From Flectobacillus sp. BAB-3569 (GTDB taxonomy: Bacteria > Bacteroidota > Bacteroidia > Cytophagales > Spirosomataceae): a stretch of 64,000 nucleotides of DNA. Location of the stretch: positions 124,007 to 188,006 of the forward strand of contig NZ_NJFZ01000010.1 of assembly GCF_002270355.1 (NCBI RefSeq), given 5' to 3'. The position numbers and the translations under genes were made by a program. This document shows, piece by piece, positions 1 to 64,000 of this stretch (positions within the stretch are counted from its first letter, which is position 1; each line of letters starts with the position of its first letter). The notes below the pieces were generated by a model that saw nothing but the letters and a program-made list of their open reading frames with translations, ran no database searches and was not told where the DNA came from.

Positions 1-1
1 A

Positions 2-220
2 AAATGTGGTTGTGCGCCAGATTTAGTGCAAAATGGTAAAAATGGCATTTCGATTAATCCTTATGATGGTAAAAGTTTAACAGATGCGTTGAATTTTTTT
101 ATCGAAAATCCTACTAAAATCGAAGTGATGGGACGTGTTTCCAAAGAAATTATTGAGGAATATACTCCACAAAAAGTTGCGCAAGAGATGTATTTGGGAT
201 TCAAACGGTGTTTGAAATAA
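2..220 (+). CDS. Glycosyltransferase, C-terminal fragment (5' end outside window)
   Basis: The reading frame is open from base 2 to a TAA at 218-220 and gives the last 72 residues of a protein whose start lies upstream. The fragment contains GxxGISINPYDGKSLTDAL followed by a helix-rich tail ending in FKRCLK. This is the usual end of a GT-B (family 4) glycosyltransferase: the loop after the sugar-nucleotide site, then the C-terminal helix that crosses back to the N-domain. It precedes an acyltransferase and further glycosyltransferases on the same strand, which fits a polysaccharide operon. The donor sugar cannot be told from this fragment. Confidence 0.7.
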   Translation, partial: KCGCAPDLVQNGKNGISINPYDGKSLTDALNFFIENPTKIEVMGRVSKEIIEEYTPQKVAQEMYLGFKRCLK

Positions 221-304
221 TCTCATATTTTACCATTAGTATTTCTAATTCAACTATTCTTGCATAAATATTGAACCCAAAGGCAGAGAAAAAATATCTC
301 ATAT

Positions 305-1393
305 ATGCCTTCTCTTTCTGTCTTTCTCAGCAAATATGTCTCAAAAAAATTAATAAATTCCATTCAAATACTTCGAGGTGTCGCAGCGGTTGTGGTATTG
401 GTTTATCATGTATCGGGTTACATGAGAGTGCATTATTCCCAAACTATTTTTGGCGATATTTTTCGAATAGGATTTGCAGGAGTTGATTTGTTTTTTGTAA
501 TAAGTGGGTTTATCATTTATTTTACGGCAAAGGATTATTTGAATAAGCCCAGTAAATTTAAGGATTATTGGAAAAAAAGAATCATTCGAATTTTTCCAAT
601 ATATTGGATTGTTGTGCTAGGAATTCAATTGTTACAATGGATTTTGTCCAAACAATTAAAAGTGGCAAGCTTTGCAACAGAATATGCGGGTGGTTTTCTA
701 CAACATTTAGGTACTTATACCTTATTCCCGCATCACGTAGCTGTAGATCCTGTTACGTGGACATTGAGTTATGAATTATATTTTTATGCGCTATTTTCGT
801 TATTAATCCTATCTCGAAAACTACTGGTAATTCTTGTGTTGGTGCTGTTGTTGTCTATTCATAATTCTATTTTTCATCCTGTTCTAGACCCATCAAAAGG
901 CTTATCTTACTACAATTATCTGTTTAGCAATTATAATTATGAGTTTTTGCTTGGTGTTATAATCTGTCATTTTTTCGATAAAATACGCTTTACACCGATT
1001 ATATCTTATATAATGCTGGGGTGTGCTTTGGTTATTATTGCTGTTGGAGGGTATGATGTAGGAGACTATGATAACTTTAAAAGAATTATGATATTTGGTT
1101 CGTCTGCCTCTTTGATTTTGGTAGGAACACTAAACTTAGAACAGGCAGATAAGTTAAAAACACCTTCGTTTTTAATGTTATTAGGTAGCGCATCCTACGT
1201 TCTGTATCTAATACATTTTCCATTTTTATTGATTTTAAATAGAATTCCCAATATGTTTGGCGTGACTTTAGATGCCTTACAGATGTCGATATATAATTAT
1301 GTGGTGGTGGTCATCAATATTTTGGTGGCAGTGTTTTTGCACAAAAAATTAGAATTACTACTAACCTCTTATTTAAGCAAAATTTTCAAGTGA
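305..1393 (+). CDS. Acyltransferase 3 family membrane protein (OafA/YrhL-like)
   Basis: This 362-residue polytopic membrane protein is of the acyltransferase 3 family, which puts acetyl or other acyl groups on surface sugars. The family N-terminal signature is visible: Arg24-Gly25 at the start of the first membrane helix, His35 in VYHVSG, and GVDLFFVISGF in helix 2. About ten hydrophobic segments follow, with no fused SGNH domain. Its last codon overlaps the GTG start of the next glycosyltransferase by four bases, so the two are probably translationally coupled. The acceptor glycan is unknown. It probably decorates the polysaccharide made by the neighbouring genes. Confidence 0.85.
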   Translation: MPSLSVFLSKYVSKKLINSIQILRGVAAVVVLVYHVSGYMRVHYSQTIFGDIFRIGFAGVDLFFVISGFIIYFTAKDYLNKPSKFKDYWKKRIIRIFPIYWIVVLGIQLLQWILSKQLKVASFATEYAGGFLQHLGTYTLFPHHVAVDPVTWTLSYELYFYALFSLLILSRKLLVILVLVLLLSIHNSIFHPVLDPSKGLSYYNYLFSNYNYEFLLGVIICHFFDKIRFTPIISYIMLGCALVIIAVGGYDVGDYDNFKRIMIFGSSASLILVGTLNLEQADKLKTPSFLMLLGSASYVLYLIHFPFLLILNRIPNMFGVTLDALQMSIYNYVVVVINILVAVFLHKKLELLLTSYLSKIFK

Positions 1394-2544
1394 GTCAATC
1401 TTTAAGAATTTTACATATTTGTGCCTATACTTGGGATATTGGTGGCCCCCCAAAAGTGATTTACGACAATGCGGTTGTACAATTAGCTAATGGTGCAGAG
1501 GTTACAATATTGACTCCTATTTCTGAAGGTCAAAAACTATATCCCGTACCTGATGGTGCACAGATTGTATGCTGTAAGCGACACGGTTTAGCTCGTATTT
1601 GGGCCGAGTTTTCTCCTGAGTTATACCAATGGTTGAAAAAGCACGGAGAAAAATTCGATGTGATACATATTCATGGTATTTGGCATTTTGGTAGTGTAGC
1701 GCCGTTTTTATTGAATTTGAAAGTGGTAAAATGTATTACCGTACATGGCTTATTAGACCCTTGGGCGTATCGAAATGGCTATTGGAAAAAGAGAATATTT
1801 AGATGGCTTTTTCAGAAAAATGCATTACAAAAAGCTGAAATGATCCATGTTTTCAATGCAGACGAGTATCGAGATGTTACGAATTTTATAGGGGAGAGTC
1901 ACCCCAATATTGTCATGATTCCGAATGGTATTGATTTAAAACCTTTCGAGAATTTACCAGACAAGGGATATTTTGCACAAGAACTGGGTTTTTCAGGAGA
2001 TAAAAAGGTTATCTTATTTTTGAGTAGAATCAATATCAAGAAAGGACTAGATTTGCTACTTCCAGCGGTGAGAGATTTAGCCAAAGAGCGAGAAGATTTT
2101 ATTTTAGCCTTGGCTGGTCCTGACGATGGGTATCTGGAGGCAACCCAAGATTTCATCAAACAGCATCAGGCAGAATCATATATCAAATGGATTGGTATGA
2201 AGACTGGACAAGAAAAATTGGCGGCCTTTGCTGATGCAGATATTTTTGTGTTACCCTCGCATTCGGAAGGATTCTCAATTGCCACTTTAGAGGCTTTAGT
2301 TTCAGGAACTCCTTCGGTATTATCGGATAAGGTTGGCTTTGCTGACAATATCATAGCCACAGAATCCGCTATTATAGTTGACCTTGATTCTGACTCTATC
2401 AAGAATGGTATTAATCGTCTTCTTGATGATACTGAGTTAGCAAACAAGATTGCTAAAAATGGACAACATTTGGTCAGAACTCAATATGATATTCGCGTCG
2501 TAGGAAAACGTATCATGAATGAGTTTTTTAAAATTATGAAATAA
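1390..2544 (+). CDS. Glycosyltransferase family 4 (GT-B fold)
   Basis: The protein has 384 residues and starts at a GTG that overlaps the upstream stop codon (GTGA). The N-terminal Rossmann domain begins SLRILHICAYTWDIGGPPKV, with the glycine-rich acceptor loop. The C-domain has the donor-binding run LPSHSEGFSIATLEALVSG, whose EGFSIATLEA is the family's E-x7-E motif, preceded by LFLSRINIKKGLDLL. These features define a retaining GT4 enzyme that uses a nucleotide-activated sugar in the cytoplasm. It sits in a run of same-strand polysaccharide genes with very short gaps. Sugar and linkage are not predictable from sequence alone. Confidence 0.88.
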   Translation: MSQSLRILHICAYTWDIGGPPKVIYDNAVVQLANGAEVTILTPISEGQKLYPVPDGAQIVCCKRHGLARIWAEFSPELYQWLKKHGEKFDVIHIHGIWHFGSVAPFLLNLKVVKCITVHGLLDPWAYRNGYWKKRIFRWLFQKNALQKAEMIHVFNADEYRDVTNFIGESHPNIVMIPNGIDLKPFENLPDKGYFAQELGFSGDKKVILFLSRINIKKGLDLLLPAVRDLAKEREDFILALAGPDDGYLEATQDFIKQHQAESYIKWIGMKTGQEKLAAFADADIFVLPSHSEGFSIATLEALVSGTPSVLSDKVGFADNIIATESAIIVDLDSDSIKNGINRLLDDTELANKIAKNGQHLVRTQYDIRVVGKRIMNEFFKIMK

Positions 2545-2555
2545 ACCATTGCAAT

Positions 2556-3464
2556 ATGCAACAAGATATATCGGTAATTATCCTAACCTTTAATGAGGAA
2601 AAACATATTGCCCGTTGTATTAAATCGATTTTGCCATTTACCCATAAAATTTTTATCGTCGACTCTGGTTCTACCGACAAAACGGTAGAAATAGCTGAAA
2701 GATTAGGCGCAATTGTCCAGTACAATCCTTGGGTGAATTATGCACAACAGTTTAATTATGGTATTGAGAATAATCCTCACAAAACCAAGTGGTTGATGCG
2801 AATGGATTCGGATGAATATATCATGCCTGAGTTATCAGAAGAGATTTCGAATAAACTAGCGGGTTTGGATGACCAGATTTCAGGTATTTATGTAAAACGC
2901 CGTGTGATGTTTTTTAACAAATGGATTCGTCATGGGGCATATTACCCTATTTGGTTACTCAGAATTTGGAGAAATGGACGAGGGGTTTGCGAAGAGACTT
3001 GGATGGATGAGCATATCAAAATTACAGAGGGTATTACTCAAAACTTTTCACATGATATTGTTGACCATAATCTAAATAATTTGACATGGTGGACTCAAAA
3101 ACATAATTTGTATGCAATTAGAGAAGTAATCGACTTGCTCAATATGAAATATGATTTTAGAGATTTTGAGTCGGTTGAACCAAAGTTGTTGGGTTCGCAA
3201 GAACAAAGGAAAAGGTATTTGAAAATGAAATATGCTTCTTTACCTTTATTTACCCGTCCATTCATGTACTTTATCTATAGGTATTTTTTTAGATTAGGAT
3301 TTCTGGATGGAACTAAAGGTTTGGTATGGCATTTTTTACAAGGCTTCTGGTATCGTTTTTTAGTAGATGCCAAAATATATGAGGTTTACCAGCGTGTTGG
3401 AAAAGATAAAAACGCGATTGTTGACTTTTTTCAAAAAGAGTATAATAAGAACCTTCGTTCGTAG
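2556..3464 (+). CDS. Glycosyltransferase family 2 (WaaE/KdtX-like)
   Basis: This 302-residue GT-A enzyme opens with ISVIILTFNEEKHIARCIKS and FIVDSGSTDKTVEIAERLGA, the nucleotide-binding half of GT2. A metal-binding Asp-x-Asp lies in MRMDSDEYIMPEL. The opening and overall length resemble WaaE/KdtX, the lipopolysaccharide core beta-glucosyltransferases, but that family also acts on capsule and exopolysaccharide. The C-terminal third is basic and aromatic (RPFMYFIYRYFFRLGFLDG), suggesting membrane association. It starts 11 bases after the previous gene and 12 bases before the acetyltransferase, so it is almost certainly in the same transcript. Confidence 0.85.
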   Translation: MQQDISVIILTFNEEKHIARCIKSILPFTHKIFIVDSGSTDKTVEIAERLGAIVQYNPWVNYAQQFNYGIENNPHKTKWLMRMDSDEYIMPELSEEISNKLAGLDDQISGIYVKRRVMFFNKWIRHGAYYPIWLLRIWRNGRGVCEETWMDEHIKITEGITQNFSHDIVDHNLNNLTWWTQKHNLYAIREVIDLLNMKYDFRDFESVEPKLLGSQEQRKRYLKMKYASLPLFTRPFMYFIYRYFFRLGFLDGTKGLVWHFLQGFWYRFLVDAKIYEVYQRVGKDKNAIVDFFQKEYNKNLRS

Positions 3465-3476
3465 TTAAGATAATAA

Positions 3477-4070
3477 ATGGAGGGAAACGAAAATAGTGTT
3501 GGAGATAATTGGAAGACAATGTTTAAAACAGATTTGTCTAAATATGATAATTCATGGTACAAACCTGGGTCAAAGGCAAAAATAATCCTTTGGTTTTTGG
3601 TAAATACCTGTGTAATCAATAATTACTTGCCCATTCCTGTGAGTCTAAAGATTTGGGTATTGCGGTTGTTTGGTGCTCAAATTGGCAAAGGTGTTATGAT
3701 AAAGCCAAAGGTTAATATTAAATATCCTTGGTTTTTGCGAATTGGAGATTTTGTTTGGATAGGCGAGGAGGTCTGGATTGATAATTATACGTGGGTAAGC
3801 TTGGAAAATCACACTTGTATTTCACAAGGAGCAATGTTGTTGACGGGCAATCATAATTACAAAAGTTCAGGCTTTGGATTAATGATTGGTGAAATCAAAT
3901 TGGCTGAAGGGGCATGGATAGGCGCAAAAGCGGTTGTTTGTCCAGGAGTGACCGTTCACTCACATGCTGTACTTTCTGTAGGTTCTATTGCAACCAAAGA
4001 CTTAGATTCTTACTCTATATACCAAGGTAACCCAGCTGTTAAAGTCAGAGACCGAAGCATTTTATCCTAG
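3477..4070 (+). CDS. Left-handed beta-helix acetyltransferase (WcaF-like)
   Basis: This 197-residue protein has hexapeptide repeats typical of left-handed beta-helix acyltransferases: IGKGVMIKPKVNI, IGDFVWIGEEVWID, ISQGAMLLTGNHNY, LAEGAWIGAKAVVCPGVTV. The likely catalytic His is in the TGNHNY loop. The N-terminal FLVNTCVINNYLPIPVSLKI and overall pattern match the WcaF (colanic acid O-acetyltransferase) group, which uses acetyl-CoA in the cytoplasm. It follows the GT2 gene by 12 bases, so acetylation of a repeat-unit sugar is the likely job. WcaF identity is by resemblance; the acceptor is unknown. Confidence 0.85.
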   Translation: MEGNENSVGDNWKTMFKTDLSKYDNSWYKPGSKAKIILWFLVNTCVINNYLPIPVSLKIWVLRLFGAQIGKGVMIKPKVNIKYPWFLRIGDFVWIGEEVWIDNYTWVSLENHTCISQGAMLLTGNHNYKSSGFGLMIGEIKLAEGAWIGAKAVVCPGVTVHSHAVLSVGSIATKDLDSYSIYQGNPAVKVRDRSILS

Positions 4071-4181
4071 TAATTCTTGTTGTTTTATAGAATAGTTGTA
4101 AATTCGATAATTAAATTTAAGGAGTTTTTCCGAAATTGCTCTTGCTAAAAATTGAACTTTAGGGCACATAGTTAAGTGGTT

Positions 4182-5384
4182 ATGAATAGTATTTTTACTG
4201 AAATATACAATGACAGGCTTTTTCAAATTATAGTTTCAGCGATAGTAGCAGCTATTGTTTCAGTGGCGGCTATACCTGTAATTATTAAGATATCTCGTTT
4301 GAAAAACCTTATGGCTGAGCCTGGCGAAAGAAGCTCCCATATCAAGAAAACACCTACTTTGGGAGGTGTCGCTATCTTTGCATCCACGCTGATCAGCTAC
4401 TTTCTTTGGAGTAATCCAGATGAGGGCGAATTTGTGCACCTTTCTATTTCAGCGATGGTAATATTGTTTTTCCTCGGTGTGAAAGATGATATTTTGGTGC
4501 TTTCTCCCAAAAAGAAAATGTATGTACAAATTGCTGCATCTGCTTTAGTGGTGGTATTTGGTGATGTTCGCCTCGAAAACTTGTTTGGGATTTTTGGTAT
4601 TGACGAGGTTCCTTATCTTCTAAGCCTACCGCTCACAGTATTTGTCTTCATTGCCTTAATTAATGCGATTAATCTTATTGATGGTATTGATGGTTTGGCC
4701 GGTGGTATTGGGATGATTTGCGGAGGATTGTTTGGTTTGTGGTTTTACTTGAATGGCTACTTTGCGATGGCTTGTCTGGCAGCCTCAATGGCAGGATCTC
4801 TTTTTGGTTTTTTACGTTTTAATTATTCTAAGACGTCCAAAATCTTTATGGGTGACACTGGTTCACTGATTGTAGGCTTCTTGCTAACAATGTTTGCCAT
4901 TAAATTTGTACAGTTGAACATTGCCTATCGTTTTGACCCAAATGCGCTGTTTAGTGCTCCCATCTTAGCTATTGTGGTATTGATTGTTCCCATTTTTGAT
5001 ACACTTCGCGTATTCATTGTTAGATTGAAAGATAAAAAATCCCCATTTGTTGGCGACAGAAACCACTTACACCATATTTTGATTGACAGTGGTATGACTC
5101 ACCTACAGGCTTCGATGGTTCTTTGGGTATTTACTGTAGTATCAACGATTGCATTTTTGTTTATAACTAAAAATAGTGACAATACTACCTCTCTTTATAT
5201 TCTAGGAGGTTTGTTTGGAGTATATATGTGGCTGTCTCACATATTGAAAGCCAGAAATGCTAAACGTCAGGAATTGCTAGAGGCTGAGGAGGCCGAAGCA
5301 AAAAGACAAAAAGAAATTCAAGAACAACAGGCTATTATCTTGGAAGAGAAAAAATTAGCTAAGCCTGCCTTAGAAATTCGTTAA
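4182..5384 (+). CDS. Polyprenyl-phosphate GlcNAc-1-phosphate transferase (WecA/TagO/MraY family)
   Basis: This multi-pass membrane enzyme transfers a HexNAc-1-phosphate from UDP-sugar to undecaprenyl phosphate, the first step of lipid-linked glycan synthesis. Family motifs are present: PGERSSHIKKTPTLGGVAIF, VKDDILVLSPKKK, NLIDGIDGLAGG, FMGDTGSL and DRNHLHHILID, the histidine motif of the WecA/TagO branch. After the last helix there is a charged, coiled-coil-like cytosolic tail of about 45 residues (KRQELLEAEEAEAKRQKEIQ) that is longer than in WecA. The ATG at 4182 is preferred; an in-frame GTG at 4176 would add two residues. It closes the plus-strand cluster and is followed by a strong terminator. 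Confidence 0.9.
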   Translation: MNSIFTEIYNDRLFQIIVSAIVAAIVSVAAIPVIIKISRLKNLMAEPGERSSHIKKTPTLGGVAIFASTLISYFLWSNPDEGEFVHLSISAMVILFFLGVKDDILVLSPKKKMYVQIAASALVVVFGDVRLENLFGIFGIDEVPYLLSLPLTVFVFIALINAINLIDGIDGLAGGIGMICGGLFGLWFYLNGYFAMACLAASMAGSLFGFLRFNYSKTSKIFMGDTGSLIVGFLLTMFAIKFVQLNIAYRFDPNALFSAPILAIVVLIVPIFDTLRVFIVRLKDKKSPFVGDRNHLHHILIDSGMTHLQASMVLWVFTVVSTIAFLFITKNSDNTTSLYILGGLFGVYMWLSHILKARNAKRQELLEAEEAEAKRQKEIQEQQAIILEEKKLAKPALEIR

Positions 5385-5401
5385 GATATACAATGAAAAA
5401 T

Positions 5402-5431
5402 AAAAACCTGTTAGCATGCTAACAGGTTTTT
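5402..5431. terminator. Bidirectional Rho-independent terminator
   Basis: A perfect 30-base palindrome (arms of 15: aaaaacctgttagca and its complement) lies between the convergent transferase gene and the PP2C-like gene, with T runs on both strands. It can end transcription from both sides. Confidence 0.85.
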
Positions 5432-5439
5432 TTATGGTG

Positions 5440-6564
5440 TTAGGGAAGGTATTTCGCAGTTTCTTTGAGTTTCTTGTCAATTCTACCAAGTACCATTTCG
5501 CTATTTTTAAGCTTCTCAATACTCTCTTTGGAGCCATTGTCAACCTCTTGTTGAAGTGCATCTCTGATGGCAGTCCACTTGGTTTTTTGCTGATTTAATA
5601 ACTCTTGTTGAAGAACAGCTTCGTCTTGAGTTAAAACTCGTTTACTTCTAGTACTACTTTTGGTAGAAGAGCTCTCTGATGTACTTTTTTCTGAAGATTG
5701 AAAGCTTTCTGTTGAGGTACTTGACTTTTCTTTTGAGTCTGGTACGCTGGTTGTGCTTGAAGGCGTACTTGCATCACTACTATTGGTGTCAATACCTAAT
5801 TCCTCGCTTAATTGAGCATTCGCTTTTGCAATCGCAGCAGAGTCGCTATTACTTGCTTTATTAAGTTGAACAGAATCGATTATTGGTACCGAATCGCCAT
5901 TTAGGCGATGACTATTAGAGTTGTACCATAGAAAGAATGCAATCCCTCCTGCGATTAAGCCCAAACTTGTCCAAAGAATAAGCGAATTAGTTTCTTTGTC
6001 TTTGTCTTTTGGTTTGCTTACAACGGGTGCAGGCGTGATTTTTTTCTCTACTTTCGCTTCTACAACAGGTTGAGAAGAATTAACAACTAAGGGCTCCTCT
6101 GGGGCTTTACTATTAATAACTTCTAGTATAACAAGATTGATTTTTAGTTTCTTTTGCGGGTCAACTACATTTTGCAAATTTTGAATACCATTTTCTGGAG
6201 TATCACTTTTCTGCAAAATCTCATCAATTTCATTGTCTGATAAATGTTGTCTTAAACTTTCGCTACAAATCAGTAGTTTATCCCCTTCATTGAGTGTAAA
6301 ACTAATAATATCAAGCTTAGATGGACGAGCTAAAAATTGGAGTTTGTGCCCTTTTCTGCTTAAATAACAGTGAGTATCACTAATCCAATTCATTAAAGAG
6401 GTATCTGCCAAGTCCCATGAAACTTGTAGTTCATGGTCTGGGTTAGATTCTTTAGCGATTTTGGTACCCAAATGAAAAACCTGTAAAATAGAGTCTCTCA
6501 TGGCACGGTAGGCTGTTTCTGAATCTTCAGGTTCAAGGATATTTTGTGAATGATTTGTATCCAT
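5440..6564 (-). CDS. Membrane protein with degenerate, half-length PP2C-like domain
   Basis: The 374-residue protein has three parts. Residues 1-150 resemble the C-terminal half of a PP2C Ser/Thr phosphatase: WISDTHCYLSRKG (where VGDSRxYxxRxG is expected), then FTLNEGDKLLICSESLRQHL (expected GDxLLLCSDGL), then a final beta-strand KINLVILEV. The metal-binding Asp of SDG is Glu102, and the N-terminal DGxGG half is missing, so catalysis is unlikely. Residues about 195-214 form one membrane helix. The remainder (about 215-374) is Ser/Thr/Glu-rich, then a charged helical end. The cytosolic PP2C-like domain could be a phosphoprotein or ligand sensor. It is the last gene of a minus-strand glycan cluster. 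The assignment rests on motif resemblance. Confidence 0.6.
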   Translation of the reverse strand: MDTNHSQNILEPEDSETAYRAMRDSILQVFHLGTKIAKESNPDHELQVSWDLADTSLMNWISDTHCYLSRKGHKLQFLARPSKLDIISFTLNEGDKLLICSESLRQHLSDNEIDEILQKSDTPENGIQNLQNVVDPQKKLKINLVILEVINSKAPEEPLVVNSSQPVVEAKVEKKITPAPVVSKPKDKDKETNSLILWTSLGLIAGGIAFFLWYNSNSHRLNGDSVPIIDSVQLNKASNSDSAAIAKANAQLSEELGIDTNSSDASTPSSTTSVPDSKEKSSTSTESFQSSEKSTSESSSTKSSTRSKRVLTQDEAVLQQELLNQQKTKWTAIRDALQQEVDNGSKESIEKLKNSEMVLGRIDKKLKETAKYLP

Positions 6565-6696
6565 CGTAAGGATTAAGGAATGTTGTGAATTCCGTAGTAG
6601 AGGTTATAAGATTGATTACTACTTTGCAAATAACTAACGATTGGAAAGAACAAAAAACATGCCGAATCTCAATGCTATTCGACATATTCCATTAAG

Positions 6697-7674
6697 TTAT
6701 TGTACCTCAAACTCTTCTATCCAATCAATCATTTTTAAACACCCTTTCTCGATAGCAGTGCTCAAAAAGTTTTTAGAGGCTTTCTGTTCTATTTTTCCCA
6801 TACTCGGAACAAAGCTGTTGAAGCCAGTATACTTTTTGAGATTTGAGAGATAGACGTTTTGTAATTTCTTTAAAGTTTTGAGAGTGGACTCGCTAACTCC
6901 AATTTGATTTTTGAAGTAGCCTTTTTGAGTAGCCAATGACAAATTTTGCCATTGAAGAATTTGTAATGGAAATGACTGCGCTATGACATAATTTCCCTTC
7001 TCATCCATTGTAAGCGGATTTTCGACCCAATTATATGGGTGATAATGAACGCCAATTTCTGATTGTATATATACATTTTCTTGAAAAATAGGGATGAAGT
7101 TTAACCAGAGTTGTTCTGCCCCAAATCCGTGGCAGAAATCGAAATAGCCTTTTTCCTTCGTTCTTTCTTTCCAATAAGTCAAAAAACTCTCAGCTTGCGT
7201 ACTTGGTTTATATCCCCAAAATCCTGCATTATAAAGTCCAGCATTCAAAAATGATGGTTCATTGATTGGGTGCTTGGGATTACGTTGTTGGGTTATATTA
7301 GGACTCAAAACGATATCATATTCGTTGAGAATTTCCCATGTTTTTGATAGAGACTGAAAAAGTTGAGTTTGACTTTCAAGAAAAATAATTTTATTCGCTT
7401 GATATTTTTTTGCTAAAAATGAAGCAAAATAGGGTTTCAATGAACGGGTAAGTTCATCTACGGTATATCTATTGGCCATTTCAGATAAAAAAGGTAATCC
7501 TAGTTCATCCGCAGCTACGATGGGAAATGCTATGGCTGGCAAATCGCTAGGTAGGCGGTCTGCAAGACCAATGACAAATTGTGTATTAGGTTCGTATTTT
7601 TGTAAGTCTTCGCCCAATGCTAATGCAAATGGTATTTGAGAAATTGAGCAAACTGTATAGACTAATTGTGTCAT
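6697..7674 (-). CDS. GT8-like glycosyltransferase paralogue lacking the DxD motif
   Basis: The 325-residue protein aligns along its length with the product of 8783-9763 (shared VCSI/ICSI start, FVIGLxDRL, SLKPYF/AVKPYF, SxGLYNxGF, WxNFxPxF). At the place of the partner's metal-binding Asp104-Pro-Asp106 it has Glu100-Ser-Gln102. The partner's late FFHYSGY motif is replaced by ILQWQNLS, and FVDQHWIN by GAEQLWLN. It therefore probably cannot bind the metal-nucleotide-sugar in the usual way and may be a partner subunit or have a changed function. The ATG at 7674 is chosen because it matches the paralogue's start and leaves 17 bases after the GT9 gene. An upstream ATG at 7737 would overlap that gene. 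Confidence 0.75.
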   Translation of the reverse strand: MTQLVYTVCSISQIPFALALGEDLQKYEPNTQFVIGLADRLPSDLPAIAFPIVAADELGLPFLSEMANRYTVDELTRSLKPYFASFLAKKYQANKIIFLESQTQLFQSLSKTWEILNEYDIVLSPNITQQRNPKHPINEPSFLNAGLYNAGFWGYKPSTQAESFLTYWKERTKEKGYFDFCHGFGAEQLWLNFIPIFQENVYIQSEIGVHYHPYNWVENPLTMDEKGNYVIAQSFPLQILQWQNLSLATQKGYFKNQIGVSESTLKTLKKLQNVYLSNLKKYTGFNSFVPSMGKIEQKASKNFLSTAIEKGCLKMIDWIEEFEVQ

Positions 7675-7691
7675 ATTCGAATAGAGTAATG

Positions 7692-8723
7692 TTAGGATTT
7701 TGAAGTGCTTTGAATATGTTTTTCTACCACCTCCCAAACTACTTCAAATGGCAAATCAGCACAAGGTTTTTGACCGTCAGTAATCATGATGGCATTGTTG
7801 GTCGCGTATCCACCTGAGTAAGGAAGATATTTGTCAAAATGGACAAACTTCCCGAATAATAGCAATCCATACGTTCCAACAGCATTTGCCAAATGCGCAG
7901 GGCCACTATCTACACCCATGAAAAACTGCGCTCTGCGGATAATTTCGGCGGTTTGGAGTAAACTAAATTTTCCACAGCAATTGATGTATCCTGGCAACGA
8001 TTGATTCAAACTACTTTTTAACCCTACTTCAACAACATGATAACCTAGTGTATAAAGACGTTGAATGAGATTTTCCCAATGATACGTTTGCCAATCTTTA
8101 GGCGAAAAGTTAGAGTGACAATGGATCGCTACAAACTTTTGTGGTAAAGCCTGCTGGTCTATTTTTTGTTTATCATTTTCGCTGATATACACCTTTGGCG
8201 TTTCTTGACTCAAGGGTAAGCCACCTACTTTGGCGAACACTTCCAATAAATTACCAAATTCAAAATAGTTTTTTACATGAATGCCTAGTTGCTCAGCATA
8301 TGGATTGGTCAAAAATGTAAGCGTTGGTATGTGAAGGCGCAACTCAGGCATGTGAAGATTATAAAAAATATCAAAGTTATGGTGTCTGCTGGTGAGGATA
8401 CTTTGATACAAATTGGTTTCTTCAATCGTGTAATCAATATTGGGATTACTATCGATGAGCTCTCTAAATGGTTTTCTAACAATCCAAAAAACTTTACTAT
8501 CAGGATACTTTTGCTTAATAATGCGAGAAAGAGGCTCTGCTGCTACAATATCTCCAAAATGTTCTGCCAGCAGTACGCCAATTATTTGTTTCTTGGGATT
8601 ATTTAATTTGACCCAACGCACCAACAAATAGCTTTGAATGAATCTCCAAGCTGGAACATATTGTTGAAGTATGTATTTATTGTAGCGATGTTTCCAGAGG
8701 TCGATAAAACGCTGAATACCCAT
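7692..8723 (-). CDS. Glycosyltransferase family 9 (heptosyltransferase-like)
   Basis: This 343-residue GT-B protein resembles ADP-heptose:LPS heptosyltransferases. The N-domain has VLLAEHFGDIVAAEPLSRII, with the GD pair of the acceptor loop. The C-domain has VAIHCHSNFSPKDWQTYHW and the family signature RRAQFFMGVDSGPAHLANAVG, which binds the donor nucleotide. It lies between two GT8-like genes on the same strand, in what is probably one operon. Heptose transfer is the family's best-known activity, but many GT9 proteins of Bacteroidota act on other sugars or glycoprotein glycans. The family is certain, the substrate is not. Confidence 0.88.
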   Translation of the reverse strand: MGIQRFIDLWKHRYNKYILQQYVPAWRFIQSYLLVRWVKLNNPKKQIIGVLLAEHFGDIVAAEPLSRIIKQKYPDSKVFWIVRKPFRELIDSNPNIDYTIEETNLYQSILTSRHHNFDIFYNLHMPELRLHIPTLTFLTNPYAEQLGIHVKNYFEFGNLLEVFAKVGGLPLSQETPKVYISENDKQKIDQQALPQKFVAIHCHSNFSPKDWQTYHWENLIQRLYTLGYHVVEVGLKSSLNQSLPGYINCCGKFSLLQTAEIIRRAQFFMGVDSGPAHLANAVGTYGLLLFGKFVHFDKYLPYSGGYATNNAIMITDGQKPCADLPFEVVWEVVEKHIQSTSKS

Positions 8724-8782
8724 TTTTACTTTAAGATTTGTCTGAAATTGATTAGATAGCTCAACTATCCAACCTATATAAA

Positions 8783-9763
8783 TTAACGATTCAATAGAGA
8801 AACCACTTTGCGAAAAGGCATTTGCAATGCTTTTCTGACACGCTTATAACGTTTGACTTTGGGTGGTTTGATGTAAAAACAAGGAATTTTAATGTAATAA
8901 TCGTTAAAATTATCTTTCAGCTTTTGGGCATAATATTGAAATAGAGGAACAATATCTGGTCTGTTTTCGAAGCTCGAACGGTTTTGATATTTAGAAACTT
9001 CGTTCGGCTTTTTCAACTCATATCCACTGTAATGGAAGAAAATCAAAGGCTTACCATTGATAAAGTATTTACCATCCTGAATGCTTACAGTGCGCTCGTG
9101 CAAGTTCCAATAGGCCATATTATAGCCTGGGTATTTATCTACCAATACGTCATTGGGGTAGAATAGAGGCACAAAATTAATCCAATGCTGGTCTACAAAT
9201 AGTCCATTGCAGAGATCAATTCTACAATCTTTTTCTAAGCGGTCTTTCCACCAGCTCACCATGTGGTAAGTCGCCTCACTTCTTGAGGTAGCAATAAATC
9301 CAAGGTTGTATAGTCCTGTACTTAAATGGTCAGTTTCTTTTGTATTGAGGTCATCGTTGATAGGAGAACATATGTGCGGCGTCACTACCATCGGGTATTT
9401 TTTCAAAGAATCTTCAAGTGGTTTCAAGCTGTCAAAAACAATGATGTCTGGGTCAAAGTAAATAACGTTTTGAATATCAGGACGATTTTTGTAAAAATAG
9501 TCAATGAAGTAGGGCTTTACTGCGGTATTAAGTTCGGTGATATTATAAATCTCACACATTTGGTCAAACGATTCGATATTGATTTTGTCAATTTCGAGCA
9601 TTTGGAATGGAGGAATTTTGTCTGGTTCAAGCTCTACTTTGTCGAGCCTGTCTACCAAACCAATCACAAATTCTATGGAAGGATTTTGTTCTTGCAACGA
9701 TTGTCCCAAGGTTTGAGCTTGAGCCAAATAGTTAATCGAACAAATGGTGAATGCTAATGTCAT
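8783..9763 (-). CDS. GT8-like glycosyltransferase (DPD motif intact)
   Basis: The protein is 326 residues long with a GT-A-like layout. MTLAFTICSINYLAQAQTLG is the first strand and helix. FVIGLVDRL and NITELNTAVKPYFIDYF follow. The metal-binding VIYFDPDIIVF (Asp104, Asp106) comes next, then STGLYNLGFI, FVDQHWINFVPLFY and the late FFHYSGY. These are hallmarks of GT8-related glycosyltransferases found in bacterial surface-glycan clusters. The tail is strongly basic (KPPKVKRYKRVRKALQMPFRK), suggesting contact with the inner leaflet. It is the likely active relative of the 6697-7674 gene two positions downstream. Confidence 0.8.
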   Translation of the reverse strand: MTLAFTICSINYLAQAQTLGQSLQEQNPSIEFVIGLVDRLDKVELEPDKIPPFQMLEIDKINIESFDQMCEIYNITELNTAVKPYFIDYFYKNRPDIQNVIYFDPDIIVFDSLKPLEDSLKKYPMVVTPHICSPINDDLNTKETDHLSTGLYNLGFIATSRSEATYHMVSWWKDRLEKDCRIDLCNGLFVDQHWINFVPLFYPNDVLVDKYPGYNMAYWNLHERTVSIQDGKYFINGKPLIFFHYSGYELKKPNEVSKYQNRSSFENRPDIVPLFQYYAQKLKDNFNDYYIKIPCFYIKPPKVKRYKRVRKALQMPFRKVVSLLNR

Positions 9764-9837
9764 AATCGTTTTTCAGCTAAACTGTTGGCATGTTGCGCTA
9801 GTTTAATTAAGTTGGTTTCGGGTTGGGTTGTGAACTA

Positions 9838-10992
9838 TTATGAAATATGTAAAATTGTCAAAAACTCTTGAAAAGCTTTTTCTGTCGAATGTCTTTGAAG
9901 GACTTTTTCTCGTGCTATTTGACCCATTTCTATGCGACGTTCTGGATTTTCCTTAATTGTAAGAATAGCCTTTGACATGGCATCAAGTGATAAATAGGGA
10001 ACAATCAATCCTGCATCTGTCTCAATCAAATCCTGAGCGCCACCTGCCTTTTCAAAACAAACCATAGGTTTTTGTAATAAAGCAGCCTCTAATACGACCA
10101 AGGGATAAGGATCTTCGCGAGAAGTGAGTGCAAAAATATCGAAAACTGACAAGTAATCCAGCGGATTGCTCACAGCTTCCACAAACTTGATGTTTTGAAG
10201 GCCTAGACGCTGTGCATCAATGGAAAAAATCTTGAAATCATTTTGTGAGTGCGAGCCACCTATCCAAAGAAAATAGATGTTTTGTTCCTGTAAAATATGA
10301 GCAAGCTGAACAAACAAATCGGTTCCTTTTCTCAAGTCAATCGTACCCATGCCACCCACTACGAAGGCATCTTGCGGTATGTCAAGTTCTTGTTTAAGGG
10401 TATTTACTTTAGTGCTAGAAATCTGATATTGTTGTGCAGATTCGGGGAGTAGTGAACACAAAATCTCAATTTTTTGCTCAGGAATTCCAAATTGTTGTAG
10501 CAAATTTTGTTTAACAGAATTGGCACAAGCAATGAATTTTTGAGTGCCACGAAGGGTATTTTCTATGGCTTGCTGAGTTCCGTTATACATTTCTATACCC
10601 ATATGCAGTTCGTGGATATATGAGTAAATAGGGCAGTTGAAATTACTTAACTCTTCAAAAATATCGCCATTGGTAAAGGTATTTGAAACAATCAAATCAA
10701 ACTTCTGACTAGCTAGAGTCTGCCAAACGGGGTTAACCACAGTATTGGTTTGACCTATTTTAGTTTTAATTTTTTGTAGGATTTGACTTTTTAGTCCTAC
10801 GACCTGTTCTTGATGGAGGATATAAGTTGGCGCAACTGCTGCATACTCTTGAACGAGAGGTCCGTCGTGCTTGAGAAGTATCGAAAACTGTACTTTACCA
10901 TACGCTTTTAATAATTTCAAAAACCTAAGTAATAAAATTTGAGAGCCTGCACGATTGGCATCATGACCCACAAAAAGTATGTTTTGTATCAT
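9838..10992 (-). CDS. Glycosyltransferase family 4
   Basis: The GT-B enzyme starts MIQNILFVGHDANRAGSQIL, with the glycine-containing acceptor loop. Its donor-site region is FALTSREDPYPLVVLEAALLQKP with the E-x7-E spacing, preceded by GGMGTIDLRKGTDLFVQLA. The ATG at 10992 gives 384 residues and puts the first strand at residue 3. An upstream ATG at 11025 adds eleven residues (KSKFPSRLIF) with no family counterpart. The gene sits between a GT2 and a GT8-like gene on the same strand. It probably adds one sugar to the same glycan; the donor is unknown. Confidence 0.87.
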   Translation of the reverse strand: MIQNILFVGHDANRAGSQILLLRFLKLLKAYGKVQFSILLKHDGPLVQEYAAVAPTYILHQEQVVGLKSQILQKIKTKIGQTNTVVNPVWQTLASQKFDLIVSNTFTNGDIFEELSNFNCPIYSYIHELHMGIEMYNGTQQAIENTLRGTQKFIACANSVKQNLLQQFGIPEQKIEILCSLLPESAQQYQISSTKVNTLKQELDIPQDAFVVGGMGTIDLRKGTDLFVQLAHILQEQNIYFLWIGGSHSQNDFKIFSIDAQRLGLQNIKFVEAVSNPLDYLSVFDIFALTSREDPYPLVVLEAALLQKPMVCFEKAGGAQDLIETDAGLIVPYLSLDAMSKAILTIKENPERRIEMGQIAREKVLQRHSTEKAFQEFLTILHIS

Positions 10993-11086
10993 AAAAATAA
11001 GCCTCGACGGAAATTTGGATTTCAAAATTACAAAATAATCTCGGATTCTCTGAACCTTCTACTCGTTCATCGCATGAATGCTCGGC

Positions 11087-11917
11087 TTATTGAGATAATT
11101 TCAAGCCCTCAAGAATTTCATCGTAGCGCTGTATGGTTTTAGTTAAAGTTGCTTGAAGGTTTTCATTAGATTCAGTCAACAGAGCCTCAAACATTTGTTT
11201 TCGATTCTCTAGAAAAAAGTAGTTTTGAGGTGTATGGATATTGGTCATCCCGCCACGATGTTTACGATAACAACCCATTGTTTCGGGGAAGTACTTTATC
11301 TTTCCAAACTTTACTGCTTGTATAAAAATCCCGATGTCGCCACTGGCGCTTTTCCACCACCAAGGGGCTAATCCATTTTTGAAAACATTTCGAAAAACAG
11401 TACTAGCGGTGCCCAAAATCCATTCTTCATCTTGATATAAGTCCTCTAGTGTCGAAACTTCCTTTTGGTCTAAGCGATTAAAAGGATGACTTTCGGAACC
11501 ATCTTCATATATAACTTCAAGTTGATGATGCGTAAGGGCAAAATCAGGATGTTGGTCTAAGAAATCTACTTGTTTTTGGAGTTTATGTGGGTTAGTCCAG
11601 TAATCATCACCTTCACATAGAGCAATATATTCGCCTTGAGCTTTGCCAAAAATAAAAGCTACATTGTTTTTACCACCTAACTCGCGAGGAGAACTTGGTC
11701 CAAGATTGGTTGGATGCAAATACGCTTTAATCTGAGGATAACGCTGGCTATATGCCTGAATGATTTCGGCACTGTTGTCTGTAGAAGCATCATCACCAAT
11801 GACAATTTCATATTCAAAATTCACCTGTTGAGCGAGTGCGCCCTCCAACATTTGAGCAATGAATTTACCATGATTATACACAGGTACGAGGATACTTACT
11901 TTAGGCATTCTTTCCAT
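11087..11917 (-). CDS. Glycosyltransferase family 2
   Basis: The 276-residue GT-A enzyme begins MPKVSILVPVYNHGKFIAQM and EIVIGDDASTDNSAEII, and its metal-binding Asp pair is in YIALCEGDDYWTNPHKL. QKQVDFLDQHPDFALTHHQLEV after it is typical of GT2 enzymes that add side-chain sugars. The ORF starts with MERMPK; the second Met (residue 4) is an equally good start. It is the first gene of the minus-strand glycan cluster that runs to 5.4 kb, so a promoter is expected in 11918-12060. Confidence 0.88.
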   Translation of the reverse strand: MERMPKVSILVPVYNHGKFIAQMLEGALAQQVNFEYEIVIGDDASTDNSAEIIQAYSQRYPQIKAYLHPTNLGPSSPRELGGKNNVAFIFGKAQGEYIALCEGDDYWTNPHKLQKQVDFLDQHPDFALTHHQLEVIYEDGSESHPFNRLDQKEVSTLEDLYQDEEWILGTASTVFRNVFKNGLAPWWWKSASGDIGIFIQAVKFGKIKYFPETMGCYRKHRGGMTNIHTPQNYFFLENRKQMFEALLTESNENLQATLTKTIQRYDEILEGLKLSQ

Positions 11918-12066
11918 AAAACAATTTTTTAGCTTTGTTTAGACAACGAGCCTACAAAAATGCTAGGAAAATGCCGAGGAAGCAAAAGTTAATTTAGGGA
12001 ATTGGGAGTATGGATTGAGGAAAGGGAATGAAGAGAGGATTTCAGTTGCGAATTTCTTCCAAAGCA

Positions 12067-12111
12067 AATGAGCCTCAAACGATACCATTAAGGTTCTATT
12101 TGAGGCTCATT
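12067..12111 (-). terminator. Hairpin, possible terminator of the transporter gene
   Basis: A 13-bp inverted repeat (aatgagcctcaaa and complement) with a 19-base loop lies just downstream of the minus-strand transporter. The T run after it is short, so termination is plausible but not strong. Confidence 0.45.
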
Positions 12112-12136
12112 ATTGTGTCTCTTTAAAATTCTTAAT

Positions 12137-12916
12137 TTATTCCTGCTGACCTGCCTCAGAAATTAATTGGTCGGATAGTTCTTTTCCTAAATAACCATCA
12201 ATCAGATTGTGGGCTAAGTAAATTAATGGTGTCATAAGAATCGCTGAAAAGAATTTGTATAGATAATTGTTCAAAGAAGTAGAAATCCATTGGTCTATTG
12301 TCCAGTTGCCAAATACCACGAAGGCAATACCAATTACCACAAAGCTGTCTATCAACTGCGAAACCAAGGTAGAACCTGTAGCACGAAGCCAAATTTTTTC
12401 TCCCTTTGTTACTTTTCTAATCGAATGGAACACATACGCATCCAGAATTTGACTAATCAAAAATGCACTTAATGAACCTGTGATAATACCTAATCCTTGA
12501 CGGAAGATTTTGGCAAAAGCTTCATTGATATTAAAGTTATGGTCGCCTTTGTTGACATCCAGCCAAAAGTCTGCTGGAACCAACAGGGTTGCTCCATAAA
12601 TAATCAAAAAGCTGTAGGCGATAAAACCAGCCGTCAAATAAGAAATACGTTTTACGCCTTTTTTACCAAAATATTCGTTGATAATATCGGAAGTAATAAA
12701 GACAAATGGCCAGTTGAGCGCTCCAGCGGTTTGGTTTAAGTCCCAAATGCCAAAAAAGGTATTGAGGTGAAGTGGTTCAAAACCCAGAGTTTTTTCTACT
12801 GAAAAAATCTTGGCACCAACAATTTCGGCTACGATGGCATTGGTAAGGAATATTCCAAAAAGAAAGATATACAGTTTAGTACGTTTCGAGTCTAAAGTCG
12901 AAGTTTCGATGTGCAT
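12137..12916 (-). CDS. yhhQ: Queuosine precursor transporter (VUT family, YhhQ-like)
   Basis: This 259-residue membrane protein has about six hydrophobic helices. It belongs to the DUF165/VUT family, whose E. coli member YhhQ imports preQ0/preQ1 for tRNA queuosine. Family features visible are FLTNAIVAEIVGAKIF in helix 1, NWPFVFITSDIINEYFGKKG after helix 2, SQILDAYVFHSIRK, and SQLIDSFVVIGIAF with the paired Q/D residues. The form is the longer Bacteroidota type, with a soluble loop (FWLDVNKGDHNFNINEAF) between helices. It is monocistronic. No preQ1 riboswitch could be recognised in the 200 bases upstream. Confidence 0.88.
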   Translation of the reverse strand: MHIETSTLDSKRTKLYIFLFGIFLTNAIVAEIVGAKIFSVEKTLGFEPLHLNTFFGIWDLNQTAGALNWPFVFITSDIINEYFGKKGVKRISYLTAGFIAYSFLIIYGATLLVPADFWLDVNKGDHNFNINEAFAKIFRQGLGIITGSLSAFLISQILDAYVFHSIRKVTKGEKIWLRATGSTLVSQLIDSFVVIGIAFVVFGNWTIDQWISTSLNNYLYKFFSAILMTPLIYLAHNLIDGYLGKELSDQLISEAGQQE

Positions 12917-13133
12917 AAGTTAGTGCGCTTAAGAATAAAGCTGTTTATTAGTTGAATTGCTGGTTTTAGGGTAAAATCACCACTATTGAGATAGATTTTA
13001 GTTCTAAAATACAAACAAACCCGTAAAAGTTCAAACAGAAGGGTTCGAAAGCTAGAGGTTTAACTTATAAAAGCTTAAAAGTGTTTGCGAGAGAGTTTTG
13101 TATTATCGATTAAATTATAGGACAAATACAAAA

Positions 13134-13163
13134 AAAAGCATCTGAGTAACCTCAGATGCTTTT
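13134..13163 (-). terminator. Rho-independent terminator of the aminotransferase gene
   Basis: A 13-bp stem (aaaagcatctgag) with a 4-base loop is followed on the minus strand by a run of eight T. It lies 50 bases past the stop of the aminotransferase gene. Confidence 0.85.
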
Positions 13164-13212
13164 GCAAGAAAAATTTTCATTTTCAAATCTTCAAATTCCC
13201 AAATCAGAAAAA

Positions 13213-14439
13213 TTAACTTTTGGGTTTACCTTTTCTATGGTTTTCGAAATGCGTTCCGATTTTGCCGAGCGCTAATTCTAATTGTTCCAAATGTGGTAAA
13301 AATACGATTCGGAAATGGTCTGGTTCTTTGAAGTTAAAGCCTGTTCCTGCTACAACCAAAATACGTTGTTCTTCCAACAAACTTAAGACAAAATCACCGT
13401 CATTTTTGAAGTCGAATTGCTTTAGGTCAAATTTTGGGAAAAGGTACATTGCACCTTTAGGCTTCACACAAGATACTCCTGGAATAGCTACCAGTTTTTC
13501 GTGCGTCAAATTCATTTGTTTGTACAAACGACCCGTTGGAATCACCAAATCATTGATAGACTGATAGCCACCTAGGGCTGTTTGGATACCGTATTGCGTA
13601 ATTACGTTGGAACACAAACGCATACTTGCCATAAAAGTCAAACCTTCGATGTACGATTTTGCTTTATGTTTGGCACCTGTCAATACCATCCATCCTCCAC
13701 GGAAACCAGCAGCACGGTAGTTTTTGGACATACCACCCATTGTTACGATAAGTGTCTCCTCCGACATACCAGCTGTGGTGTGGTGAACCGCTCCGTCGTA
13801 CAGGATTTTATCATAAATTTCGTCTGCAAAAACAATTAATTTATGTTTTTCAGCAATACGAACAATTCCTTCTACAATTTCTTTTTCGTAAACTGCTCCT
13901 GTTGGATTATTAGGGTTAATTAATACGATACCTCTAGTTTTCTTGGTGATTTTAGATTCGATATCTTTCAAATCTGGATTCCAGTCCGAAGCCTCATCAC
14001 ATACATAATGCACAGGCGTACCACCAGCAAGTCCTACCGAGGTAGTCCAAAGAGGATAGTCAGGTGAAGGAATCAAAATTTCATCTCCATTATTCAACAA
14101 AGCAGTCATTACCATGGTGATCAACTCACTTACCCCATTTCCGATGAATACATCCTCGATTTCGACTTTTCTTACGCCACGACTTTGGTAATACTGCATA
14201 ACGGCCTTGCGGGCGGCAAACAACCCTCTAGAATCGGCATAACCTTGAGCATTACGAATATTCATGATGATGTCATGAATGATTTCGTCTGGTGTCTCAA
14301 AGCCAAATGCCGCTGGGTTGCCGATGTTTAGAGAAGTGATTTTATAGCCCTCACGTTGTAATTGGAGAGCCTTCTCATAAACGGGACCACGAATATCGTA
14401 GCGGAGCGCGTCAAGGCGACTACTTTTTAGGATTTCCAT
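13213..14439 (-). CDS. alaA: PLP-dependent aminotransferase, AlaA-like (glutamate-pyruvate)
   Basis: The 408-residue fold-type I aminotransferase closely resembles E. coli AlaA (YfbQ): LRYDIRGPVYEKALQLQREG near the start, LNIGNPAAFGFETPDEI, YADSRGLFAARKAVMQYYQ, and INPNNPTGAVY. FADEIYDKILYDGA holds the PLP-contacting Asp and Tyr. The Schiff-base lysine is in GGMSKNYRAAGFRGGWM near residue 240, and the substrate Arg is in HFRIVFLPH. Length matches AlaA (about 405). The expected reaction is pyruvate plus glutamate to alanine plus 2-oxoglutarate in the cytosol. It is monocistronic with its own terminator. Confidence 0.88.
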   Translation of the reverse strand: MEILKSSRLDALRYDIRGPVYEKALQLQREGYKITSLNIGNPAAFGFETPDEIIHDIIMNIRNAQGYADSRGLFAARKAVMQYYQSRGVRKVEIEDVFIGNGVSELITMVMTALLNNGDEILIPSPDYPLWTTSVGLAGGTPVHYVCDEASDWNPDLKDIESKITKKTRGIVLINPNNPTGAVYEKEIVEGIVRIAEKHKLIVFADEIYDKILYDGAVHHTTAGMSEETLIVTMGGMSKNYRAAGFRGGWMVLTGAKHKAKSYIEGLTFMASMRLCSNVITQYGIQTALGGYQSINDLVIPTGRLYKQMNLTHEKLVAIPGVSCVKPKGAMYLFPKFDLKQFDFKNDGDFVLSLLEEQRILVVAGTGFNFKEPDHFRIVFLPHLEQLELALGKIGTHFENHRKGKPKS

Positions 14440-15159
14440 AATTGTTTTTGTAAGAAATATTTAGTCTTAGTGCGGGAAATAGACAAGAATAGGACCTAAG
14501 TTGGGGGAAAGAGAATCTGCGGATTGATTTATTTGGGCTGGTTAACACTACATCTTTTGTACTAGATTTGGTTTTACTCAAACTCCTCTTGCGACACTAC
14601 AATACCTTAAACTAGATGGCTGCTCTTGACTAGACTCAAGCTTGGGGCTAAATAGTTTTGTTTCAAATAAGTAATGAGGACAAAGTTCCGAAAAAAATAT
14701 GAATCCTACTTAAGCACTAGAGATATTTTTTGTCAAGAAGCTAGGTGTTTCGACTTGCTTACTACAACTCTAGCTCAGTGATTTCTCTCAAAATATACCA
14801 TTTTGTGTAGATAAAAGAATATACGTTTTATGCGTATTTGTCTACAATTGAAAGAAAGTTAATGACTATTAATTAACTATACTTTTTATGTAATATGAAA
14901 AATTAAACTTAATTTTTTGGGTTTTTATTTTGTTTCAATGTATTGATATTCAATAATATAAAATGATTTATTGTGTATCTCGCATGTCGTTTTATTTTGA
15001 TTACAATACCTTTATTATTTTATAATTTTTCTAAATAGTGTTATTCAAAAGGATACTATTTTTAGTAAAGCTGTAACGTTTTTACTTCTTTTTAGGTCAT
15101 TTGTTGTAGCAGGATAAAATAAAATTTTGCACCAATATATTTCCTAAAAACACATACTT
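14440..15159. other. Intergenic region, 720 bp, no gene seen
   Basis: This AT-rich spacer separates divergently transcribed genes (aminotransferase on minus, lipoprotein on plus), so it should hold both promoters. I see no convincing ORF, RNA or terminator. TTG and TA-rich stretches occur near 15100-15135, but no clean TAnnTTTG match at the right spacing. Confidence 0.5.
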
Positions 15160-17760
15160 ATGACCAATAGAATTTTGATTGTGCTTAGCCTATTGCTAAC
15201 ATTCATCTTAAGTATCCAGTCGTGTAAGACTGATGATATTACTGCCTCAGCGAGTATTACAGGATTAAATTGTAGTAATGCCACATTTTCAGCGACGGCA
15301 ACTAGTGGTACATCTTACACTGCCACAGCAACTGTCCCTTACACAGGTGGTAATGGTGCTGCCTATCAGGCAGGAACACCTGTAGCATCCACAGGGGTTA
15401 CAGGATTAACAGCAACTTTATCAGCAGGACAATTGACAAGTGGGACGGGAACTGCACTGTATGTCATCACTGGTACGCCTGCTTCTGCTGGTACCGCTAC
15501 TTTTGCGATTGATTTGGGTGGACAGTCGTGTACCTTGTCTTTGCCAGTTGTCGCCTCAAAAGCTACTCTTTCTAGCTTGACTTTGAGTAGTGTAGTTCCT
15601 CCATCAGGAGTTAGTGGCATGGCTTATACAGGTGTTGCTACCTTGGCATACACTGGTGCGAATGGCGGTACTTATGATGTATCCACAGCATCCTCGACAG
15701 GAGTAGAAGGGCTGATTGCTACCTTGGAGGCTGGAACGCTTGTTGCTGGTTCGGGTACGTTGACTTACAAAATATCTGGAACACCAACTTCTGCTGGTAC
15801 TGCCACGTTTAATATAAGTTTAGGTGGACAGACCTGTACTATCACGATTACAGTTACCGCTGGTAGTTCGGGGACGGCTACTCCAGCGGTTGATACAGTG
15901 GTAATTGCCTATTCGGGTACAACTGCCTCAGTGAGTAATCCATACCAAAGCGCTGGAGTTACCGTGACTACAAGTGGAGCAGATGTAACTGTAAAATCGA
16001 CAAATACTACCAAAGAGATTGTCTATTTATTGTCAGGAACTGCCAGTAAAGGAAGTTTCAAATTGTACAGTGATTACAAATACAATATTGCCATGAAAGG
16101 GCTAAGTTTAACCAATAGTGTAGGGCCTGCGATTAATGTTCAATCCAGTAAAAAAGGCACAATTAATATCGTAGCAGGAACGACCAATACGCTGGTAGAC
16201 GGCGCCACTTATACTACTAGTAGCGAAGATCAAAAAGGTACATTCTTTAGCGAAGGACAATTGCTCTTTCAGGGTACGGGTACTTTGAATGTGACAGGCA
16301 ACAACAAACATGGTATCGCGGCCGACGACTATATCTCTATCAGTGAAGCAACTATCGTAGTCAAATCGGCTGCTAGTGATGGTGTTCATGCCAAGGACTA
16401 TTTTCAAATGGATAATGGAACATTATCGGTCACATCTTCGGGTGATGGAATAGAGGCTGATGAAGGTTACATTGTAGTAAATGGAGGAACTATCAATGTA
16501 TCGAGTGTTGACGATGGCATTACGGCTTCATATGAAGGGACAGATGCTTCGATTACACCTTATGTTTTGATAAAAGGGGGAAAAATTACTGTAAATACTT
16601 CAGGAGAAAAAGGCAATGCGATTAAAAGTGAAAGTTATACCACTATTGGTACTTCCGATGCTATGACTCTGACTGTTTCTGGTAAAGGATCGAAAGGAAT
16701 CAAAACAGGAGGTGATTTTACCCTAACTTCTGGTACAGTCAAGATTACAACCACAGGTGCCGCCTATTACAATACCACAGACCTTGATATTGCCGCCCCA
16801 GCGGGTATTAATTGTGATAAAAATCTTTCAATCAAAGGTGGTGATTTGACTATTGTTAGTACAGGACAGGGTGGAAAAGGGATAACCATTGATGGAACCG
16901 CAACCGTGAATGGTGGAACAACCACTATTACTGCATCTGGTACCACATATACTTATACCTCAGCTAATACTAGTGAAGCGAAGGGATTTAAGAGTGATGG
17001 CGCATTTGTGATGAATGGAGGAACTTTGAATATATCAGCATCTGACGATGGTTTAAAGTCAAATACATCAATTACCATTAATGATGGAAATGTAAATGTT
17101 ACTAAGTCGTATGAAGGAATGGAGTCAATCTTCATTACCATTGCGGGCGGTGTATGTAACCTGACTGCCAGCAATGATGGGATCAATACATCCTACGGAA
17201 CAGTTTCGGGTGGTACAGAATCAAACGATAATAGTCATTTGAAAGTTACGGGAGGTGTGTTAATTGTAACAGGTTCTGATGCAATAGATAGCAATGGTAA
17301 TTTTACAATTAGCGGAGGATATGTGATAACTAATGGAAATGAAGATATAGATATAAACGGAAATTTCTTGGTAAATGGTGGAACTTTGATGGGAGCAGAA
17401 CCTGCAAGTAATATGACAAAAGCTATGGGAACAGCTTCTACTCAAGTAGGGTTTTTTATCAAATCAAGTGCGTCGGTGGCAACATCTTCGCTATTTCATA
17501 TTGAAGATGCTAACGGTAAAGATATTGTAACCTTCAAGCCTAAAATTAATTCGGGATATTTCCATGTCTCGACTCCAAGTATGGCTAAGGGAGCTCAATA
17601 TAAAATCTATTTTGGTGGAGCATATACAGGAGGTAGTTATGTTGGAGGTTCATCGGGATGGGGTTTATATACAGGAGGAACCTATTCTACTTCTGGCGCG
17701 ACGCTGAAATCAACCACCACGACTTCCACCTCCAGCACTGTTAATACAATAACGTTCTAG
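15160..17760 (+). CDS. Large lipoprotein with Cthe_2159-type carbohydrate-binding beta-helix
   Basis: The 866-residue protein has a lipoprotein signal: hydrophobic residues 4-19 then SIQSC, with Cys22 as lipid site. Residues about 45-130 and 150-235 are two copies of a beta-rich module (YTGxNGxxY, STGVTGLTATL/STGVEGLIATL, GTPxSAGTATFxIxLGGQ). The large remaining part (about 245-800) has repeating NGGTxNxS, SDGIxA, DDGIT and GNxxIxGG turns. This matches the Cthe_2159/DUF4353 family of calcium- and polygalacturonate-binding right-handed beta-helices. The C-end is Gly/Tyr/Ser-rich and has no T9SS sorting domain, so it is probably anchored at the cell surface by its lipid. It stands alone; no polysaccharide-utilisation genes are adjacent. 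Confidence 0.8.
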   Translation: MTNRILIVLSLLLTFILSIQSCKTDDITASASITGLNCSNATFSATATSGTSYTATATVPYTGGNGAAYQAGTPVASTGVTGLTATLSAGQLTSGTGTALYVITGTPASAGTATFAIDLGGQSCTLSLPVVASKATLSSLTLSSVVPPSGVSGMAYTGVATLAYTGANGGTYDVSTASSTGVEGLIATLEAGTLVAGSGTLTYKISGTPTSAGTATFNISLGGQTCTITITVTAGSSGTATPAVDTVVIAYSGTTASVSNPYQSAGVTVTTSGADVTVKSTNTTKEIVYLLSGTASKGSFKLYSDYKYNIAMKGLSLTNSVGPAINVQSSKKGTINIVAGTTNTLVDGATYTTSSEDQKGTFFSEGQLLFQGTGTLNVTGNNKHGIAADDYISISEATIVVKSAASDGVHAKDYFQMDNGTLSVTSSGDGIEADEGYIVVNGGTINVSSVDDGITASYEGTDASITPYVLIKGGKITVNTSGEKGNAIKSESYTTIGTSDAMTLTVSGKGSKGIKTGGDFTLTSGTVKITTTGAAYYNTTDLDIAAPAGINCDKNLSIKGGDLTIVSTGQGGKGITIDGTATVNGGTTTITASGTTYTYTSANTSEAKGFKSDGAFVMNGGTLNISASDDGLKSNTSITINDGNVNVTKSYEGMESIFITIAGGVCNLTASNDGINTSYGTVSGGTESNDNSHLKVTGGVLIVTGSDAIDSNGNFTISGGYVITNGNEDIDINGNFLVNGGTLMGAEPASNMTKAMGTASTQVGFFIKSSASVATSSLFHIEDANGKDIVTFKPKINSGYFHVSTPSMAKGAQYKIYFGGAYTGGSYVGGSSGWGLYTGGTYSTSGATLKSTTTTSTSSTVNTITF

Positions 17761-17864
17761 GAAGATGTTATTGGTTATTAGAATATTCGTTGTTTTATAA
17801 TATTCATAATCAATAGGTTACAAGAGATGTGTGACTTTCGTCTATGAATTTTATCATGAAAAAG

Positions 17865-17897
17865 GTGGTCGAAAAATTAATTTCGACCACTTTTTTA
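17865..17897 (+). terminator. Rho-independent terminator of the lipoprotein gene
   Basis: The 10-bp stem gtggtcgaaa/tttcgaccac is followed by a T-rich run on the plus strand, about 105 bases after the stop codon. Confidence 0.8.
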
Positions 17898-18011
17898 TTT
17901 TTAGTAAATCTTGAAATATCTAGTTCAAGACTTAGTCTTGGACTTATCTTTTTAACAGTTTAAAAACTGAATAAATCACTCATCCACTCAATCACCACCT
18001 ACTCAATAAAT

Positions 18012-19376
18012 CTACACTTCAAACCCAAAAATCGGCTTATTCGTTTTCCATTTTCCACGAGTAAAATCAGGAATTTGAACTGGTGCTGAACCTTTGGCAA
18101 TCGACATTTCTGACAACGGACTAATAGCAGACCAAGCAGCGGCATCGTACACGTCGATAGGAGGGGTAGTTTTGTTTTTGACAGAATTAATAAAATCCCT
18201 TAAAACAAAATAATCCATACCACCATGGCCAGCACCTACAGCTTCTGATTCAAATCTTTTCCAAATACCATGATCATATTTCTTCATATATGCCTCATCC
18301 GATTCCCAAACATCTGCTTTGGCAGATACGTTTTCTACATAAATCTGGTTACCATCATCCATCCATAATCCGCTATCACCTTGTACTCTAAAACCAAGCG
18401 AATACGGGCGAGGAGAGTTGGTATCATGCGTAATGAGGATTGTTTCACCGTTGGCACACTTAATCATTGTTTGAACAACATCGCCAAGTTTGAATTTGAC
18501 CTTCGCATTCGGGTGATTAGCACCGCCTTTGTCAACTATGTATTTGTGCAATGCCACTCCTTTTGAAGCCATAGAAGTCAAATACAAAAATTGATTTCCA
18601 CGGTTGATATTAATCATTTCAGCAACTGGACCTAAACCATGTGTAGGATAAAGGTCACCATTGCGGTCTACCGAGTGTTGTGTACGCCATTTGGCTTCGC
18701 TAAAGCCTTTTTCACCAAATTCTACGCCACCGCCATACGCTTGTTTTCCATCATTGAATTTGACATGACGCAAATCGTGCTCATAGCCACATTCTAGATG
18801 AGTGATTTCACCAAATAGGTTTTCTCGCACCATATTGAGCACCGCCATCACATCACGACGATAACATACGTTTTCGAGTAACATACAGTGAGAACCTGTT
18901 TTTTCAAAAGTATTCACCAAGTCCCATGATTCCTGCAATTTGACCGTGGCTGATACCTCCAAACCTGCATATTTTCCTGCATTCATAGTAGCCAATGCCA
19001 TTGGTACGTGCCATTCCCAAGGTGTGGCAATAATTACACCGTCGATATCATCACGTTTTACCATGTTTTCAAAATCGCGCTCATTTTTTCCATAAGTCAC
19101 TGCTTCCTTGCGGCCTTTGTCTTTGAGGATTTTTTGAGCTTTTGCTATGGCATTAGGGTCAATATCACAAATACAAGTGACTTCCACCTCTGGAAATGCC
19201 ATGGCATTGGCAAGGTGGTTTCGCCCACGGAGACCTGTGCCAATAAAACCAAGGCGCACTTTTCTATCGTCTTCTTTTGCAAAGACATCTTTCGGCAAAA
19301 CCAGTCCTGCTGCTAAGGCTAAGCCTCCTTTTTGAATAAAATCGCGTCGTTGAAGTGTATTATTTTTCATTGCCAA
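18012..19376 (-). CDS. Gfo/Idh/MocA oxidoreductase, GH109-like glycosidase, Tat-exported
   Basis: The 454-residue protein begins with a Tat signal (QRRDFIQKGGLALAAGLVLP). A Rossmann NAD site (RLGFIGTGLRGRNHLANAM) and the Gfo/Idh/MocA substrate domain follow. GLEVSATVKLQESWDL, MLLENVCYRRDVMAVLNMVR and THGLGPVAEMININRG (around residue 243) match family GH109, in which NAD is used transiently to cleave alpha-N-acetylgalactosaminides. It is last in a run with a nucleotidyltransferase 53 bases upstream and a GHMP kinase before that, opposite a LacI regulator. This suggests release and salvage of an amino sugar. GH109 membership is inferred by motif; the substrate could differ. Confidence 0.82.
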   Translation of the reverse strand: MAMKNNTLQRRDFIQKGGLALAAGLVLPKDVFAKEDDRKVRLGFIGTGLRGRNHLANAMAFPEVEVTCICDIDPNAIAKAQKILKDKGRKEAVTYGKNERDFENMVKRDDIDGVIIATPWEWHVPMALATMNAGKYAGLEVSATVKLQESWDLVNTFEKTGSHCMLLENVCYRRDVMAVLNMVRENLFGEITHLECGYEHDLRHVKFNDGKQAYGGGVEFGEKGFSEAKWRTQHSVDRNGDLYPTHGLGPVAEMININRGNQFLYLTSMASKGVALHKYIVDKGGANHPNAKVKFKLGDVVQTMIKCANGETILITHDTNSPRPYSLGFRVQGDSGLWMDDGNQIYVENVSAKADVWESDEAYMKKYDHGIWKRFESEAVGAGHGGMDYFVLRDFINSVKNKTTPPIDVYDAAAWSAISPLSEMSIAKGSAPVQIPDFTRGKWKTNKPIFGFEV

Positions 19377-19429
19377 TTATTTGGGTTTAAATGGTAAATT
19401 ATGAGGTATCGACTTTCCTGAAGTCTTCG

Positions 19430-20305
19430 TTAATGTAATGTCAATGTTTTTACTTTTTTGAGGTATTCTTGTACTACTAATATATCTTGTTTTGAAGTTA
19501 AATCGGGTACATTTTCTGCCATTGGGATACAAGAAATTGGTTTTCCTAGTTCTTTCGTCATGATGAGCAAAGCCGTTGGTAATTCCTTTTCATTTCTTAC
19601 AGGGTGAAAAGGAGTTTTCTGTAAAGCAGGAAACAAATCTGAGGCTTCAAATACAAAAGCATTCATACTTACCCCAATGCGACCATAGCGTTGAGCAATA
19701 GCTTCAGCTTGTTCGTCTGAGGGTTTTTCTATGATATATTGTAAACAATTTTTTTCATCTGGTTCTACAATGGCAAAGGCTTTGATACGTTCCAAAGGAA
19801 AATCTAAAGCATCTCTATCATAGCTAATCAAAGCATTGGGGTTTGGACTATGCCAAAGTGCTTCAAATGCCTGTGTCGAATACAAGTTATCGCTGTTACA
19901 AACCACAATTCGCCCTTGTTGCCAATCAGAATGTTGCTCTAATGCTTGTAAAACAGCATCGGCAGTTCCTGCGGGTTTTACTCTATCTGCATGAATATGT
20001 TGTCGTGCAAATACAAATTGCAGTCCCCAACTATTGCCTTCTTGCGCTAGCTTTTCGTAATACTGTTGTGTAAAATCATCGTCTGGATGAAGTAACATCA
20101 AAACCTCATTAAATCCTGCATTTGAGGCATTTTCTAACTGATAATCTATTAAAGATTTTCCTGAATCCCCCAGACCAATCATCCCTTTTGTCAACGTATC
20201 GGCTTGATTAGCCAAAGTCGGGTCTAGGTCTTTTAGGTCAGGTGCAGCTTTCTTCATGCGAGTAGCTGCACCCCCTGCAAGGATTACAATTCTTTGCGTT
20301 TTCAT
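19430..20305 (-). CDS. Sugar-phosphate nucleotidyltransferase (NTP_transferase fold)
   Basis: This 291-residue GT-A-like pyrophosphorylase starts with VILAGGAATRMKKAAPDL, a variant of the GGxGTRLxPLTxxxPK nucleotide loop. The catalytic-loop lysine is delayed by an insertion of about 20 residues (ADTLTKGMIGLGDSGKSLID). VVCNSDNLY provides the metal-binding Asp, and FAIVEPDEKNCLQYIIEKP the sugar pocket. It probably couples a sugar-1-phosphate to a nucleotide. The upstream GHMP kinase would make that phosphate, so the two form a salvage pair. Which sugar and nucleotide is unknown; an amino sugar is suggested by the GH109-like neighbour. Confidence 0.78.
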   Translation of the reverse strand: MKTQRIVILAGGAATRMKKAAPDLKDLDPTLANQADTLTKGMIGLGDSGKSLIDYQLENASNAGFNEVLMLLHPDDDFTQQYYEKLAQEGNSWGLQFVFARQHIHADRVKPAGTADAVLQALEQHSDWQQGRIVVCNSDNLYSTQAFEALWHSPNPNALISYDRDALDFPLERIKAFAIVEPDEKNCLQYIIEKPSDEQAEAIAQRYGRIGVSMNAFVFEASDLFPALQKTPFHPVRNEKELPTALLIMTKELGKPISCIPMAENVPDLTSKQDILVVQEYLKKVKTLTLH

Positions 20306-20352
20306 AGAAAATTGGATGTATGATTTGATGGTAATGAGCTGTTATTAGTTAT

Positions 20353-20508
20353 GTTAGTGCGCAAAATAGAATTTAATATTGTGCTTTAGGCTTTCAGATA
20401 TCGGCTTTCGGCGGTGGGCTTTCGGCAAAAATATTCCTAGTGAATTCAAAAAAGCTTTTTGACTTAATGCCAATTGCGGATGAAATGAATTCCATTTAGC
20501 CCACTAAC
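20353..20508. repeat. Intergenic repeat element, copy A, with terminal inverted repeats
   Basis: The 156-bp unit begins gttagtgcgcaaaatagaat, and its end reads as gttagtgggctaaatggaat on the other strand, giving imperfect terminal inverted repeats of about 22 bp. Bases 20353-20423 match 28148-28220 closely, including the shared ctttcggcggtgggcttt. It has no coding capacity. It lies between the kinase and nucleotidyltransferase genes, whose operon it separates. Confidence 0.7.
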
Positions 20509-20551
20509 TTATTTGGTAAATCGGTAATGATATTTTGCTGTCTGTTTATGA

Positions 20552-21625
20552 CTAAATCTCTTCTTTTGAACCTTCCGCTACTTCGATGATATAGGCTTTG
20601 CCTCCTTCTCTTTCGATGGCTTCTACCACGGCTTCGGTGTTGGTGGGTGCATAGGCAAACATACAGCCTCCGCCTCCTGAACCGTTGATTTTACCTCCCA
20701 AGGCTCCAGCATTAAGGGAGGCTTCTATCATTCTATTAATTTTAGGTGTAGAAACTCGTTTTGCGTCTCTTAAGTTGTCCTGATGAGCGCTCAACAACTG
20801 TCCCAATTTTACATCGTTAAATGTATCTTTTCCTTCAAACATCGTTTTGGCTGTGCGCAAAATATCTCTGTCTGAAAGGTTGCTGTAAAACAGTGCATAT
20901 TCGTCTGGATTCAGCAAAGATTGATATTGCTCTGCGCTTTCGATAGGCGCTTTGCTCAACTGAAAATCTGGATAAACTTGTTTGATTTTGTTGATAGCAT
21001 CGAGCATACCAAATTTGACATGTTTTAAAATTCCAATAGTATCTTTTGGCTCAAGCGAGTCGCCAAGGACAAATTTGCCCAAGGGTGCTTGATAGGCTTC
21101 TACCAGAATATTTGGCTTGGTTTCCAAATACATAATATTGCCAATCGAAGTGGCATATTCGTCCATGCAGCCCCCTGGTTCGCCAAATTCTTCTACTTCA
21201 GCTAGATAGGCTAATTGTCCAACTTCAACTGGGTCAATAGGATAATTGGCTGTTTTTAGTAAAAAATGTGTCCAAGCCACTACCAATGCCGAGGAACTCG
21301 ATGTGCCAGAATTGATAGGGATATTGCCGTACACTTTTGCTTCAATGCCTTTTTCAAAAGAGATACCTTTTTCTCTTTTCAATACATTTAAAACACTTTT
21401 GAAATAATCTCGGTCTTTATGGTAGGTGACGGCTTCTATTAGGGGAAAAGATTCCTCCGACTGAATATCAGGTAATTGAATATGAATGGAAGGCGTGTTT
21501 GAAACTCGTCCTTCAATATGAATACGTCTTGAAATGGCAGCAGCTATAACAGGCAAGCCTAGGTAATCTTGGTGCTCGCCAAATAAGCAAATTCTGCCAG
21601 GGGTTGAGATGTGCAAATCTTTCAT
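20552..21625 (-). CDS. GHMP-family sugar kinase (galactokinase-like)
   Basis: The 357-residue kinase has the galactokinase-type opening TPGRICLFGEHQDYLGLPVI (normally GRxNLIGEHTDYN). The phosphate loop is PINSGTSSSSALVVAW (around residues 104-119), and the third GHMP motif is GGKINGSGGGGCMFAYAP (around 313). The expected reaction is ATP-dependent phosphorylation of a free sugar at C1. The following gene is a nucleotidyltransferase and the next a GH109-like enzyme. With a divergent LacI regulator, the set looks like a regulated salvage route from a surface or host glycan to a nucleotide sugar. The sugar is not determined. Confidence 0.82.
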   Translation of the reverse strand: MKDLHISTPGRICLFGEHQDYLGLPVIAAAISRRIHIEGRVSNTPSIHIQLPDIQSEESFPLIEAVTYHKDRDYFKSVLNVLKREKGISFEKGIEAKVYGNIPINSGTSSSSALVVAWTHFLLKTANYPIDPVEVGQLAYLAEVEEFGEPGGCMDEYATSIGNIMYLETKPNILVEAYQAPLGKFVLGDSLEPKDTIGILKHVKFGMLDAINKIKQVYPDFQLSKAPIESAEQYQSLLNPDEYALFYSNLSDRDILRTAKTMFEGKDTFNDVKLGQLLSAHQDNLRDAKRVSTPKINRMIEASLNAGALGGKINGSGGGGCMFAYAPTNTEAVVEAIEREGGKAYIIEVAEGSKEEI

Positions 21626-21719
21626 AGTTGGGAAATTGGGTAAGCTAATCCTTAAACAAAGATAGTTTTCTCAAGCAATCAAAATATGCCTCAAATGTGC
21701 TTTAAATGAGATTTTTGGT

Positions 21720-21737
21720 TGCGCAACCGATTGTGCA
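21720..21737. promoter_or_regulatory. LacI-family operator-like site 1
   Basis: The imperfect palindrome tgcgcaaccgattgtgca, centred on CG, is of the LacI-family type. It lies between the divergent kinase and LacI genes. A second copy begins 22 bases further on. Confidence 0.65.
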
Positions 21738-21741
21738 AAAG

Positions 21742-21759
21742 CGTGCAACCGATTGTGCA
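21742..21759. promoter_or_regulatory. LacI-family operator-like site 2
   Basis: This repeats the core gcaaccgattgtgca of site 1. The two centres are 22 bp apart, about two helical turns, so two repressor dimers could bind the same face. A further half-site (ttgtgcaaaag) follows at 21763-21773. Confidence 0.6.
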
Positions 21760-21804
21760 ATTTGTGCAAAAGTTCTAACTTGCTTGCACAATTGATAAAA
21801 GCTT

Positions 21805-22806
21805 ATGAGTCAGATAACTATGAAAGAATTAGCGAAGCGCTTAGGAACCTCAGTTTCAACGGTTTCGAGAGCTTTGCAAAACCATCCACGTATTGGTTTG
21901 AAGATGCGGGAAGACGTGATGGCGTTGGCAAAAGAGCTAAATTATAGCCCTAATACCACAGCTATAAACCTAAAAAAACAGTCTACCAAAAACGTGGGTG
22001 TTGTAGTGCCTTGGCTCACTGAGCAGTTTTTCTCAATGGCTATCACTGGTATTGAGGATATACTTTTTGAGAAAGGATATAGGGTTGTTTTGCAACAATC
22101 AAGAGATGATTTTGAGCGAGAAGAACAAGCCATTCAAGCACTAATGAAACATGGTGTCGACGGTATTATCGTGTCGATGGGTTCGGGAACTTACAATCAT
22201 CGTCACTTTTTGGAGGTAAATCGCAAAGGGATTCCCTTGGTGTTTTTTGATAGAGTCGTGAAAAGCCTTCCTAATAGTTGTGTTTATACCGACATTACGC
22301 AGGCGTCATTTGAGGCGGTAGAGTTATTGCTCAACAAAGGGTTGACAAAAATTGCGTTATTAAACGGCCCAAATACCATGCAGTCGTCCAATGAGCGATT
22401 GATGGGATACGTCAATGCGCTTAAGTTACATGAAATAGAACTCAATCCGATTTATATCAAAACTACAGATTTGAGTTTTGAAGATACCGTCAAGAAAACA
22501 CATGAACTGCTGGATTTGACAGTCCCTCCACAAGCCATTTTTGCTTTTCATGATTATATGTCCCTCGACGCTATGCAGATAGCCAAAGAGCGGGGATTAA
22601 TTATCAACCAAGACATATTTTTTGTGAGTTTTTCAAATTTAAGTTTTTGTAAATATCTCGAAAAACCACCTTTTGCCAGTATCGAGCAGTTTCCTTATGA
22701 AATGGGCGCCAAAGCTGCCAATCTATTAGTGGACGCTATGAAAAAACCAGATGATTATGTGCGTGAAGAAGTAATCATACGTTCAAAGTTAATCGTTAGA
22801 GTTTGA
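21805..22806 (+). CDS. LacI/GalR-family transcriptional regulator
   Basis: The 333-residue regulator has a helix-turn-helix at residues 5-24 (TMKELAKRLGTSVSTVSRAL), the hinge helix (ELNYSPNTTAINLKKQSTK), and a periplasmic-binding-protein-like effector domain starting NVGVVVPWLTEQFFSMAITG. The end (REEVIIRSKLIVRV) is typical of the family. It is divergent from the kinase/nucleotidyltransferase/GH109 run, with two operator-like palindromes in between. It therefore most likely controls that operon and itself in response to a sugar or sugar phosphate. The effector is unknown. Confidence 0.9.
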   Translation: MSQITMKELAKRLGTSVSTVSRALQNHPRIGLKMREDVMALAKELNYSPNTTAINLKKQSTKNVGVVVPWLTEQFFSMAITGIEDILFEKGYRVVLQQSRDDFEREEQAIQALMKHGVDGIIVSMGSGTYNHRHFLEVNRKGIPLVFFDRVVKSLPNSCVYTDITQASFEAVELLLNKGLTKIALLNGPNTMQSSNERLMGYVNALKLHEIELNPIYIKTTDLSFEDTVKKTHELLDLTVPPQAIFAFHDYMSLDAMQIAKERGLIINQDIFFVSFSNLSFCKYLEKPPFASIEQFPYEMGAKAANLLVDAMKKPDDYVREEVIIRSKLIVRV

Positions 22807-22882
22807 TGGATTCGTTAATGAGAATTTTGCTTTGGATATGCTAAAATTTGCTTTTCTTACAAGTTCTGTACAATTTTAGGAT

Positions 22883-23842
22883 ATGAACTGGAATGCTGAT
22901 TTGGGACAAACCGAGAGAATGTTCATTGTCCTGTTTATTCTCATATATGTTTTTTACCTTGTCAGGGTTTTTTTAATTGCCAGAAAATTAAAAACCGTGG
23001 CTAGGTCGAGTATCTTAAAGTTTGTGCTGAGAAGTTGCTATTTTACTTTACTCATTTTAGCACTGCTAGACCCATCTTTTGGTGAAATTAATGGTACTAT
23101 TCGAGCTGAAGGTCGAGATATATTTTTGTTGGTGGATGTGTCTAAGTCGATGGATGCTACAGATGTTCAGCCCAGCAGAATTGAAAAAACTAAATTTGAA
23201 ATTAGTCGTATTGTTAATCATTTTACAAGCGATAGGATAGGGGTGATTGTATTTTCGGAAGATGCTTTTATGCTTTCTCCACTTACCTTTGACCATAATG
23301 CCATCAATTTATTTATTCCGAGAATTAATTCTGAACTGTTACCTGCTGGAGGTACTAATTTTACGCCAGCCTTAGAATTAGCTTTGGATAAACTTACCAA
23401 AATCAAAACAAGCAATAAGTCCAAAGTTATCGTGTTGATGAGTGATGGTGAAAACTTTGGCAATCTTGATTATAGTTTACTCAACAGAATTCGAAGAAAC
23501 GGAGTCAACCTCTTTACAGTTGGGGTAGGCACTGCCGAAGGTAGTACTATCAAAGACGGTAAGTCGCTCAAAAAAGATGAAGATGGAAATGTGGTGGTGA
23601 CAAGATTAGAGCCTGATTTGATGAGAAAAATGGCTGCTGAAACAAGAGGAGGCTATTTTGAAGTACATAGTGTGTCAGATAGTTTTGTAGATTTGATCAA
23701 ACAAATCGAAAATATTTCTGCCAATTTGATTGACCAAAGAACGGTCACGGTAACGGCAAACAAGTATTTTTACTTTTTGGTGGTTGCTTTATTTTTGCTA
23801 GGCATAGACGTATTTTTTACAGTAAGGGCTTTCCAATTGTAG
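22883..23842 (+). CDS. batB: BatB-like von Willebrand factor A domain membrane protein
   Basis: This 319-residue protein has two N-terminal membrane helices (about 13-33 and 47-62) and a VWA domain with an intact MIDAS: Asp85-x-Ser87-x-Ser89 in DVSKSMD, the Thr in AGGTNFTPAL, and MSDGENF. A last membrane helix is near 297-315. Together with the TPR gene 76 bases downstream, this is the BatB-BatC part of the Bacteroides aerotolerance locus, thought to act with a MoxR ATPase in envelope stress or complex assembly. MoxR, BatA, BatD and BatE are not here, so the locus is split or reduced. Confidence 0.8.
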   Translation: MNWNADLGQTERMFIVLFILIYVFYLVRVFLIARKLKTVARSSILKFVLRSCYFTLLILALLDPSFGEINGTIRAEGRDIFLLVDVSKSMDATDVQPSRIEKTKFEISRIVNHFTSDRIGVIVFSEDAFMLSPLTFDHNAINLFIPRINSELLPAGGTNFTPALELALDKLTKIKTSNKSKVIVLMSDGENFGNLDYSLLNRIRRNGVNLFTVGVGTAEGSTIKDGKSLKKDEDGNVVVTRLEPDLMRKMAAETRGGYFEVHSVSDSFVDLIKQIENISANLIDQRTVTVTANKYFYFLVVALFLLGIDVFFTVRAFQL

Positions 23843-23918
23843 AAAATTTAGGTTAAAAGTTTTTTATAGCGCAGTTTTATACGAATTTTGCATAAAATAT
23901 TACTTAGGGTATAATAAG

Positions 23919-24578
23919 TTGAATTATTTTATTTTTTACATATTCCTCTGGATTTTAGAAAACGCGTCTTTTACGAAAGTAAGTGCTCGAAATCTGGCTA
24001 AAATAGAGTCAGAAAGGGCATTTCGAGAAAAAAGATATAAAGACGCTGTAAAATATTACCAGACAATATCGGACAATTCTTATTTTACTCCGCCCGAGGT
24101 TGTGCTAAACCAAGCGCATGTGTATTTGCTATCCGAAGATACCTTGCGTGCACAAGGCCTATACAAAAGGCTGATTCACCTCGAAGATTACAAAATGTCC
24201 TCAACAACCTACTGTCAACTGGGCGTAATTAGTAGTGCCTTCAAAGACAGTGCTCAAGCATTAGTCTATTTCAAAGAAGCACTTAAGCTAAATCCACAGA
24301 ACCAAATTGCCCGTTTCAACTTTGAATTATTAAAACTTAGATTTCGAGGAGCCTCCGAGGATCCCAAGCCCGAACAACAGTCTAAATCCATGCCACCACC
24401 AAGAGCCAATCACGCTGAAGTGGAGCATACAGATGCGCAGGATGAAATGCTGAAAACGCTTAAGAATTACGGACTTTCTCCCGAAAAGGCTAGGAGTATC
24501 CTAGAAGCTATGAAAAACAACGAAGTACAGTATATTCAGCAAAAAAGGGATTACTCAAGAAGAATAAGTCTAATATGA
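23919..24578 (+). CDS. batC: TPR protein, BatC-like
   Basis: The 219-residue protein starts at a TTG; no ATG exists in frame between the upstream stop codon and this point. An N-terminal hydrophobic stretch (FIFYIFLWILENA) may be a signal peptide or anchor. TPR-type helices follow (KIESERAFREKRYKDAVKYY; YCQLGVISSAFKDSAQALVYFKEALKLNPQN), then a Pro/Gln linker and a helical end with LKNYGLSPEKARSILEAMKN, as seen in BatC. It follows the VWA gene on the same strand and probably works with it in the periplasm. The start codon and signal are inferred. Confidence 0.7.
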   Translation: MNYFIFYIFLWILENASFTKVSARNLAKIESERAFREKRYKDAVKYYQTISDNSYFTPPEVVLNQAHVYLLSEDTLRAQGLYKRLIHLEDYKMSSTTYCQLGVISSAFKDSAQALVYFKEALKLNPQNQIARFNFELLKLRFRGASEDPKPEQQSKSMPPPRANHAEVEHTDAQDEMLKTLKNYGLSPEKARSILEAMKNNEVQYIQQKRDYSRRISLI

Positions 24579-24644
24579 AACAATCTTGGTAAATCTTAAG
24601 ATTACTATTTAACCACCATTACAATACCAAACTTTAACTTTATT

Positions 24645-25820
24645 ATGCAAGAAGTGTATATCGTCTCAGCCGTTAGAACTCCTATCGGAAGTTTTGGCGG
24701 AGCTTTATCGAGTTTATCAGCAACAGATCTGGGCAGTATTGCCATAAAGGGCGCAATTGAAAAGGCTGGAATCAAACCAGAATTAGTAGAAGAAGTACTC
24801 ATGGGTAATGTTATTTCTGCCAATTTGGGTCAAGCTCCTGCACGTATAGCAGCCCTCAAAGCTGGTCTTCCTCACGAAACACGCTGTACAACTATCAACA
24901 AAGTATGTGCATCTGGCGCAAAAGCCATTATCTTTGCAGCGCAAAGTATCATGCTCGGAATGGCCGATGTTATCGTGGCGGGCGGTATGGAGAGTATGTC
25001 TAATGCTCCGTATTATGTGCCTCGTGCTCGCTTTGGCTACAAATATGGCTCAAGTACTTTGGTCGACGGACTCGAAAAAGATGGTCTTTCTGATGCCTAT
25101 GATGATTGTGCAATGGGTATCTTTGCAGACAAAACTGCTCGTAAATACGGTATCACTCGTGAAGATCAAGATGATTTTGCGATTGAATCTTACCGTCGTA
25201 GTGCTGAGGCAACACAAAAAGGTTATTTTGCAGACGAGATTATTCCTGTCGAAGTACAAACTCGTAAAGGAGTTGTAACGATTTCAGAGGATGAAGAATA
25301 TAAAAATGTCAATTTTGAAAAAATCCCTAACTTAAAACCAGCTTTTGAGAAAAAAGGGACAGTAACCGCAGCTAATGCGTCTACCTTGAATGATGGTGCC
25401 GCTGCGCTGGTTTTGATGTCAAAAAAGAAGGCTGAAAAACTCAAATTGACTCCATTAGCAAAAATTATTGGCTTTGCCGATGCCGAACAAGAACCTGCAT
25501 GGTTTACAACCACCCCAACTGTAGCAGTGCCTAAAGCTATTCGTATGGCAGGACTAATTAAAGAGGAGGTAGACTTGTTTGAAGTGAACGAGGCGTTTGC
25601 TGTTGTTCCTTTGGCATTTGAAAAATTGTTGGATATTCCCCAACATAAAATCAATGTTTTGGGTGGAGCCGTTTCATTGGGTCACCCACTGGGAGCTTCA
25701 GGTGCACGCATTGTTACAACTTTGATAAGCGCTCTTACGCATAAAGGTGGCCGTATTGGTGCTGCTGGTATTTGCAACGGAGGTGGCGGTGCTTCCGCGA
25801 TTGTGATCGAAAAAATGTAA
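24645..25820 (+). CDS. Acetyl-CoA C-acyltransferase (thiolase)
   Basis: The 391-residue thiolase has the acyl-enzyme cysteine Cys88 in INKVCASGAKAI. It also has the NEAFA motif (LFEVNEAFAVVPLAF), the active-site His in GGAVSLGHPLGASGARIV, and the second Cys in AAGICNGGGGASAIVIE. Length and motifs fit the biosynthetic/degradative acetoacetyl-CoA thiolase group (AtoB/PhaA). The enzyme condenses two acetyl-CoA or cleaves 3-ketoacyl-CoA in the cytosol. No other beta-oxidation genes are adjacent. It starts 66 bases after the TPR gene, so it may or may not share its transcript. Confidence 0.9.
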   Translation: MQEVYIVSAVRTPIGSFGGALSSLSATDLGSIAIKGAIEKAGIKPELVEEVLMGNVISANLGQAPARIAALKAGLPHETRCTTINKVCASGAKAIIFAAQSIMLGMADVIVAGGMESMSNAPYYVPRARFGYKYGSSTLVDGLEKDGLSDAYDDCAMGIFADKTARKYGITREDQDDFAIESYRRSAEATQKGYFADEIIPVEVQTRKGVVTISEDEEYKNVNFEKIPNLKPAFEKKGTVTAANASTLNDGAAALVLMSKKKAEKLKLTPLAKIIGFADAEQEPAWFTTTPTVAVPKAIRMAGLIKEEVDLFEVNEAFAVVPLAFEKLLDIPQHKINVLGGAVSLGHPLGASGARIVTTLISALTHKGGRIGAAGICNGGGGASAIVIEKM

Positions 25821-25851
25821 CTTCAATCGGTAGAGATTTTAATTAGTACAA

Positions 25852-26035
25852 GTATTAGTGCTGAATTATATGTTGCTAGTGTAAGGTTTTGATTTTCATT
25901 AATTTTATCCGCAGTAAACTCTATGCAATAAGCAAATTTTTTTTGTGCTTCTTAAGAAACCCAAAATACGTTTTGCTGAGTGCCCATAGCTGATTACCGA
26001 AAGCCCAATAATACACTCATACTTAGCTATTTTTA
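25852..26035. repeat. Intergenic repeat element, copy D (partial)
   Basis: It begins gtattagtgctgaattatat, matching the outer end of the 27812-28413 element. It contains aattttatccgcagta (compare 28079-28096) and a module tgcccatagctgattaccga that matches those near 28042 and 61978. No coding capacity; it fills most of the thiolase-purC gap. Confidence 0.6.
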
Positions 26036-26052
26036 ATACTACCCAACATAAA

Positions 26053-26994
26053 ATGAACGTAATAAAAAGTACCAATTTCAATTTTCCCAATCAAACGGGC
26101 TTTTACAAAGGTAAGGTAAGAGATGTATATTCGTTTGAAGACCTCCTTGTAATGGTGGCTTCTGACCGTATTTCAGCTTTTGATGTAGTGCTTCCAGAAG
26201 CGATTCCTTTTAAAGGACAGGTGTTGAACCAAATCGCTGAACATTTCTTGAAAGCTACTCAAGCAATTGTTCCAAACTGGTTATTGGCAGTGCCAGATCC
26301 TAATGTAAGTGCTGGTCTCAAATGCGAAGCTTTTCCTGTTGAAATGGTTGTTCGTGGATACTTGGCAGGTCATGCGGCTCGTACATACAAGTCAGGACTT
26401 CGTACACTTTGTGGAGTAACATTGCCTGAAGGATTGAAAGAAAATGATAAATTGCCTCAGCCAATTATTACACCAACTACCAAAGCACACGAAGGTCACG
26501 ACGAAGATATTTCTCGTGAAGATATTCTTGCTAAAGGATTAGTAAGCGAAGAGGATTATATTCAGTTAGAGCAATATACTTTGGCATTGTTTGAAAAAGG
26601 TACACAAATGGCTGCCGAACAAGGTTTGATTTTGGTTGATACAAAATATGAATTCGGTAAAATCGACGGTAAAATTGTATTGATTGACGAGATTCACACG
26701 CCAGACTCTTCTCGCTATTTTTATGCGGACGGTTATGCCGAAAGACAAGCAAGTGGTGAATCTCAAAAACAACTTTCAAAAGAATTTGTTCGTGAGTGGT
26801 TAATCGCTAATAATTTTCAAGGAAAAGAAGGACAAACAGTTCCTGAAATGACTCCAGAGTGGGTAAATCAAATTTCAGAACGTTATATTGAGCTTTTTGA
26901 AAAAGTTACAGGTAAAGCTTTCGAAAAATCTGTCTCAGATAATGTCTTAGAACGAGTTGAGAAAAACGTGTTAACTTTCTTGGCGAACAGATAA
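26053..26994 (+). CDS. purC: Phosphoribosylaminoimidazole-succinocarboxamide synthase
   Basis: This is a full-length 313-residue SAICAR synthetase of the longer type. It joins CAIR and aspartate with ATP in purine synthesis. Signature stretches are [20 protein letters not shown] (nucleotide loop), [39 protein letters not shown], and [20 protein letters not shown] with the catalytic acidic residues, then [14 protein letters not shown]. It stands alone, away from other pur genes. A hairpin follows its stop. Confidence 0.95.
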
Positions 26995-27038
26995 TAGTCG
27001 CTAGAAATTTTAAACATTTTAGTAATAAATTGTACTTG

Positions 27039-27067
27039 AATAAGCTCTTGTTTTGCAGGAGCTTATT
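27039..27067 (+). terminator. Hairpin after purC, likely terminator
   Basis: A 12-bp stem (aataagctcttg/caggagcttatt, one G-T pair) with a 5-base loop lies 45 bases past the purC stop. Only a short T stretch follows. Confidence 0.55.
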
Positions 27068-27268
27068 TGTAGTTATAAGTACAAATTTTTTTCGTGAAAA
27101 TTGCTAAATTGCACAGCATTTGTAGGTAAGTCATGTGAAGTGAACGTATTCTTATTAAATACTTATTTCCATGAACTTTGTACCTTCGAGCATACAAACT
27201 AGGGGCGAGTCCCTAAAGCATTTTTAATTCCAAAAAAATCTACTGCGATTATATAAAGTAGTAAAAAG

Positions 27269-27688
27269 ATGAATTTTAAGATTGAAAAAAACGAGCAATA
27301 CGCTCTTATCGAACTTAACGAAACAGCTTTAACTCAAGAAAATCACGCTGATTTCGAAAATATTATCCGTCAACTTTTCCGTGCTGGTTACGGTAATGTT
27401 ATCGTAAAATTTGATGAAATTGTTGAATTGGATGGTCATGGCGTTTCAGTAATTCGTAAAGGCAATAAAATCTGTTTAAACGAGCTAGGCTTGTTCATCA
27501 TCGTAACTAAAAATGATGAAATCATTGACCAACTAGATCGTGCCAAAATCGAAGATTTAACCATCATGCCAACTGTTCAAGAGGCAATTGATGCAGTATT
27601 CTTGAACGAACTCGAAAACGATTTTCAATCAGAAGATGAAGATGAGTTTGGCGGTGGCGAATACAGCGAGAGCGAAGAAGACTATTAA
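27269..27688 (+). CDS. STAS-domain protein with acidic tail
   Basis: The 139-residue protein has one STAS fold: EKNEQYALIELNETALTQEN as the first strands, GNVIVKFDEIVELDGHGVSV, and LFIIVTKNDEIIDQLDRAKI. At the usual D-S-S-G phosphorylation site of anti-anti-sigma factors it has Asp55-Gly-His-Gly58, so the phosphoserine switch is absent. The last 25 residues are almost all Asp, Glu, Gly and Ser (SEDEDEFGGGEYSESEEDY). It is monocistronic. Some Bacteroidota have such non-phosphorylatable STAS proteins with unknown partners. A binding or scaffold role is inferred only. Confidence 0.75.
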   Translation: MNFKIEKNEQYALIELNETALTQENHADFENIIRQLFRAGYGNVIVKFDEIVELDGHGVSVIRKGNKICLNELGLFIIVTKNDEIIDQLDRAKIEDLTIMPTVQEAIDAVFLNELENDFQSEDEDEFGGGEYSESEEDY

Positions 27689-27751
27689 TCAAATTGTATA
27701 ATACAAAGACTTAAAAGTATTCATCAAAGGGTATTTTTCTGTTTTTCGAAC

Positions 27752-27793
27752 AAAAAAACCTTATTAGACGTTAGTCTGATAAGGTTTTTTTTT
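27752..27793 (+). terminator. Rho-independent terminator
   Basis: The stem aaaaaaccttattagac/gtctgataaggtttttt, with a 4-base loop, ends in nine T on the plus strand. It lies about 65 bases after the STAS gene. Confidence 0.85.
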
Positions 27794-27811
27794 ATATTGA
27801 ATCCCCGTTAT

Positions 27812-28413
27812 GTATTAGTGCTGAATATATGAGTTGCGAATTTTAAAGGTAAAATTTTTATTGTCAATATCTGATTCTTTCAATTTATTTAATCTAATGA
27901 GATAAAATATTGGTAATCATGAAATTACTCTCCAAATTCAATGCTTCTACTAAAGTTAGTGGGCAAAATAAAATTGAATTAATATGCTATAGGCAATAAG
28001 CCATAGGTATTGAGCAAAAATTTCATAGCGAATATTTTTTGCAGAAAGCCCATTGCTGAAAGTCGAAAGCCCTAAATTTAATTTTACCCGCAATAGGTAT
28101 TATTCTTTATGCCTGACGCCTACAGCTTATAGCCTAGAGCGTAATAAGTTAGTGGGCAAAATAGAATTTAATTTTTGTGCCCAAGGCATTCAGGTATCAG
28201 CTTTCGGCGGTGGGCTTTGTAAAAAAGCATGGCTGTGGTTAATAAAAACATTTTAACACTCTGTGCCTTGTGCCTAAACACATAACTTAAATCTAATTCT
28301 GCACGATTACTTAAGTAATCGTGCAGAATTAGATTTAATCAATTGGAGATGTAAGATATTGATAATTATAACTTTACATTCACAATTCACAACTCATAAT
28401 TCGGCACTAATAC
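27812..28413. repeat. 602-bp mosaic intergenic element with ~60-bp terminal inverted repeats
   Basis: The left end (gtattagtgctgaatatatg, about 27812-27871) matches the reverse complement of the right end (gtattagtgccgaattatga, about 28354-28413) over about 60 bases with small gaps. Inside are a direct repeat starting gttagtgggcaaaata (27955 and 28148), a block shared with copy A (28148-28220), a block matching the reverse complement of the 61.9-kb copy, and a perfect palindrome. There is no plausible protein. It fills the gap before the RNase Z gene. No clear target-site duplication is visible. Confidence 0.75.
28287..28338. repeat. Perfect 52-bp palindrome inside the repeat element
   Basis: Two 26-base arms meet at ttaa (28311-28314) with no loop. 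One arm (aagtaatcgtgcagaa...) recurs, slightly diverged, at 61869-61893 without its partner. No T run follows, so this is not a simple terminator. Confidence 0.85.
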
Positions 28414-28469
28414 TTAAGTGCTTTATTACTTAATTATTTTGTTTACCAGTAATTTAAAATTATAACAAT

Positions 28470-29393
28470 TTGAGTTTCCATCTTACTATCCTAGGTACGG
28501 GTTCTGCCAACCCAGTAGTAACACGTAATGCAACTTCCCACTTTTTGATGGTGGAGCAAGAAGGGTATCTGTTTGATTGTGGAGAGGCTACCCAAACGCA
28601 ATTGCTTCGTTTCAAACTCAAGGCCACTCGTATCAAATATATTTTCATTACGCATCTTCATGGAGATCATTTCTTTGGGCTAATTGGTTTATTGTCATTA
28701 CTTAATATGCATCACAGAGTTGACGATTTATATATCTATGGTCCCAAAGGGCTTGCGGAGATATTGACACTTCAAATGAAGTATTCGGATACACGTCTTA
28801 ATTTTAAGGTACATTTTGAGGAAACCCGTGCTGAAGAGTCCTACCTCTTGATGGAAAATGACCATGTAAAGGTCACAACAATTCCATTGGTGCATCGGGT
28901 AGCATGCTGTGGTTTTTTGATTGAGGAAAAAGAAAAACCACATAAAATTCTAAAAGAGCTATTGCCTGCGAATATTAGTATCGAGCAGATTAAACTCCTC
29001 AAAGAAGGACAAGATGTATTAGATGACAATGGTGAAGTGTTGTATTCATGCGACTATTACACTATTAAAGGGCCTGAGCCAGACAGTTATGCTTTTTGTA
29101 CTGATACAGCGTATCATCCTCCCATATTGCCAATTATAAAGGGAGTAAAATTACTATATCATGAAACTACCTTTTTACATGAATTGGTAGAAAGAGCTAA
29201 AGAAACCTGCCATTCTACCGCCTATCAAGCTGGGCAAATAGCAAAAGAGGCCAATGTGAAAAACTTGTTAATTGGGCATTTTTCATCCAGATATAAAGAT
29301 TTGACTCCATTTATTGACGAAGCTAGACAGGTTTTTGACAAAACTATTCTAGGAGAAGATGGAATGACGATTGACTTTAGAGATTTGACATAA
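28470..29393 (+). CDS. rnz: Ribonuclease Z
   Basis: The 307-residue enzyme of the metallo-beta-lactamase fold processes tRNA 3' ends. The zinc motif HLHGDH lies near residue 61 in IFITHLHGDHFFGLIGLLSL. The opening LTILGTGSANPVVTRNATSH, the later VHRVACCGF, AFCTDTAYHPP and LLIGHFSSRY are characteristic. Length fits E. coli RNase Z/BN (305). The start must be TTG at 28470: a stop lies 15 bases upstream in frame, and the family's first strand begins at residue 4. The mosaic repeat element lies directly upstream. Confidence 0.93.
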   Translation: MSFHLTILGTGSANPVVTRNATSHFLMVEQEGYLFDCGEATQTQLLRFKLKATRIKYIFITHLHGDHFFGLIGLLSLLNMHHRVDDLYIYGPKGLAEILTLQMKYSDTRLNFKVHFEETRAEESYLLMENDHVKVTTIPLVHRVACCGFLIEEKEKPHKILKELLPANISIEQIKLLKEGQDVLDDNGEVLYSCDYYTIKGPEPDSYAFCTDTAYHPPILPIIKGVKLLYHETTFLHELVERAKETCHSTAYQAGQIAKEANVKNLLIGHFSSRYKDLTPFIDEARQVFDKTILGEDGMTIDFRDLT

Positions 29394-29400
29394 CAAAAAA

Positions 29401-29443
29401 GTAATGGCTTTCGAAATCATTTTTCGAAAGCCATTACTTTTTT
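29401..29443. terminator. Bidirectional terminator between convergent genes
   Basis: The 16-bp stem gtaatggctttcgaaa/tttcgaaagccattac, with a 5-base loop, has T or A runs on both sides. It separates rnz (+) and the gliding-associated gene (-). Confidence 0.85.
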
Positions 29444-29445
29444 GT

Positions 29446-31665
29446 TTATTTCAGTACACTTATCCAACCTTTAAAATTTTGCCTTGTAAACTTTAAGAGG
29501 TAATAATAATCTCCACTCACTATTTCATCAGCAAACCACTCAAATTTTCGGTCATAGGACTGATATACTTGTTGTCCCCAACGGTTAAATACTTGGATAT
29601 ATTCAAATCTGTCAAAACATGAGTTTTCGGGAAGATTCGTAATCGTAAACGAATCATTTTTTCCATCGCCATTGGGCGTAATAACATTCGGTGGGGTAAA
29701 TGTATAAGCAGTTTCTTTGTTCTTGACTAAAACGGTAACTTTGGTTGTGTCAAAACGCATGGGGCTACACGAGTTATCTTCTGTGACAAAATTGATTACA
29801 AAGGTTTTTTCTTTCTCCTGACCTAATAGCTCGCAAGTAAGATTCCACTGAAACGGAGAGGTTAGTGATGCAATACCATTTTTATTGCTCCAACTAATGC
29901 CCACACTTCCTAAATTAAAGCCTTGTCCAATGCCATATAGCTGAATGGGATCGCTATCAGGATCTTTTGCATTTACATCAAAAGTTAATGGGATGGCATT
30001 TTCTCCGTCCAAAACAACGGTTATATTCTGATCTTTTAGGGTGGTGCTCACATGAGGTTTGTTCGATAGAATAGGGGTAGGCTTGAATGCAATCGTTAAA
30101 GTATCACTTTTGCTTCGACTACAATACCTATCAGAGACGATAAAATCGACCAAATAATCAGTCGTTCTAATTTGGTCACAAAGTGGTTTCCATGTAAAAG
30201 GTGACTGGACATTGCCAATACCCGAACTTCCATTAAACGTAATACCTGCCTGCGATAACGTAAAACCTCGTCCTACGGCGCGGAGGCTCAAAGAATCTAC
30301 ATCCACGTCTTTCCCAAAAATATTGTAAGACAAAGTAGAGTTAATGGGTGCAGATAACGTTCGACTAATGGCGTCGGTGCTAATAATAGGTTTAGCATTA
30401 TCTCTTGGTTGACGATATACTTTCACCGTGAGAGTATCACTCAAGGACTGTGGACAGCCATTGTCACTTGTGAATACTTGAAAAACTAGGGGTTTTCCAT
30501 CAAAACTTTGGGAACATTCATCCAAACATATTTCGGCTTTGAGCGTATCGGCCTTCGATAAGATATTGTAAGCAATTGGAATATTAGCAAAACCTTTATC
30601 AGAAAAATTTTGTCCAACTACTTTTAATCGTATTTGAGTATATGGATTAGGATCGGTAAAGTATAGCTCAAAACAGGCGTTTTTTTGTGTATTTGGAATG
30701 GTAATAATCTCATCCTTTCCAATCTGGTTCAAACTTCCTTTTAGCTTGGCAAAACTTATGGGAGCATTATTGATAGGACAGTCTACCACCTTCAACTGAA
30801 AATCTCTCAGCGCATAGCCTATTCTTTTTCCTGCCCTATATTCTTCAACTCGCACCGAAAAAACAAATAAGCCCAGTTGATTAGCCGTCACAGAGAGTCT
30901 TCCAGTTCGGGAGTTTACGCTCAAAGCTGGATTACCCGGAATAGCATTCGTATTAGAGTATCCCGTTGCCCAAGTAACTCTTGGATAATTTGAGCTACCA
31001 GTAGGAAATTGTGGGTTAGGAGATTGTACAGAGCTAAATCCAGCAAGTGGACTTACCACACTATACACCAGACTGTCTCCATCTGCATCAGTAGCACTAA
31101 AATCAAAGTTAAATGGTCTGTTGATACAAATATAGTCGCCCGATAAGTCTTTAAATTTGGGAGTTGAATTGATAAATTCTTTATTGTCGACAAGAATGGC
31201 AGGGAATTCTGTGTAGAAAAGTGAAGAAGTACGGCCCGGATTTTGAATATTTGAGATTACATCATTTCTACAACATCTATCCCATGCTATGTAATACCCC
31301 TCAGGATCGTTGAAATTGGCAGATGCAAGCGTCACTAAAGAAGAATATTTGATTAGTCTCGTTCTAACGTTTCCATATTCTGAGCAATCGGGATTGGTAT
31401 AGGGGATTTGCAAATTTGAAATCAGCGGAACCACAACGTAACCCATCATTACATTATCTTTTTTTCTGAAAAAGCCCAAAGTAACAGTCTGATCTAAGGC
31501 TCCGGGTTGACCATTAATCGCATCAAAGTATAAATTTAGAGAGAGTCTGTGAGTGAAACCTTGGTCACTTATACGTTGCAAATCAATATCGCCTCCCACA
31601 ATATGTGTAGCTCTTGACGTTAAGCATCCCAACAGTAAAAAAACACATAGTAAAGCTTTCTTCAT
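29446..31665 (-). CDS. Gliding motility-associated C-terminal domain protein (T9SS type B substrate)
   Basis: The 739-residue secreted protein has a signal peptide (KKALLCVFLLLGCLTSRA), then the HIVGGDIDLQRISDQG domain common in Cytophagales surface proteins. Several beta-sandwich, cadherin-like repeats follow, with DADGDSLVYSV, DVDVDSLSLRAV and DPDSDPIQLYG. The last about 85 residues (NVITPNGDGKNDSFTI ... VFNRWGQQVY ... SGDYYYLLKF) are the CHU_C/type-B sorting domain that directs export through the type IX system and surface attachment. No T9SS machinery gene lies next to it. The function is probably adhesive or structural. Confidence 0.88.
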   Translation of the reverse strand: MKKALLCVFLLLGCLTSRATHIVGGDIDLQRISDQGFTHRLSLNLYFDAINGQPGALDQTVTLGFFRKKDNVMMGYVVVPLISNLQIPYTNPDCSEYGNVRTRLIKYSSLVTLASANFNDPEGYYIAWDRCCRNDVISNIQNPGRTSSLFYTEFPAILVDNKEFINSTPKFKDLSGDYICINRPFNFDFSATDADGDSLVYSVVSPLAGFSSVQSPNPQFPTGSSNYPRVTWATGYSNTNAIPGNPALSVNSRTGRLSVTANQLGLFVFSVRVEEYRAGKRIGYALRDFQLKVVDCPINNAPISFAKLKGSLNQIGKDEIITIPNTQKNACFELYFTDPNPYTQIRLKVVGQNFSDKGFANIPIAYNILSKADTLKAEICLDECSQSFDGKPLVFQVFTSDNGCPQSLSDTLTVKVYRQPRDNAKPIISTDAISRTLSAPINSTLSYNIFGKDVDVDSLSLRAVGRGFTLSQAGITFNGSSGIGNVQSPFTWKPLCDQIRTTDYLVDFIVSDRYCSRSKSDTLTIAFKPTPILSNKPHVSTTLKDQNITVVLDGENAIPLTFDVNAKDPDSDPIQLYGIGQGFNLGSVGISWSNKNGIASLTSPFQWNLTCELLGQEKEKTFVINFVTEDNSCSPMRFDTTKVTVLVKNKETAYTFTPPNVITPNGDGKNDSFTITNLPENSCFDRFEYIQVFNRWGQQVYQSYDRKFEWFADEIVSGDYYYLLKFTRQNFKGWISVLK

Positions 31666-32563
31666 AAGTTGTTGTAGTTTCGAGTTTAGTAAGATAAACT
31701 AGGACGAGCAATTGTAATAGTTTAAGAGTTTGTGTAAATTACAAGTAAATTATTTAACACCAGAACATTTCAACTATACGACAGGTTGTGGAAACGAAAG
31801 GTTGCCATTACTAAAGTTTTTTTTCTGGTAACTGCTTGTTTTCCTATTTTTTAGCGATTCATTTTTCCCACTTCATCACACACAGTAAGTTACAAAATCC
31901 TAACCTTTTATATTGAATAACAGTAGATTTTATTACAGTTTGAAAAAATAGTGATTAGTCTATTTTGAAGATAAAAGATGATTTAATCTATATGTTTTGT
32001 AGTCTATTTTTTGCTTCCAAAAGGGCTTAAAAACAGTAGTAAAATGTAGATTTAACGGTATTCTTTGAAAAAAAAGAAGGTTTTTTTTATAAAAGGAGCA
32101 ATGTTTTGAAAAAAGCCATTTTGTGTTATTTTTTTGTAAAAACATTTAAAATAGGTTTTAATTTTCAGTGTAATTCAGGCAAATACTGCTAAATTGGCAT
32201 AAATAGGTGTTATAAAATCGGATTTTTGTAAAAATACTTATACGTGCAGGAATTGTATCTAACTAAGAATATTTTTTGCAAAAACTTGATTTTGTTCAAT
32301 ACCGATGATTATTCGGCGAAATGCTATTTTATCCAAATAATTTTTTGTATATCTTTGTAAAAGCGAAATAGAGTGAAGTATATATAGCCATAATCACAAA
32401 GAAAGGTCGTTAGATATTTTATGAAATAATTTTGATTTTGTCAATAAACCGTCTAAAATATTTACAACTTTTCAAAAGAAGAAGGATAATAATACCACTA
32501 TAATAAATAAAGGCTACCTAGAACAGGTTAAATTTTAAACTTAAAAAAACAAACCCCATTACC
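31666..32563. other. Intergenic region, 898 bp, upstream of gltB
   Basis: This long AT-rich spacer between divergent genes holds no ORF of note, no repeat of the mosaic family and no clear hairpin. It should contain the gltBD promoter and any nitrogen-control sites. Confidence 0.5.
32350..32357 (+). promoter_or_regulatory. Possible Bacteroidota -7 element for gltBD
   Basis: tatctttg fits the TAnnTTTG consensus exactly, but the expected TTTG about 21 bases upstream is only T-rich. If real, the leader before gltB would be about 200 bases. Confidence 0.3.
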
Positions 32564-35500
32564 ATGACTAACTTTGATAATCAAGGGTTGTATCGCAAGG
32601 AATTCGAACATGATGCTTGTGGTATCGGTTTCGTAGCGAACATGAAAGGTAGAAAGTCACACAAAGTAGTGGCTGATGCAATTCAAATGCTTATTCGCAT
32701 GGACCACCGTGGAGCTTGTGGCTGCGACCCTAACTCTGGTGACGGTGCTGGTATTTTAGTACAAATTCCTCACGAGTTCTTCCTTGAAGAGTGTACAAAA
32801 CTTGGCATCGATTTGCCGGCCGCCTTAGATTATGGCGTCGGTATGGTTTTCTTTCCAAAAGATGAAACTACTCGTAATGAGTGTAAGGAAATCATTGCAC
32901 GAAAGGCTAAAAAGTTAGGTCTGGAAATTTTGGGTTATCGTGTTGTCCCTTGTGACAATTCAGAAATTCAAGGTGCTGAGTCTGGAAACACTGAGCCTCA
33001 AATGGAGCAATTGTTCATCAAGCGTCCTGAAGACCAAGATGAATTAACGTTTGAGCGCAAATTGTACGTTTTCCGTCAGTACTCTGCAAGAGTAATTAAC
33101 GAAACGGTGAAAGCAGTGGAAGGTAAATTCTACTATGCTTCACTTTCGGCTCGCACGATCATTTACAAAGGTATGTTGACTACTATGCAGGTACCTGGTT
33201 ATTTTGATGATTTGCGCCGTGATGAGTTTACATCTGCTTTGGCAATTGTTCACTCTCGTTTCTCAACAAATACATTCCCAGAATGGCGTTTGGCTCAACC
33301 ATTCCGCTATATGGGTCACAATGGTGAAATTAACACCGTAAAAGGTAACTCTTCTTGGATGCAAGCGCAGTCTGCATTGTTCCAGTCTGACTTGTTCAGC
33401 AAAGAAGAAATGGATATGATTTTGCCAGTTTGTCAATTAGGTCAGTCTGACTCGGCTGTACTTGACAACGCCGTAGAATTATTGACTTTGTCGGGTCGTT
33501 CATTGCCTCATGTAATGATGATGCTGATTCCTGAAGCATGGGATGGTAACGAGCATATTGAAGATTACAAACGTGATTTCTACGAATACCACGCTGCTTT
33601 GATGGAGCCTTGGGATGGTCCAGCTTCTATCTCTTTCACAGATGGTAAAATCATTGGTGCTACGCTTGACCGTAATGGTTTGCGCCCATCTCGTTTCTGG
33701 GTAACTAGCGACGATTTCGTAATCATGGCTTCTGAGGCTGGGGTATTGGATATTGACCAATCTACAGTTGTCAAAAAAGGTCGTTTACAGCCAGGTAAAA
33801 TGTTCATCGTCGATATGGAACAAGGTCGTATTATTCCTGACGATGAATTGAAAGAAAAAATCTGTAAACAACAACCTTACGGAGAGTGGTTGAAGGCTAA
33901 CAAAATTAAGGTTGAAGACCTTCCTGCTGCTGGTGCTGAGTACCGTGCTCCATTCGAAAGAGAATTGTTGTTGCGTCAACAAGTATTTGGCTTCACCACC
34001 GAAGACCTTCGTGTAGTATTGTCACAGATGGTTGAGACTGGTAAAGAGGCATTAGGCTCAATGGGTGTAGATACCCCATTAGCGATTTTGTCTGACCAAG
34101 CGCAACATTTATCATACTATTTCAAACAATTGTTTGCTCAAGTAACCAACCCTCCAATTGACCCTATCCGCGAACGTACGGTAATGTCATTGTTGTCGGA
34201 TATTGGTGGTTTGAAAAACTTGTTGAAAGAAACGCCTGAACACTGTCGTCAAATCGAAATTCGTCAACCAGTATTAACCAATGCTGAGATTGAGAAAATT
34301 CGTTGGATTGATCACAAAAACTTCCATACAAAATCGATTCATACAACTTTCAGAGCTAATGGCGAGAAAGGACAATTGAAGCGTGCTTTGGATAGAATTT
34401 GTCAATACGCTGAAGATGCAGTAGATGATGGTTATGCAATTTTGTTGTTGACCGATCGTGGTGTAGATAGCTCACACGCGCCAATTCCTTCTTTATTGGC
34501 TACAGCTGCGGTTCATCATCATTTGATTCGTAAAGGAAAACGTGCACAAGTAGGTCTTATCGTTGAGGCTGGTGACGTTTGGGAAACACATCACTTTGCT
34601 ACCTTGATTGGTTTTGGTGCTTCGGCAGTAAACCCATACATGGCTTTCGAAACTATTCGTGGTATGAAAGACAAAGGTATTTTGCAAGTAGATTATCCTT
34701 ACGAAAAATTACAACAAAACTACATCAAAGCGGTAAATGGTGAGTTGTTGAAAATCTTCTCTAAAATGGGTATTTCAACACTTCAATCTTACCAAGGTGC
34801 TCAAATCTTCGAAATCGTTGGTTTGGCAAAAGAAGTAGTTGATAAATATTTCTCTGGAGCTGTATCTCGTATTGGTGGTATCGATTTGGAAGGTATCCAA
34901 AAAGAAGCCCTAATCAAACATACAAATGGATATCCTGAACAACCAGTAGCTAATCCAAAACTAGAAGTAGGTGGTGTGTACCAATGGAAACACCGTGGTG
35001 AAGCTCACTTGTTCAACCCAGAAACAATCCACTTATTACAACAGTCTACTAAAACAAACAACTATCAGTTGTTTAAGAAATACTCGAAGATTGTAGATGA
35101 TCAAACGGAGAAAGCGATGACGCTTCGTGGATTGTTGAAATTCAAAAAAGGTACTCCTGTTCCAATCGAAGAAGTTGAACCAGTTGAAAGTATCTTCAAG
35201 CGCTTTGCTACGGGAGCTATGTCATTCGGTTCTATTTCTTACGAAGCTCACACTACTTTGGCTATTGCCATGAACCGTATTGGTGGTAAATCAAATACAG
35301 GTGAAGGTGGTGAAGACCCAATCCGTTTTGAGCCAATGGCTAACGGTGACTCTATGAACTCTGCTATCAAGCAGGTTGCTTCGGGGCGTTTTGGTGTAAC
35401 TGCTCACTATTTGACAAACGCACAAGAGCTACAAATCAAAATGGCTCAAGGCGCTAAGCCAGGTGAAGGTGGTCAGTTGCCAGGTCACAAAGTAGATGAT

Positions 35501-37132
35501 TGGATTGGTAAAACTCGTCACTCAACGCCAGGTGTAGGTTTGATTTCGCCTCCTCCTCACCACGATATTTATTCAATCGAGGACTTAGCACAGTTGATTT
35601 TTGACCTTAAAAATGCAAACCGTGCTGCTCGTATCTCAGTTAAATTGGTATCAGAAGCAGGTGTAGGTACAATCGCGGCGGGTGTTGCTAAGGCACATGC
35701 TGATCATATCTTGATTGCAGGTCACGATGGAGGTACTGGTGCTTCGCCACTTTCTTCTATCCGTCACGCAGGTTTGCCTTGGGAACTTGGTTTGGCTGAA
35801 ACACACCAAACATTGGTTCGTAACAAATTGCGTGGTCGTGTGACTGTACAAACGGATGGTCAAATCAAAACAGGTCGTGACCTTGCCATCGCAGCCCTAT
35901 TAGGTGCTGAAGAATTTGGTGTAGCAACAGCTGCATTGGTTACAGCAGGTTGTATCATGATGCGTAAGTGTCACTTGAATACTTGCCCAGTTGGGGTTGC
36001 AACTCAAGACCCACGCTTGCGTGCAATGTACACTGGTAACCCAGATCACGTAGTAAACTTGTTCTATTTCTTGGCACAGGAGCTTCGTGAATTAATGGCT
36101 GAACTTGGTTTCCGTACCGTTAATGAAATGGTTGGTCAAGTGGATCGCCTAGAAATGAAAGAAAATATCCAACACTGGAAATACAAACATTTAGATCTTT
36201 CTCCAATCTTGTTCAAACAGCCAATGTCATTAGATGTTGCATTATACAAACAAGAAGAACAAGATCATGGTTTGGATGTACAAGTTGACTGGGATTTGTT
36301 AAAAGCTGCGAAACCAGCTATTGACAACCAAGAAAAAGTATATGGTGAATTTGAAGTAATCAACGTAAACCGTACGATTGGTACCATGCTTTCTAACGAA
36401 ATTACGAAAGTATACGGTGCAAAAGGTTTACCAAATGATACAATCCACTTCAAGTTTACAGGTACAGCTGGACAATCGTTTGGAGCATTCTCTGTCAATG
36501 GTATTACATTTGAACTAGAAGGTGATGCTAACGATTACATCGGAAAAGGTCTTTGTGGAGCTAAATTGATTGTTTATCCAAACAAAAAAGCGCCATTCAA
36601 TCCTTCTGAAAACTCAGTAGTAGGTAACGTATCATTCTACGGTGCAACTTCGGGTGAGGCTTATTTACGTGGTATGGCTGGTGAGCGTTTTTGCGTACGT
36701 AACTCGGGTGCTAAAGTAGTAGTAGAAGGTATCGGTGACCACGGTTGCGAATATATGACTGGTGGATTGGTCGTGATTTTGGGCGATACTGGTCGTAACT
36801 TCGGAGCAGGTATGTCGGGTGGTGTAGCGTATGTGCTGAATGCTAAAGGAGATTTTGCTTCTAAAGTAAACCCTGAAATGGTAGCTATCGAGGAGTTGAC
36901 CCAAGAAGATGAGTCAATCTTGAAACTATATGTTGAGCAACATTTGCAATATACTAACTCAGATGTAGCTAAGGGAATCTTAGACAACTGGTCTGAATCA
37001 CTTGCGCAATTTGTTAAAGTAATGCCACAAGACTTCAAAAAAGCACTTGCTTCTCGTAACGTTACAGTTGCAGAGGTTCTTGAAAATAAAGATGTGGTTT
37101 ACAAGGACATCCAAGTTGAAATTGCTCACTAA
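32564..37132 (+). CDS. gltB: Glutamate synthase, large subunit
   Basis: The 1522-residue enzyme makes glutamate from glutamine and 2-oxoglutarate. The N-terminal class II amidotransferase domain starts at Cys19 (EHDACGIGFVANMKG) after a short propeptide that is normally removed. The central and FMN synthase domains include GEGGEDPIRFEPM and ILIAGHDGGTGASPLSSI. The [3Fe-4S] cysteines are in GCIMMRKCHLNTCPVG near residue 1131. The C-terminal beta-helix GXGXG domain ends the protein (GGLVVILGDTGRNFGAGMSGG). It is followed 74 bases later by gltD. Codon use (frequent cgt, ggt, gct) is more biased than in neighbouring genes, consistent with high expression. Confidence 0.97.
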   Translation: MTNFDNQGLYRKEFEHDACGIGFVANMKGRKSHKVVADAIQMLIRMDHRGACGCDPNSGDGAGILVQIPHEFFLEECTKLGIDLPAALDYGVGMVFFPKDETTRNECKEIIARKAKKLGLEILGYRVVPCDNSEIQGAESGNTEPQMEQLFIKRPEDQDELTFERKLYVFRQYSARVINETVKAVEGKFYYASLSARTIIYKGMLTTMQVPGYFDDLRRDEFTSALAIVHSRFSTNTFPEWRLAQPFRYMGHNGEINTVKGNSSWMQAQSALFQSDLFSKEEMDMILPVCQLGQSDSAVLDNAVELLTLSGRSLPHVMMMLIPEAWDGNEHIEDYKRDFYEYHAALMEPWDGPASISFTDGKIIGATLDRNGLRPSRFWVTSDDFVIMASEAGVLDIDQSTVVKKGRLQPGKMFIVDMEQGRIIPDDELKEKICKQQPYGEWLKANKIKVEDLPAAGAEYRAPFERELLLRQQVFGFTTEDLRVVLSQMVETGKEALGSMGVDTPLAILSDQAQHLSYYFKQLFAQVTNPPIDPIRERTVMSLLSDIGGLKNLLKETPEHCRQIEIRQPVLTNAEIEKIRWIDHKNFHTKSIHTTFRANGEKGQLKRALDRICQYAEDAVDDGYAILLLTDRGVDSSHAPIPSLLATAAVHHHLIRKGKRAQVGLIVEAGDVWETHHFATLIGFGASAVNPYMAFETIRGMKDKGILQVDYPYEKLQQNYIKAVNGELLKIFSKMGISTLQSYQGAQIFEIVGLAKEVVDKYFSGAVSRIGGIDLEGIQKEALIKHTNGYPEQPVANPKLEVGGVYQWKHRGEAHLFNPETIHLLQQSTKTNNYQLFKKYSKIVDDQTEKAMTLRGLLKFKKGTPVPIEEVEPVESIFKRFATGAMSFGSISYEAHTTLAIAMNRIGGKSNTGEGGEDPIRFEPMANGDSMNSAIKQVASGRFGVTAHYLTNAQELQIKMAQGAKPGEGGQLPGHKVDDWIGKTRHSTPGVGLISPPPHHDIYSIEDLAQLIFDLKNANRAARISVKLVSEAGVGTIAAGVAKAHADHILIAGHDGGTGASPLSSIRHAGLPWELGLAETHQTLVRNKLRGRVTVQTDGQIKTGRDLAIAALLGAEEFGVATAALVTAGCIMMRKCHLNTCPVGVATQDPRLRAMYTGNPDHVVNLFYFLAQELRELMAELGFRTVNEMVGQVDRLEMKENIQHWKYKHLDLSPILFKQPMSLDVALYKQEEQDHGLDVQVDWDLLKAAKPAIDNQEKVYGEFEVINVNRTIGTMLSNEITKVYGAKGLPNDTIHFKFTGTAGQSFGAFSVNGITFELEGDANDYIGKGLCGAKLIVYPNKKAPFNPSENSVVGNVSFYGATSGEAYLRGMAGERFCVRNSGAKVVVEGIGDHGCEYMTGGLVVILGDTGRNFGAGMSGGVAYVLNAKGDFASKVNPEMVAIEELTQEDESILKLYVEQHLQYTNSDVAKGILDNWSESLAQFVKVMPQDFKKALASRNVTVAEVLENKDVVYKDIQVEIAH

Positions 37133-37206
37133 TCCATTTTGAAAGTCTGAATCTATTCATGCAATATTTTCAGACTTTTAAATCCTAAAATTTTCAAATT
37201 AAGACA

Positions 37207-38697
37207 ATGGGAAAACCAACCGGATTTTTAGAGGTAACAAGAGAAACTCCAAAGAAAAGACCAGTCGCTGAACGTGTTGGCGATTACAAAGAAATAGATA
37301 TTGATTTTACAACAGATAAAGTAACAGCACAAGCGAGTCGTTGTATGGACTGTGGCGTTCCTTTCTGTCATAATGGTTGTCCACTAGGCAACATTATCCC
37401 AGAGTTTAACGATGCAGTATTTGACCAAAACTGGGCTTATGCATACGAAATTTTATCTTCAACCAACAACTTCCCTGAGTTTACAGGTCGTATTTGTCCT
37501 GCGCCATGTGAAGCTGCTTGTGTATTAGGTATCAATAAGCCTCCAGTAACAATCGAGTATATCGAGAAATCGATTATCGAATACGCTTTTGGAAATGGCT
37601 TAGTAAAACCAAATGTACCAACCAAAAGAACTGGCAAGAAAGTAGCAGTAATTGGTTCTGGCCCTGCTGGTTTGGCTTCTGCTGCACAATTAAACAAAGC
37701 TGGTCACTCAGTTACAGTATTTGAACGTGCTGACGAAGCAGGCGGTTTGTTGCGCTACGGTATTCCAGATTTCAAATTAGAGAAATGGGTAGTTCAGCGT
37801 CGTGTTGAGGTAATGAAAGAAGAAGGTATAGTTTTCAAAACTTCAACAAATATAGGTGTTGACATCAAAGGTGAAGAGTTGTTGGAAGACTTCGACTTGA
37901 TTATGTTGGCAGGTGGTTCAACAGTTCCGAGAATGTTGCCTATCCCGGGTTCTGACTTGAAAGGAATTTACCCAGCGATGGAATTTTTGTCACAACAAAA
38001 CAAGCGTGTAGCTGGTATTGATCGTCAATTTGATCACCGTGGTGCTACTTATGCAAATGGTGAATTGTTGGCTACAGACAAAAATGTTGTGGTGATTGGT
38101 GGTGGTGACACAGGTTCTGACTGTGTTGGTACTTCAAATCGTCATAAAGCAAAATCTGTTACTCAAGTAGAGGTAATGCCAATGCCTCCTGCAGAACGTG
38201 CTTCTCAAACTCCATGGCCTAACTGGCCGATGATGTTGCGTACTTCTACATCTCATGAAGAAGGAGCTGATCGTCAATGGTCTATCGCCGTGAAAGAATA
38301 TGTAGGTGATGAAAATGGTAATTTGAAAGGTATTAAAATCGCGGATATTGCTATGGAGGTTGTTGACGGCAAAGCTCAACAAGTTCATACAAATGAGCGT
38401 GAAATTCCTTGCGAATTAGCCCTTATCGCTGCTGGTTTCTTACATCCACAACGTGAAGGCCTTTTGTCTCAATTAGAAGAAAAAGGACTTGAGTTTGACG
38501 AAAGAGGAAATGTAAAAGCTAACAATTACAAGACATCTGTAGATAAAGTATTTGCAGCAGGGGATATGCGTCGTGGACAATCATTGGTAGTTTGGGCTAT
38601 CTCTGAAGGTCGTGAAGCTGCTCGTCAAGCAGATATTTATCTTCAAGGTTCTTCAATTCTTGAAGCTAAAGCGGTGTCTACATTCTCTGTAGTGTAG
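37207..38697 (+). CDS. gltD: Glutamate synthase, small subunit
   Basis: The 496-residue flavoprotein passes electrons from NAD(P)H to the large subunit. Two low-potential [4Fe-4S] clusters use the N-terminal cysteines in SRCMDCGVPFCHNGCPLGN and GRICPAPCEAACVLG. The FAD site is KKVAVIGSGPAGLASAAQL, and the NAD(P)H site is KNVVVIGGGDTGSDCVG. AAGDMRRGQSLVVWAISEGR near the end is the second FAD contact. It sits 74 bases after gltB and precedes a strong terminator, so gltBD is one operon. Confidence 0.96.
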   Translation: MGKPTGFLEVTRETPKKRPVAERVGDYKEIDIDFTTDKVTAQASRCMDCGVPFCHNGCPLGNIIPEFNDAVFDQNWAYAYEILSSTNNFPEFTGRICPAPCEAACVLGINKPPVTIEYIEKSIIEYAFGNGLVKPNVPTKRTGKKVAVIGSGPAGLASAAQLNKAGHSVTVFERADEAGGLLRYGIPDFKLEKWVVQRRVEVMKEEGIVFKTSTNIGVDIKGEELLEDFDLIMLAGGSTVPRMLPIPGSDLKGIYPAMEFLSQQNKRVAGIDRQFDHRGATYANGELLATDKNVVVIGGGDTGSDCVGTSNRHKAKSVTQVEVMPMPPAERASQTPWPNWPMMLRTSTSHEEGADRQWSIAVKEYVGDENGNLKGIKIADIAMEVVDGKAQQVHTNEREIPCELALIAAGFLHPQREGLLSQLEEKGLEFDERGNVKANNYKTSVDKVFAAGDMRRGQSLVVWAISEGREAARQADIYLQGSSILEAKAVSTFSVV

Positions 38698-38806
38698 TGA
38701 TTCATCTCTGATTGAGTGAATTGTGAATGAGTGATTATCTTTTAAAGATGAGTCACTCAGCATATAGTAGGAGTTATCCTGAGGGATTACTCTCCAAATT
38801 TTTATC

Positions 38807-38844
38807 AAAAAAGCGGTCGGAAATTGTTTTTCGACCGCTTTTTT
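38807..38844 (+). terminator. Rho-independent terminator of gltBD
   Basis: The stem aaaaaagcggtcg/cgaccgctttttt is extended by AAA/TTT pairs. It lies about 110 bases past gltD and ends in six T. Confidence 0.85.
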
Positions 38845-39011
38845 GATATTATCATGCTGGATAACTTATCGTTAGGCGTAACAATTTACATCTCTACTTG
38901 TGAAAGGTAAATTTTAAAAATAATCACTCATTCACTCAATCTCAATTCACCCAATTAATGCTGACACACGCTTGATAATTGGCTTCAAACGTGTGTTTTA
39001 TCATTGAAATC

Positions 39012-40049
39012 TCAGTAATCAATATCAATAGCCTCGGGAGAAAATGTGGAAGTATATCCTCTAATAGGAGCGACATTTCCATTATCTCCAAAACCAAAAA
39101 CAAGAATTTTCTTATTAGCCTTTTCTGCTACATAGATAAACCCTTTTATACTACGATCATCAATGGCAATATCTACAGGATTTCCTAAGCCAGTATTTGA
39201 GCCAAAAATGGCTCTATTAGCGAGGATTGAGCTGTTATTGGTAATCTTTGAGACTTTATCTATAATATAAATTCCTCCATCTTTATCAAAATTTGTCCCA
39301 GAAGCATTTCCAATTTCTGTTACAAACAGCATATCTCTTTGTGATGAATAAGCAATGCCATGTAATCGCGCTGTTGCTCCATTGATTTTATATCCATTTA
39401 TAAAAAATCTAAGACTGGCAGCAACTTTTCCTGCCTCTATGCCAGAAGGATTGTTATAAATTTCTACTCGAAGCGCATTTTTATCCATCACAACAAATAG
39501 TCGATTGTTCTTTTTGTCGTACGTAATTCCCCATGGCTCGCCACTTAGTTTAAGTTTTTTCCCCACATACTTTCCATTTAAGGTCGAAACTTTTTCATAG
39601 ACTCTAATTGTACTGTCGGTATTGTTTGCTACGAATAATGCGTCATTTGTCTCATCATAGGCGATTTCTCTTCCACTAGATAGGGTAGAGTCGATAATGA
39701 TATTATTAGGTAAAGACGCCTCAAATACAGAAGAGGCATTGTTGTAAAGCCTAATACTTTTTTGTGCTCTACTTATTTGAAACAAAAAGTTTTTACTTGC
39801 AACAAATAAAACTCCATTACCATCTTGCGCGCCATTGTTTAGTTCAACCTTAGGAACTAATATAGTAGAGTCTGCTGGTTTGAAAATTTGCAAGTTTTTG
39901 GCATTAATCGTCGTTTCAGCATTAGAAACAAAAAGGGTCGAAACTTTAAAAATTTCTAACGGCTCGGCATCAGAATTTTTAAAACAGGCGCTCAAAAACA
40001 GGATACCCCAGAAGCTACAAAGTGTGAATAGTAGAAATGATTTTTTCAT
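39012..40049 (-). CDS. Lipoprotein with beta-propeller-like repeats
   Basis: The 345-residue protein has a lipoprotein signal ending LSAC, with Cys22 as lipid site. The rest shows about six repeats of a beta-propeller (NHL/YVTN type) blade: GREIAYDETNDALFVANNTD, EPWGITYDKKNNRLFVVMDK, RLHGIAYSSQRDMLFVTEIG, NPVDIAIDDRSIKGFIYVAE. Such proteins bind ligands or partners at the envelope. The neighbours give no hint of function, and no enzyme motif is visible. Confidence 0.75.
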   Translation of the reverse strand: MKKSFLLFTLCSFWGILFLSACFKNSDAEPLEIFKVSTLFVSNAETTINAKNLQIFKPADSTILVPKVELNNGAQDGNGVLFVASKNFLFQISRAQKSIRLYNNASSVFEASLPNNIIIDSTLSSGREIAYDETNDALFVANNTDSTIRVYEKVSTLNGKYVGKKLKLSGEPWGITYDKKNNRLFVVMDKNALRVEIYNNPSGIEAGKVAASLRFFINGYKINGATARLHGIAYSSQRDMLFVTEIGNASGTNFDKDGGIYIIDKVSKITNNSSILANRAIFGSNTGLGNPVDIAIDDRSIKGFIYVAEKANKKILVFGFGDNGNVAPIRGYTSTFSPEAIDIDY

Positions 40050-40299
40050 ATTGTAGGCAATTCAAAGTTTTTGTGGATTATATTTTCAGATATACGTAGA
40101 TGATGAACTTTTAGATTGAAATATTAAATCTTAGATAAATCTGAAAATGCGTCTAAAATCAAGTAGAAGTGGTTTTTGGATAAAAAAACTTTCAAAAAAA
40201 GTGCCTTTGTAATGGTTGTTTTAAGTAATTGTTAATCAGAATTGTATGGTATATGTTGTGAAAAACTTTCAAGAAAATGCATTTTTTTTTCATTTCCGA

Positions 40300-40332
40300 C
40301 TTGCATCTTAATCAAAAAAAGCCGTACCTTTG
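40300..40332 (+). promoter_or_regulatory. Bacteroidota-type promoter of the tRNA cluster
   Basis: TTG at 40301-40303 and TAccTTTG at 40325-40332, with 21 bases between, match the Bacteroidota sigma-A consensus (TTTG / TAnnTTTG). Start would be near 40339, about 45 bases before tRNA-Ser. Confidence 0.75.
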
Positions 40333-40381
40333 CATCACCTAAACACAAGGGAGGTATCTAACGAGATACTTTAAGTGTTAA

Positions 40382-40471
40382 GGAGAGATGCCTGAGAGGC
40401 CGAAAGGAACAGTTTGCTAAACTGTCGTACTGGTAACGGTACCGAGGGTTCGAATCCCTCTCTCTCCGCCA
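40382..40471 (+). tRNA. tRNA-Ser (anticodon GCT)
   Basis: It has a complete cloverleaf with acceptor GGAGAGA/TCTCTCC, anticodon GCT in a perfect 5-bp stem, a long variable arm typical of serine tRNAs, and T arm with GGTTCGAATCC. CCA is encoded at 40469-40471. It reads AGC/AGU codons. Confidence 0.95.
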
Positions 40472-40497
40472 CTTTTAAAGTGGAATGGCCAAAAGTT

Positions 40498-40574
40498 CGG
40501 GATGTAGCGTAGTCCGGTATCGCGCCTGCTTTGGGAGCAGGAGGTCGTAGGTTCGAATCCTGCCATCCCGACCA
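40498..40574 (+). tRNA. tRNA-Pro (anticodon TGG), first copy
   Basis: It has acceptor CGGGATG/CATCCCG, anticodon TGG in CTGCTTTGGGAGCAG, T arm AGGTTCGAATCCT, and CCA encoded at 40572-40574. The mature part is identical to the copy at 40800. Confidence 0.95.
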
Positions 40575-40646
40575 TAATTTAGGATTTTGAAGATTGACAT
40601 AAGTGAATTTTCAGTTCCGTCTGGAATCAGAATCCTTTTTTATTCC

Positions 40647-40720
40647 GGTTCCGTAGCTCAGCTGGATAGAGCAACTGCCTTCTAAGCAGTAGGTCTCAGG
40701 TTCGAATCCTGACGGAATCA
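40647..40720 (+). tRNA. tRNA-Arg (anticodon TCT)
   Basis: It has acceptor GGTTCCG/CGGAATC with one G-T pair, anticodon TCT in CTGCCTTCTAAGCAG, and T arm GGTTCGAATCC. CCA is not encoded. It reads AGA. Confidence 0.94.
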
Positions 40721-40799
40721 CACCTGAGAATAAGATACACAGTAGAGTGAATCTTTTACAAAATACTTTTCTAGTTAATGTTAATTAATATAGGAAATT

Positions 40800-40873
40800 C
40801 GGGATGTAGCGTAGTCCGGTATCGCGCCTGCTTTGGGAGCAGGAGGTCGTAGGTTCGAATCCTGCCATCCCGA
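40800..40873 (+). tRNA. tRNA-Pro (anticodon TGG), second copy
   Basis: The 74 bases are identical to the copy at 40498-40571, but here the 3' CCA is not encoded (acaaag follows), so CCA must be added after processing. It is the last tRNA before a terminator. Confidence 0.95.
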
Positions 40874-40874
40874 C

Positions 40875-40905
40875 AAAGCCTAACTCATTGAGTTAGGCTT
40901 TTTTG
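40875..40905 (+). terminator. Terminator of the tRNA cluster
   Basis: The inverted repeat aaagcctaactca/tgagttaggcttt is followed by a T run directly after the last tRNA. Confidence 0.8.
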
Positions 40906-40952
40906 TTTTGTAACAGTTCCCGAACTTTACTTGTAACAAAAGAAGCCAACAC

Positions 40953-40989
40953 AAAAAAGCCTTTCCTTGTATCAAGGAAAGGCTTTTTT
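40953..40989 (-). terminator. Terminator of mqo
   Basis: The 17-bp stem aaaaaagcctttccttg with a 3-base loop lies just past the mqo stop on the minus strand and ends in T. It can also work on the plus strand. Confidence 0.85.
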
Positions 40990-41009
40990 GTGAGAAATAG
41001 TATCTAAAA

Positions 41010-42527
41010 TTAAGCTAATTCAGCTGATTTAAGACCAAGTACATCATTTGTCCAATGATTGATTTGATTAAACAACTCATCATTGCTAATCAAAGATTGT
41101 CCAAATGAAGGAATCATTGCTTTTAATTTACTTTGCCATTCTTCTGTATTGTATTCCTCTTTAAAGCAGCGCTCTAATAATTTCAACATAATGTCAACCG
41201 CCGTAGAAGCTCCAGGAGAAGCTCCTAGTAAGGCAGCAATTGAACCGTCAGAAGCTGCAACAATTTCGGTACCAAATTCAAGCACACCACCTTTTACTGG
41301 GTCTTTCTTAATTACCTGTACGCGTTGTCCGGCTACAAGCAATTCCCAATCTTCCATGCGTGCATTCGGGAAGTATTCTTTCAACGCCTCCAAACGGTCT
41401 TCTGGTGATTGTCTTACTTGCTCAATCAAATATTTCGTAAGGTCGATGTTCTGCAAACCTGCTTGCATCATTGGTACGATGTTGCTCAATTTGATAGAAG
41501 AAGGTAAGTCTAATAAAGAACCTTCTTTTAAGAAACGAGTCGTGAACCCTGCATACGGACCAAAAAGAAGTTCCTTCTGACCATCAATCATACGAGAGTC
41601 TAAGTGTGGAACTGACATCGGTGGAGCACCTACTGCAGCCTTACCGTATACTTTTGCGTTGTGACGTTCTACAACTTCAGGATTGTTGCATTTTAACCAT
41701 TGTCCACTTACAGGGAAACCTCCAAAACCTTTACCTTCTTCAATTTTAGATTTCTCCAATAATGGCAATGCACCGCCTCCAGCACCAACAAATACAAAAC
41801 TTGTGTAGATTTTCTTTTTATTACGCTTTTTGGTAGCAAGGTTATCTAAGGTAATACACCAGTTTCCGTCTTCTAGTTGTTCCAAATCGGTTACTTCATG
41901 CTTCAAACGGATTTTAACACCATCCATGTTTTTGAGGTGATCAAACAACATACGTGTTAAGTTGCCGAAGTTAACATCAGTTCCTGCATCGGTGTAAGTA
42001 GCTGCTACGGGTTGATTTGCATCACGACCTTCCATCACCAAGGGAATCCAATTTTTAATTTCTTCTGGATTCTCAGTATACAACATATCTTTGAAAACGT
42101 GATATTGAGTCAATAAATCAAAACGCTTACGAAGATAGCTTACGTTTTTTTCACCATGAACGAAACTCATGTGAGGTACAGATTGAATAAAGTCCTCAGG
42201 TGAAAGGATATTTTTTTCGACTAGATATGCCCAGAATTGGCGTGAAAGTTGGAATGAATCATAAATTTTTAAAGCCTTAGACCCATCAACACTACCATCT
42301 GGTTTTTCAGGAGTATAGTTCAGCTCACATAATGCAGCATGACCTGTACCTGCGTTGTTCCAAGCTTCCGAACTTTCTCCTGCAATCAAATCAAGACGTT
42401 CGAAAATAGTAATTTTTAAATCAGGTTGAAGCTCTTTTAACAACACCCCGAGCGTCGCACTCATAACGCCTGCCCCAATCAAAACAACATCTGAATAGTT
42501 GGCAGCACTCTTTAATTTTTTACGCAT
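41010..42527 (-). CDS. mqo: Malate:quinone oxidoreductase
   Basis: This 505-residue peripheral FAD enzyme oxidises malate to oxaloacetate and reduces quinone at the inner membrane. The FAD site is SDVVLIGAGVMSATLGVLLK near residue 12. The family stretches ERLDLIAGESSEAWNNAGTG, HAALCELNYTPEKPDGSVD, FVFVGAGGGALPLLEKSKI and GKAAVGAPPMSVPHLDSR are clear. The C-end LGASPGASTAVDIMLKLLERC is typical. Length fits the family (about 490-550). The ATG is preceded by a long AT-rich region and a terminator follows, so it is monocistronic. Confidence 0.95.
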   Translation of the reverse strand: MRKKLKSAANYSDVVLIGAGVMSATLGVLLKELQPDLKITIFERLDLIAGESSEAWNNAGTGHAALCELNYTPEKPDGSVDGSKALKIYDSFQLSRQFWAYLVEKNILSPEDFIQSVPHMSFVHGEKNVSYLRKRFDLLTQYHVFKDMLYTENPEEIKNWIPLVMEGRDANQPVAATYTDAGTDVNFGNLTRMLFDHLKNMDGVKIRLKHEVTDLEQLEDGNWCITLDNLATKKRNKKKIYTSFVFVGAGGGALPLLEKSKIEEGKGFGGFPVSGQWLKCNNPEVVERHNAKVYGKAAVGAPPMSVPHLDSRMIDGQKELLFGPYAGFTTRFLKEGSLLDLPSSIKLSNIVPMMQAGLQNIDLTKYLIEQVRQSPEDRLEALKEYFPNARMEDWELLVAGQRVQVIKKDPVKGGVLEFGTEIVAASDGSIAALLGASPGASTAVDIMLKLLERCFKEEYNTEEWQSKLKAMIPSFGQSLISNDELFNQINHWTNDVLGLKSAELA

Positions 42528-43171
42528 TTCTCACAAAAAAATTATCTCGTTAGTTATATTATACTTATTCGAATAGGTAACAAAAAATAATCTTAAAATT
42601 GCACAATTCCTTTCAAATAATAATTACTTTCTTGTTCTCTTTATATTTTTTCTTTATAATAGTATATTAAATTGTGCCTCAAATTTCAATTTTAAAGGCT
42701 TTTCAATTATTTAACATAAAAAGGACATAAACGGTGCATATTTACTCAAAAAAATAAAATATGATTTTTTGAAGATTTTATTTACTGCTTGTATTTCTAA
42801 AAATGTATTGATATCCAGTGTATTAAGTAACTACTAATTGTAGCAAAGTGTTTGGAAAAATTGATGTATTTACAGCTATTTTTATTTAGCAGCGACTCTA
42901 TTTAAAGAATATATTATGGGAAATAGCATGAATTTTCGATGTTTTTACTCTCTATTCAACTAATTGTATTTTTACAAGATTAACGATTGTATAAAATCAA
43001 GTGCGTTGTAAGAGTGCTACAAGTAGTTTTACTTATATTAACATCTGGTAATTAATGAGTATATTCATTATGAAAAATATCTGCGGTTTTTCGCAAAATA
43101 GCTTGTGAAAAAAACTATTATTGTATCTCTCTATTCTCTCATCAAAAACCTTTAAAAGAATCCAACTTACT
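42528..43171. other. Intergenic region, about 640 bp, no gene seen
   Basis: This is an AT-rich spacer between divergent mqo and the SMP-30 gene. I see no ORF, stable hairpin or recognisable promoter. A TTG codon at 43121 is in frame with the SMP-30 gene but is probably not its start. Confidence 0.5.
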
Positions 43172-44062
43172 ATGAAAAAAGTATATCAAGCTGAGGTGCT
43201 ATTAGAATCGAGCTGTAGATTGGGAGAGGGACCAGTATGGTGTTCGTCAACCAATGCGATTTATTGGGTTGATATTGAGGGTCGAACGATTAATTGGTAT
43301 TTATTGGATTCTCAGGTACATCATTTTAGTGCTATTTCCAAACGTATTGGCATGGTTGCCTTGACCGAATCACCCTATAAGTTGCTTTTGGGCTTGCAGG
43401 GTAGCTTATGCTGGTATGATGTCAAAACTGGAGCATTAGAGCTATGGAAGCCTATGGAGGCGCATTTGACCTATAATAGATGTAATGATGGACAAATAGA
43501 TCTAAAAGGGCGACTCTGGGTAGGAACTATGCAGATAGAAAATCAGCGGAATGAAGGAAATCTATATTGTATTTCCACAGCTGGAGAGCAAATACATTTG
43601 TTGTCGAAATTAGGTATCTCCAACGGAATGGCTTGGAGCTCGGATGGAGCATTTTTTTTCTTTATAGATTCACTTAAAAGAAATATTCGAAGATTTGTCA
43701 TAAATGAAGAGGGAGCTTTGGTTCTAACCAAAGAAAAAATAATCTATCAATCTAAAAATCGTGGTGAACTACCTGATGGAATGTGTATGGACGCTGAGGG
43801 GAATTTGTGGGTAGCCTTTTGGGGTGGTTTTAGGGTAGCTTGTATTAATACCAAAACAGGGGAGGAGCTGGCCGAAATAAAGCTTCCTGTTCCTAATGTA
43901 ACATCGTGCAATTGGATAGGACCAGATTTTAGTGAATTGGTGATTACAACTGCGAGAGAAGGTTTGGATGAGCACGAATTATTGACCTATCCAATGAGTG
44001 GGCATGTATTTAGGTGCAAAGTAGATGTGAAGGGAATAGAAGCTCGTCGGTTTGCGATATAA
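43172..44062 (+). CDS. SMP-30/gluconolactonase/LRE family protein
   Basis: With the ATG at 43172 the protein has 296 residues and starts MKKVYQAEVLLESSCRLGEG. This puts the metal-binding Glu19 in the family position (xLGEGPxW). YNRCNDGQIDLKGRLWVGTM, GISNGMAWSSDG and LPDGMCMDAEGNLWVAFW supply the other metal ligands (Asn and Asp) of the six-bladed propeller. The family hydrolyses sugar lactones or related esters with Ca or Zn. A TTG at 43121 would add 17 residues with no family match. It is monocistronic; the lactone is unknown. Confidence 0.87.
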   Translation: MKKVYQAEVLLESSCRLGEGPVWCSSTNAIYWVDIEGRTINWYLLDSQVHHFSAISKRIGMVALTESPYKLLLGLQGSLCWYDVKTGALELWKPMEAHLTYNRCNDGQIDLKGRLWVGTMQIENQRNEGNLYCISTAGEQIHLLSKLGISNGMAWSSDGAFFFFIDSLKRNIRRFVINEEGALVLTKEKIIYQSKNRGELPDGMCMDAEGNLWVAFWGGFRVACINTKTGEELAEIKLPVPNVTSCNWIGPDFSELVITTAREGLDEHELLTYPMSGHVFRCKVDVKGIEARRFAI

Positions 44063-44066
44063 AAAA

Positions 44067-44094
44067 TAAGGCTAGTCAGTTTTGACTAGCCTTA
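44067..44094. terminator. Bidirectional terminator between convergent genes
   Basis: The 12-bp stem taaggctagtca with a 4-base loop lies directly after the SMP-30 stop and before the LysM gene end on the other strand. Confidence 0.75.
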
Positions 44095-44100
44095 ATACTT

Positions 44101-44568
44101 TTATTTCAATGGTGGAATTCTAAGCAATTGACCCGGATAAATCAAATTAGGATCTTTCAACATCGGTTTGTTTGCTTCGAAAATCACAGGATATTTCATC
44201 ATGTCACCGTAATAGTGTTGAGCAATTTTTGATAATGAATCACCTTTTACTACTTCGTGATACTGTGCTTCTTCTTCTGGTTCGTCTACTGTAAGTTGGT
44301 TATCCACCACTTTTACTCCTTCAACGTTACCTACTGCTAATGCAATTTTCTCTGCATCTTCTTGTTTGGCAACTTCTCCAATGATTGAAACAGTGTCGCC
44401 ATTGGTGCGGATAGTTAATGAATTGTAGGCTAGACCTAATTGTTTTACGTGTGCTAAAAGAGCACTAGCTCTTAGAGGTTCTACTTCGGCAGCTTTTGCT
44501 GGCTCTACTTGAGTGTGGTTTCCGAAAATTTTTTCACCAACACCCTTAAAGAAAGACATAAGTCCCAT
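44101..44568 (-). CDS. kbp: BON-LysM protein, Kbp/YgaU homologue
   Basis: This 155-residue protein is similar in length and layout to E. coli Kbp (YgaU, 149 residues), a cytoplasmic K+-binding protein. The N-terminal MGLMSFFKGVGEKIF matches its short helix. Residues about 35-95 form a BON domain (SLTIRTNGDTVSIIGEV, AEKIALAVGNVEGVKVVDNQ). Residues about 103-153 form a LysM domain (YHEVVKGDSLSKIAQHYYGD, IFEANKPMLKDPNLIYPGQL). No signal peptide is seen, as in Kbp. A role in potassium response is inferred from the homologue; cell-wall binding is the alternative for LysM. Confidence 0.85.
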   Translation of the reverse strand: MGLMSFFKGVGEKIFGNHTQVEPAKAAEVEPLRASALLAHVKQLGLAYNSLTIRTNGDTVSIIGEVAKQEDAEKIALAVGNVEGVKVVDNQLTVDEPEEEAQYHEVVKGDSLSKIAQHYYGDMMKYPVIFEANKPMLKDPNLIYPGQLLRIPPLK

Positions 44569-44687
44569 AGCGGTATAAGTTTGATTTAAGTTTAAATTAA
44601 TCTACCTCTAAACGTTGAACAGGGCAAGAAGTCACAATTTTGTGAAATAAAATAATTCAACGTCTTTAGGGCGCCTAAAAATACAAA

Positions 44688-44718
44688 AAAGGGCTTCCGA
44701 AACAAATCAGAAGCCCTT
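44688..44718 (-). terminator. Terminator of the tricorn-like gene
   Basis: The stem aaagggcttc/gaagcccttt with a 12-base loop lies just past the tricorn stop, followed on the minus strand by a T run. Confidence 0.75.
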
Positions 44719-44739
44719 TAATTATGTAATAAATTTTAA

Positions 44740-47700
44740 TTATTTTTTCGCTGAATCAATATCTTTTAGTAATGTTTCCACAGCTACTTTTAATTGGTTG
44801 TCTGTACCTTTTGAAATCCACTCTGGTTCGTTTTCTACAATAACATCTGGAACTGCTGGTCCGAGTTCTTGGTTTTTGTCTGTAGTTTTAGTGTACCATC
44901 CACGACCAGGAAGACGAACAAATGAGCCATCCATCAATGATTTACCACCTGTTGAAATTACAGAACCATTTGTTGGTAAACCTACTAACTTACCGATGCC
45001 TAATGATTTATAAGCATGTGAGAAAATTTCAGCATTCGAATAGCTTCCTTCGTTACATAATGCAATTGACGGTTTTGTCCAAGCTGCATAAACCAAACGC
45101 TCTCCAATTGGATAATAGTCGCGGAACTTCAACTTGTCTTTTTCCAAATTTTCACTAGCGCCTCTTGGAATAGTGTAGGCATGTTGCTTATAGTTCAAAA
45201 TAGTCATTAAGTAATCGGTTGTAGAACCACCACCATTGTAGCGTACATCTATCACGATACCATCTTTGCCATATCCTGCTGCTGTAAACTCACGCTCTAC
45301 CACTTCAAAGCTAGGGAAGTCCATACTCTTGATGTGGATATATCCCAAACGACCGTTAGAGAATTTTTCTACTAACTTCTTACGATTTTCTACCCATTCA
45401 TCATAAAGATTACTACTAATGCTATTAGTTAGACGTACAACCACCTCACGAGTTTTACCTGTTGCATCATTTACAGAGACGATAACTTTTTCATTTGCCA
45501 AACCATTCAATAGTTCATAAAAGTTGTCAGATTGCCCAACAGCTTGTCCGTTGATAGCTACAATCGTTTCACCTTCATTGATGATACTTTTTGATTTGGT
45601 CACAGGAGTTTCTGGCACAACGTGTGACACTTTCATTCCATTTGCGGTAGGAGTCAATTCGGTTCCTAATAAACCTGTTATTTCTCTTTGAGTTTCGGCA
45701 CGTTCAGGCGCCGTTAAGCCCATGTGACTAGAATTTAGTTCGCCTAAAAGTAAGTTGAACATATCTCTAAAATCACTTGAGGTACTAGCATTAATACAAC
45801 GCTCTTTGTATTTATCGTGCAATTTCGCCCAGTTATTTCCGTGGAATTGTGGGTCGTAAAAACCATCACGGATTGTACGCCAAGCCTCTTCAAATACTTG
45901 AGTGCGCTCGCCAGTATAGTCTACTTTCATTTTGGCACTTACTGGCAACGATTCAGGCAGACCAGCTTTGGTATCGATACGAGCTAAGCCTCCGCCACCA
46001 AAACCGCCCATACGGCTGTAGTAAATGTATTTTCCTTCTTTATCCAAATACAAACCTCCAGGGTTACTACCACCTTTGGTGATTTCTTTTAAATCTTTAC
46101 CATCCCATTTGATGCTATATAGATCTCGACCTTTTGCCGAGCTACTATTGGTTACATAATAGAATGTTTCTCCGTCTTTAGAGATAACAAAATCAGATTC
46201 AGAACCTGGGAAGTTGGTCACCTGAACTACACGGTTGTGAATACCATCGAAGTCGATAACGATTGGCTTAACACCTTTTTCTTTTTTATCTGACTTGCCA
46301 GCTGCACCTTCAGCAGGAGATGAATCTTTTTCTTGCCAGTCTTGCGCTTCTTTTTCCCAATCTTCTTTTTTCAACCAAACAAACCATACGTCTGCACTAC
46401 GACCAGAACTACGTTCTGAAACAAAACCCAATTTTGAACCATCACCACTCCAGAAAGGACGTGAATCACGGCGTGGGTGCATGGTTACATTTACCGCTTT
46501 ACCTGTATTATCAGAAGCTTTGATGAAAATTTCTTGGTTATAATACAAGTCGGTTAAGCTATATGCCAAATACTTATTGTCTGGACTCCAAGCGATGTCA
46601 TTAGGTGATGCCCAGCTATCATTGATAACCTTTTCATTAGTCAATTTTCCATCTGCGCTAATATCAGCCACGACAAATTTGCCTCTACCACGCACATAGG
46701 CAATTTTTTTACCGTCATTTGAAACTACCAGATTTGACTCGTCGTCTGGGGTAGTAGTCAATTGTGTAATTTTATGCTTTAAAGTTTTGAAGATGTTCTT
46801 TTCTGAAGCATCTGCTGACTGTACCATGAACATTTCGAAGTTGCCGCCAGTACGGTCACTTGTGAAAAGTAGAGTAGAGTCATTTAACCAAGCTGGTTCT
46901 ACATCACGAAAAGCGTGTGAAGAAACGTTGATACTACGAGCTTTTTCTTTATCAGCTTCTTTGACGAAAATTTCACCACGGATGCCGTAAGCTAATAATT
47001 TACCATTGGGAGATACCTTAAAATCTTCGATACCAGAAGTAAATGTTTTGCTTTCTGAAGCATCAAATCTATCGTCTGCATTGATAGTAACATTGATTTT
47101 TTGGATAGAACCATTTGCCACTTTGTAAGTGTAAAGATTCATATCTTGTTCAAAAACAATGGTATTGCCATCTGTAGAGATATTGATATGACGAATAGAT
47201 TCATCCTTGAAGTTGGTCAACTTTTTAGGAGTTCCTTCTGCTTTACCATCATTTGAAATTTTCAATTGGTAAAGGTTATATGCTCCATCATTACTGCTCA
47301 AGAAATAAAGCGTATTGTTTTTACTCCATTGAGGCATAACGTCGTTGGTAGCGAATAAAGGAAGTTTATTATAGCTTTTTGATTTTGTGTCAAAAATCCA
47401 AATTTCACGATTAGAACTACCAGTGTATGCTTGACGAGCTACAGGGTTGATATCGCCACGAACTAAAGCCACAAAACGTCCGTCGGGTGAAACAGTCGGC
47501 TCGAAACCAAGGACATCTAACATTCTTGATTCGGTTCCTCCTTTTGGAGAAATAGAATACACTTCAGAAGGACGTTCGATTTGACGGAATTCGCGAGAAG
47601 TTGAAAATAGAATTTTGTCTGCTTGCGTCCAACTAGCGATATTATCTTGGCTTGAGTGGAACGTCAAACGTTTTGGCATTCCGCCAGTAGTAGGCATGAT

Positions 47701-47970
47701 AAAAATATCGTTATTGCCAAATCTTGCACCAGAGAAAGCAATTTGTTTTCCATCTGGACTAAAGGTTGGATTACTCTCATAAGCCTCATGAATTGTCAAG
47801 CGCGTAGCTTGACCACCAGTGCTTGGTACTGTCCAAATATCGCCTTGGTAGGAGAATGCTACCACAGAGCCATCATTGTTGATACTCGGATGACGCAAAA
47901 GCAGTGGTTGTTGCGCTTGTGTCGCCGATGCTCCTAATAATGAAAAAAGTAATAGGAAGGTCTTTTTCAT
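44740..47970 (-). CDS. Tricorn protease homologue (S41 family), secreted
   Basis: The 1076-residue protein has a signal peptide (KKTFLLLFSLLGASATQAQ), two beta-propellers made of TolB/PD40-like repeats (VSPDGRFVALVRGD, WSPDNKYLAYSLTD, NPTFSPDGKQIAFSGARFG), a PDZ domain (about 770-850) and a C-terminal S41 serine-peptidase domain. The catalytic region has His in LNSSHMGL and the nucleophile Ser978 in NEGSYSNAEIF. Asn979 stands where tricorn has the specificity Asp. The usual role is cleaving oligopeptides, here probably in the periplasm. Length matches the Bacteroidota group. It is monocistronic with a terminator. Confidence 0.9.
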   Translation of the reverse strand: MKKTFLLLFSLLGASATQAQQPLLLRHPSINNDGSVVAFSYQGDIWTVPSTGGQATRLTIHEAYESNPTFSPDGKQIAFSGARFGNNDIFIMPTTGGMPKRLTFHSSQDNIASWTQADKILFSTSREFRQIERPSEVYSISPKGGTESRMLDVLGFEPTVSPDGRFVALVRGDINPVARQAYTGSSNREIWIFDTKSKSYNKLPLFATNDVMPQWSKNNTLYFLSSNDGAYNLYQLKISNDGKAEGTPKKLTNFKDESIRHINISTDGNTIVFEQDMNLYTYKVANGSIQKINVTINADDRFDASESKTFTSGIEDFKVSPNGKLLAYGIRGEIFVKEADKEKARSINVSSHAFRDVEPAWLNDSTLLFTSDRTGGNFEMFMVQSADASEKNIFKTLKHKITQLTTTPDDESNLVVSNDGKKIAYVRGRGKFVVADISADGKLTNEKVINDSWASPNDIAWSPDNKYLAYSLTDLYYNQEIFIKASDNTGKAVNVTMHPRRDSRPFWSGDGSKLGFVSERSSGRSADVWFVWLKKEDWEKEAQDWQEKDSSPAEGAAGKSDKKEKGVKPIVIDFDGIHNRVVQVTNFPGSESDFVISKDGETFYYVTNSSSAKGRDLYSIKWDGKDLKEITKGGSNPGGLYLDKEGKYIYYSRMGGFGGGGLARIDTKAGLPESLPVSAKMKVDYTGERTQVFEEAWRTIRDGFYDPQFHGNNWAKLHDKYKERCINASTSSDFRDMFNLLLGELNSSHMGLTAPERAETQREITGLLGTELTPTANGMKVSHVVPETPVTKSKSIINEGETIVAINGQAVGQSDNFYELLNGLANEKVIVSVNDATGKTREVVVRLTNSISSNLYDEWVENRKKLVEKFSNGRLGYIHIKSMDFPSFEVVEREFTAAGYGKDGIVIDVRYNGGGSTTDYLMTILNYKQHAYTIPRGASENLEKDKLKFRDYYPIGERLVYAAWTKPSIALCNEGSYSNAEIFSHAYKSLGIGKLVGLPTNGSVISTGGKSLMDGSFVRLPGRGWYTKTTDKNQELGPAVPDVIVENEPEWISKGTDNQLKVAVETLLKDIDSAKK

Positions 47971-48124
47971 AAATTACACAAAAGGTTTGTTGAATTTTGT
48001 ATCTAAATAAGTAATATTTAGCCTAAAATATAAATAATTGAGTAACTATTCGCCCAATGGGCTGATTGTAGAGACATATTACTACGGATGTAAACAATTA
48101 GATATAGATACGCTTAAAAACAAT

Positions 48125-48154
48125 ACGCACTCGAAAATTGATTTTCGAGTGCGT
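48125..48154 (-). terminator. Terminator of the class IV aminotransferase gene
   Basis: The 13-bp stem acgcactcgaaaa with a 4-base loop lies just past the aminotransferase stop. TTGTTTTT follows on the minus strand. Confidence 0.8.
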
Positions 48155-48162
48155 TGAATTTG

Positions 48163-48984
48163 CTATCCATTTTGCTTTTCGTAAGCTAAAAACAGCTCTT
48201 GCAAGTGCTTTGTGACTGACCCCGTTTGTCCATTATTAAAAACCACTTCATCGGTTTGAGCAATAGGAACAATACGTTTGGTACTTCCTGTGGTAAATAC
48301 CTCGTCTGCTTGTAGATATTCTTCAAAACTAATATCTCTTTCTTCTACCTTATAATATTGAGAGGCTAACTTGATGACATGCTTTCTCGTAACGCCAAAC
48401 AATGCTCCATCTTTGGGTGTGGCAATGGTGTTATTTTTGACAATAAATATATTACTTCTCGAAGACTCCGAAATAATCCCATCGCGATGATAGAGGACAT
48501 CGTCTGCTTGTTGAGTACGGAGTTGAGGTTGAATTCTGATAGGAACGATATAGTTGAGGGTTTTAATCTCAGGTATTTCACGCTTGTATTCCAAACTCAA
48601 GAGCTTCATGCCTTTATCAGGATTCTTGAACTCAAAAGACTTAGCTGTAACGATAAGATTGGAGGTTTCGGCAGGAAGATAGCCATCCGAAGAAAAACCA
48701 CCTGTTAGTATCATTTTGATACCCAATAAAGGAAGTGGGTGACGTTGAATACTTTCTAAAATAATAGCTCGAAGTTGGTCACGAGTGGCAGGAATGGGAA
48801 GCCCCATCAAACGAGCCGAGTTTTCAAAACGATCTAGGTGATCTTCTAGGAAAATAGCTTTACCGTCAATAGCTCTAAAAAAATCAAAAATTCCATATCC
48901 ACGTACCAATCCTAAGTCAGAAACATGAATTTTGGCATCTTCAGCCTTTACGAAGGCATTATTCAAATAAATAAACTCTTGCAT
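48163..48984 (-). CDS. Class IV PLP aminotransferase (D-amino-acid/IlvE-like)
   Basis: The 273-residue fold-type IV enzyme has the PLP lysine Lys141 in EIKTLNYIVPIR. The phosphate and active-site stretch is GIISESSRSNIFIVKNN, and the opening VSDLGLVRGYGIFDFFRAID is family-typical. The products may be a D-amino acid, a branched-chain 2-oxoacid or 4-amino-4-deoxychorismate conversion; the sequence alone does not decide. It starts 17 bases after the transglutaminase gene on the same strand, so it may be co-transcribed with the Anbu-type cluster upstream. Confidence 0.85.
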   Translation of the reverse strand: MQEFIYLNNAFVKAEDAKIHVSDLGLVRGYGIFDFFRAIDGKAIFLEDHLDRFENSARLMGLPIPATRDQLRAIILESIQRHPLPLLGIKMILTGGFSSDGYLPAETSNLIVTAKSFEFKNPDKGMKLLSLEYKREIPEIKTLNYIVPIRIQPQLRTQQADDVLYHRDGIISESSRSNIFIVKNNTIATPKDGALFGVTRKHVIKLASQYYKVEERDISFEEYLQADEVFTTGSTKRIVPIAQTDEVVFNNGQTGSVTKHLQELFLAYEKQNG

Positions 48985-49001
48985 GAATTGGGTGATTATT
49001 A

Positions 49002-49844
49002 TTACTCTTCTATTTTTCTTACTGAGACCTCTGCCTTAAATACAGATTGGGCGCTGCCTCTAAATGTACCATGAATTGGCGAAATCAGATTGGGCATTGC
49101 AGAAGTAGCTAAAGGAATATGACGTCCCGAAACCAAACAGTTTTGTGTAGGGTCGTAGCCTCTCCAGCCACCACCAGGCAAATATACATTGACCCAAGCA
49201 TGAAGATACTGAGGTTGATTGGGGTCACTAAAGTAATAGCCACTCACAAATTTAGAAGCAATACCTAGTGCCCTACACATCGCCATAAACAACACCGAAT
49301 AGTCGCGACAAGAACCTCTACGCTCCAATAAGGTTTTTTCGGGTGAATAGGCATCACCTTCTTCACGAATTTCGTAGGCAAAAGAGTGAATAAACTTATT
49401 GAGTTCAGAAAGAAAACTGCTAGTATCCCAGTTAACACTTGCCGCAATTTGTCGGGCAGTTTGGTCTACATAGGTAGTTACCCCTTTTCGATTTAGGTAT
49501 GATTGTAAGGAATCATTCAAATCGTTGGCATATTTTATGGGTAGTCTGCTAGATTCAAATGGATGATATATAAATGAATACGGATTAAACTCGGTAACTT
49601 CAATGATAGACTCGGCCTTGATGCTCAGATGTCGGGTGCTATTATTGAAGAATACAATATGTTGAATATTGTCAGCCGAATCGACATTCTTTGAAATAAA
49701 GTCGGGTGTTGGTGAAATTTGTAAGGAATATTGGTCAACCTTGAGATAGGGCCCTTGCTTGGGATGCAGATATAAATAATGTGGTTCGAGTCGAACATCA
49801 TTACTATAATCGTACAGCAAAGTGTGGGTAATCGCTAGTTTCAT
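49002..49844 (-). CDS. Transglutaminase-like protein (Anbu-cluster type)
   Basis: This 280-residue protein has an N-terminal bacterial transglutaminase-like beta domain (KLAITHTLLYDYSNDVRLEP) followed by a transglutaminase core. The catalytic triad is visible: Cys179 in RRGSCRDYSVLF, His215 in YLHAWVNVYLPGGGW and Asp231 in GYDPTQN. No signal peptide is present. Genes of this group occur with alpha-E, circularly permuted ATP-grasp and Anbu genes, and Anbu and alpha-E lie just upstream here. The joint function of that set is not settled; peptide ligation or trimming has been suggested for it. Confidence 0.88.
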   Translation of the reverse strand: MKLAITHTLLYDYSNDVRLEPHYLYLHPKQGPYLKVDQYSLQISPTPDFISKNVDSADNIQHIVFFNNSTRHLSIKAESIIEVTEFNPYSFIYHPFESSRLPIKYANDLNDSLQSYLNRKGVTTYVDQTARQIAASVNWDTSSFLSELNKFIHSFAYEIREEGDAYSPEKTLLERRGSCRDYSVLFMAMCRALGIASKFVSGYYFSDPNQPQYLHAWVNVYLPGGGWRGYDPTQNCLVSGRHIPLATSAMPNLISPIHGTFRGSAQSVFKAEVSVRKIEE

Positions 49845-49972
49845 AAGATTGTTTGATGAAATGAATCAATAATAATTTAGTGGGCTTATTTAGCAAGAAA
49901 AGAGTAAAATACAAGAAAGTACAGATTCAAGTATTTTACTCTTTTTCAACATTTGTTCTATGAAATGGTTTT

Positions 49973-50195
49973 AGAGCATGTTTAAATTTTATAAGTCAGT
50001 CATTAAAATGAAAAATTTTGTATTTATCTCTATGAAATCCTACTGTTTGAGCCGAAGGCGAGTTTAGGATTTCTTGACTTTCTTTTGCGGCCGCCGCGCG
50101 GTTACTTTTCTTGTGTCAAGACAAGAAAAGTAAGGAGTTGAGAAGAGAAATTTTGTTTTTTCAACAAATGCTAAATAAAATTTTTAAATATACTC
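49973..50195. repeat. MITE-like 223-bp element with a GC-rich patch
   Basis: The ends (agagcatgtttaaatttt, and agagtatatttaaaaatttt read on the minus strand) are imperfect inverted repeats. The centre has a NotI-type GC-rich stretch, gcggccgccgcgcg (about 50087-50100), then a hairpin with 13-bp arms (ttacttttcttgt, 50102-50133). No ORF is seen. The right end touches the stop codon of the Anbu gene. Confidence 0.55.
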
Positions 50196-50936
50196 TTACT
50201 GTTCTTGCGAAATCAAGGATTTATCCATGATATTTTGAACCCAACTGTCGTTTAGGCTATTCATCGATTCTTTCAACAAGCCTGTCCATTGCTTACTGAT
50301 ACTTTCCATTTCTTCTTTCTCAAGACGATGTTCGATTAAATGGAAACTATTTTTTTGATATACAATTACATCAATCGGATAATCTACATCTGTTGCACTC
50401 ACCTGAGTAGCATCAAACGACAGGAAGCCTAATTTGATAGCATCTTCCAAAGACGTTTCGTAAGTAAGTCCACGGTTCAATAACGGTTTACCATAATTGG
50501 AGTTACCGATGATTTGAAAGCGAAGTCCTTCATTGATTTCAATCCAGTTTCCTTCAGGAAAGACCAAAAACAATTTATGCTCATCATCTTTAGACATTTG
50601 TCCACCGATGATTGAGTGAAGATTGAAGTTATAACCTTCCGATTTCAACATTTCTTTATCTTCTTTGGCTACTTTTCGCAACATATCTCCGAAAGCATTA
50701 ACAGCTTCGAACATATAGTCGAAAGTTACACCCTGTTCTTCGGTCATTCTATTAAAATAGGTAATAGATTTGTCACGTACCGAACGCAGACCCGCTGTCA
50801 TGATGAACAAAGAGTGTTTCCCAACCTCATGTACTGATACCTTTTTGTTTGAGTACATTTCTGTTCCCGCAGTGATTCTTGTATCAGCAATTGCCACTAG
50901 TCCGCCTCGGACCTTAATTCCTAAACAGTATGTCAT
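50196..50936 (-). CDS. anbu: Proteasome-type peptidase Anbu
   Basis: The 246-residue protein begins MTYCLGIKVRGGLVAIADTR. Removal of Met would expose the catalytic Thr2, as in the proteasome/HslV superfamily, and ITAGTEMYSNKKV fits the Anbu variant. KHSLFIMTAGLRSVRD and IIGNSNYGKPLLNRGL fit this group. The start is set at 50936 for that reason; an ATG seven codons upstream (50957) would bury the Thr. It lies between alpha-E and transglutaminase genes, the usual Anbu company. Anbu forms an open-ring-like assembly, and its substrate is unknown. A MITE-like repeat abuts the stop codon. Confidence 0.88.
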   Translation of the reverse strand: MTYCLGIKVRGGLVAIADTRITAGTEMYSNKKVSVHEVGKHSLFIMTAGLRSVRDKSITYFNRMTEEQGVTFDYMFEAVNAFGDMLRKVAKEDKEMLKSEGYNFNLHSIIGGQMSKDDEHKLFLVFPEGNWIEINEGLRFQIIGNSNYGKPLLNRGLTYETSLEDAIKLGFLSFDATQVSATDVDYPIDVIVYQKNSFHLIEHRLEKEEMESISKQWTGLLKESMNSLNDSWVQNIMDKSLISQEQ

Positions 50937-50957
50937 TTGATTTGTAGTGATAAACAT

Positions 50958-51300
50958 TGTTACAACTTTCTGTAACGAATGTTTTGTGGTTAAATATGTC
51001 TCAAGTTTTCCTCAAAAGCCTTTGAATGGGTATCTTAAAAACAATGAATTGTGGATACAGAATGAAGAGATTAAGTTTTGATAATGAGTCAGATAACTAT
51101 GTCAAAAGATTCTGGTATTAATAATTCTATGATTTTATTTATGAGTGCAAATTACAAAATGTATCTCCTATATCTTTCTGTTGCTTTTTAGTAGACAAGA
51201 AGATATTTGGTTGATTTACAGATGCATAATGAGAAGCCATTCCCTTAAAAGCATGACAAAGATAAAAAAACTTGAGACTAAGCACTAATACTCGGATGTA
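50958..51300. other. Intergenic region between alpha-E and Anbu genes
   Basis: These 343 bases hold no ORF of note. At 51282-51293 is the 12-base motif gcactaatactc, matching the outer end of the mosaic repeat family, but no other module is nearby. The gap is long for genes that are usually tightly linked, so Anbu may have its own promoter here. Confidence 0.5.
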
Positions 51301-52269
51301 TTATTCGCTTACAACGGGTTTTAAGTCGAAGTAGGTTTCGAAAATCGCGCGACCAACACCATTGTTTTTGGTCTGGAATTCGTCTAAGTATTGATGTAAA
51401 CCTATTTCAAAAATATCTTCAATTTCTGTAAATTCTACTTCAGAACGCAAACGACTAATAGCTTTTTCGGCTTCGTTAGAATAACCATTTGTTACTGATG
51501 TTCCCGAAATTTCGTACAAAGACAATTCTGCCTGACGTAAACAATGCATCACAGAACGAGGGAATCGCTTATCTAACAACAAAAATTCAACGATTTTGGT
51601 AGGGTTCATCACTGGGTATTGCTGACGGAACATATTATAGGCGCTCACCGAACGTAGTACCGCTGACCATAACATCAAGTCAAGAGGCGAACCGATCGAC
51701 TCGATACTTGGCAATAAGGTAAAATATTTTACGTCCAAAAAGCGAGTAGTTTTATCAGTACGTTCAATCAATCTACCTAAGCGACCAAAATGCCAGCCTT
51801 CGCCACGTGTAATGGTGGAGTCTACGATTCCGTAAAACAATTGACTACCTGTTTTGATATTTTCCAAAAAGCCTTGATACTGCGATAACTCCCAAGATTT
51901 ACTTTCGTGCGTAGCATTTTTGACAGTCCAATAAATCTGGTTGACATATTCCCACATTTCCTTTGAAATACTCTCGCGAATAGTACGAGCATTTTCGCGG
52001 GCATTTAGCAAGCATGAAAGAATAGAGTTCGGGTTGCGAACATCAAATGTCATGAAATAAAGGATATTTTCACGCGTAGGTTCGTCGTAATGCTCCCTAA
52101 AAATAAAGTGGTCGGCAGTAGCAATGATTAAAGGTTCCCATTGTTCAGGTACATTGGGAGGCAAGTCAAGCGCCAAGTTGAAGTTTACAGAAATAAAACG
52201 AGCATAATTGTCGGCACGCTCAATGTAGCGATTCATCCAATAGATAGAATTAGCAACTCGACTTAGCAT
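51301..52269 (-). CDS. Alpha-E domain-containing protein (DUF403)
   Basis: The 322-residue all-helical protein begins MLSRVANSIYWMNRYIERAD, the typical alpha-E start. It continues NYARFISVNFNLALD, RENARTIRESISKEMWEYVN and WHFGRLGRLIERTDKTTRFL, all family-characteristic. In other bacteria it follows a circularly permuted ATP-grasp protein and sits with transglutaminase and Anbu genes. The ATP-grasp gene is not upstream here: the next 780 bases hold no such gene. Biochemical role is unresolved. Confidence 0.92.
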   Translation of the reverse strand: MLSRVANSIYWMNRYIERADNYARFISVNFNLALDLPPNVPEQWEPLIIATADHFIFREHYDEPTRENILYFMTFDVRNPNSILSCLLNARENARTIRESISKEMWEYVNQIYWTVKNATHESKSWELSQYQGFLENIKTGSQLFYGIVDSTITRGEGWHFGRLGRLIERTDKTTRFLDVKYFTLLPSIESIGSPLDLMLWSAVLRSVSAYNMFRQQYPVMNPTKIVEFLLLDKRFPRSVMHCLRQAELSLYEISGTSVTNGYSNEAEKAISRLRSEVEFTEIEDIFEIGLHQYLDEFQTKNNGVGRAIFETYFDLKPVVSE

Positions 52270-53050
52270 AAGTTTCTAGGATTAAGTTGGAAAATTGTTT
52301 TTGATTAAAAGCTCATGGAACCTTTAAGTATAAATGCTTAATTATTTTATGAGTTATTGAATCACCCAAATAAAATTAAGTTATTTTTGCAAAAAACCAA
52401 TGTTTGTAAAATAAAAAACTGTGAAATGCCGAATAAATAAATTTTAATTTGGACATACTAGATAATAATTTAGATTATTTGGTTGTTTGAAACATTTCAC
52501 GAAATTTTTGCAGTAATTTTTTACTGATTTACTTGATTAATATTCTGAAATTTTACGTAATTGCGAAAGAATATTAATGGATGCTTAATATTTGCTTTAA
52601 TATAACCTTTTCTAAATTATATGATAAACACTTTACCAACTACTCAATTAACCCCAAATAAGTACAAATTCATATTGTATTCCAGATTGGGAGCTTTGTT
52701 TCTACTCAACTGTACAGTGGTGTATATATTCGGTCATTAAACTTTTGGCAAGTTAACTTTTATCTTTCTCAATTCTTATCTCTAATATAATCGAATTCCG
52801 TTTTTCGATTCCTATTCATTGATTTTCATCAATGGCTTTAAGTGCTATTTTTCGACTCTAGCTTTGGGCTAGGTGATTTTCTTGTTGAAAAAATTGAATA
52901 ATCGAGCTTCAAATTTTGAAGCTATGAGGTTTCTATTTTTAATTTTTCATCATTGAATACACCAATCTGCCATGTTGTTACCCAACGCTACCGAGTAATC
53001 TGGAATCATTTATCATTCATACTATAATCTTAACTAAATTAATTATTAAC
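52270..53050. other. Intergenic region, 781 bp, with one possible small ORF
   Basis: This spacer separates the divergent alpha-E and TonB-receptor genes. It is AT-rich apart from one 39-codon ORF (52621-52740, listed separately). I see no hairpin terminator. Both promoters should lie here. Confidence 0.45.
52621..52740 (+). CDS. Possible small membrane peptide (39 aa)
   Basis: The ORF from ATG at 52621 to TAA at 52738 encodes 39 residues: a polar start (MINTLPTTQLTPNKYKFILY), then a hydrophobic helix (LGALFLLNCTVVYIFG). It lies 310 bases upstream of the TonB receptor start. I cannot name a family, and a chance ORF is quite possible. The clean polar-then-membrane layout is why it is listed. 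Confidence 0.25.
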   Translation: MINTLPTTQLTPNKYKFILYSRLGALFLLNCTVVYIFGH

Positions 53051-55765
53051 ATGACTAAAAGACTCTTTACTCTTTTGTTTGTAATGCTGTTAACAAATGC
53101 TGTAATGGCTCAGTTCAGCGTGAAAGGTATCGTAAAGGATGCCAAAACTAATGCTCCAATGCAGGGTGTAACAGTATCGGTAGTGGGCAAAGCTATTGGA
53201 ACAACTACAAGTTCGGGTGGTGAATATGTGCTTAAACTCAGCAAAGGAACAGCACAGGTTAGATACTCATTTGTAGGGTATGGCTCAGTAACTAAGTCTA
53301 TTACAATTTCGGCTTCGGATGTTACTGAAGACGTGAGCTTGGATCCTTCGACGGATCAACTGGCAGAGGTAGTTGTTGTAGGTAGCCGCGCATCTCAACG
53401 TACTTCTACTGATACGCCATTACCGATTGATATTTTGTCGGCACAAGAGTTGAAAACTACTGGACAAACATCATTTGATAAAGCATTGCAATATCGTGTG
53501 CCTTCATTTAATACCGTAAGTACTCCAGTAAACGATGCAACTTCATTGCTTGACCCTTACGAAATTCGTAACATGGGACCAAGCCGTACCTTGATTTTGA
53601 TTAATGGTAAGCGTAAAAACACCTCAGCCTTGATGTATATCCAAACATCACCAGGTCGTGGAGAAAGTGGTGCAGATATCGCTGCTATTCCTCAGCAGGC
53701 TATCAAACGTGTGGAAATCTTGCGTGATGGAGCTTCGGCACAATATGGTTCTGATGCGATTGCAGGGGTAATGAACATTATTTTGAAAGATAAATTTGAA
53801 TATGGTTCTGCTACATTAAGCTTGGGGACTACTCACAAAGGAGATGGAAATAGCATAAGTTTTGCGGTTAACAATGGCGCTTCTTTTGGTGAAAAAGGGT
53901 ATGTTAACTACACTATCGAATTTAATAGAACTTCATTAGCTAACCGTCCCGGAATGGTAAGTGCTGAAGCTGAGGCAGATGCAAATTTAGGTTTTGATGC
54001 ACCTTTAGCAACTGTTAAAAGCTTTTTGGCTCAAAAACCAGATGCAGGTAATATCAACGGCCAGCCTGAAAACACAGCTGCTAAATTTTTGATTAACAGT
54101 GGTATTCCTTTGACAGAAAAATCTCAATTGTATTTCAATGCGGCTTATGTTTACAAAAAAGTAAATTCATTTGCTAACTATCGTACACCATATTGGAGAA
54201 CTACTGATGATGGTTTATTGACACCAGCAGGACAACCTTATATGGGGTATGTACCAACATTTCAAGGTGATTTGAATGACTACAATGCAACAGTTGGTGT
54301 GAAGAGTGATAATAATGGTTGGAGTACAGATTTGAGTTTTACAACAGGTGGAAACAAACAATTGTACACAGTTTCAAATACTCGTAACAGAAGTTTGGGT
54401 AAAAACTCACCAATTTATTTCAAACCAGGTGGTTATGAGTTTACTCACAATGTAGGAAACATTGACGTTTCTAAACAACTATCAGATAAATTAAGCTTTG
54501 CTTTTGGTTCTGAGTTCCGTATGGAGCAATTCACAGTATATGCTGGTGATACTTCTTCTTATGTAGGATCAGGGGCAGATTCATTCCCAGGTACAACGCC
54601 AAATAATGCAGGTACTTTCTCTCGTTTCAACTTTGGTGGTTACATCGACTTAGGTTATGATATCACTAAAGATTTCTTGGTTAATGGTACTATACGTCAA
54701 GAACGTTATAGCGATTTTGGAGATGCAACCGTATACAAACTAAGCTCACGTTATAAATTCAATGATGATAAAATTACGCTTCGTGGCTCATTCTCAACAG
54801 GTTTCCGTGCACCATTATTGCACCAAATCTATCAGCAACAAGCTCAAGCGAGTTTCGTGCCTGGACAAGGTATTCAAACAAAAGGTATTGTAAACAACGT
54901 ATCTCCTCAAGCATTTGCATTAGGTGTACCAAAGTTGACGCCTGAGAAATCAACAAACTTTACATTAGGTTTGGGTTATAAGCCAAACAAGAACTTGAGT
55001 GTTACGCTTGACTATTACAACATCGTCGTGAAAGACCGTATTGTGTTAGGTTCTGAGATTGCAGGAACAGCAAGTGGAAATACAGCTTTAGACCAGATTT
55101 TGGTGAAAAATGGTATTGTAGCAGTAAGTTTCTTCTCTAATGCCTTGAATACAGTAACTTCTGGTTTGGACTATGTCGTGTCTTTACGCAATATCGAATT
55201 GGGTTCGGGTAAATTGGCTGTTAACTTGGCTGGTAACTATACATTTGAAAATAAGTACACTTCTATCACAAATACTAAATTGATTGCAGATGCAGGTAAG
55301 TCTGTATTTGATAGAACTCAAGATGCATTATTGTTCCAATCAAGACCAAAATACAAAACAATCTTAGGTTTGGATTACACAGTAAAAGGTATCAATGTTA
55401 ACTTGAACAATACTTTGTTCGGTACAACTCGTTTCCACCAAAATGGTTTGGACGCAAATACCGATACAGAATTTGTGCCTGCTGTTTTGACGGATTTAGC
55501 TATCTCGTTGCCACTTTCAAAAGATATTACTTTCAATTTCAACGTAAACAATATCTTGAATGTAATGCCAAAATGGGACTTTATCGACCTAAAAACAGGT
55601 GTTAGAACGCGCTACGATGCTAGCAATAACGTACCTTCTCAAAAGTATTTCGAGCAATTTAACTTGATTACCTTCAATGGTCGTTATTCAAATGTTACTT
55701 ACGATGGTTCACAGTTTAGCCAGCTAGGAACTACTTTCCAAGCTAGTTTGAATGTGAAGTTCTAG
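53051..55765 (+). CDS. TonB-dependent receptor
   Basis: The 904-residue outer-membrane receptor has a signal peptide (MTKRLFTLLFVMLLTNAVMA). A carboxypeptidase-regulatory-like domain (residues about 23-105) reads KGIVKDAKTNAPMQGVTVSV and TSSGGEYVLKLSKGTAQVRY. The plug follows (LAEVVVVGSRASQRT as a TonB-box-like segment, and GPSRTLILINGKRKNTSALM). A long barrel ends NVKF. Barrel strands such as LTLRGSFSTGFRAPLLHQIY and ITFNFNVNNILNVMPKWDFI are canonical. No SusD gene follows, so it is not a classic SusCD pair. The substrate could be iron-siderophore, vitamin or peptide. A terminator follows. Confidence 0.92.
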   Translation: MTKRLFTLLFVMLLTNAVMAQFSVKGIVKDAKTNAPMQGVTVSVVGKAIGTTTSSGGEYVLKLSKGTAQVRYSFVGYGSVTKSITISASDVTEDVSLDPSTDQLAEVVVVGSRASQRTSTDTPLPIDILSAQELKTTGQTSFDKALQYRVPSFNTVSTPVNDATSLLDPYEIRNMGPSRTLILINGKRKNTSALMYIQTSPGRGESGADIAAIPQQAIKRVEILRDGASAQYGSDAIAGVMNIILKDKFEYGSATLSLGTTHKGDGNSISFAVNNGASFGEKGYVNYTIEFNRTSLANRPGMVSAEAEADANLGFDAPLATVKSFLAQKPDAGNINGQPENTAAKFLINSGIPLTEKSQLYFNAAYVYKKVNSFANYRTPYWRTTDDGLLTPAGQPYMGYVPTFQGDLNDYNATVGVKSDNNGWSTDLSFTTGGNKQLYTVSNTRNRSLGKNSPIYFKPGGYEFTHNVGNIDVSKQLSDKLSFAFGSEFRMEQFTVYAGDTSSYVGSGADSFPGTTPNNAGTFSRFNFGGYIDLGYDITKDFLVNGTIRQERYSDFGDATVYKLSSRYKFNDDKITLRGSFSTGFRAPLLHQIYQQQAQASFVPGQGIQTKGIVNNVSPQAFALGVPKLTPEKSTNFTLGLGYKPNKNLSVTLDYYNIVVKDRIVLGSEIAGTASGNTALDQILVKNGIVAVSFFSNALNTVTSGLDYVVSLRNIELGSGKLAVNLAGNYTFENKYTSITNTKLIADAGKSVFDRTQDALLFQSRPKYKTILGLDYTVKGINVNLNNTLFGTTRFHQNGLDANTDTEFVPAVLTDLAISLPLSKDITFNFNVNNILNVMPKWDFIDLKTGVRTRYDASNNVPSQKYFEQFNLITFNGRYSNVTYDGSQFSQLGTTFQASLNVKF

Positions 55766-55781
55766 ACAAAGATAATTTGGT

Positions 55782-55811
55782 AGCCATCTGTGAAAGCAGA
55801 TGGCTTTTTTG
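55782..55811 (+). terminator. Terminator of the TonB receptor gene
   Basis: The 9-bp stem agccatctg/cagatggct with a 6-base loop is followed by a T run, 17 bases after the stop. Confidence 0.8.
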
Positions 55812-55958
55812 TTTTAGAAATAGAAAACAAAAGAAGAAACTGCAAAAAGGGGCTTTTAGTCTTTTTTTTATGCGATTTTGTCGCATACTATATGAAAGTT
55901 CACTGTATATACATATTTTTGCTACTGATTCTATTGCAATAATCACAAGAACAAAACA

Positions 55959-56447
55959 ATGTCCGTTACAAAAAAAGTACTCGCTGCGCTCTTGATGGGA
56001 GCAGGCTTGTTTATATGCTCAACAAATGATGCTGACGCCCAATATGGCGGAGGCTATGGTGGTGGATACGGCGGTGGCTTTGGTGGTCGTCGATTTGGTA
56101 GCGGTATTCCGCAGGCTGGTCAAGGCGATGAACGAAAAAGAGATAATACTCCAGACCCAGAAAAAATTGCAGAAGAGGAAACTCGTTGGATGACCAAGAA
56201 ATTGAGTTTGAACGAGGAGCAACAAATGAAAGTCGAAGATATCAACATCAAATATGCTTTCCAGCGATTGGACATGTATGAAGCGATAAAAAAGGCTACT
56301 AACAACGGAACAACCCCTCCTTCAGATGAAACACGGATTAAACTTCGTGAGCAAATGCAAAAAATGAAGGCAGATAAAGATAATGATTTTAAAGCCGTTT
56401 TGACACCAGAGCAATATGAGATTTATCTCAAAAAGCGTAAAGATTAG
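55959..56447 (+). CDS. Small secreted protein with Gly/Tyr-rich segment
   Basis: The 162-residue protein has a signal peptide (residues 1-27, ending NDADA before Gln28). A Gly/Tyr-rich stretch follows (YGGGYGGGYGGGFGGRRFG). The rest is a charged helical domain (EEETRWMTKKLSLNEEQQMK; LREQMQKMKADKDNDFKAVL; LTPEQYEIYLKKRKD). LNEEQ and LTPEQ recall the LTxxQ-type helices of Spy/CpxP-like periplasmic proteins, but the match is loose. Its role may be envelope stress binding or structural. It is monocistronic. Confidence 0.7.
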   Translation: MSVTKKVLAALLMGAGLFICSTNDADAQYGGGYGGGYGGGFGGRRFGSGIPQAGQGDERKRDNTPDPEKIAEEETRWMTKKLSLNEEQQMKVEDINIKYAFQRLDMYEAIKKATNNGTTPPSDETRIKLREQMQKMKADKDNDFKAVLTPEQYEIYLKKRKD

Positions 56448-56497
56448 GTCACGGCAAAAGACTTTTTGATTGAGAAGTTTAAAGAGGTTTATACAGC

Positions 56498-56526
56498 AAA
56501 GTCACTCCTAGCTTAGGAGTGACTTT
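56498..56526. terminator. Bidirectional terminator
   Basis: The 13-bp stem aaagtcactccta with a 3-base loop and T runs sits between the convergent small secreted and coiled-coil genes. Confidence 0.8.
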
Positions 56527-56539
56527 CTTTTTGTATTTA

Positions 56540-56920
56540 CTACAAACTCTCTGACAAGAACCTTCTGAAATCTGTTTTATTTTCAGACCAAATTTTTTCA
56601 AAGACTGCTATCTTATCTCTGAGCTCAACCAAATCATCAAACAATACTCGGTCGCCAGCAGGATTGCCTTTTACTTTATCTCCCAAATTGTTATCTGTAA
56701 TTTGTAACTCGTGCGATAATTCATCGTTTACTTCGTCCTGTCTGATAAAAATACTTTCAAAGTGGCCTACCTTCATTTTGATTTCCTGAGCGGTATTTTG
56801 TGCTGAAACAGAAGCAAGTTGATCTTGAAATGTTTTTAACTCATCTTTTACAAAATTTACTTTGCTCTTCCACTCATTGATTTCTGTGTGCAATTCGGTG
56901 ATATGCTTTTTGGTACTCAT
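56540..56920 (-). CDS. Coiled-coil protein of unknown function
   Basis: The 126-residue protein has no signal peptide or membrane segment and is rich in Lys, Glu, Gln and Leu. Long coiled-coil helices are expected (ITELHTEINEWKSKVNFVKD, FQDQLASVSAQNTAQEIKMK, VELRDKIAVFEKIWSENKTD). I do not recognise a family. The neighbours give no clear context, and it is monocistronic. Confidence 0.65.
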   Translation of the reverse strand: MSTKKHITELHTEINEWKSKVNFVKDELKTFQDQLASVSAQNTAQEIKMKVGHFESIFIRQDEVNDELSHELQITDNNLGDKVKGNPAGDRVLFDDLVELRDKIAVFEKIWSENKTDFRRFLSESL

Positions 56921-57344
56921 GGTTTATAATGGTTTTGGGTACAATGATGCTAATGTTACGCCTGAATAAAAGTCAGTTGCTATTCAGTTGGATGAAGATT
57001 TGAGATGTTTTTGATGATCAATAAGCGAATCTTCTGAGGCAAAGTTGTATCTATTTTGAGATAGGAGGTATGAGAACGGTCAGCAAAAAAGCCAACCTTA
57101 CTCAGTTATAAATACTTCAGGAAAAGAGACTACATCCTAACAAAATCCTATTATTGGATAAATAACTTGAGAAGTTAGTGAAAGGGTATTTTAAAGATAT
57201 TGTATTGTTTATCAAATTGTTAAATTTGAGTATTGTGAAAACTTGTAAGAATTGAGAGGCGGGAAGTTGTCTTAATTTACTTATATTTGTACTAAAAGTT
57301 TCTAATTACCGTTTACAAGAAAATATCAAATCAAATAATTTTTT
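56921..57344. other. Intergenic region, 424 bp
   Basis: This spacer lies between divergent small genes, with no ORF or strong hairpin seen. tatatttg at 57282-57289 fits the TAnnTTTG -7 element on the plus strand, but no TTG is at the right distance. Confidence 0.4.
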
Positions 57345-57803
57345 ATGAAGCATTTAGCCCTTGTCCTCGTAGGATTGTTATTAGTTATCTCATCTAGTTG
57401 TAAAAAGAATAACGTTTCTACAAAAACTAACACTGAAAAATTGACTGCCAAAGTATGGATGGTTTCCGAAGTTTCTTCAACAGGAGGCTTGGTAGTAGTG
57501 TACAAAAGAGATTTGGCCAGTAATGGATATGATTTATCAAAAGTACGTTTGGAGTTTCTTACAAACGGAACAATTCGCGGTGTAGATAACAATGGAAATA
57601 CCTCGACAAGTGGTACTTGGAAATTTGTGAATAACGAGACTCAAATCGAAATTTCAGGAATCAACTTTGCAGGAATCAACTTTGGTACGATTACAGTAAC
57701 TCGCTTAGAGGATGCTAACTTCGACTTTACAGGTACTGCATCAATTCCTCAGTTGGGTATTCCTTCAACTGATGCAACGGTGAAAATGATTCCAGCAAAC
57801 TAA
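57345..57803 (+). CDS. Small lipoprotein (lipocalin-like fold possible)
   Basis: The 152-residue lipoprotein has a signal ending ISSSC, with Cys19 as lipid site. The mature part is beta-rich: KLTAKVWMVSEVSSTGGLVV, LEFLTNGTIRGVDNNGNTST, GTWKFVNNETQIEISGINFA. Such lipocalin-like (DUF4923/DUF5004-type) lipoproteins are common in Bacteroidota. The exact family is not certain and no binding residue is recognisable. It stands alone with a terminator after it. Confidence 0.7.
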   Translation: MKHLALVLVGLLLVISSSCKKNNVSTKTNTEKLTAKVWMVSEVSSTGGLVVVYKRDLASNGYDLSKVRLEFLTNGTIRGVDNNGNTSTSGTWKFVNNETQIEISGINFAGINFGTITVTRLEDANFDFTGTASIPQLGIPSTDATVKMIPAN

Positions 57804-57864
57804 TATTTAGTGAGTTAGGGTTTATGATTAAGTGATTATTTTATCACAATTTCATTATCCCAAA

Positions 57865-57913
57865 TTAAAAATCCCCACAGAACAAAATTTATTTGTCCTG
57901 TGGGGATTTTTAA
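57865..57913. terminator. Bidirectional terminator
   Basis: The stem taaaaatccccacag/ctgtggggattttta, with further weak pairing in the loop, separates the lipoprotein gene (+) from the isomerase gene (-). T runs lie on both sides. Confidence 0.8.
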
Positions 57914-57942
57914 TTAAAAGAAGGGCTATCGTGTATCTTCTG

Positions 57943-58866
57943 CTAATATGGCAAAAACTGTTTTAGATAGTTTCTTGCAGTTAGAATAGCTTTTTCAATA
58001 TCTGCACTTGAACCTTCGTAGGCTTTATCCTCTACTTCAATAACAATCGGTCCACGGTATCTAACATCATTGAGTGCTGAAATGAATTTTCCCCAATTGA
58101 TGTCTCCAAGTCCAGGGAGTTTTGGAGAATGGTATTCCAAAGGATTTGCCATAATGCCAACTCTGTCCAGTTTTTCTTTATATACTTTGGCATCTTTCAA
58201 GTGAATATGATGTAAGCGCTCAGTGTAATCATAAATCGGGCGGCAGTAGTCCATTTGTTGCCATAACAAGTGCGAAGGGTCATAGTTTAGCCCTAGCGTT
58301 GCTGAAGGAATAATGGTAAACATTTTGTCCCAAATAGCTGGAGTGGTAGCAAGGTTTTTGCCCCCTGGCCATTCGTCGTCAGTAAAAAACATTGGACAGT
58401 TTTCAATCCCTATTTTTACGCCGTTATCTTCTGCTAGTTTGACAATCTCTGGCCAAACTTCCTTGTATTTATCAAGGTTGTAAGCAACATTTTTCGAAAT
58501 ATCTCTTCCTATGAATGTATTCACTACAGGAACTCCCAATTGCGCTGCCGCCAAGATGATTTTCTTGATATGGTCTTGAAAAAACTTAGCCTGCGTTTCA
58601 TTAGCATCTAATGGATTAGGATAATAACCCAAACCAGAAATATAGATTCCTTTAGCAGCTACATATTGTTTGATATAGTCAATTTTTTCTGGAGTTAAAG
58701 ATTCAACGTCAATGTGCGTAACGCCTGCATAACGGCGAGCATCGGCATTGCCTGCTGGCCAGCACATAATTTCAACACATTTGAATCCGTTTGCTGCCAC
58801 AAAATCTATGGCTTGTTCGAAGGTATTATCTGCTAAAATGGCACTTACAATTCCTAAATCTAACAT
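57943..58866 (-). CDS. Sugar phosphate isomerase/epimerase (xylose isomerase-like TIM barrel)
   Basis: The 307-residue TIM barrel has family features: VAANGFKCVEIMCWPAGNAD, VPVVNTFIGRD, KIGIENCPMFFTDDEWPGGK (metal Glu), LGLNYDPSHLLWQQMDYCRP (metal Asp/His), LHHIHLKDAKVY, and GPIVIEVEDKAYEG (last metal Glu). The group interconverts ketoses and aldoses or inosose-type sugars in the cytosol. It starts 52 bases after the GMC oxidoreductase, an arrangement common for oxidative sugar or polyol degradation in Bacteroidota. The substrate is unknown. Confidence 0.87.
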   Translation of the reverse strand: MLDLGIVSAILADNTFEQAIDFVAANGFKCVEIMCWPAGNADARRYAGVTHIDVESLTPEKIDYIKQYVAAKGIYISGLGYYPNPLDANETQAKFFQDHIKKIILAAAQLGVPVVNTFIGRDISKNVAYNLDKYKEVWPEIVKLAEDNGVKIGIENCPMFFTDDEWPGGKNLATTPAIWDKMFTIIPSATLGLNYDPSHLLWQQMDYCRPIYDYTERLHHIHLKDAKVYKEKLDRVGIMANPLEYHSPKLPGLGDINWGKFISALNDVRYRGPIVIEVEDKAYEGSSADIEKAILTARNYLKQFLPY

Positions 58867-58918
58867 GTTTTTGGAGGTTTTATCTTAGTTTTTTATTTGG
58901 ATGTTTTTATAAAGAGCT

Positions 58919-60634
58919 TTACAAATTTTTCTTTTTAAGTTCACTGACAGCAAAATTCACAGCTCTGGCAGTTAGCGCCATAAAGGTCAACGAAGGGTTT
59001 TGATTGCCTACCGACGTCATTGCTGCACCATCTGTTACAAATACATTTTTGCAGTGATGTAATTGATTATGAGCATTGAGCATAGATGTTTTTGGGTCTT
59101 TTCCCATACGTACGCCACCCATTTCGTGAATGTCTAGCCCAGGAGACTGTTTGGTATCGTACATGAAAATATCTTTTATGCCTGATTTTTCCAATATTTC
59201 ACTAGCTTGATGATGAAAATCTTGCACCATCTTAGTGTCGTTAGGCTCATTGTACCCCACAGAGGTAATTAATTGAGGGATTCCCCAAGCATCTTTAAGC
59301 TCAGTTGATAGGCGCACATGATTTTGCTCCTGCGGAACGGTTTCGCCTTGCATCATGATAAATACGCCCCAAGGACCTATTTCGGTAGATTCTCTTTTAA
59401 AGTCAGAACCAAATGCATCGCTATGGATGTCACGATTCCAGCCAGTTCGATAAGCGGAAAAAGCGACCATATAGCCACGGAGAAAATCAGTTTCTTGTTT
59501 ACGCAAGTTTCTGAAAGAAGGTATAAAGGCCGTAGTTGGACGTCTGCCTAGATAATACTCTTTGTCAAAACCTTCATAGGTGCCGCCTCCAGCGCCTCGG
59601 TAGTTGTGAAACGCTACGTATTTCCCAAGAATACCATTATCGTTGCCCAAGCCATTTGGGAAGCGATTCGAGGTCGAATTTAATAGAATCAAATTGGTAT
59701 TTAAACAAGCAGCATTGACAAAGATTATTTTAGCGTAAAACTCTGTCATTTCTTTGGTTTGAGTATCGATGACTCTCACGCCCGAAGCTTTTTGTTTTTT
59801 TTCATCATAAATAATTGAATGAACTACCGAGTGAGGTCGTAAGGTGAGATTACCTGTTTGGGCAGCCCAAGGTAGGGTAGAAGAGTTACTGCTAAAATAC
59901 CCACCATACGGACATCCCCTGTAACATAAGTGTCGAGCTTGGCATTGCCCTCTGCCTTGCTTCAGATGAATTTCTTTAGGCTGAGTCAAGTGTGCACACC
60001 TACCAATAATTACTTGTCGATCAAGGTAGTTTTGTTTGACTCTTTGTTGAATATGTTTTTCGAGACAATTGAGTTCCCAAGGAGGTAAAAACTCACCATC
60101 AGGAAGGCTATCAATGCCATCTTTATTACCACTAATTCCTACAAATTTTTCAACTTTGCTATACCAAGGAGCTAAATCTTTGTATCGTATTGGCCAATCC
60201 ACCGCAAAACCATCACGAGCTGGTCCCTCAAACTCAAAATCACTCCAACGTTGTGTCTGACGAGCCCAAATCAGAGACTTTCCGCCAACTTGATAGCCAC
60301 GAATCCAATCGAATGGTTTTTCTTGAACATACGGATGTTCGTGGTCTTTGACAAAAAAGTGTGAAGTAGCTTCGTCATACGCATAGCAACGCTTCACGAT
60401 AGGGTCTTTTTCTTGTTCTGCTAATGGAATTCTACCATGATGGGGCATATCCCAAGGGTTGTACATGGCAGTTGGGTAGTCTTCAATGTGCTTAACCTCT
60501 CGGCCACGCTCAAGGACAAGCGTTTTGAGACCAGCTTCACAAAGTTCTTTTGCTGCCCAGCCACCACTAATCCCAGAGCCAACAACGATGGCATCATAGG
60601 TTCTTGATTTGTTGGAAGTAATATTCAAATTCAT
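58919..60634 (-). CDS. GMC family oxidoreductase
   Basis: The 571-residue FAD enzyme has the dinucleotide site AIVVGSGISGGWAAKELCEA near residue 15, LVLERGREVKHIEDYP, and the active-site region HEMGGVRMGKDPKTSMLNAH. The end is GNQNPSLTFMALTARAVNF. These fit the glucose-methanol-choline group in the gluconate-2-dehydrogenase-large-subunit-like branch of Bacteroidota. No Tat signal is evident at its start, and the usual small subunit 3 is not adjacent. It may oxidise a sugar or inositol that the downstream isomerase then handles. Confidence 0.88.
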   Translation of the reverse strand: MNLNITSNKSRTYDAIVVGSGISGGWAAKELCEAGLKTLVLERGREVKHIEDYPTAMYNPWDMPHHGRIPLAEQEKDPIVKRCYAYDEATSHFFVKDHEHPYVQEKPFDWIRGYQVGGKSLIWARQTQRWSDFEFEGPARDGFAVDWPIRYKDLAPWYSKVEKFVGISGNKDGIDSLPDGEFLPPWELNCLEKHIQQRVKQNYLDRQVIIGRCAHLTQPKEIHLKQGRGQCQARHLCYRGCPYGGYFSSNSSTLPWAAQTGNLTLRPHSVVHSIIYDEKKQKASGVRVIDTQTKEMTEFYAKIIFVNAACLNTNLILLNSTSNRFPNGLGNDNGILGKYVAFHNYRGAGGGTYEGFDKEYYLGRRPTTAFIPSFRNLRKQETDFLRGYMVAFSAYRTGWNRDIHSDAFGSDFKRESTEIGPWGVFIMMQGETVPQEQNHVRLSTELKDAWGIPQLITSVGYNEPNDTKMVQDFHHQASEILEKSGIKDIFMYDTKQSPGLDIHEMGGVRMGKDPKTSMLNAHNQLHHCKNVFVTDGAAMTSVGNQNPSLTFMALTARAVNFAVSELKKKNL

Positions 60635-60705
60635 CTTTTTGAAAATTGGGAGTTTATTTTCTAGTTTTATAAAATGGGGTAGAGGAAAAAAGTTGACTTA
60701 AATAA

Positions 60706-60745
60706 AAAAGGAATAGCTTTTCATTCCTGAATTTAAGCTATTCCT
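60706..60745 (-). terminator. Terminator of the hydrolase gene
   Basis: The 12-bp stem aaggaatagctt/aagctattcctt is followed on the minus strand by T-rich sequence. It lies between the hydrolase and GMC genes. Confidence 0.75.
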
Positions 60746-60784
60746 TCAATAAAATGTTGTGGGGCTATAAGGTAAATAGAGGGA

Positions 60785-61771
60785 TTATTTATCCAGAAAA
60801 CCTTTTATGTGGGCAATCATTTGATCTGATTGACAGGAGGTTGCCATGTGTCCACAGTTGCCCTCTAACAAAACCAATGGGCACTTGAGTATTTTTGAAA
60901 GCTGAATAGCAGCTAACGGGTTGACCATTTGGTCTTCTGGAGCCACCAAAATCATGACCTTAGCCTTTACCAAAGGAGCTATTTCTTGTGGTGTTTTGCC
61001 TTGATAAATATCCTGCTGGAGCATGGCACGTAACTGCGATGCCCAGTCATAAGCATTGAGTGTTTGGGCTTCTTTTTCTAATTTACCAATCAATTCTGGA
61101 TAGGTGGTGGTTGGCGTATTCTGGGCTCGATACGAAGGTGTCCAAAGATGCATTTGATGTAGCGCGTTCACCGATGCCATCGCTTCAGGGCTATAATTGC
61201 CTCGTTCAATCAGATTCAATTGAAGATTCCAGAACAGTTTATCATAGCTACTTTGCTGGGGTGAACCAATAATTGGAACTATCTTATCCATGTAATCAGG
61301 ATAACTGAGCATCCATTGGAAAGTTTGCATACCACCCATAGAAATACCTGTGACTGCGTATAAATGAGATAGTTTGAGGTGTTCGCTACTCAATTTATAA
61401 CTTGCCACTACCATATCTCGAATATTGAAAGTCGGGAAAAGTTGATTTTTTTGTGAAGTGCTATTAGAAGGTGAAGACGATACACCGTTGCCAAGGGCAT
61501 CTACTATAATGACAAAATATTTGGTACTATCCACGAAGCTTTTGGGATCGGCTACGAAAGATTTCTGTTGGCTATTTCCTGTAAACCAAGTAGGGACTAA
61601 TACAGCGTTGGATTTGCTTGCATTCAGTTTACCAAAAGTTCGATAGCCAATTTTACAATCTTTAATAACTTGACCATTTTCGAGTTTGAAATCGCCAAGA
61701 TGATAAAATTTTTGTTGAGCTGTAGCCCAATTAGCAAGCCCACACAATAGTAGGAAGAGGATTTTTTTCAT
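60785..61771 (-). CDS. Alpha/beta hydrolase, homoserine O-acetyltransferase-like, exported
   Basis: The 328-residue protein has a signal peptide (KKILFLLLCGLANWATAQQ) and an alpha/beta hydrolase fold. The triad is Ser144 in GISMGGMQ, Asp280 in APEDQMVN and His308 in GNCGHMA. KIGYRTFGKLNASKSNAVLV and GNGVSSSPSNS resemble MetX-like acyltransferases, but the signal peptide argues against methionine synthesis and for a periplasmic esterase or acyltransferase. It is followed by a terminator, so it is separate from the GMC gene. Confidence 0.82.
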   Translation of the reverse strand: MKKILFLLLCGLANWATAQQKFYHLGDFKLENGQVIKDCKIGYRTFGKLNASKSNAVLVPTWFTGNSQQKSFVADPKSFVDSTKYFVIIVDALGNGVSSSPSNSTSQKNQLFPTFNIRDMVVASYKLSSEHLKLSHLYAVTGISMGGMQTFQWMLSYPDYMDKIVPIIGSPQQSSYDKLFWNLQLNLIERGNYSPEAMASVNALHQMHLWTPSYRAQNTPTTTYPELIGKLEKEAQTLNAYDWASQLRAMLQQDIYQGKTPQEIAPLVKAKVMILVAPEDQMVNPLAAIQLSKILKCPLVLLEGNCGHMATSCQSDQMIAHIKGFLDK

Positions 61772-61860
61772 AGTTGGTAAAATAAGTTATTGGTTAGTTG
61801 TTTTTATCGGTTATTGGTTAGTTGTATATCAGAGAGTTATGGTGAAAGTGTATTTCGAAA

Positions 61861-62085
61861 ATACAATTAAGTAATCGTGCAGAACAAGATTTAAGTTTTT
61901 TGTTGAAGGCATAAGGTAACAGGCACAAGGCAAAGAGTGTTAAATCGTTCTTTTGTAAGGATAGATAAATTTTTGCCGAATGCCCATAGCTGAAAGCCGA
62001 AAGCTAAAGAAAACAAAGAGATTTTTATTAAATTATAAAGACTTTTTGCCTAATGCCTACGGCTTACAGCCTAGCACTTAAATCT
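61861..62085. repeat. Intergenic repeat element, copy C (inverted modules)
   Basis: It contains one arm of the 28-kb palindrome (aagtaatcgtgcagaa, 61869-61884), a block (ggcacaaggcaaagagtgtt) that is the reverse complement of 28251-28275, and a module (tgcccatagctgaaagccga) like those in the other copies. Near the end, tgcctacggcttacagccta resembles 28111-28135. No coding capacity. Confidence 0.65.
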
Positions 62086-62125
62086 AGCTAAACGAAAAAT
62101 TTAACTCACAATTCACTCAATAAAA

Positions 62126-62156
62126 AAGGGATTAAGGATTTTGTCCTTAATCCCTT
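62126..62156 (-). terminator. Terminator of the DUF4105 gene
   Basis: The 13-bp stem aagggattaagga with a 5-base loop and T run lies just past the DUF4105 stop on the minus strand. Confidence 0.8.
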
Positions 62157-62202
62157 AAAACTTTGATAGTTTTTGGGAAATGTGTCCTTGACCTAGACTG
62201 AA

Positions 62203-63471
62203 TTATTCTTCACTGTCGTAATTGATTACCTGCATCTTGCGACCTTTGATAACCTTACGGAATTTGTTCATTGTCAAGCGGTGTTCACGTTCGAAGCCTA
62301 CATGATACATGGATCTTACTAAAAGTGTAAGAACAATAAGTACTAATTCAATCATGTAAGGAGCTACGAAAACCAAAGCTAGTGCTGAGGCCACACCCGT
62401 TACTACAAAATAATACACATACCAATCCTCACCATTTTTTTCTCTTAATCTAAAAATTAGAGGCAAATGAAAAGGCAATGCCCATAAAATATTCTTATTA
62501 TTCTCTGTTACTCCATGATTAGTCCCGAACCATAAAAATACTAAAATCCAACCAATAAAACCAGCAATGCTGAATAGTATTTTATCTAATTTATAACCTT
62601 TTTGTCGTCTTTTCCAATGGTCGTAAGTTTTCCAACAGGTAAACAATAAAACCATTAAGAAAAAGAATGCAGGTTGTAAGAAAAACGGCATTGGTTTTAC
62701 TTCCTCTTTTACTAATGGAAATAAAGGTGCCTCTGTATCAACTAAATAGCGAAGAACTCTGTGGGTCATTCTTTTGGCTGCGCCTAAACTTCTGTGCAAG
62801 TTGGCAGGAATATAATTTGCTTCAAATTGAGTCGTGCGTTCATCCGCCTCAGAACCCAATGCTATATTCATCGCGACTGCTGGCCAACGCATATCTCCAG
62901 CATAAAGTGACTTATTCATCCATTGTCTGAATGTCGTATCACTCATAGTTTGCAAATTTGCAAAGTGTACGCTGTCAGTACATGCTACTACAATTGCTTC
63001 ACGTACACGAGTGGCACAGTTGTCGGTAAAGAATTTATATTGATAGATGCGTTTTGCTGGGTCGTTATAGGTTTTGTCCAGCTCATCAAGAATTCGCTGT
63101 TTTTGAGCTAGAGCCATATCCAATACTTGCTCGCTCATGCCACGCTTCATATACTGGTAGTAGGCGATGTAATCACCAATAGGACGATACTCCATTTTGT
63201 AAGGCAACGTTCCTTGGATAAATTTCCAGTAAAAGTTAGGGGTGCTAAAATCGTATACGCCCCAATTATAGGCACGGTCAATGCCATTAGCTGGGTCATA
63301 AATCCATAGGAGAGAGTGCCCAAAAACATCATTCAACTCTTTACCAGGGTCGATTGTAATGACACTTACTTTAGCACTTTCTGAAAGTTTCTGAGCATTG
63401 GCTGACAGGAAACAACTACCCAGAAAACAAAATAATAAAATAATTTTAGATAGAATGTTGAGGTTTTTCAT
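62203..63471 (-). CDS. DUF4105 membrane protein (Lnb-type lipoprotein N-acyltransferase?)
   Basis: From the ATG at 63471 the protein has 422 residues: a signal (ILSKIILLFCFLGSCFLSANA), then a periplasmic DUF4105 domain (about 30-250), then about five membrane helices. The putative catalytic pair is His52 in VFGHSLLWIYDP and Cys152 in FFTDNCATRVREAI. A Bacteroides DUF4105 protein has been named Lnb for its part in lipoprotein N-acylation; assignment here is by domain and Cys/His only. An ATG at 63546 would add 25 residues (LELNHLVFIQLLRVYLSPLQ...) before the signal and is less likely. Confidence 0.8.
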   Translation of the reverse strand: MKNLNILSKIILLFCFLGSCFLSANAQKLSESAKVSVITIDPGKELNDVFGHSLLWIYDPANGIDRAYNWGVYDFSTPNFYWKFIQGTLPYKMEYRPIGDYIAYYQYMKRGMSEQVLDMALAQKQRILDELDKTYNDPAKRIYQYKFFTDNCATRVREAIVVACTDSVHFANLQTMSDTTFRQWMNKSLYAGDMRWPAVAMNIALGSEADERTTQFEANYIPANLHRSLGAAKRMTHRVLRYLVDTEAPLFPLVKEEVKPMPFFLQPAFFFLMVLLFTCWKTYDHWKRRQKGYKLDKILFSIAGFIGWILVFLWFGTNHGVTENNKNILWALPFHLPLIFRLREKNGEDWYVYYFVVTGVASALALVFVAPYMIELVLIVLTLLVRSMYHVGFEREHRLTMNKFRKVIKGRKMQVINYDSEE

Positions 63472-63651
63472 GTAGTTGAGGTTTTGCAATGGCGATAAAT
63501 ACACCCGTAAGAGTTGTATAAAAACCAGATGGTTCAATTCTAACAATACAACTCAAAAGGAATAGACTCTATTTAATTTTGGCTTTGGTTTCTGTAAATT
63601 ATTAATATTTACTGAAAAATAGAAACCAAATGACAGGTAATTACCGAAAAA

Positions 63652-64000
63652 TTATTCTTTCCCTGCAATTACCAAAACGATTTCACCTTTAATCGTATTT
63701 GGATTTTCTTGATAGTGTTTTAAAACTTCTGCCAAGGTGCCTCTAATATTTTCTTCAAACATTTTGGTCAATTCTCGTGACACACAAGCTTGGCGATCAG
63801 CACCCAAGTATTCTCCTAGTTGTTCAAGGGTCTTAATTAAACGATGCGGAGATTCGTAAAAAATCATCGTACGCTCTTCGTTTTGAAGATTTTGTAAGCG
63901 CGTTTGGCGTCCTTTTTTATGTGGTAAAAATCCTTCAAAAGTGAAGCGGTCAGACGGTAGTCCCGAATTGACGAGTGCAGGAACAAATGCCGTGGCTCCT
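63652..64000 (-). CDS. rsmI: 16S rRNA 2'-O-ribose C1402 methyltransferase, 3' part (5' end outside window)
   Basis: The frame stays open from the TAA at 63652 to the window edge and gives about 116 C-terminal residues. These include GLPSDRFTFEGFLPHKKGRQ, TMIFYESPHRLIKTLEQL and VSRELTKMFEENIRGTLAEV, the hallmarks of RsmI (YraL) in the SAM-dependent SUMT-like methylase family. It ends KGEIVLVIAGKE, the usual C-end. The N-terminal SAM site lies outside the window. Confidence in the family is high. Confidence 0.93.
   Translation of the reverse strand, partial: GATAFVPALVNSGLPSDRFTFEGFLPHKKGRQTRLQNLQNEERTMIFYESPHRLIKTLEQLGEYLGADRQACVSRELTKMFEENIRGTLAEVLKHYQENPNTIKGEIVLVIAGKE

Follow-up and report, generated by a model that had tools for sequence, protein, structure and literature searches.

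An intergenic mosaic of Flectobacillus sp. BAB-3569 interpreted as a nested and tandem pile of IS630-type MITEs

The RUP elements of Streptococcus pneumoniae are described as 107-bp units present in about 108 copies (PMC2229807), with ends like those of IS630-Spn1, a TA-containing target, and proposed movement by the IS630-Spn1 transposase (PMC2229807, PMC3049150). Correia/NEMIS and ERIC, as presented in the parts of PMC2229807 that concern them, are small composite or simple intergenic repeats with TA ends that are treated as MITEs. Heptamer repeats of TAACTGA form a further class of intergenic sequence, with 7-bp units described from Beggiatoaceae, Cyanobacteria and some Bacteroidetes in the part of PMC4679880 consulted. 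MITEs of the kind analyzed here are already well known as a kind; the particular family seems to be undescribed, and no description of it was found in the open-licence PMC literature.

The window, by which we mean the whole 64,000-nucleotide stretch of DNA that was analyzed, holds a block of 602 bases (27812-28413) in the intergenic space between two genes. A pile of several non-autonomous IS630-type MITEs, nested and in tandem, very probably explains this block. The units measure about 100 to 190 bp each, are gene-less, have TA as landing sites, and end in imperfect inverted repeats within borders of the form TA-AGT...ACT-TA. The preliminary description had offered a mosaic non-autonomous mobile element as one of two readings of the block, which was right as to kind, given 286 unit ends in the genome and an empty site in a congener, and wrong in taking it for one 602-bp element. 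Its end points were a few bases off: judged against the empty site of the congener G001, the full insert with its flanking TAs spans 27809-28432. That no protein is encoded agrees with the absence of listed ORFs of at least 90 aa between 27689 and 28469. The further statement that the window holds no transposase is borne out for the part covered: Pfam or NCBIfam scans of 12 among the 44 main ORFs of the window gave no transposase family, and the one IS630 (DDE_3) match of the draft genome lies on another contig.

Congener G001, in which the adjoining ribonuclease Z is 94% identical, has a single TA at this site (GAACCCTAT-TA-ATTATTTTG), compared with a block between two TAs here (GAATCCCCGT-TA[insert]TA-ATTATTTTG). 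The left border TA (27809..27810) is followed on the reverse strand by an M2-type unit with a decayed inner end (M2', 27811..27950), which matches reversed M2 in 84 of 105 ungapped columns. Next to the TA at 27951-27952 lies the left part of an older unit, M3 (27953..28144, forward strand), which aligns with the single unit carried by congener G002 at the same site. Two forward-strand units follow, M1 (28145..28313; 169 bp including its flanking TAs, the consensus of 18 copies being 183 bp) and M2 (28312..28416; 105 bp including its flanking TAs), which have TA 28312-28313 in common. The limits of M2 are given by the junction TAs and by separate copies elsewhere of query positions 453-602 or 499-602. 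The right end of M3 (28417..28430, forward strand) is separated from the rest of that unit by the M1-M2 dimer and shows the same AGTGCTTTATTACT end, beside the same flank, as in G002. The right border TA of the whole insert (28431..28432) was placed by comparing this site with those of G001 and G002.

The G002 site makes the order of events partly readable. It holds M3 alone, about 155 bp long, and M3 of the window is split into 27953-28144 and 28417-28430 around the TA-flanked dimer; the two copies agree in 121 of 147 ungapped columns, and that of the window has extra inner length. The left junction of M3 in G002 differs from G001 by three bases. At the point of dimer insertion G002 has AA instead of TA, a difference that calls for one substitution. 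In G003 and G004, no match to the block was found at this site. Stepwise insertion would account for this odd intergenic mosaic as follows: an M3 unit would have inserted at a TA that lies upstream of the ribonuclease Z gene, and the M1-M2 dimer would subsequently have entered a TA near the right end of M3. An M2-type unit would also have come to lie at the left TA of M3, with a timing that we infer.

Repeats within the block find their place in this architecture. The terminal inverted repeats of about 60 bases noted earlier are real (27808-27898 versus 28417-28328, 79% over 91 columns, E about 1e-15; arms of 71 and 19 nt in an ungapped comparison); they are longer than was supposed and are not the ends of one element but two copies of the small unit M2 in opposite orientation, one on each side. 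A perfect 26-bp palindrome at 28287-28338 results from the head-to-head junction of two units. The direct repeats inside the block are present as claimed (27953-28000 and 28146-28193, 79%), as are the segment in common with copy A at 20.35 kb (28145-28218 versus 20350-20422, 86%) and the reverse-complement segment at 61.9 kb (28189-28314 versus 62008-61867, 69%). Copy A (20350..20511) has a left TA followed by TGTTAG and an intact right TA; the 61.9-kb copy spans 61868..62084, its right end being approximate, and a related decayed unit lies at 25849..26025. Two of these argue against universal recent insertion: copy A is common to G001 and G002, in both of which the alignment is continuous through its site, and at the 25.85-kb site both congeners carry another unit, broadly of the same type.

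The modules recur throughout the draft genome (6.62 Mb in 183 contigs), in which the block has at least 105 partial matches at E<=1 (40 scored of 455 candidates), the stronger ones covering query positions of about 331-506 or 453-602. The commonest unit is M1, with a 183-bp consensus, TAAGTTAGTGGGCAAAATAGAATTTAA...TTAAATCTTATTCTGCACGATTACTTA, and a mean column identity of 89% over 18 copies. Its ends are sharp in unrelated surroundings, as seen when 15 single copies and the window copy were aligned with their flanks. They are imperfect inverted repeats (TAAGTTAGTGGGCAAAAT and TAAGTAATCGTGCAGAAT), with 20 of 27 bases agreeing between the two consensus ends. The end pattern TAAGTNANNGNGCANAAT, allowing one mismatch at most, occurs 145+141 = 286 times, compared with 5+2 = 7 for a reversed-pattern control, so these short, transposase-gene-free units exist in many dispersed copies. 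The preliminary description had proposed counting copies and looking for empty sites, and had held that modules confined to the window, with random end points, would speak against an element; the 286 ends, the single TA of G001, the genome-wide modules and their fixed ends all fall on the side of one.

The same pattern was searched in 38 relatives. It occurs in the congeners G001 (97+87, 184), G002 (66+61, 127), G003 (19+10, 29) and G004 (11+18, 29), whose reversed controls number 7 to 11 in all. Beyond the genus, counts are mostly near controls and are raised in G013 (14+10), G014 (8+14), G027 (10+5) and G028 (22+25). Most of the listed G028 matches belong to one repeated sequence, which in the copies inspected is the end of an IS630-family element. 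At four G028 loci (L051-L054) this high-copy IS630-family element has ends TAAGTAAGAGTACACAAT and TAAGTAATTAAACACAAT and two overlapping frames. In a collection of named genomes, in which records very near the present genome may have been omitted, the exact M1 core pattern occurs in Flectobacillus longus LYT7W (one stretch) and 'Cellulophaga sp. BC115SP' (two). A TA precedes 125 of 146 ends at loci chosen mostly for holding the MITE family. Unit ends avoid genes: only 4 of 31 fall in ORFs of at least 120 aa, though such ORFs cover 66-87% of those regions.

Target-site duplication with an empty site is found at the window site (in G001) and at position 32.5 kb of contig C21, where M1 lies between two TAs and both G001 and G002 have one TA, a clean empty site. 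At 35.7 kb of contig C26, the two congeners have CA rather than TA, one base off. The unit at 19.5 kb of C26 and that at locus L007 are absent from G001 and G002 with unreadable junctions, that of L007 being unplaceable because the spacer is too diverged; at 31 kb of C21, the unit is absent from G002, again with an unreadable junction. Inserts of other kinds were also noticed. One, at 49974-50195 of the window, has ends GAGCATGTTTAAATTT and GAGTATATTTAAAAATTT; G001 and G002 lack it and show the empty site GGTTTTACTG. It probably belongs to a separate MITE family, whose target duplication may be TTA. Opposite 17.76 and 44.06 kb of the window, contig C14 of G001 has two inserts that are absent here, one of about 300 bp and one of about 200 bp, each containing a hairpin.

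The ends of the units match those of an IS630-family IS. Congener G002 carries two tandem copies of such an element (contig C143; loci L062 and L132), 1130 and 1120 bp long and with one TA in common. One IS end is identical to M1-right and M2-left in 18 of 18 bases, and the other agrees with the M1-right consensus in 30 of 32 bases and with the window copy in 29 of 32; beyond these first 32 bases M1 is unlike the IS, with agreement at 6 of the 16 bases that follow. The frames of the element, interrupted in both copies, match HTH_23/HTH_32 and DDE_3 of Pfam, and score 61 and 97.7 bits against IS630 of NCBIfam, below the whole-protein cut-off of 100, as partial frames. The left end of M1 (TAAGTTAGTGGGC) is not among the IS ends seen. 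Among eleven further loci inspected for TA-bounded inverted ends, three have ends of this type, in G068 (TAAGTAATTAAGCAGAAT at both ends), G054 and G005 (TAAGTAATCAAGCAGAAT and close variants in the last two), and G016 is weakly similar. IS630 elements with similar ends occur in other genera of the host family.

The Flectobacillus sp. BAB-3569 draft itself has one IS630 (DDE_3) gene, on contig C106, which is 45% identical in the matched part. It was rejected as the parent: one end was seen, and that end differs. The surrounding locus (L063) is crowded with transposase frames, namely an rve integrase core, an IS630 that occupies two frames, and a piece of Mutator type. At a threshold of E<=1e-8, the draft gave no match to the DNA of the G002 IS among the 40 candidates scored out of 142. 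All tested features of an IS630-derived MITE are present save a parent IS in the same genome, here a 183-contig draft; strictly speaking, a MITE family need not have one. The parent may have been lost, have escaped assembly, or reside in other strains.

Because the matching IS was not found in the draft, mobilization by an IS630 transposase is something that we infer from the shared ends. The units would be moved in trans: a full-length IS630-family element would supply a transposase that recognizes the common ends, excises the unit and joins it into a TA, which would thereby be duplicated. Such cut-and-paste chemistry is that of the IS630/Tc1-mariner group. The edge TA of a resident unit would also be a target, so that units could stack.

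Stacking is indeed frequent. Twenty-five distinct junctions, from loci biased to the MITE family, join two inverted ends with one TA in common, in the end combinations ab (15), bb (4), bc (3), ac (2) and aa (1). Tandem shares of 53/146 and 50/142 ends are inflated, since these loci were fetched mostly for holding the family; among 100 end matches listed, at least four pairs (eight ends) share a TA. Random insertion would seldom give TA-sharing ends at a density of about 76 TA per kb, which argues that edge TAs are favored, that dimers move as units, or both. At one locus of contig C48 (L038, 216500-218500), M1-like and M2-like units form an amplified tandem array, in which unit ends recur every ~264 bp.

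The interiors of the units are periodic. Joint 7/14/21-bp periodicity reaches z scores of 3.9, 2.6, 5.8 and 5.9 in the four unit-bearing gaps of the window (20306-20551, 25821-26052, 27689-28469 and 61772-62202), and the other 19 gaps longer than 150 bp range from -2.5 to 2.9, the latter value belonging to the gap 52270-53050, which has no recognized unit. Inter-anchor lengths in 51 M1 strings of the draft are 14, 21, 28 or 42 in 32 cases and one base more (15, 22, 29) in 16; the remaining three, 8, 43 and 64 bases long, do not represent clean M1 arrays, and of the eight strings from other genomes, those with lengths of 21, 29 and 59 reflect chance. In single copies the heptad signal is weak, as only one strong 7-bp window was found across eight regions of the draft that were scanned. 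Four consecutive GCCTNNN heptads, with one mismatch, occur 85+104 times in the draft compared with 17+27 for the control. They also occur in 18 of the 97 other genomes of the order that were searched, a set outside G001-G004. Periodic 7-bp interiors together with frequent head-to-head tandems that have a TA in common are the unusual traits of the family.

Other readings were considered. Were the block one composite transposon of 602 bp, with inverted M2 copies at its borders and mobile as a whole, its outer inverted repeats (79% over 91 columns) and its complete absence from G001 would follow naturally. Yet no other match covers the whole query among the 40 scored of 455 candidates, and the units are found alone with their own ends. 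In G002, moreover, M3 stands by itself at this site, and the right end of M3 lies outside the right M2 copy, which makes a composite transposon very unlikely. The spread between genes of a structured-RNA family, which the preliminary description had suggested, or of RNA-level regulators has in its favor that the block folds far better than shuffled sequences (z -13, 20 shuffles) and that the 18 M1 copies have 89% mean column identity; inverted repeats alone, however, give such low folding energies. None of the 18 predicted pairs in the M1 consensus fold shows two-sided change across the 18 copies, and at gathering score Rfam matches only four tRNAs in the window and nothing in the block. We consider this reading extremely improbable.

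Local replication slippage and recombination, having made the tandems and the block without any insertion, would fit the heptad-periodic interiors, their 7-bp length steps, and the alternating ends at regular distance in L038. Against such an origin stand junctions with exactly one common TA in five end combinations, and a dimer that lies between TAs inside M3 at the window locus. Slippage may still alter the number of heptads and extend some arrays; as the source of the whole arrangement it is unlikely. Stepwise insertion of IS630-type MITEs remains our preferred explanation.

We further entertain, as a tentative and somewhat doubtful idea, that the MITE is self-targeting: its own edge, ACT-TA-AGT, would be a favored target from which piles grow, and the units would spread a degenerate GCCTNNN minisatellite that changes by whole heptads. 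If this were true, the heptad arrays scattered over Cytophagales would have MITEs as one of their vehicles. Shared-TA stacking and 7-bp interiors could help explain the origin and spread of such arrays, and they are the parts of this work that deserve specialist attention. In addition, Bacteroidota gain a high-copy MITE family whose candidate parent IS630 resides in a congener.

In its working, RUP of pneumococcus is the closest published analogue of these MITEs, a likeness by description with no homology claimed. As far as RUP is described in the cited sources, both are short, gene-less and intergenic, with IS630-like ends and a TA target. The present units differ in host phylum and end sequence, in varying in length and interior, in often stacking, in their 7-bp periodic interiors, and in that their matching IS was found in congener G002 and not in their own genome. 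IS630-family ISs with TAAGTAATNNNGCAGAAT-like ends (G002, G005, G054 and G068) have ends TA-AGTAAT...GCAGAAT as in the MITEs, and the tandem IS copies of G002 have one common TA in the same manner; these ISs are 1.1 kb long with transposase frames, whereas the MITEs are without frames and have an unrelated interior. Correia/NEMIS and ERIC are likewise similar by description, and the pertinent parts of PMC2229807 do not give their parent transposases as IS630. The TAACTGA repeats, also likened by description and as portrayed in the part of PMC4679880 consulted, consist of one fixed word in direct repeat; the heptads here are degenerate GCCTNNN words carried inside MITEs.
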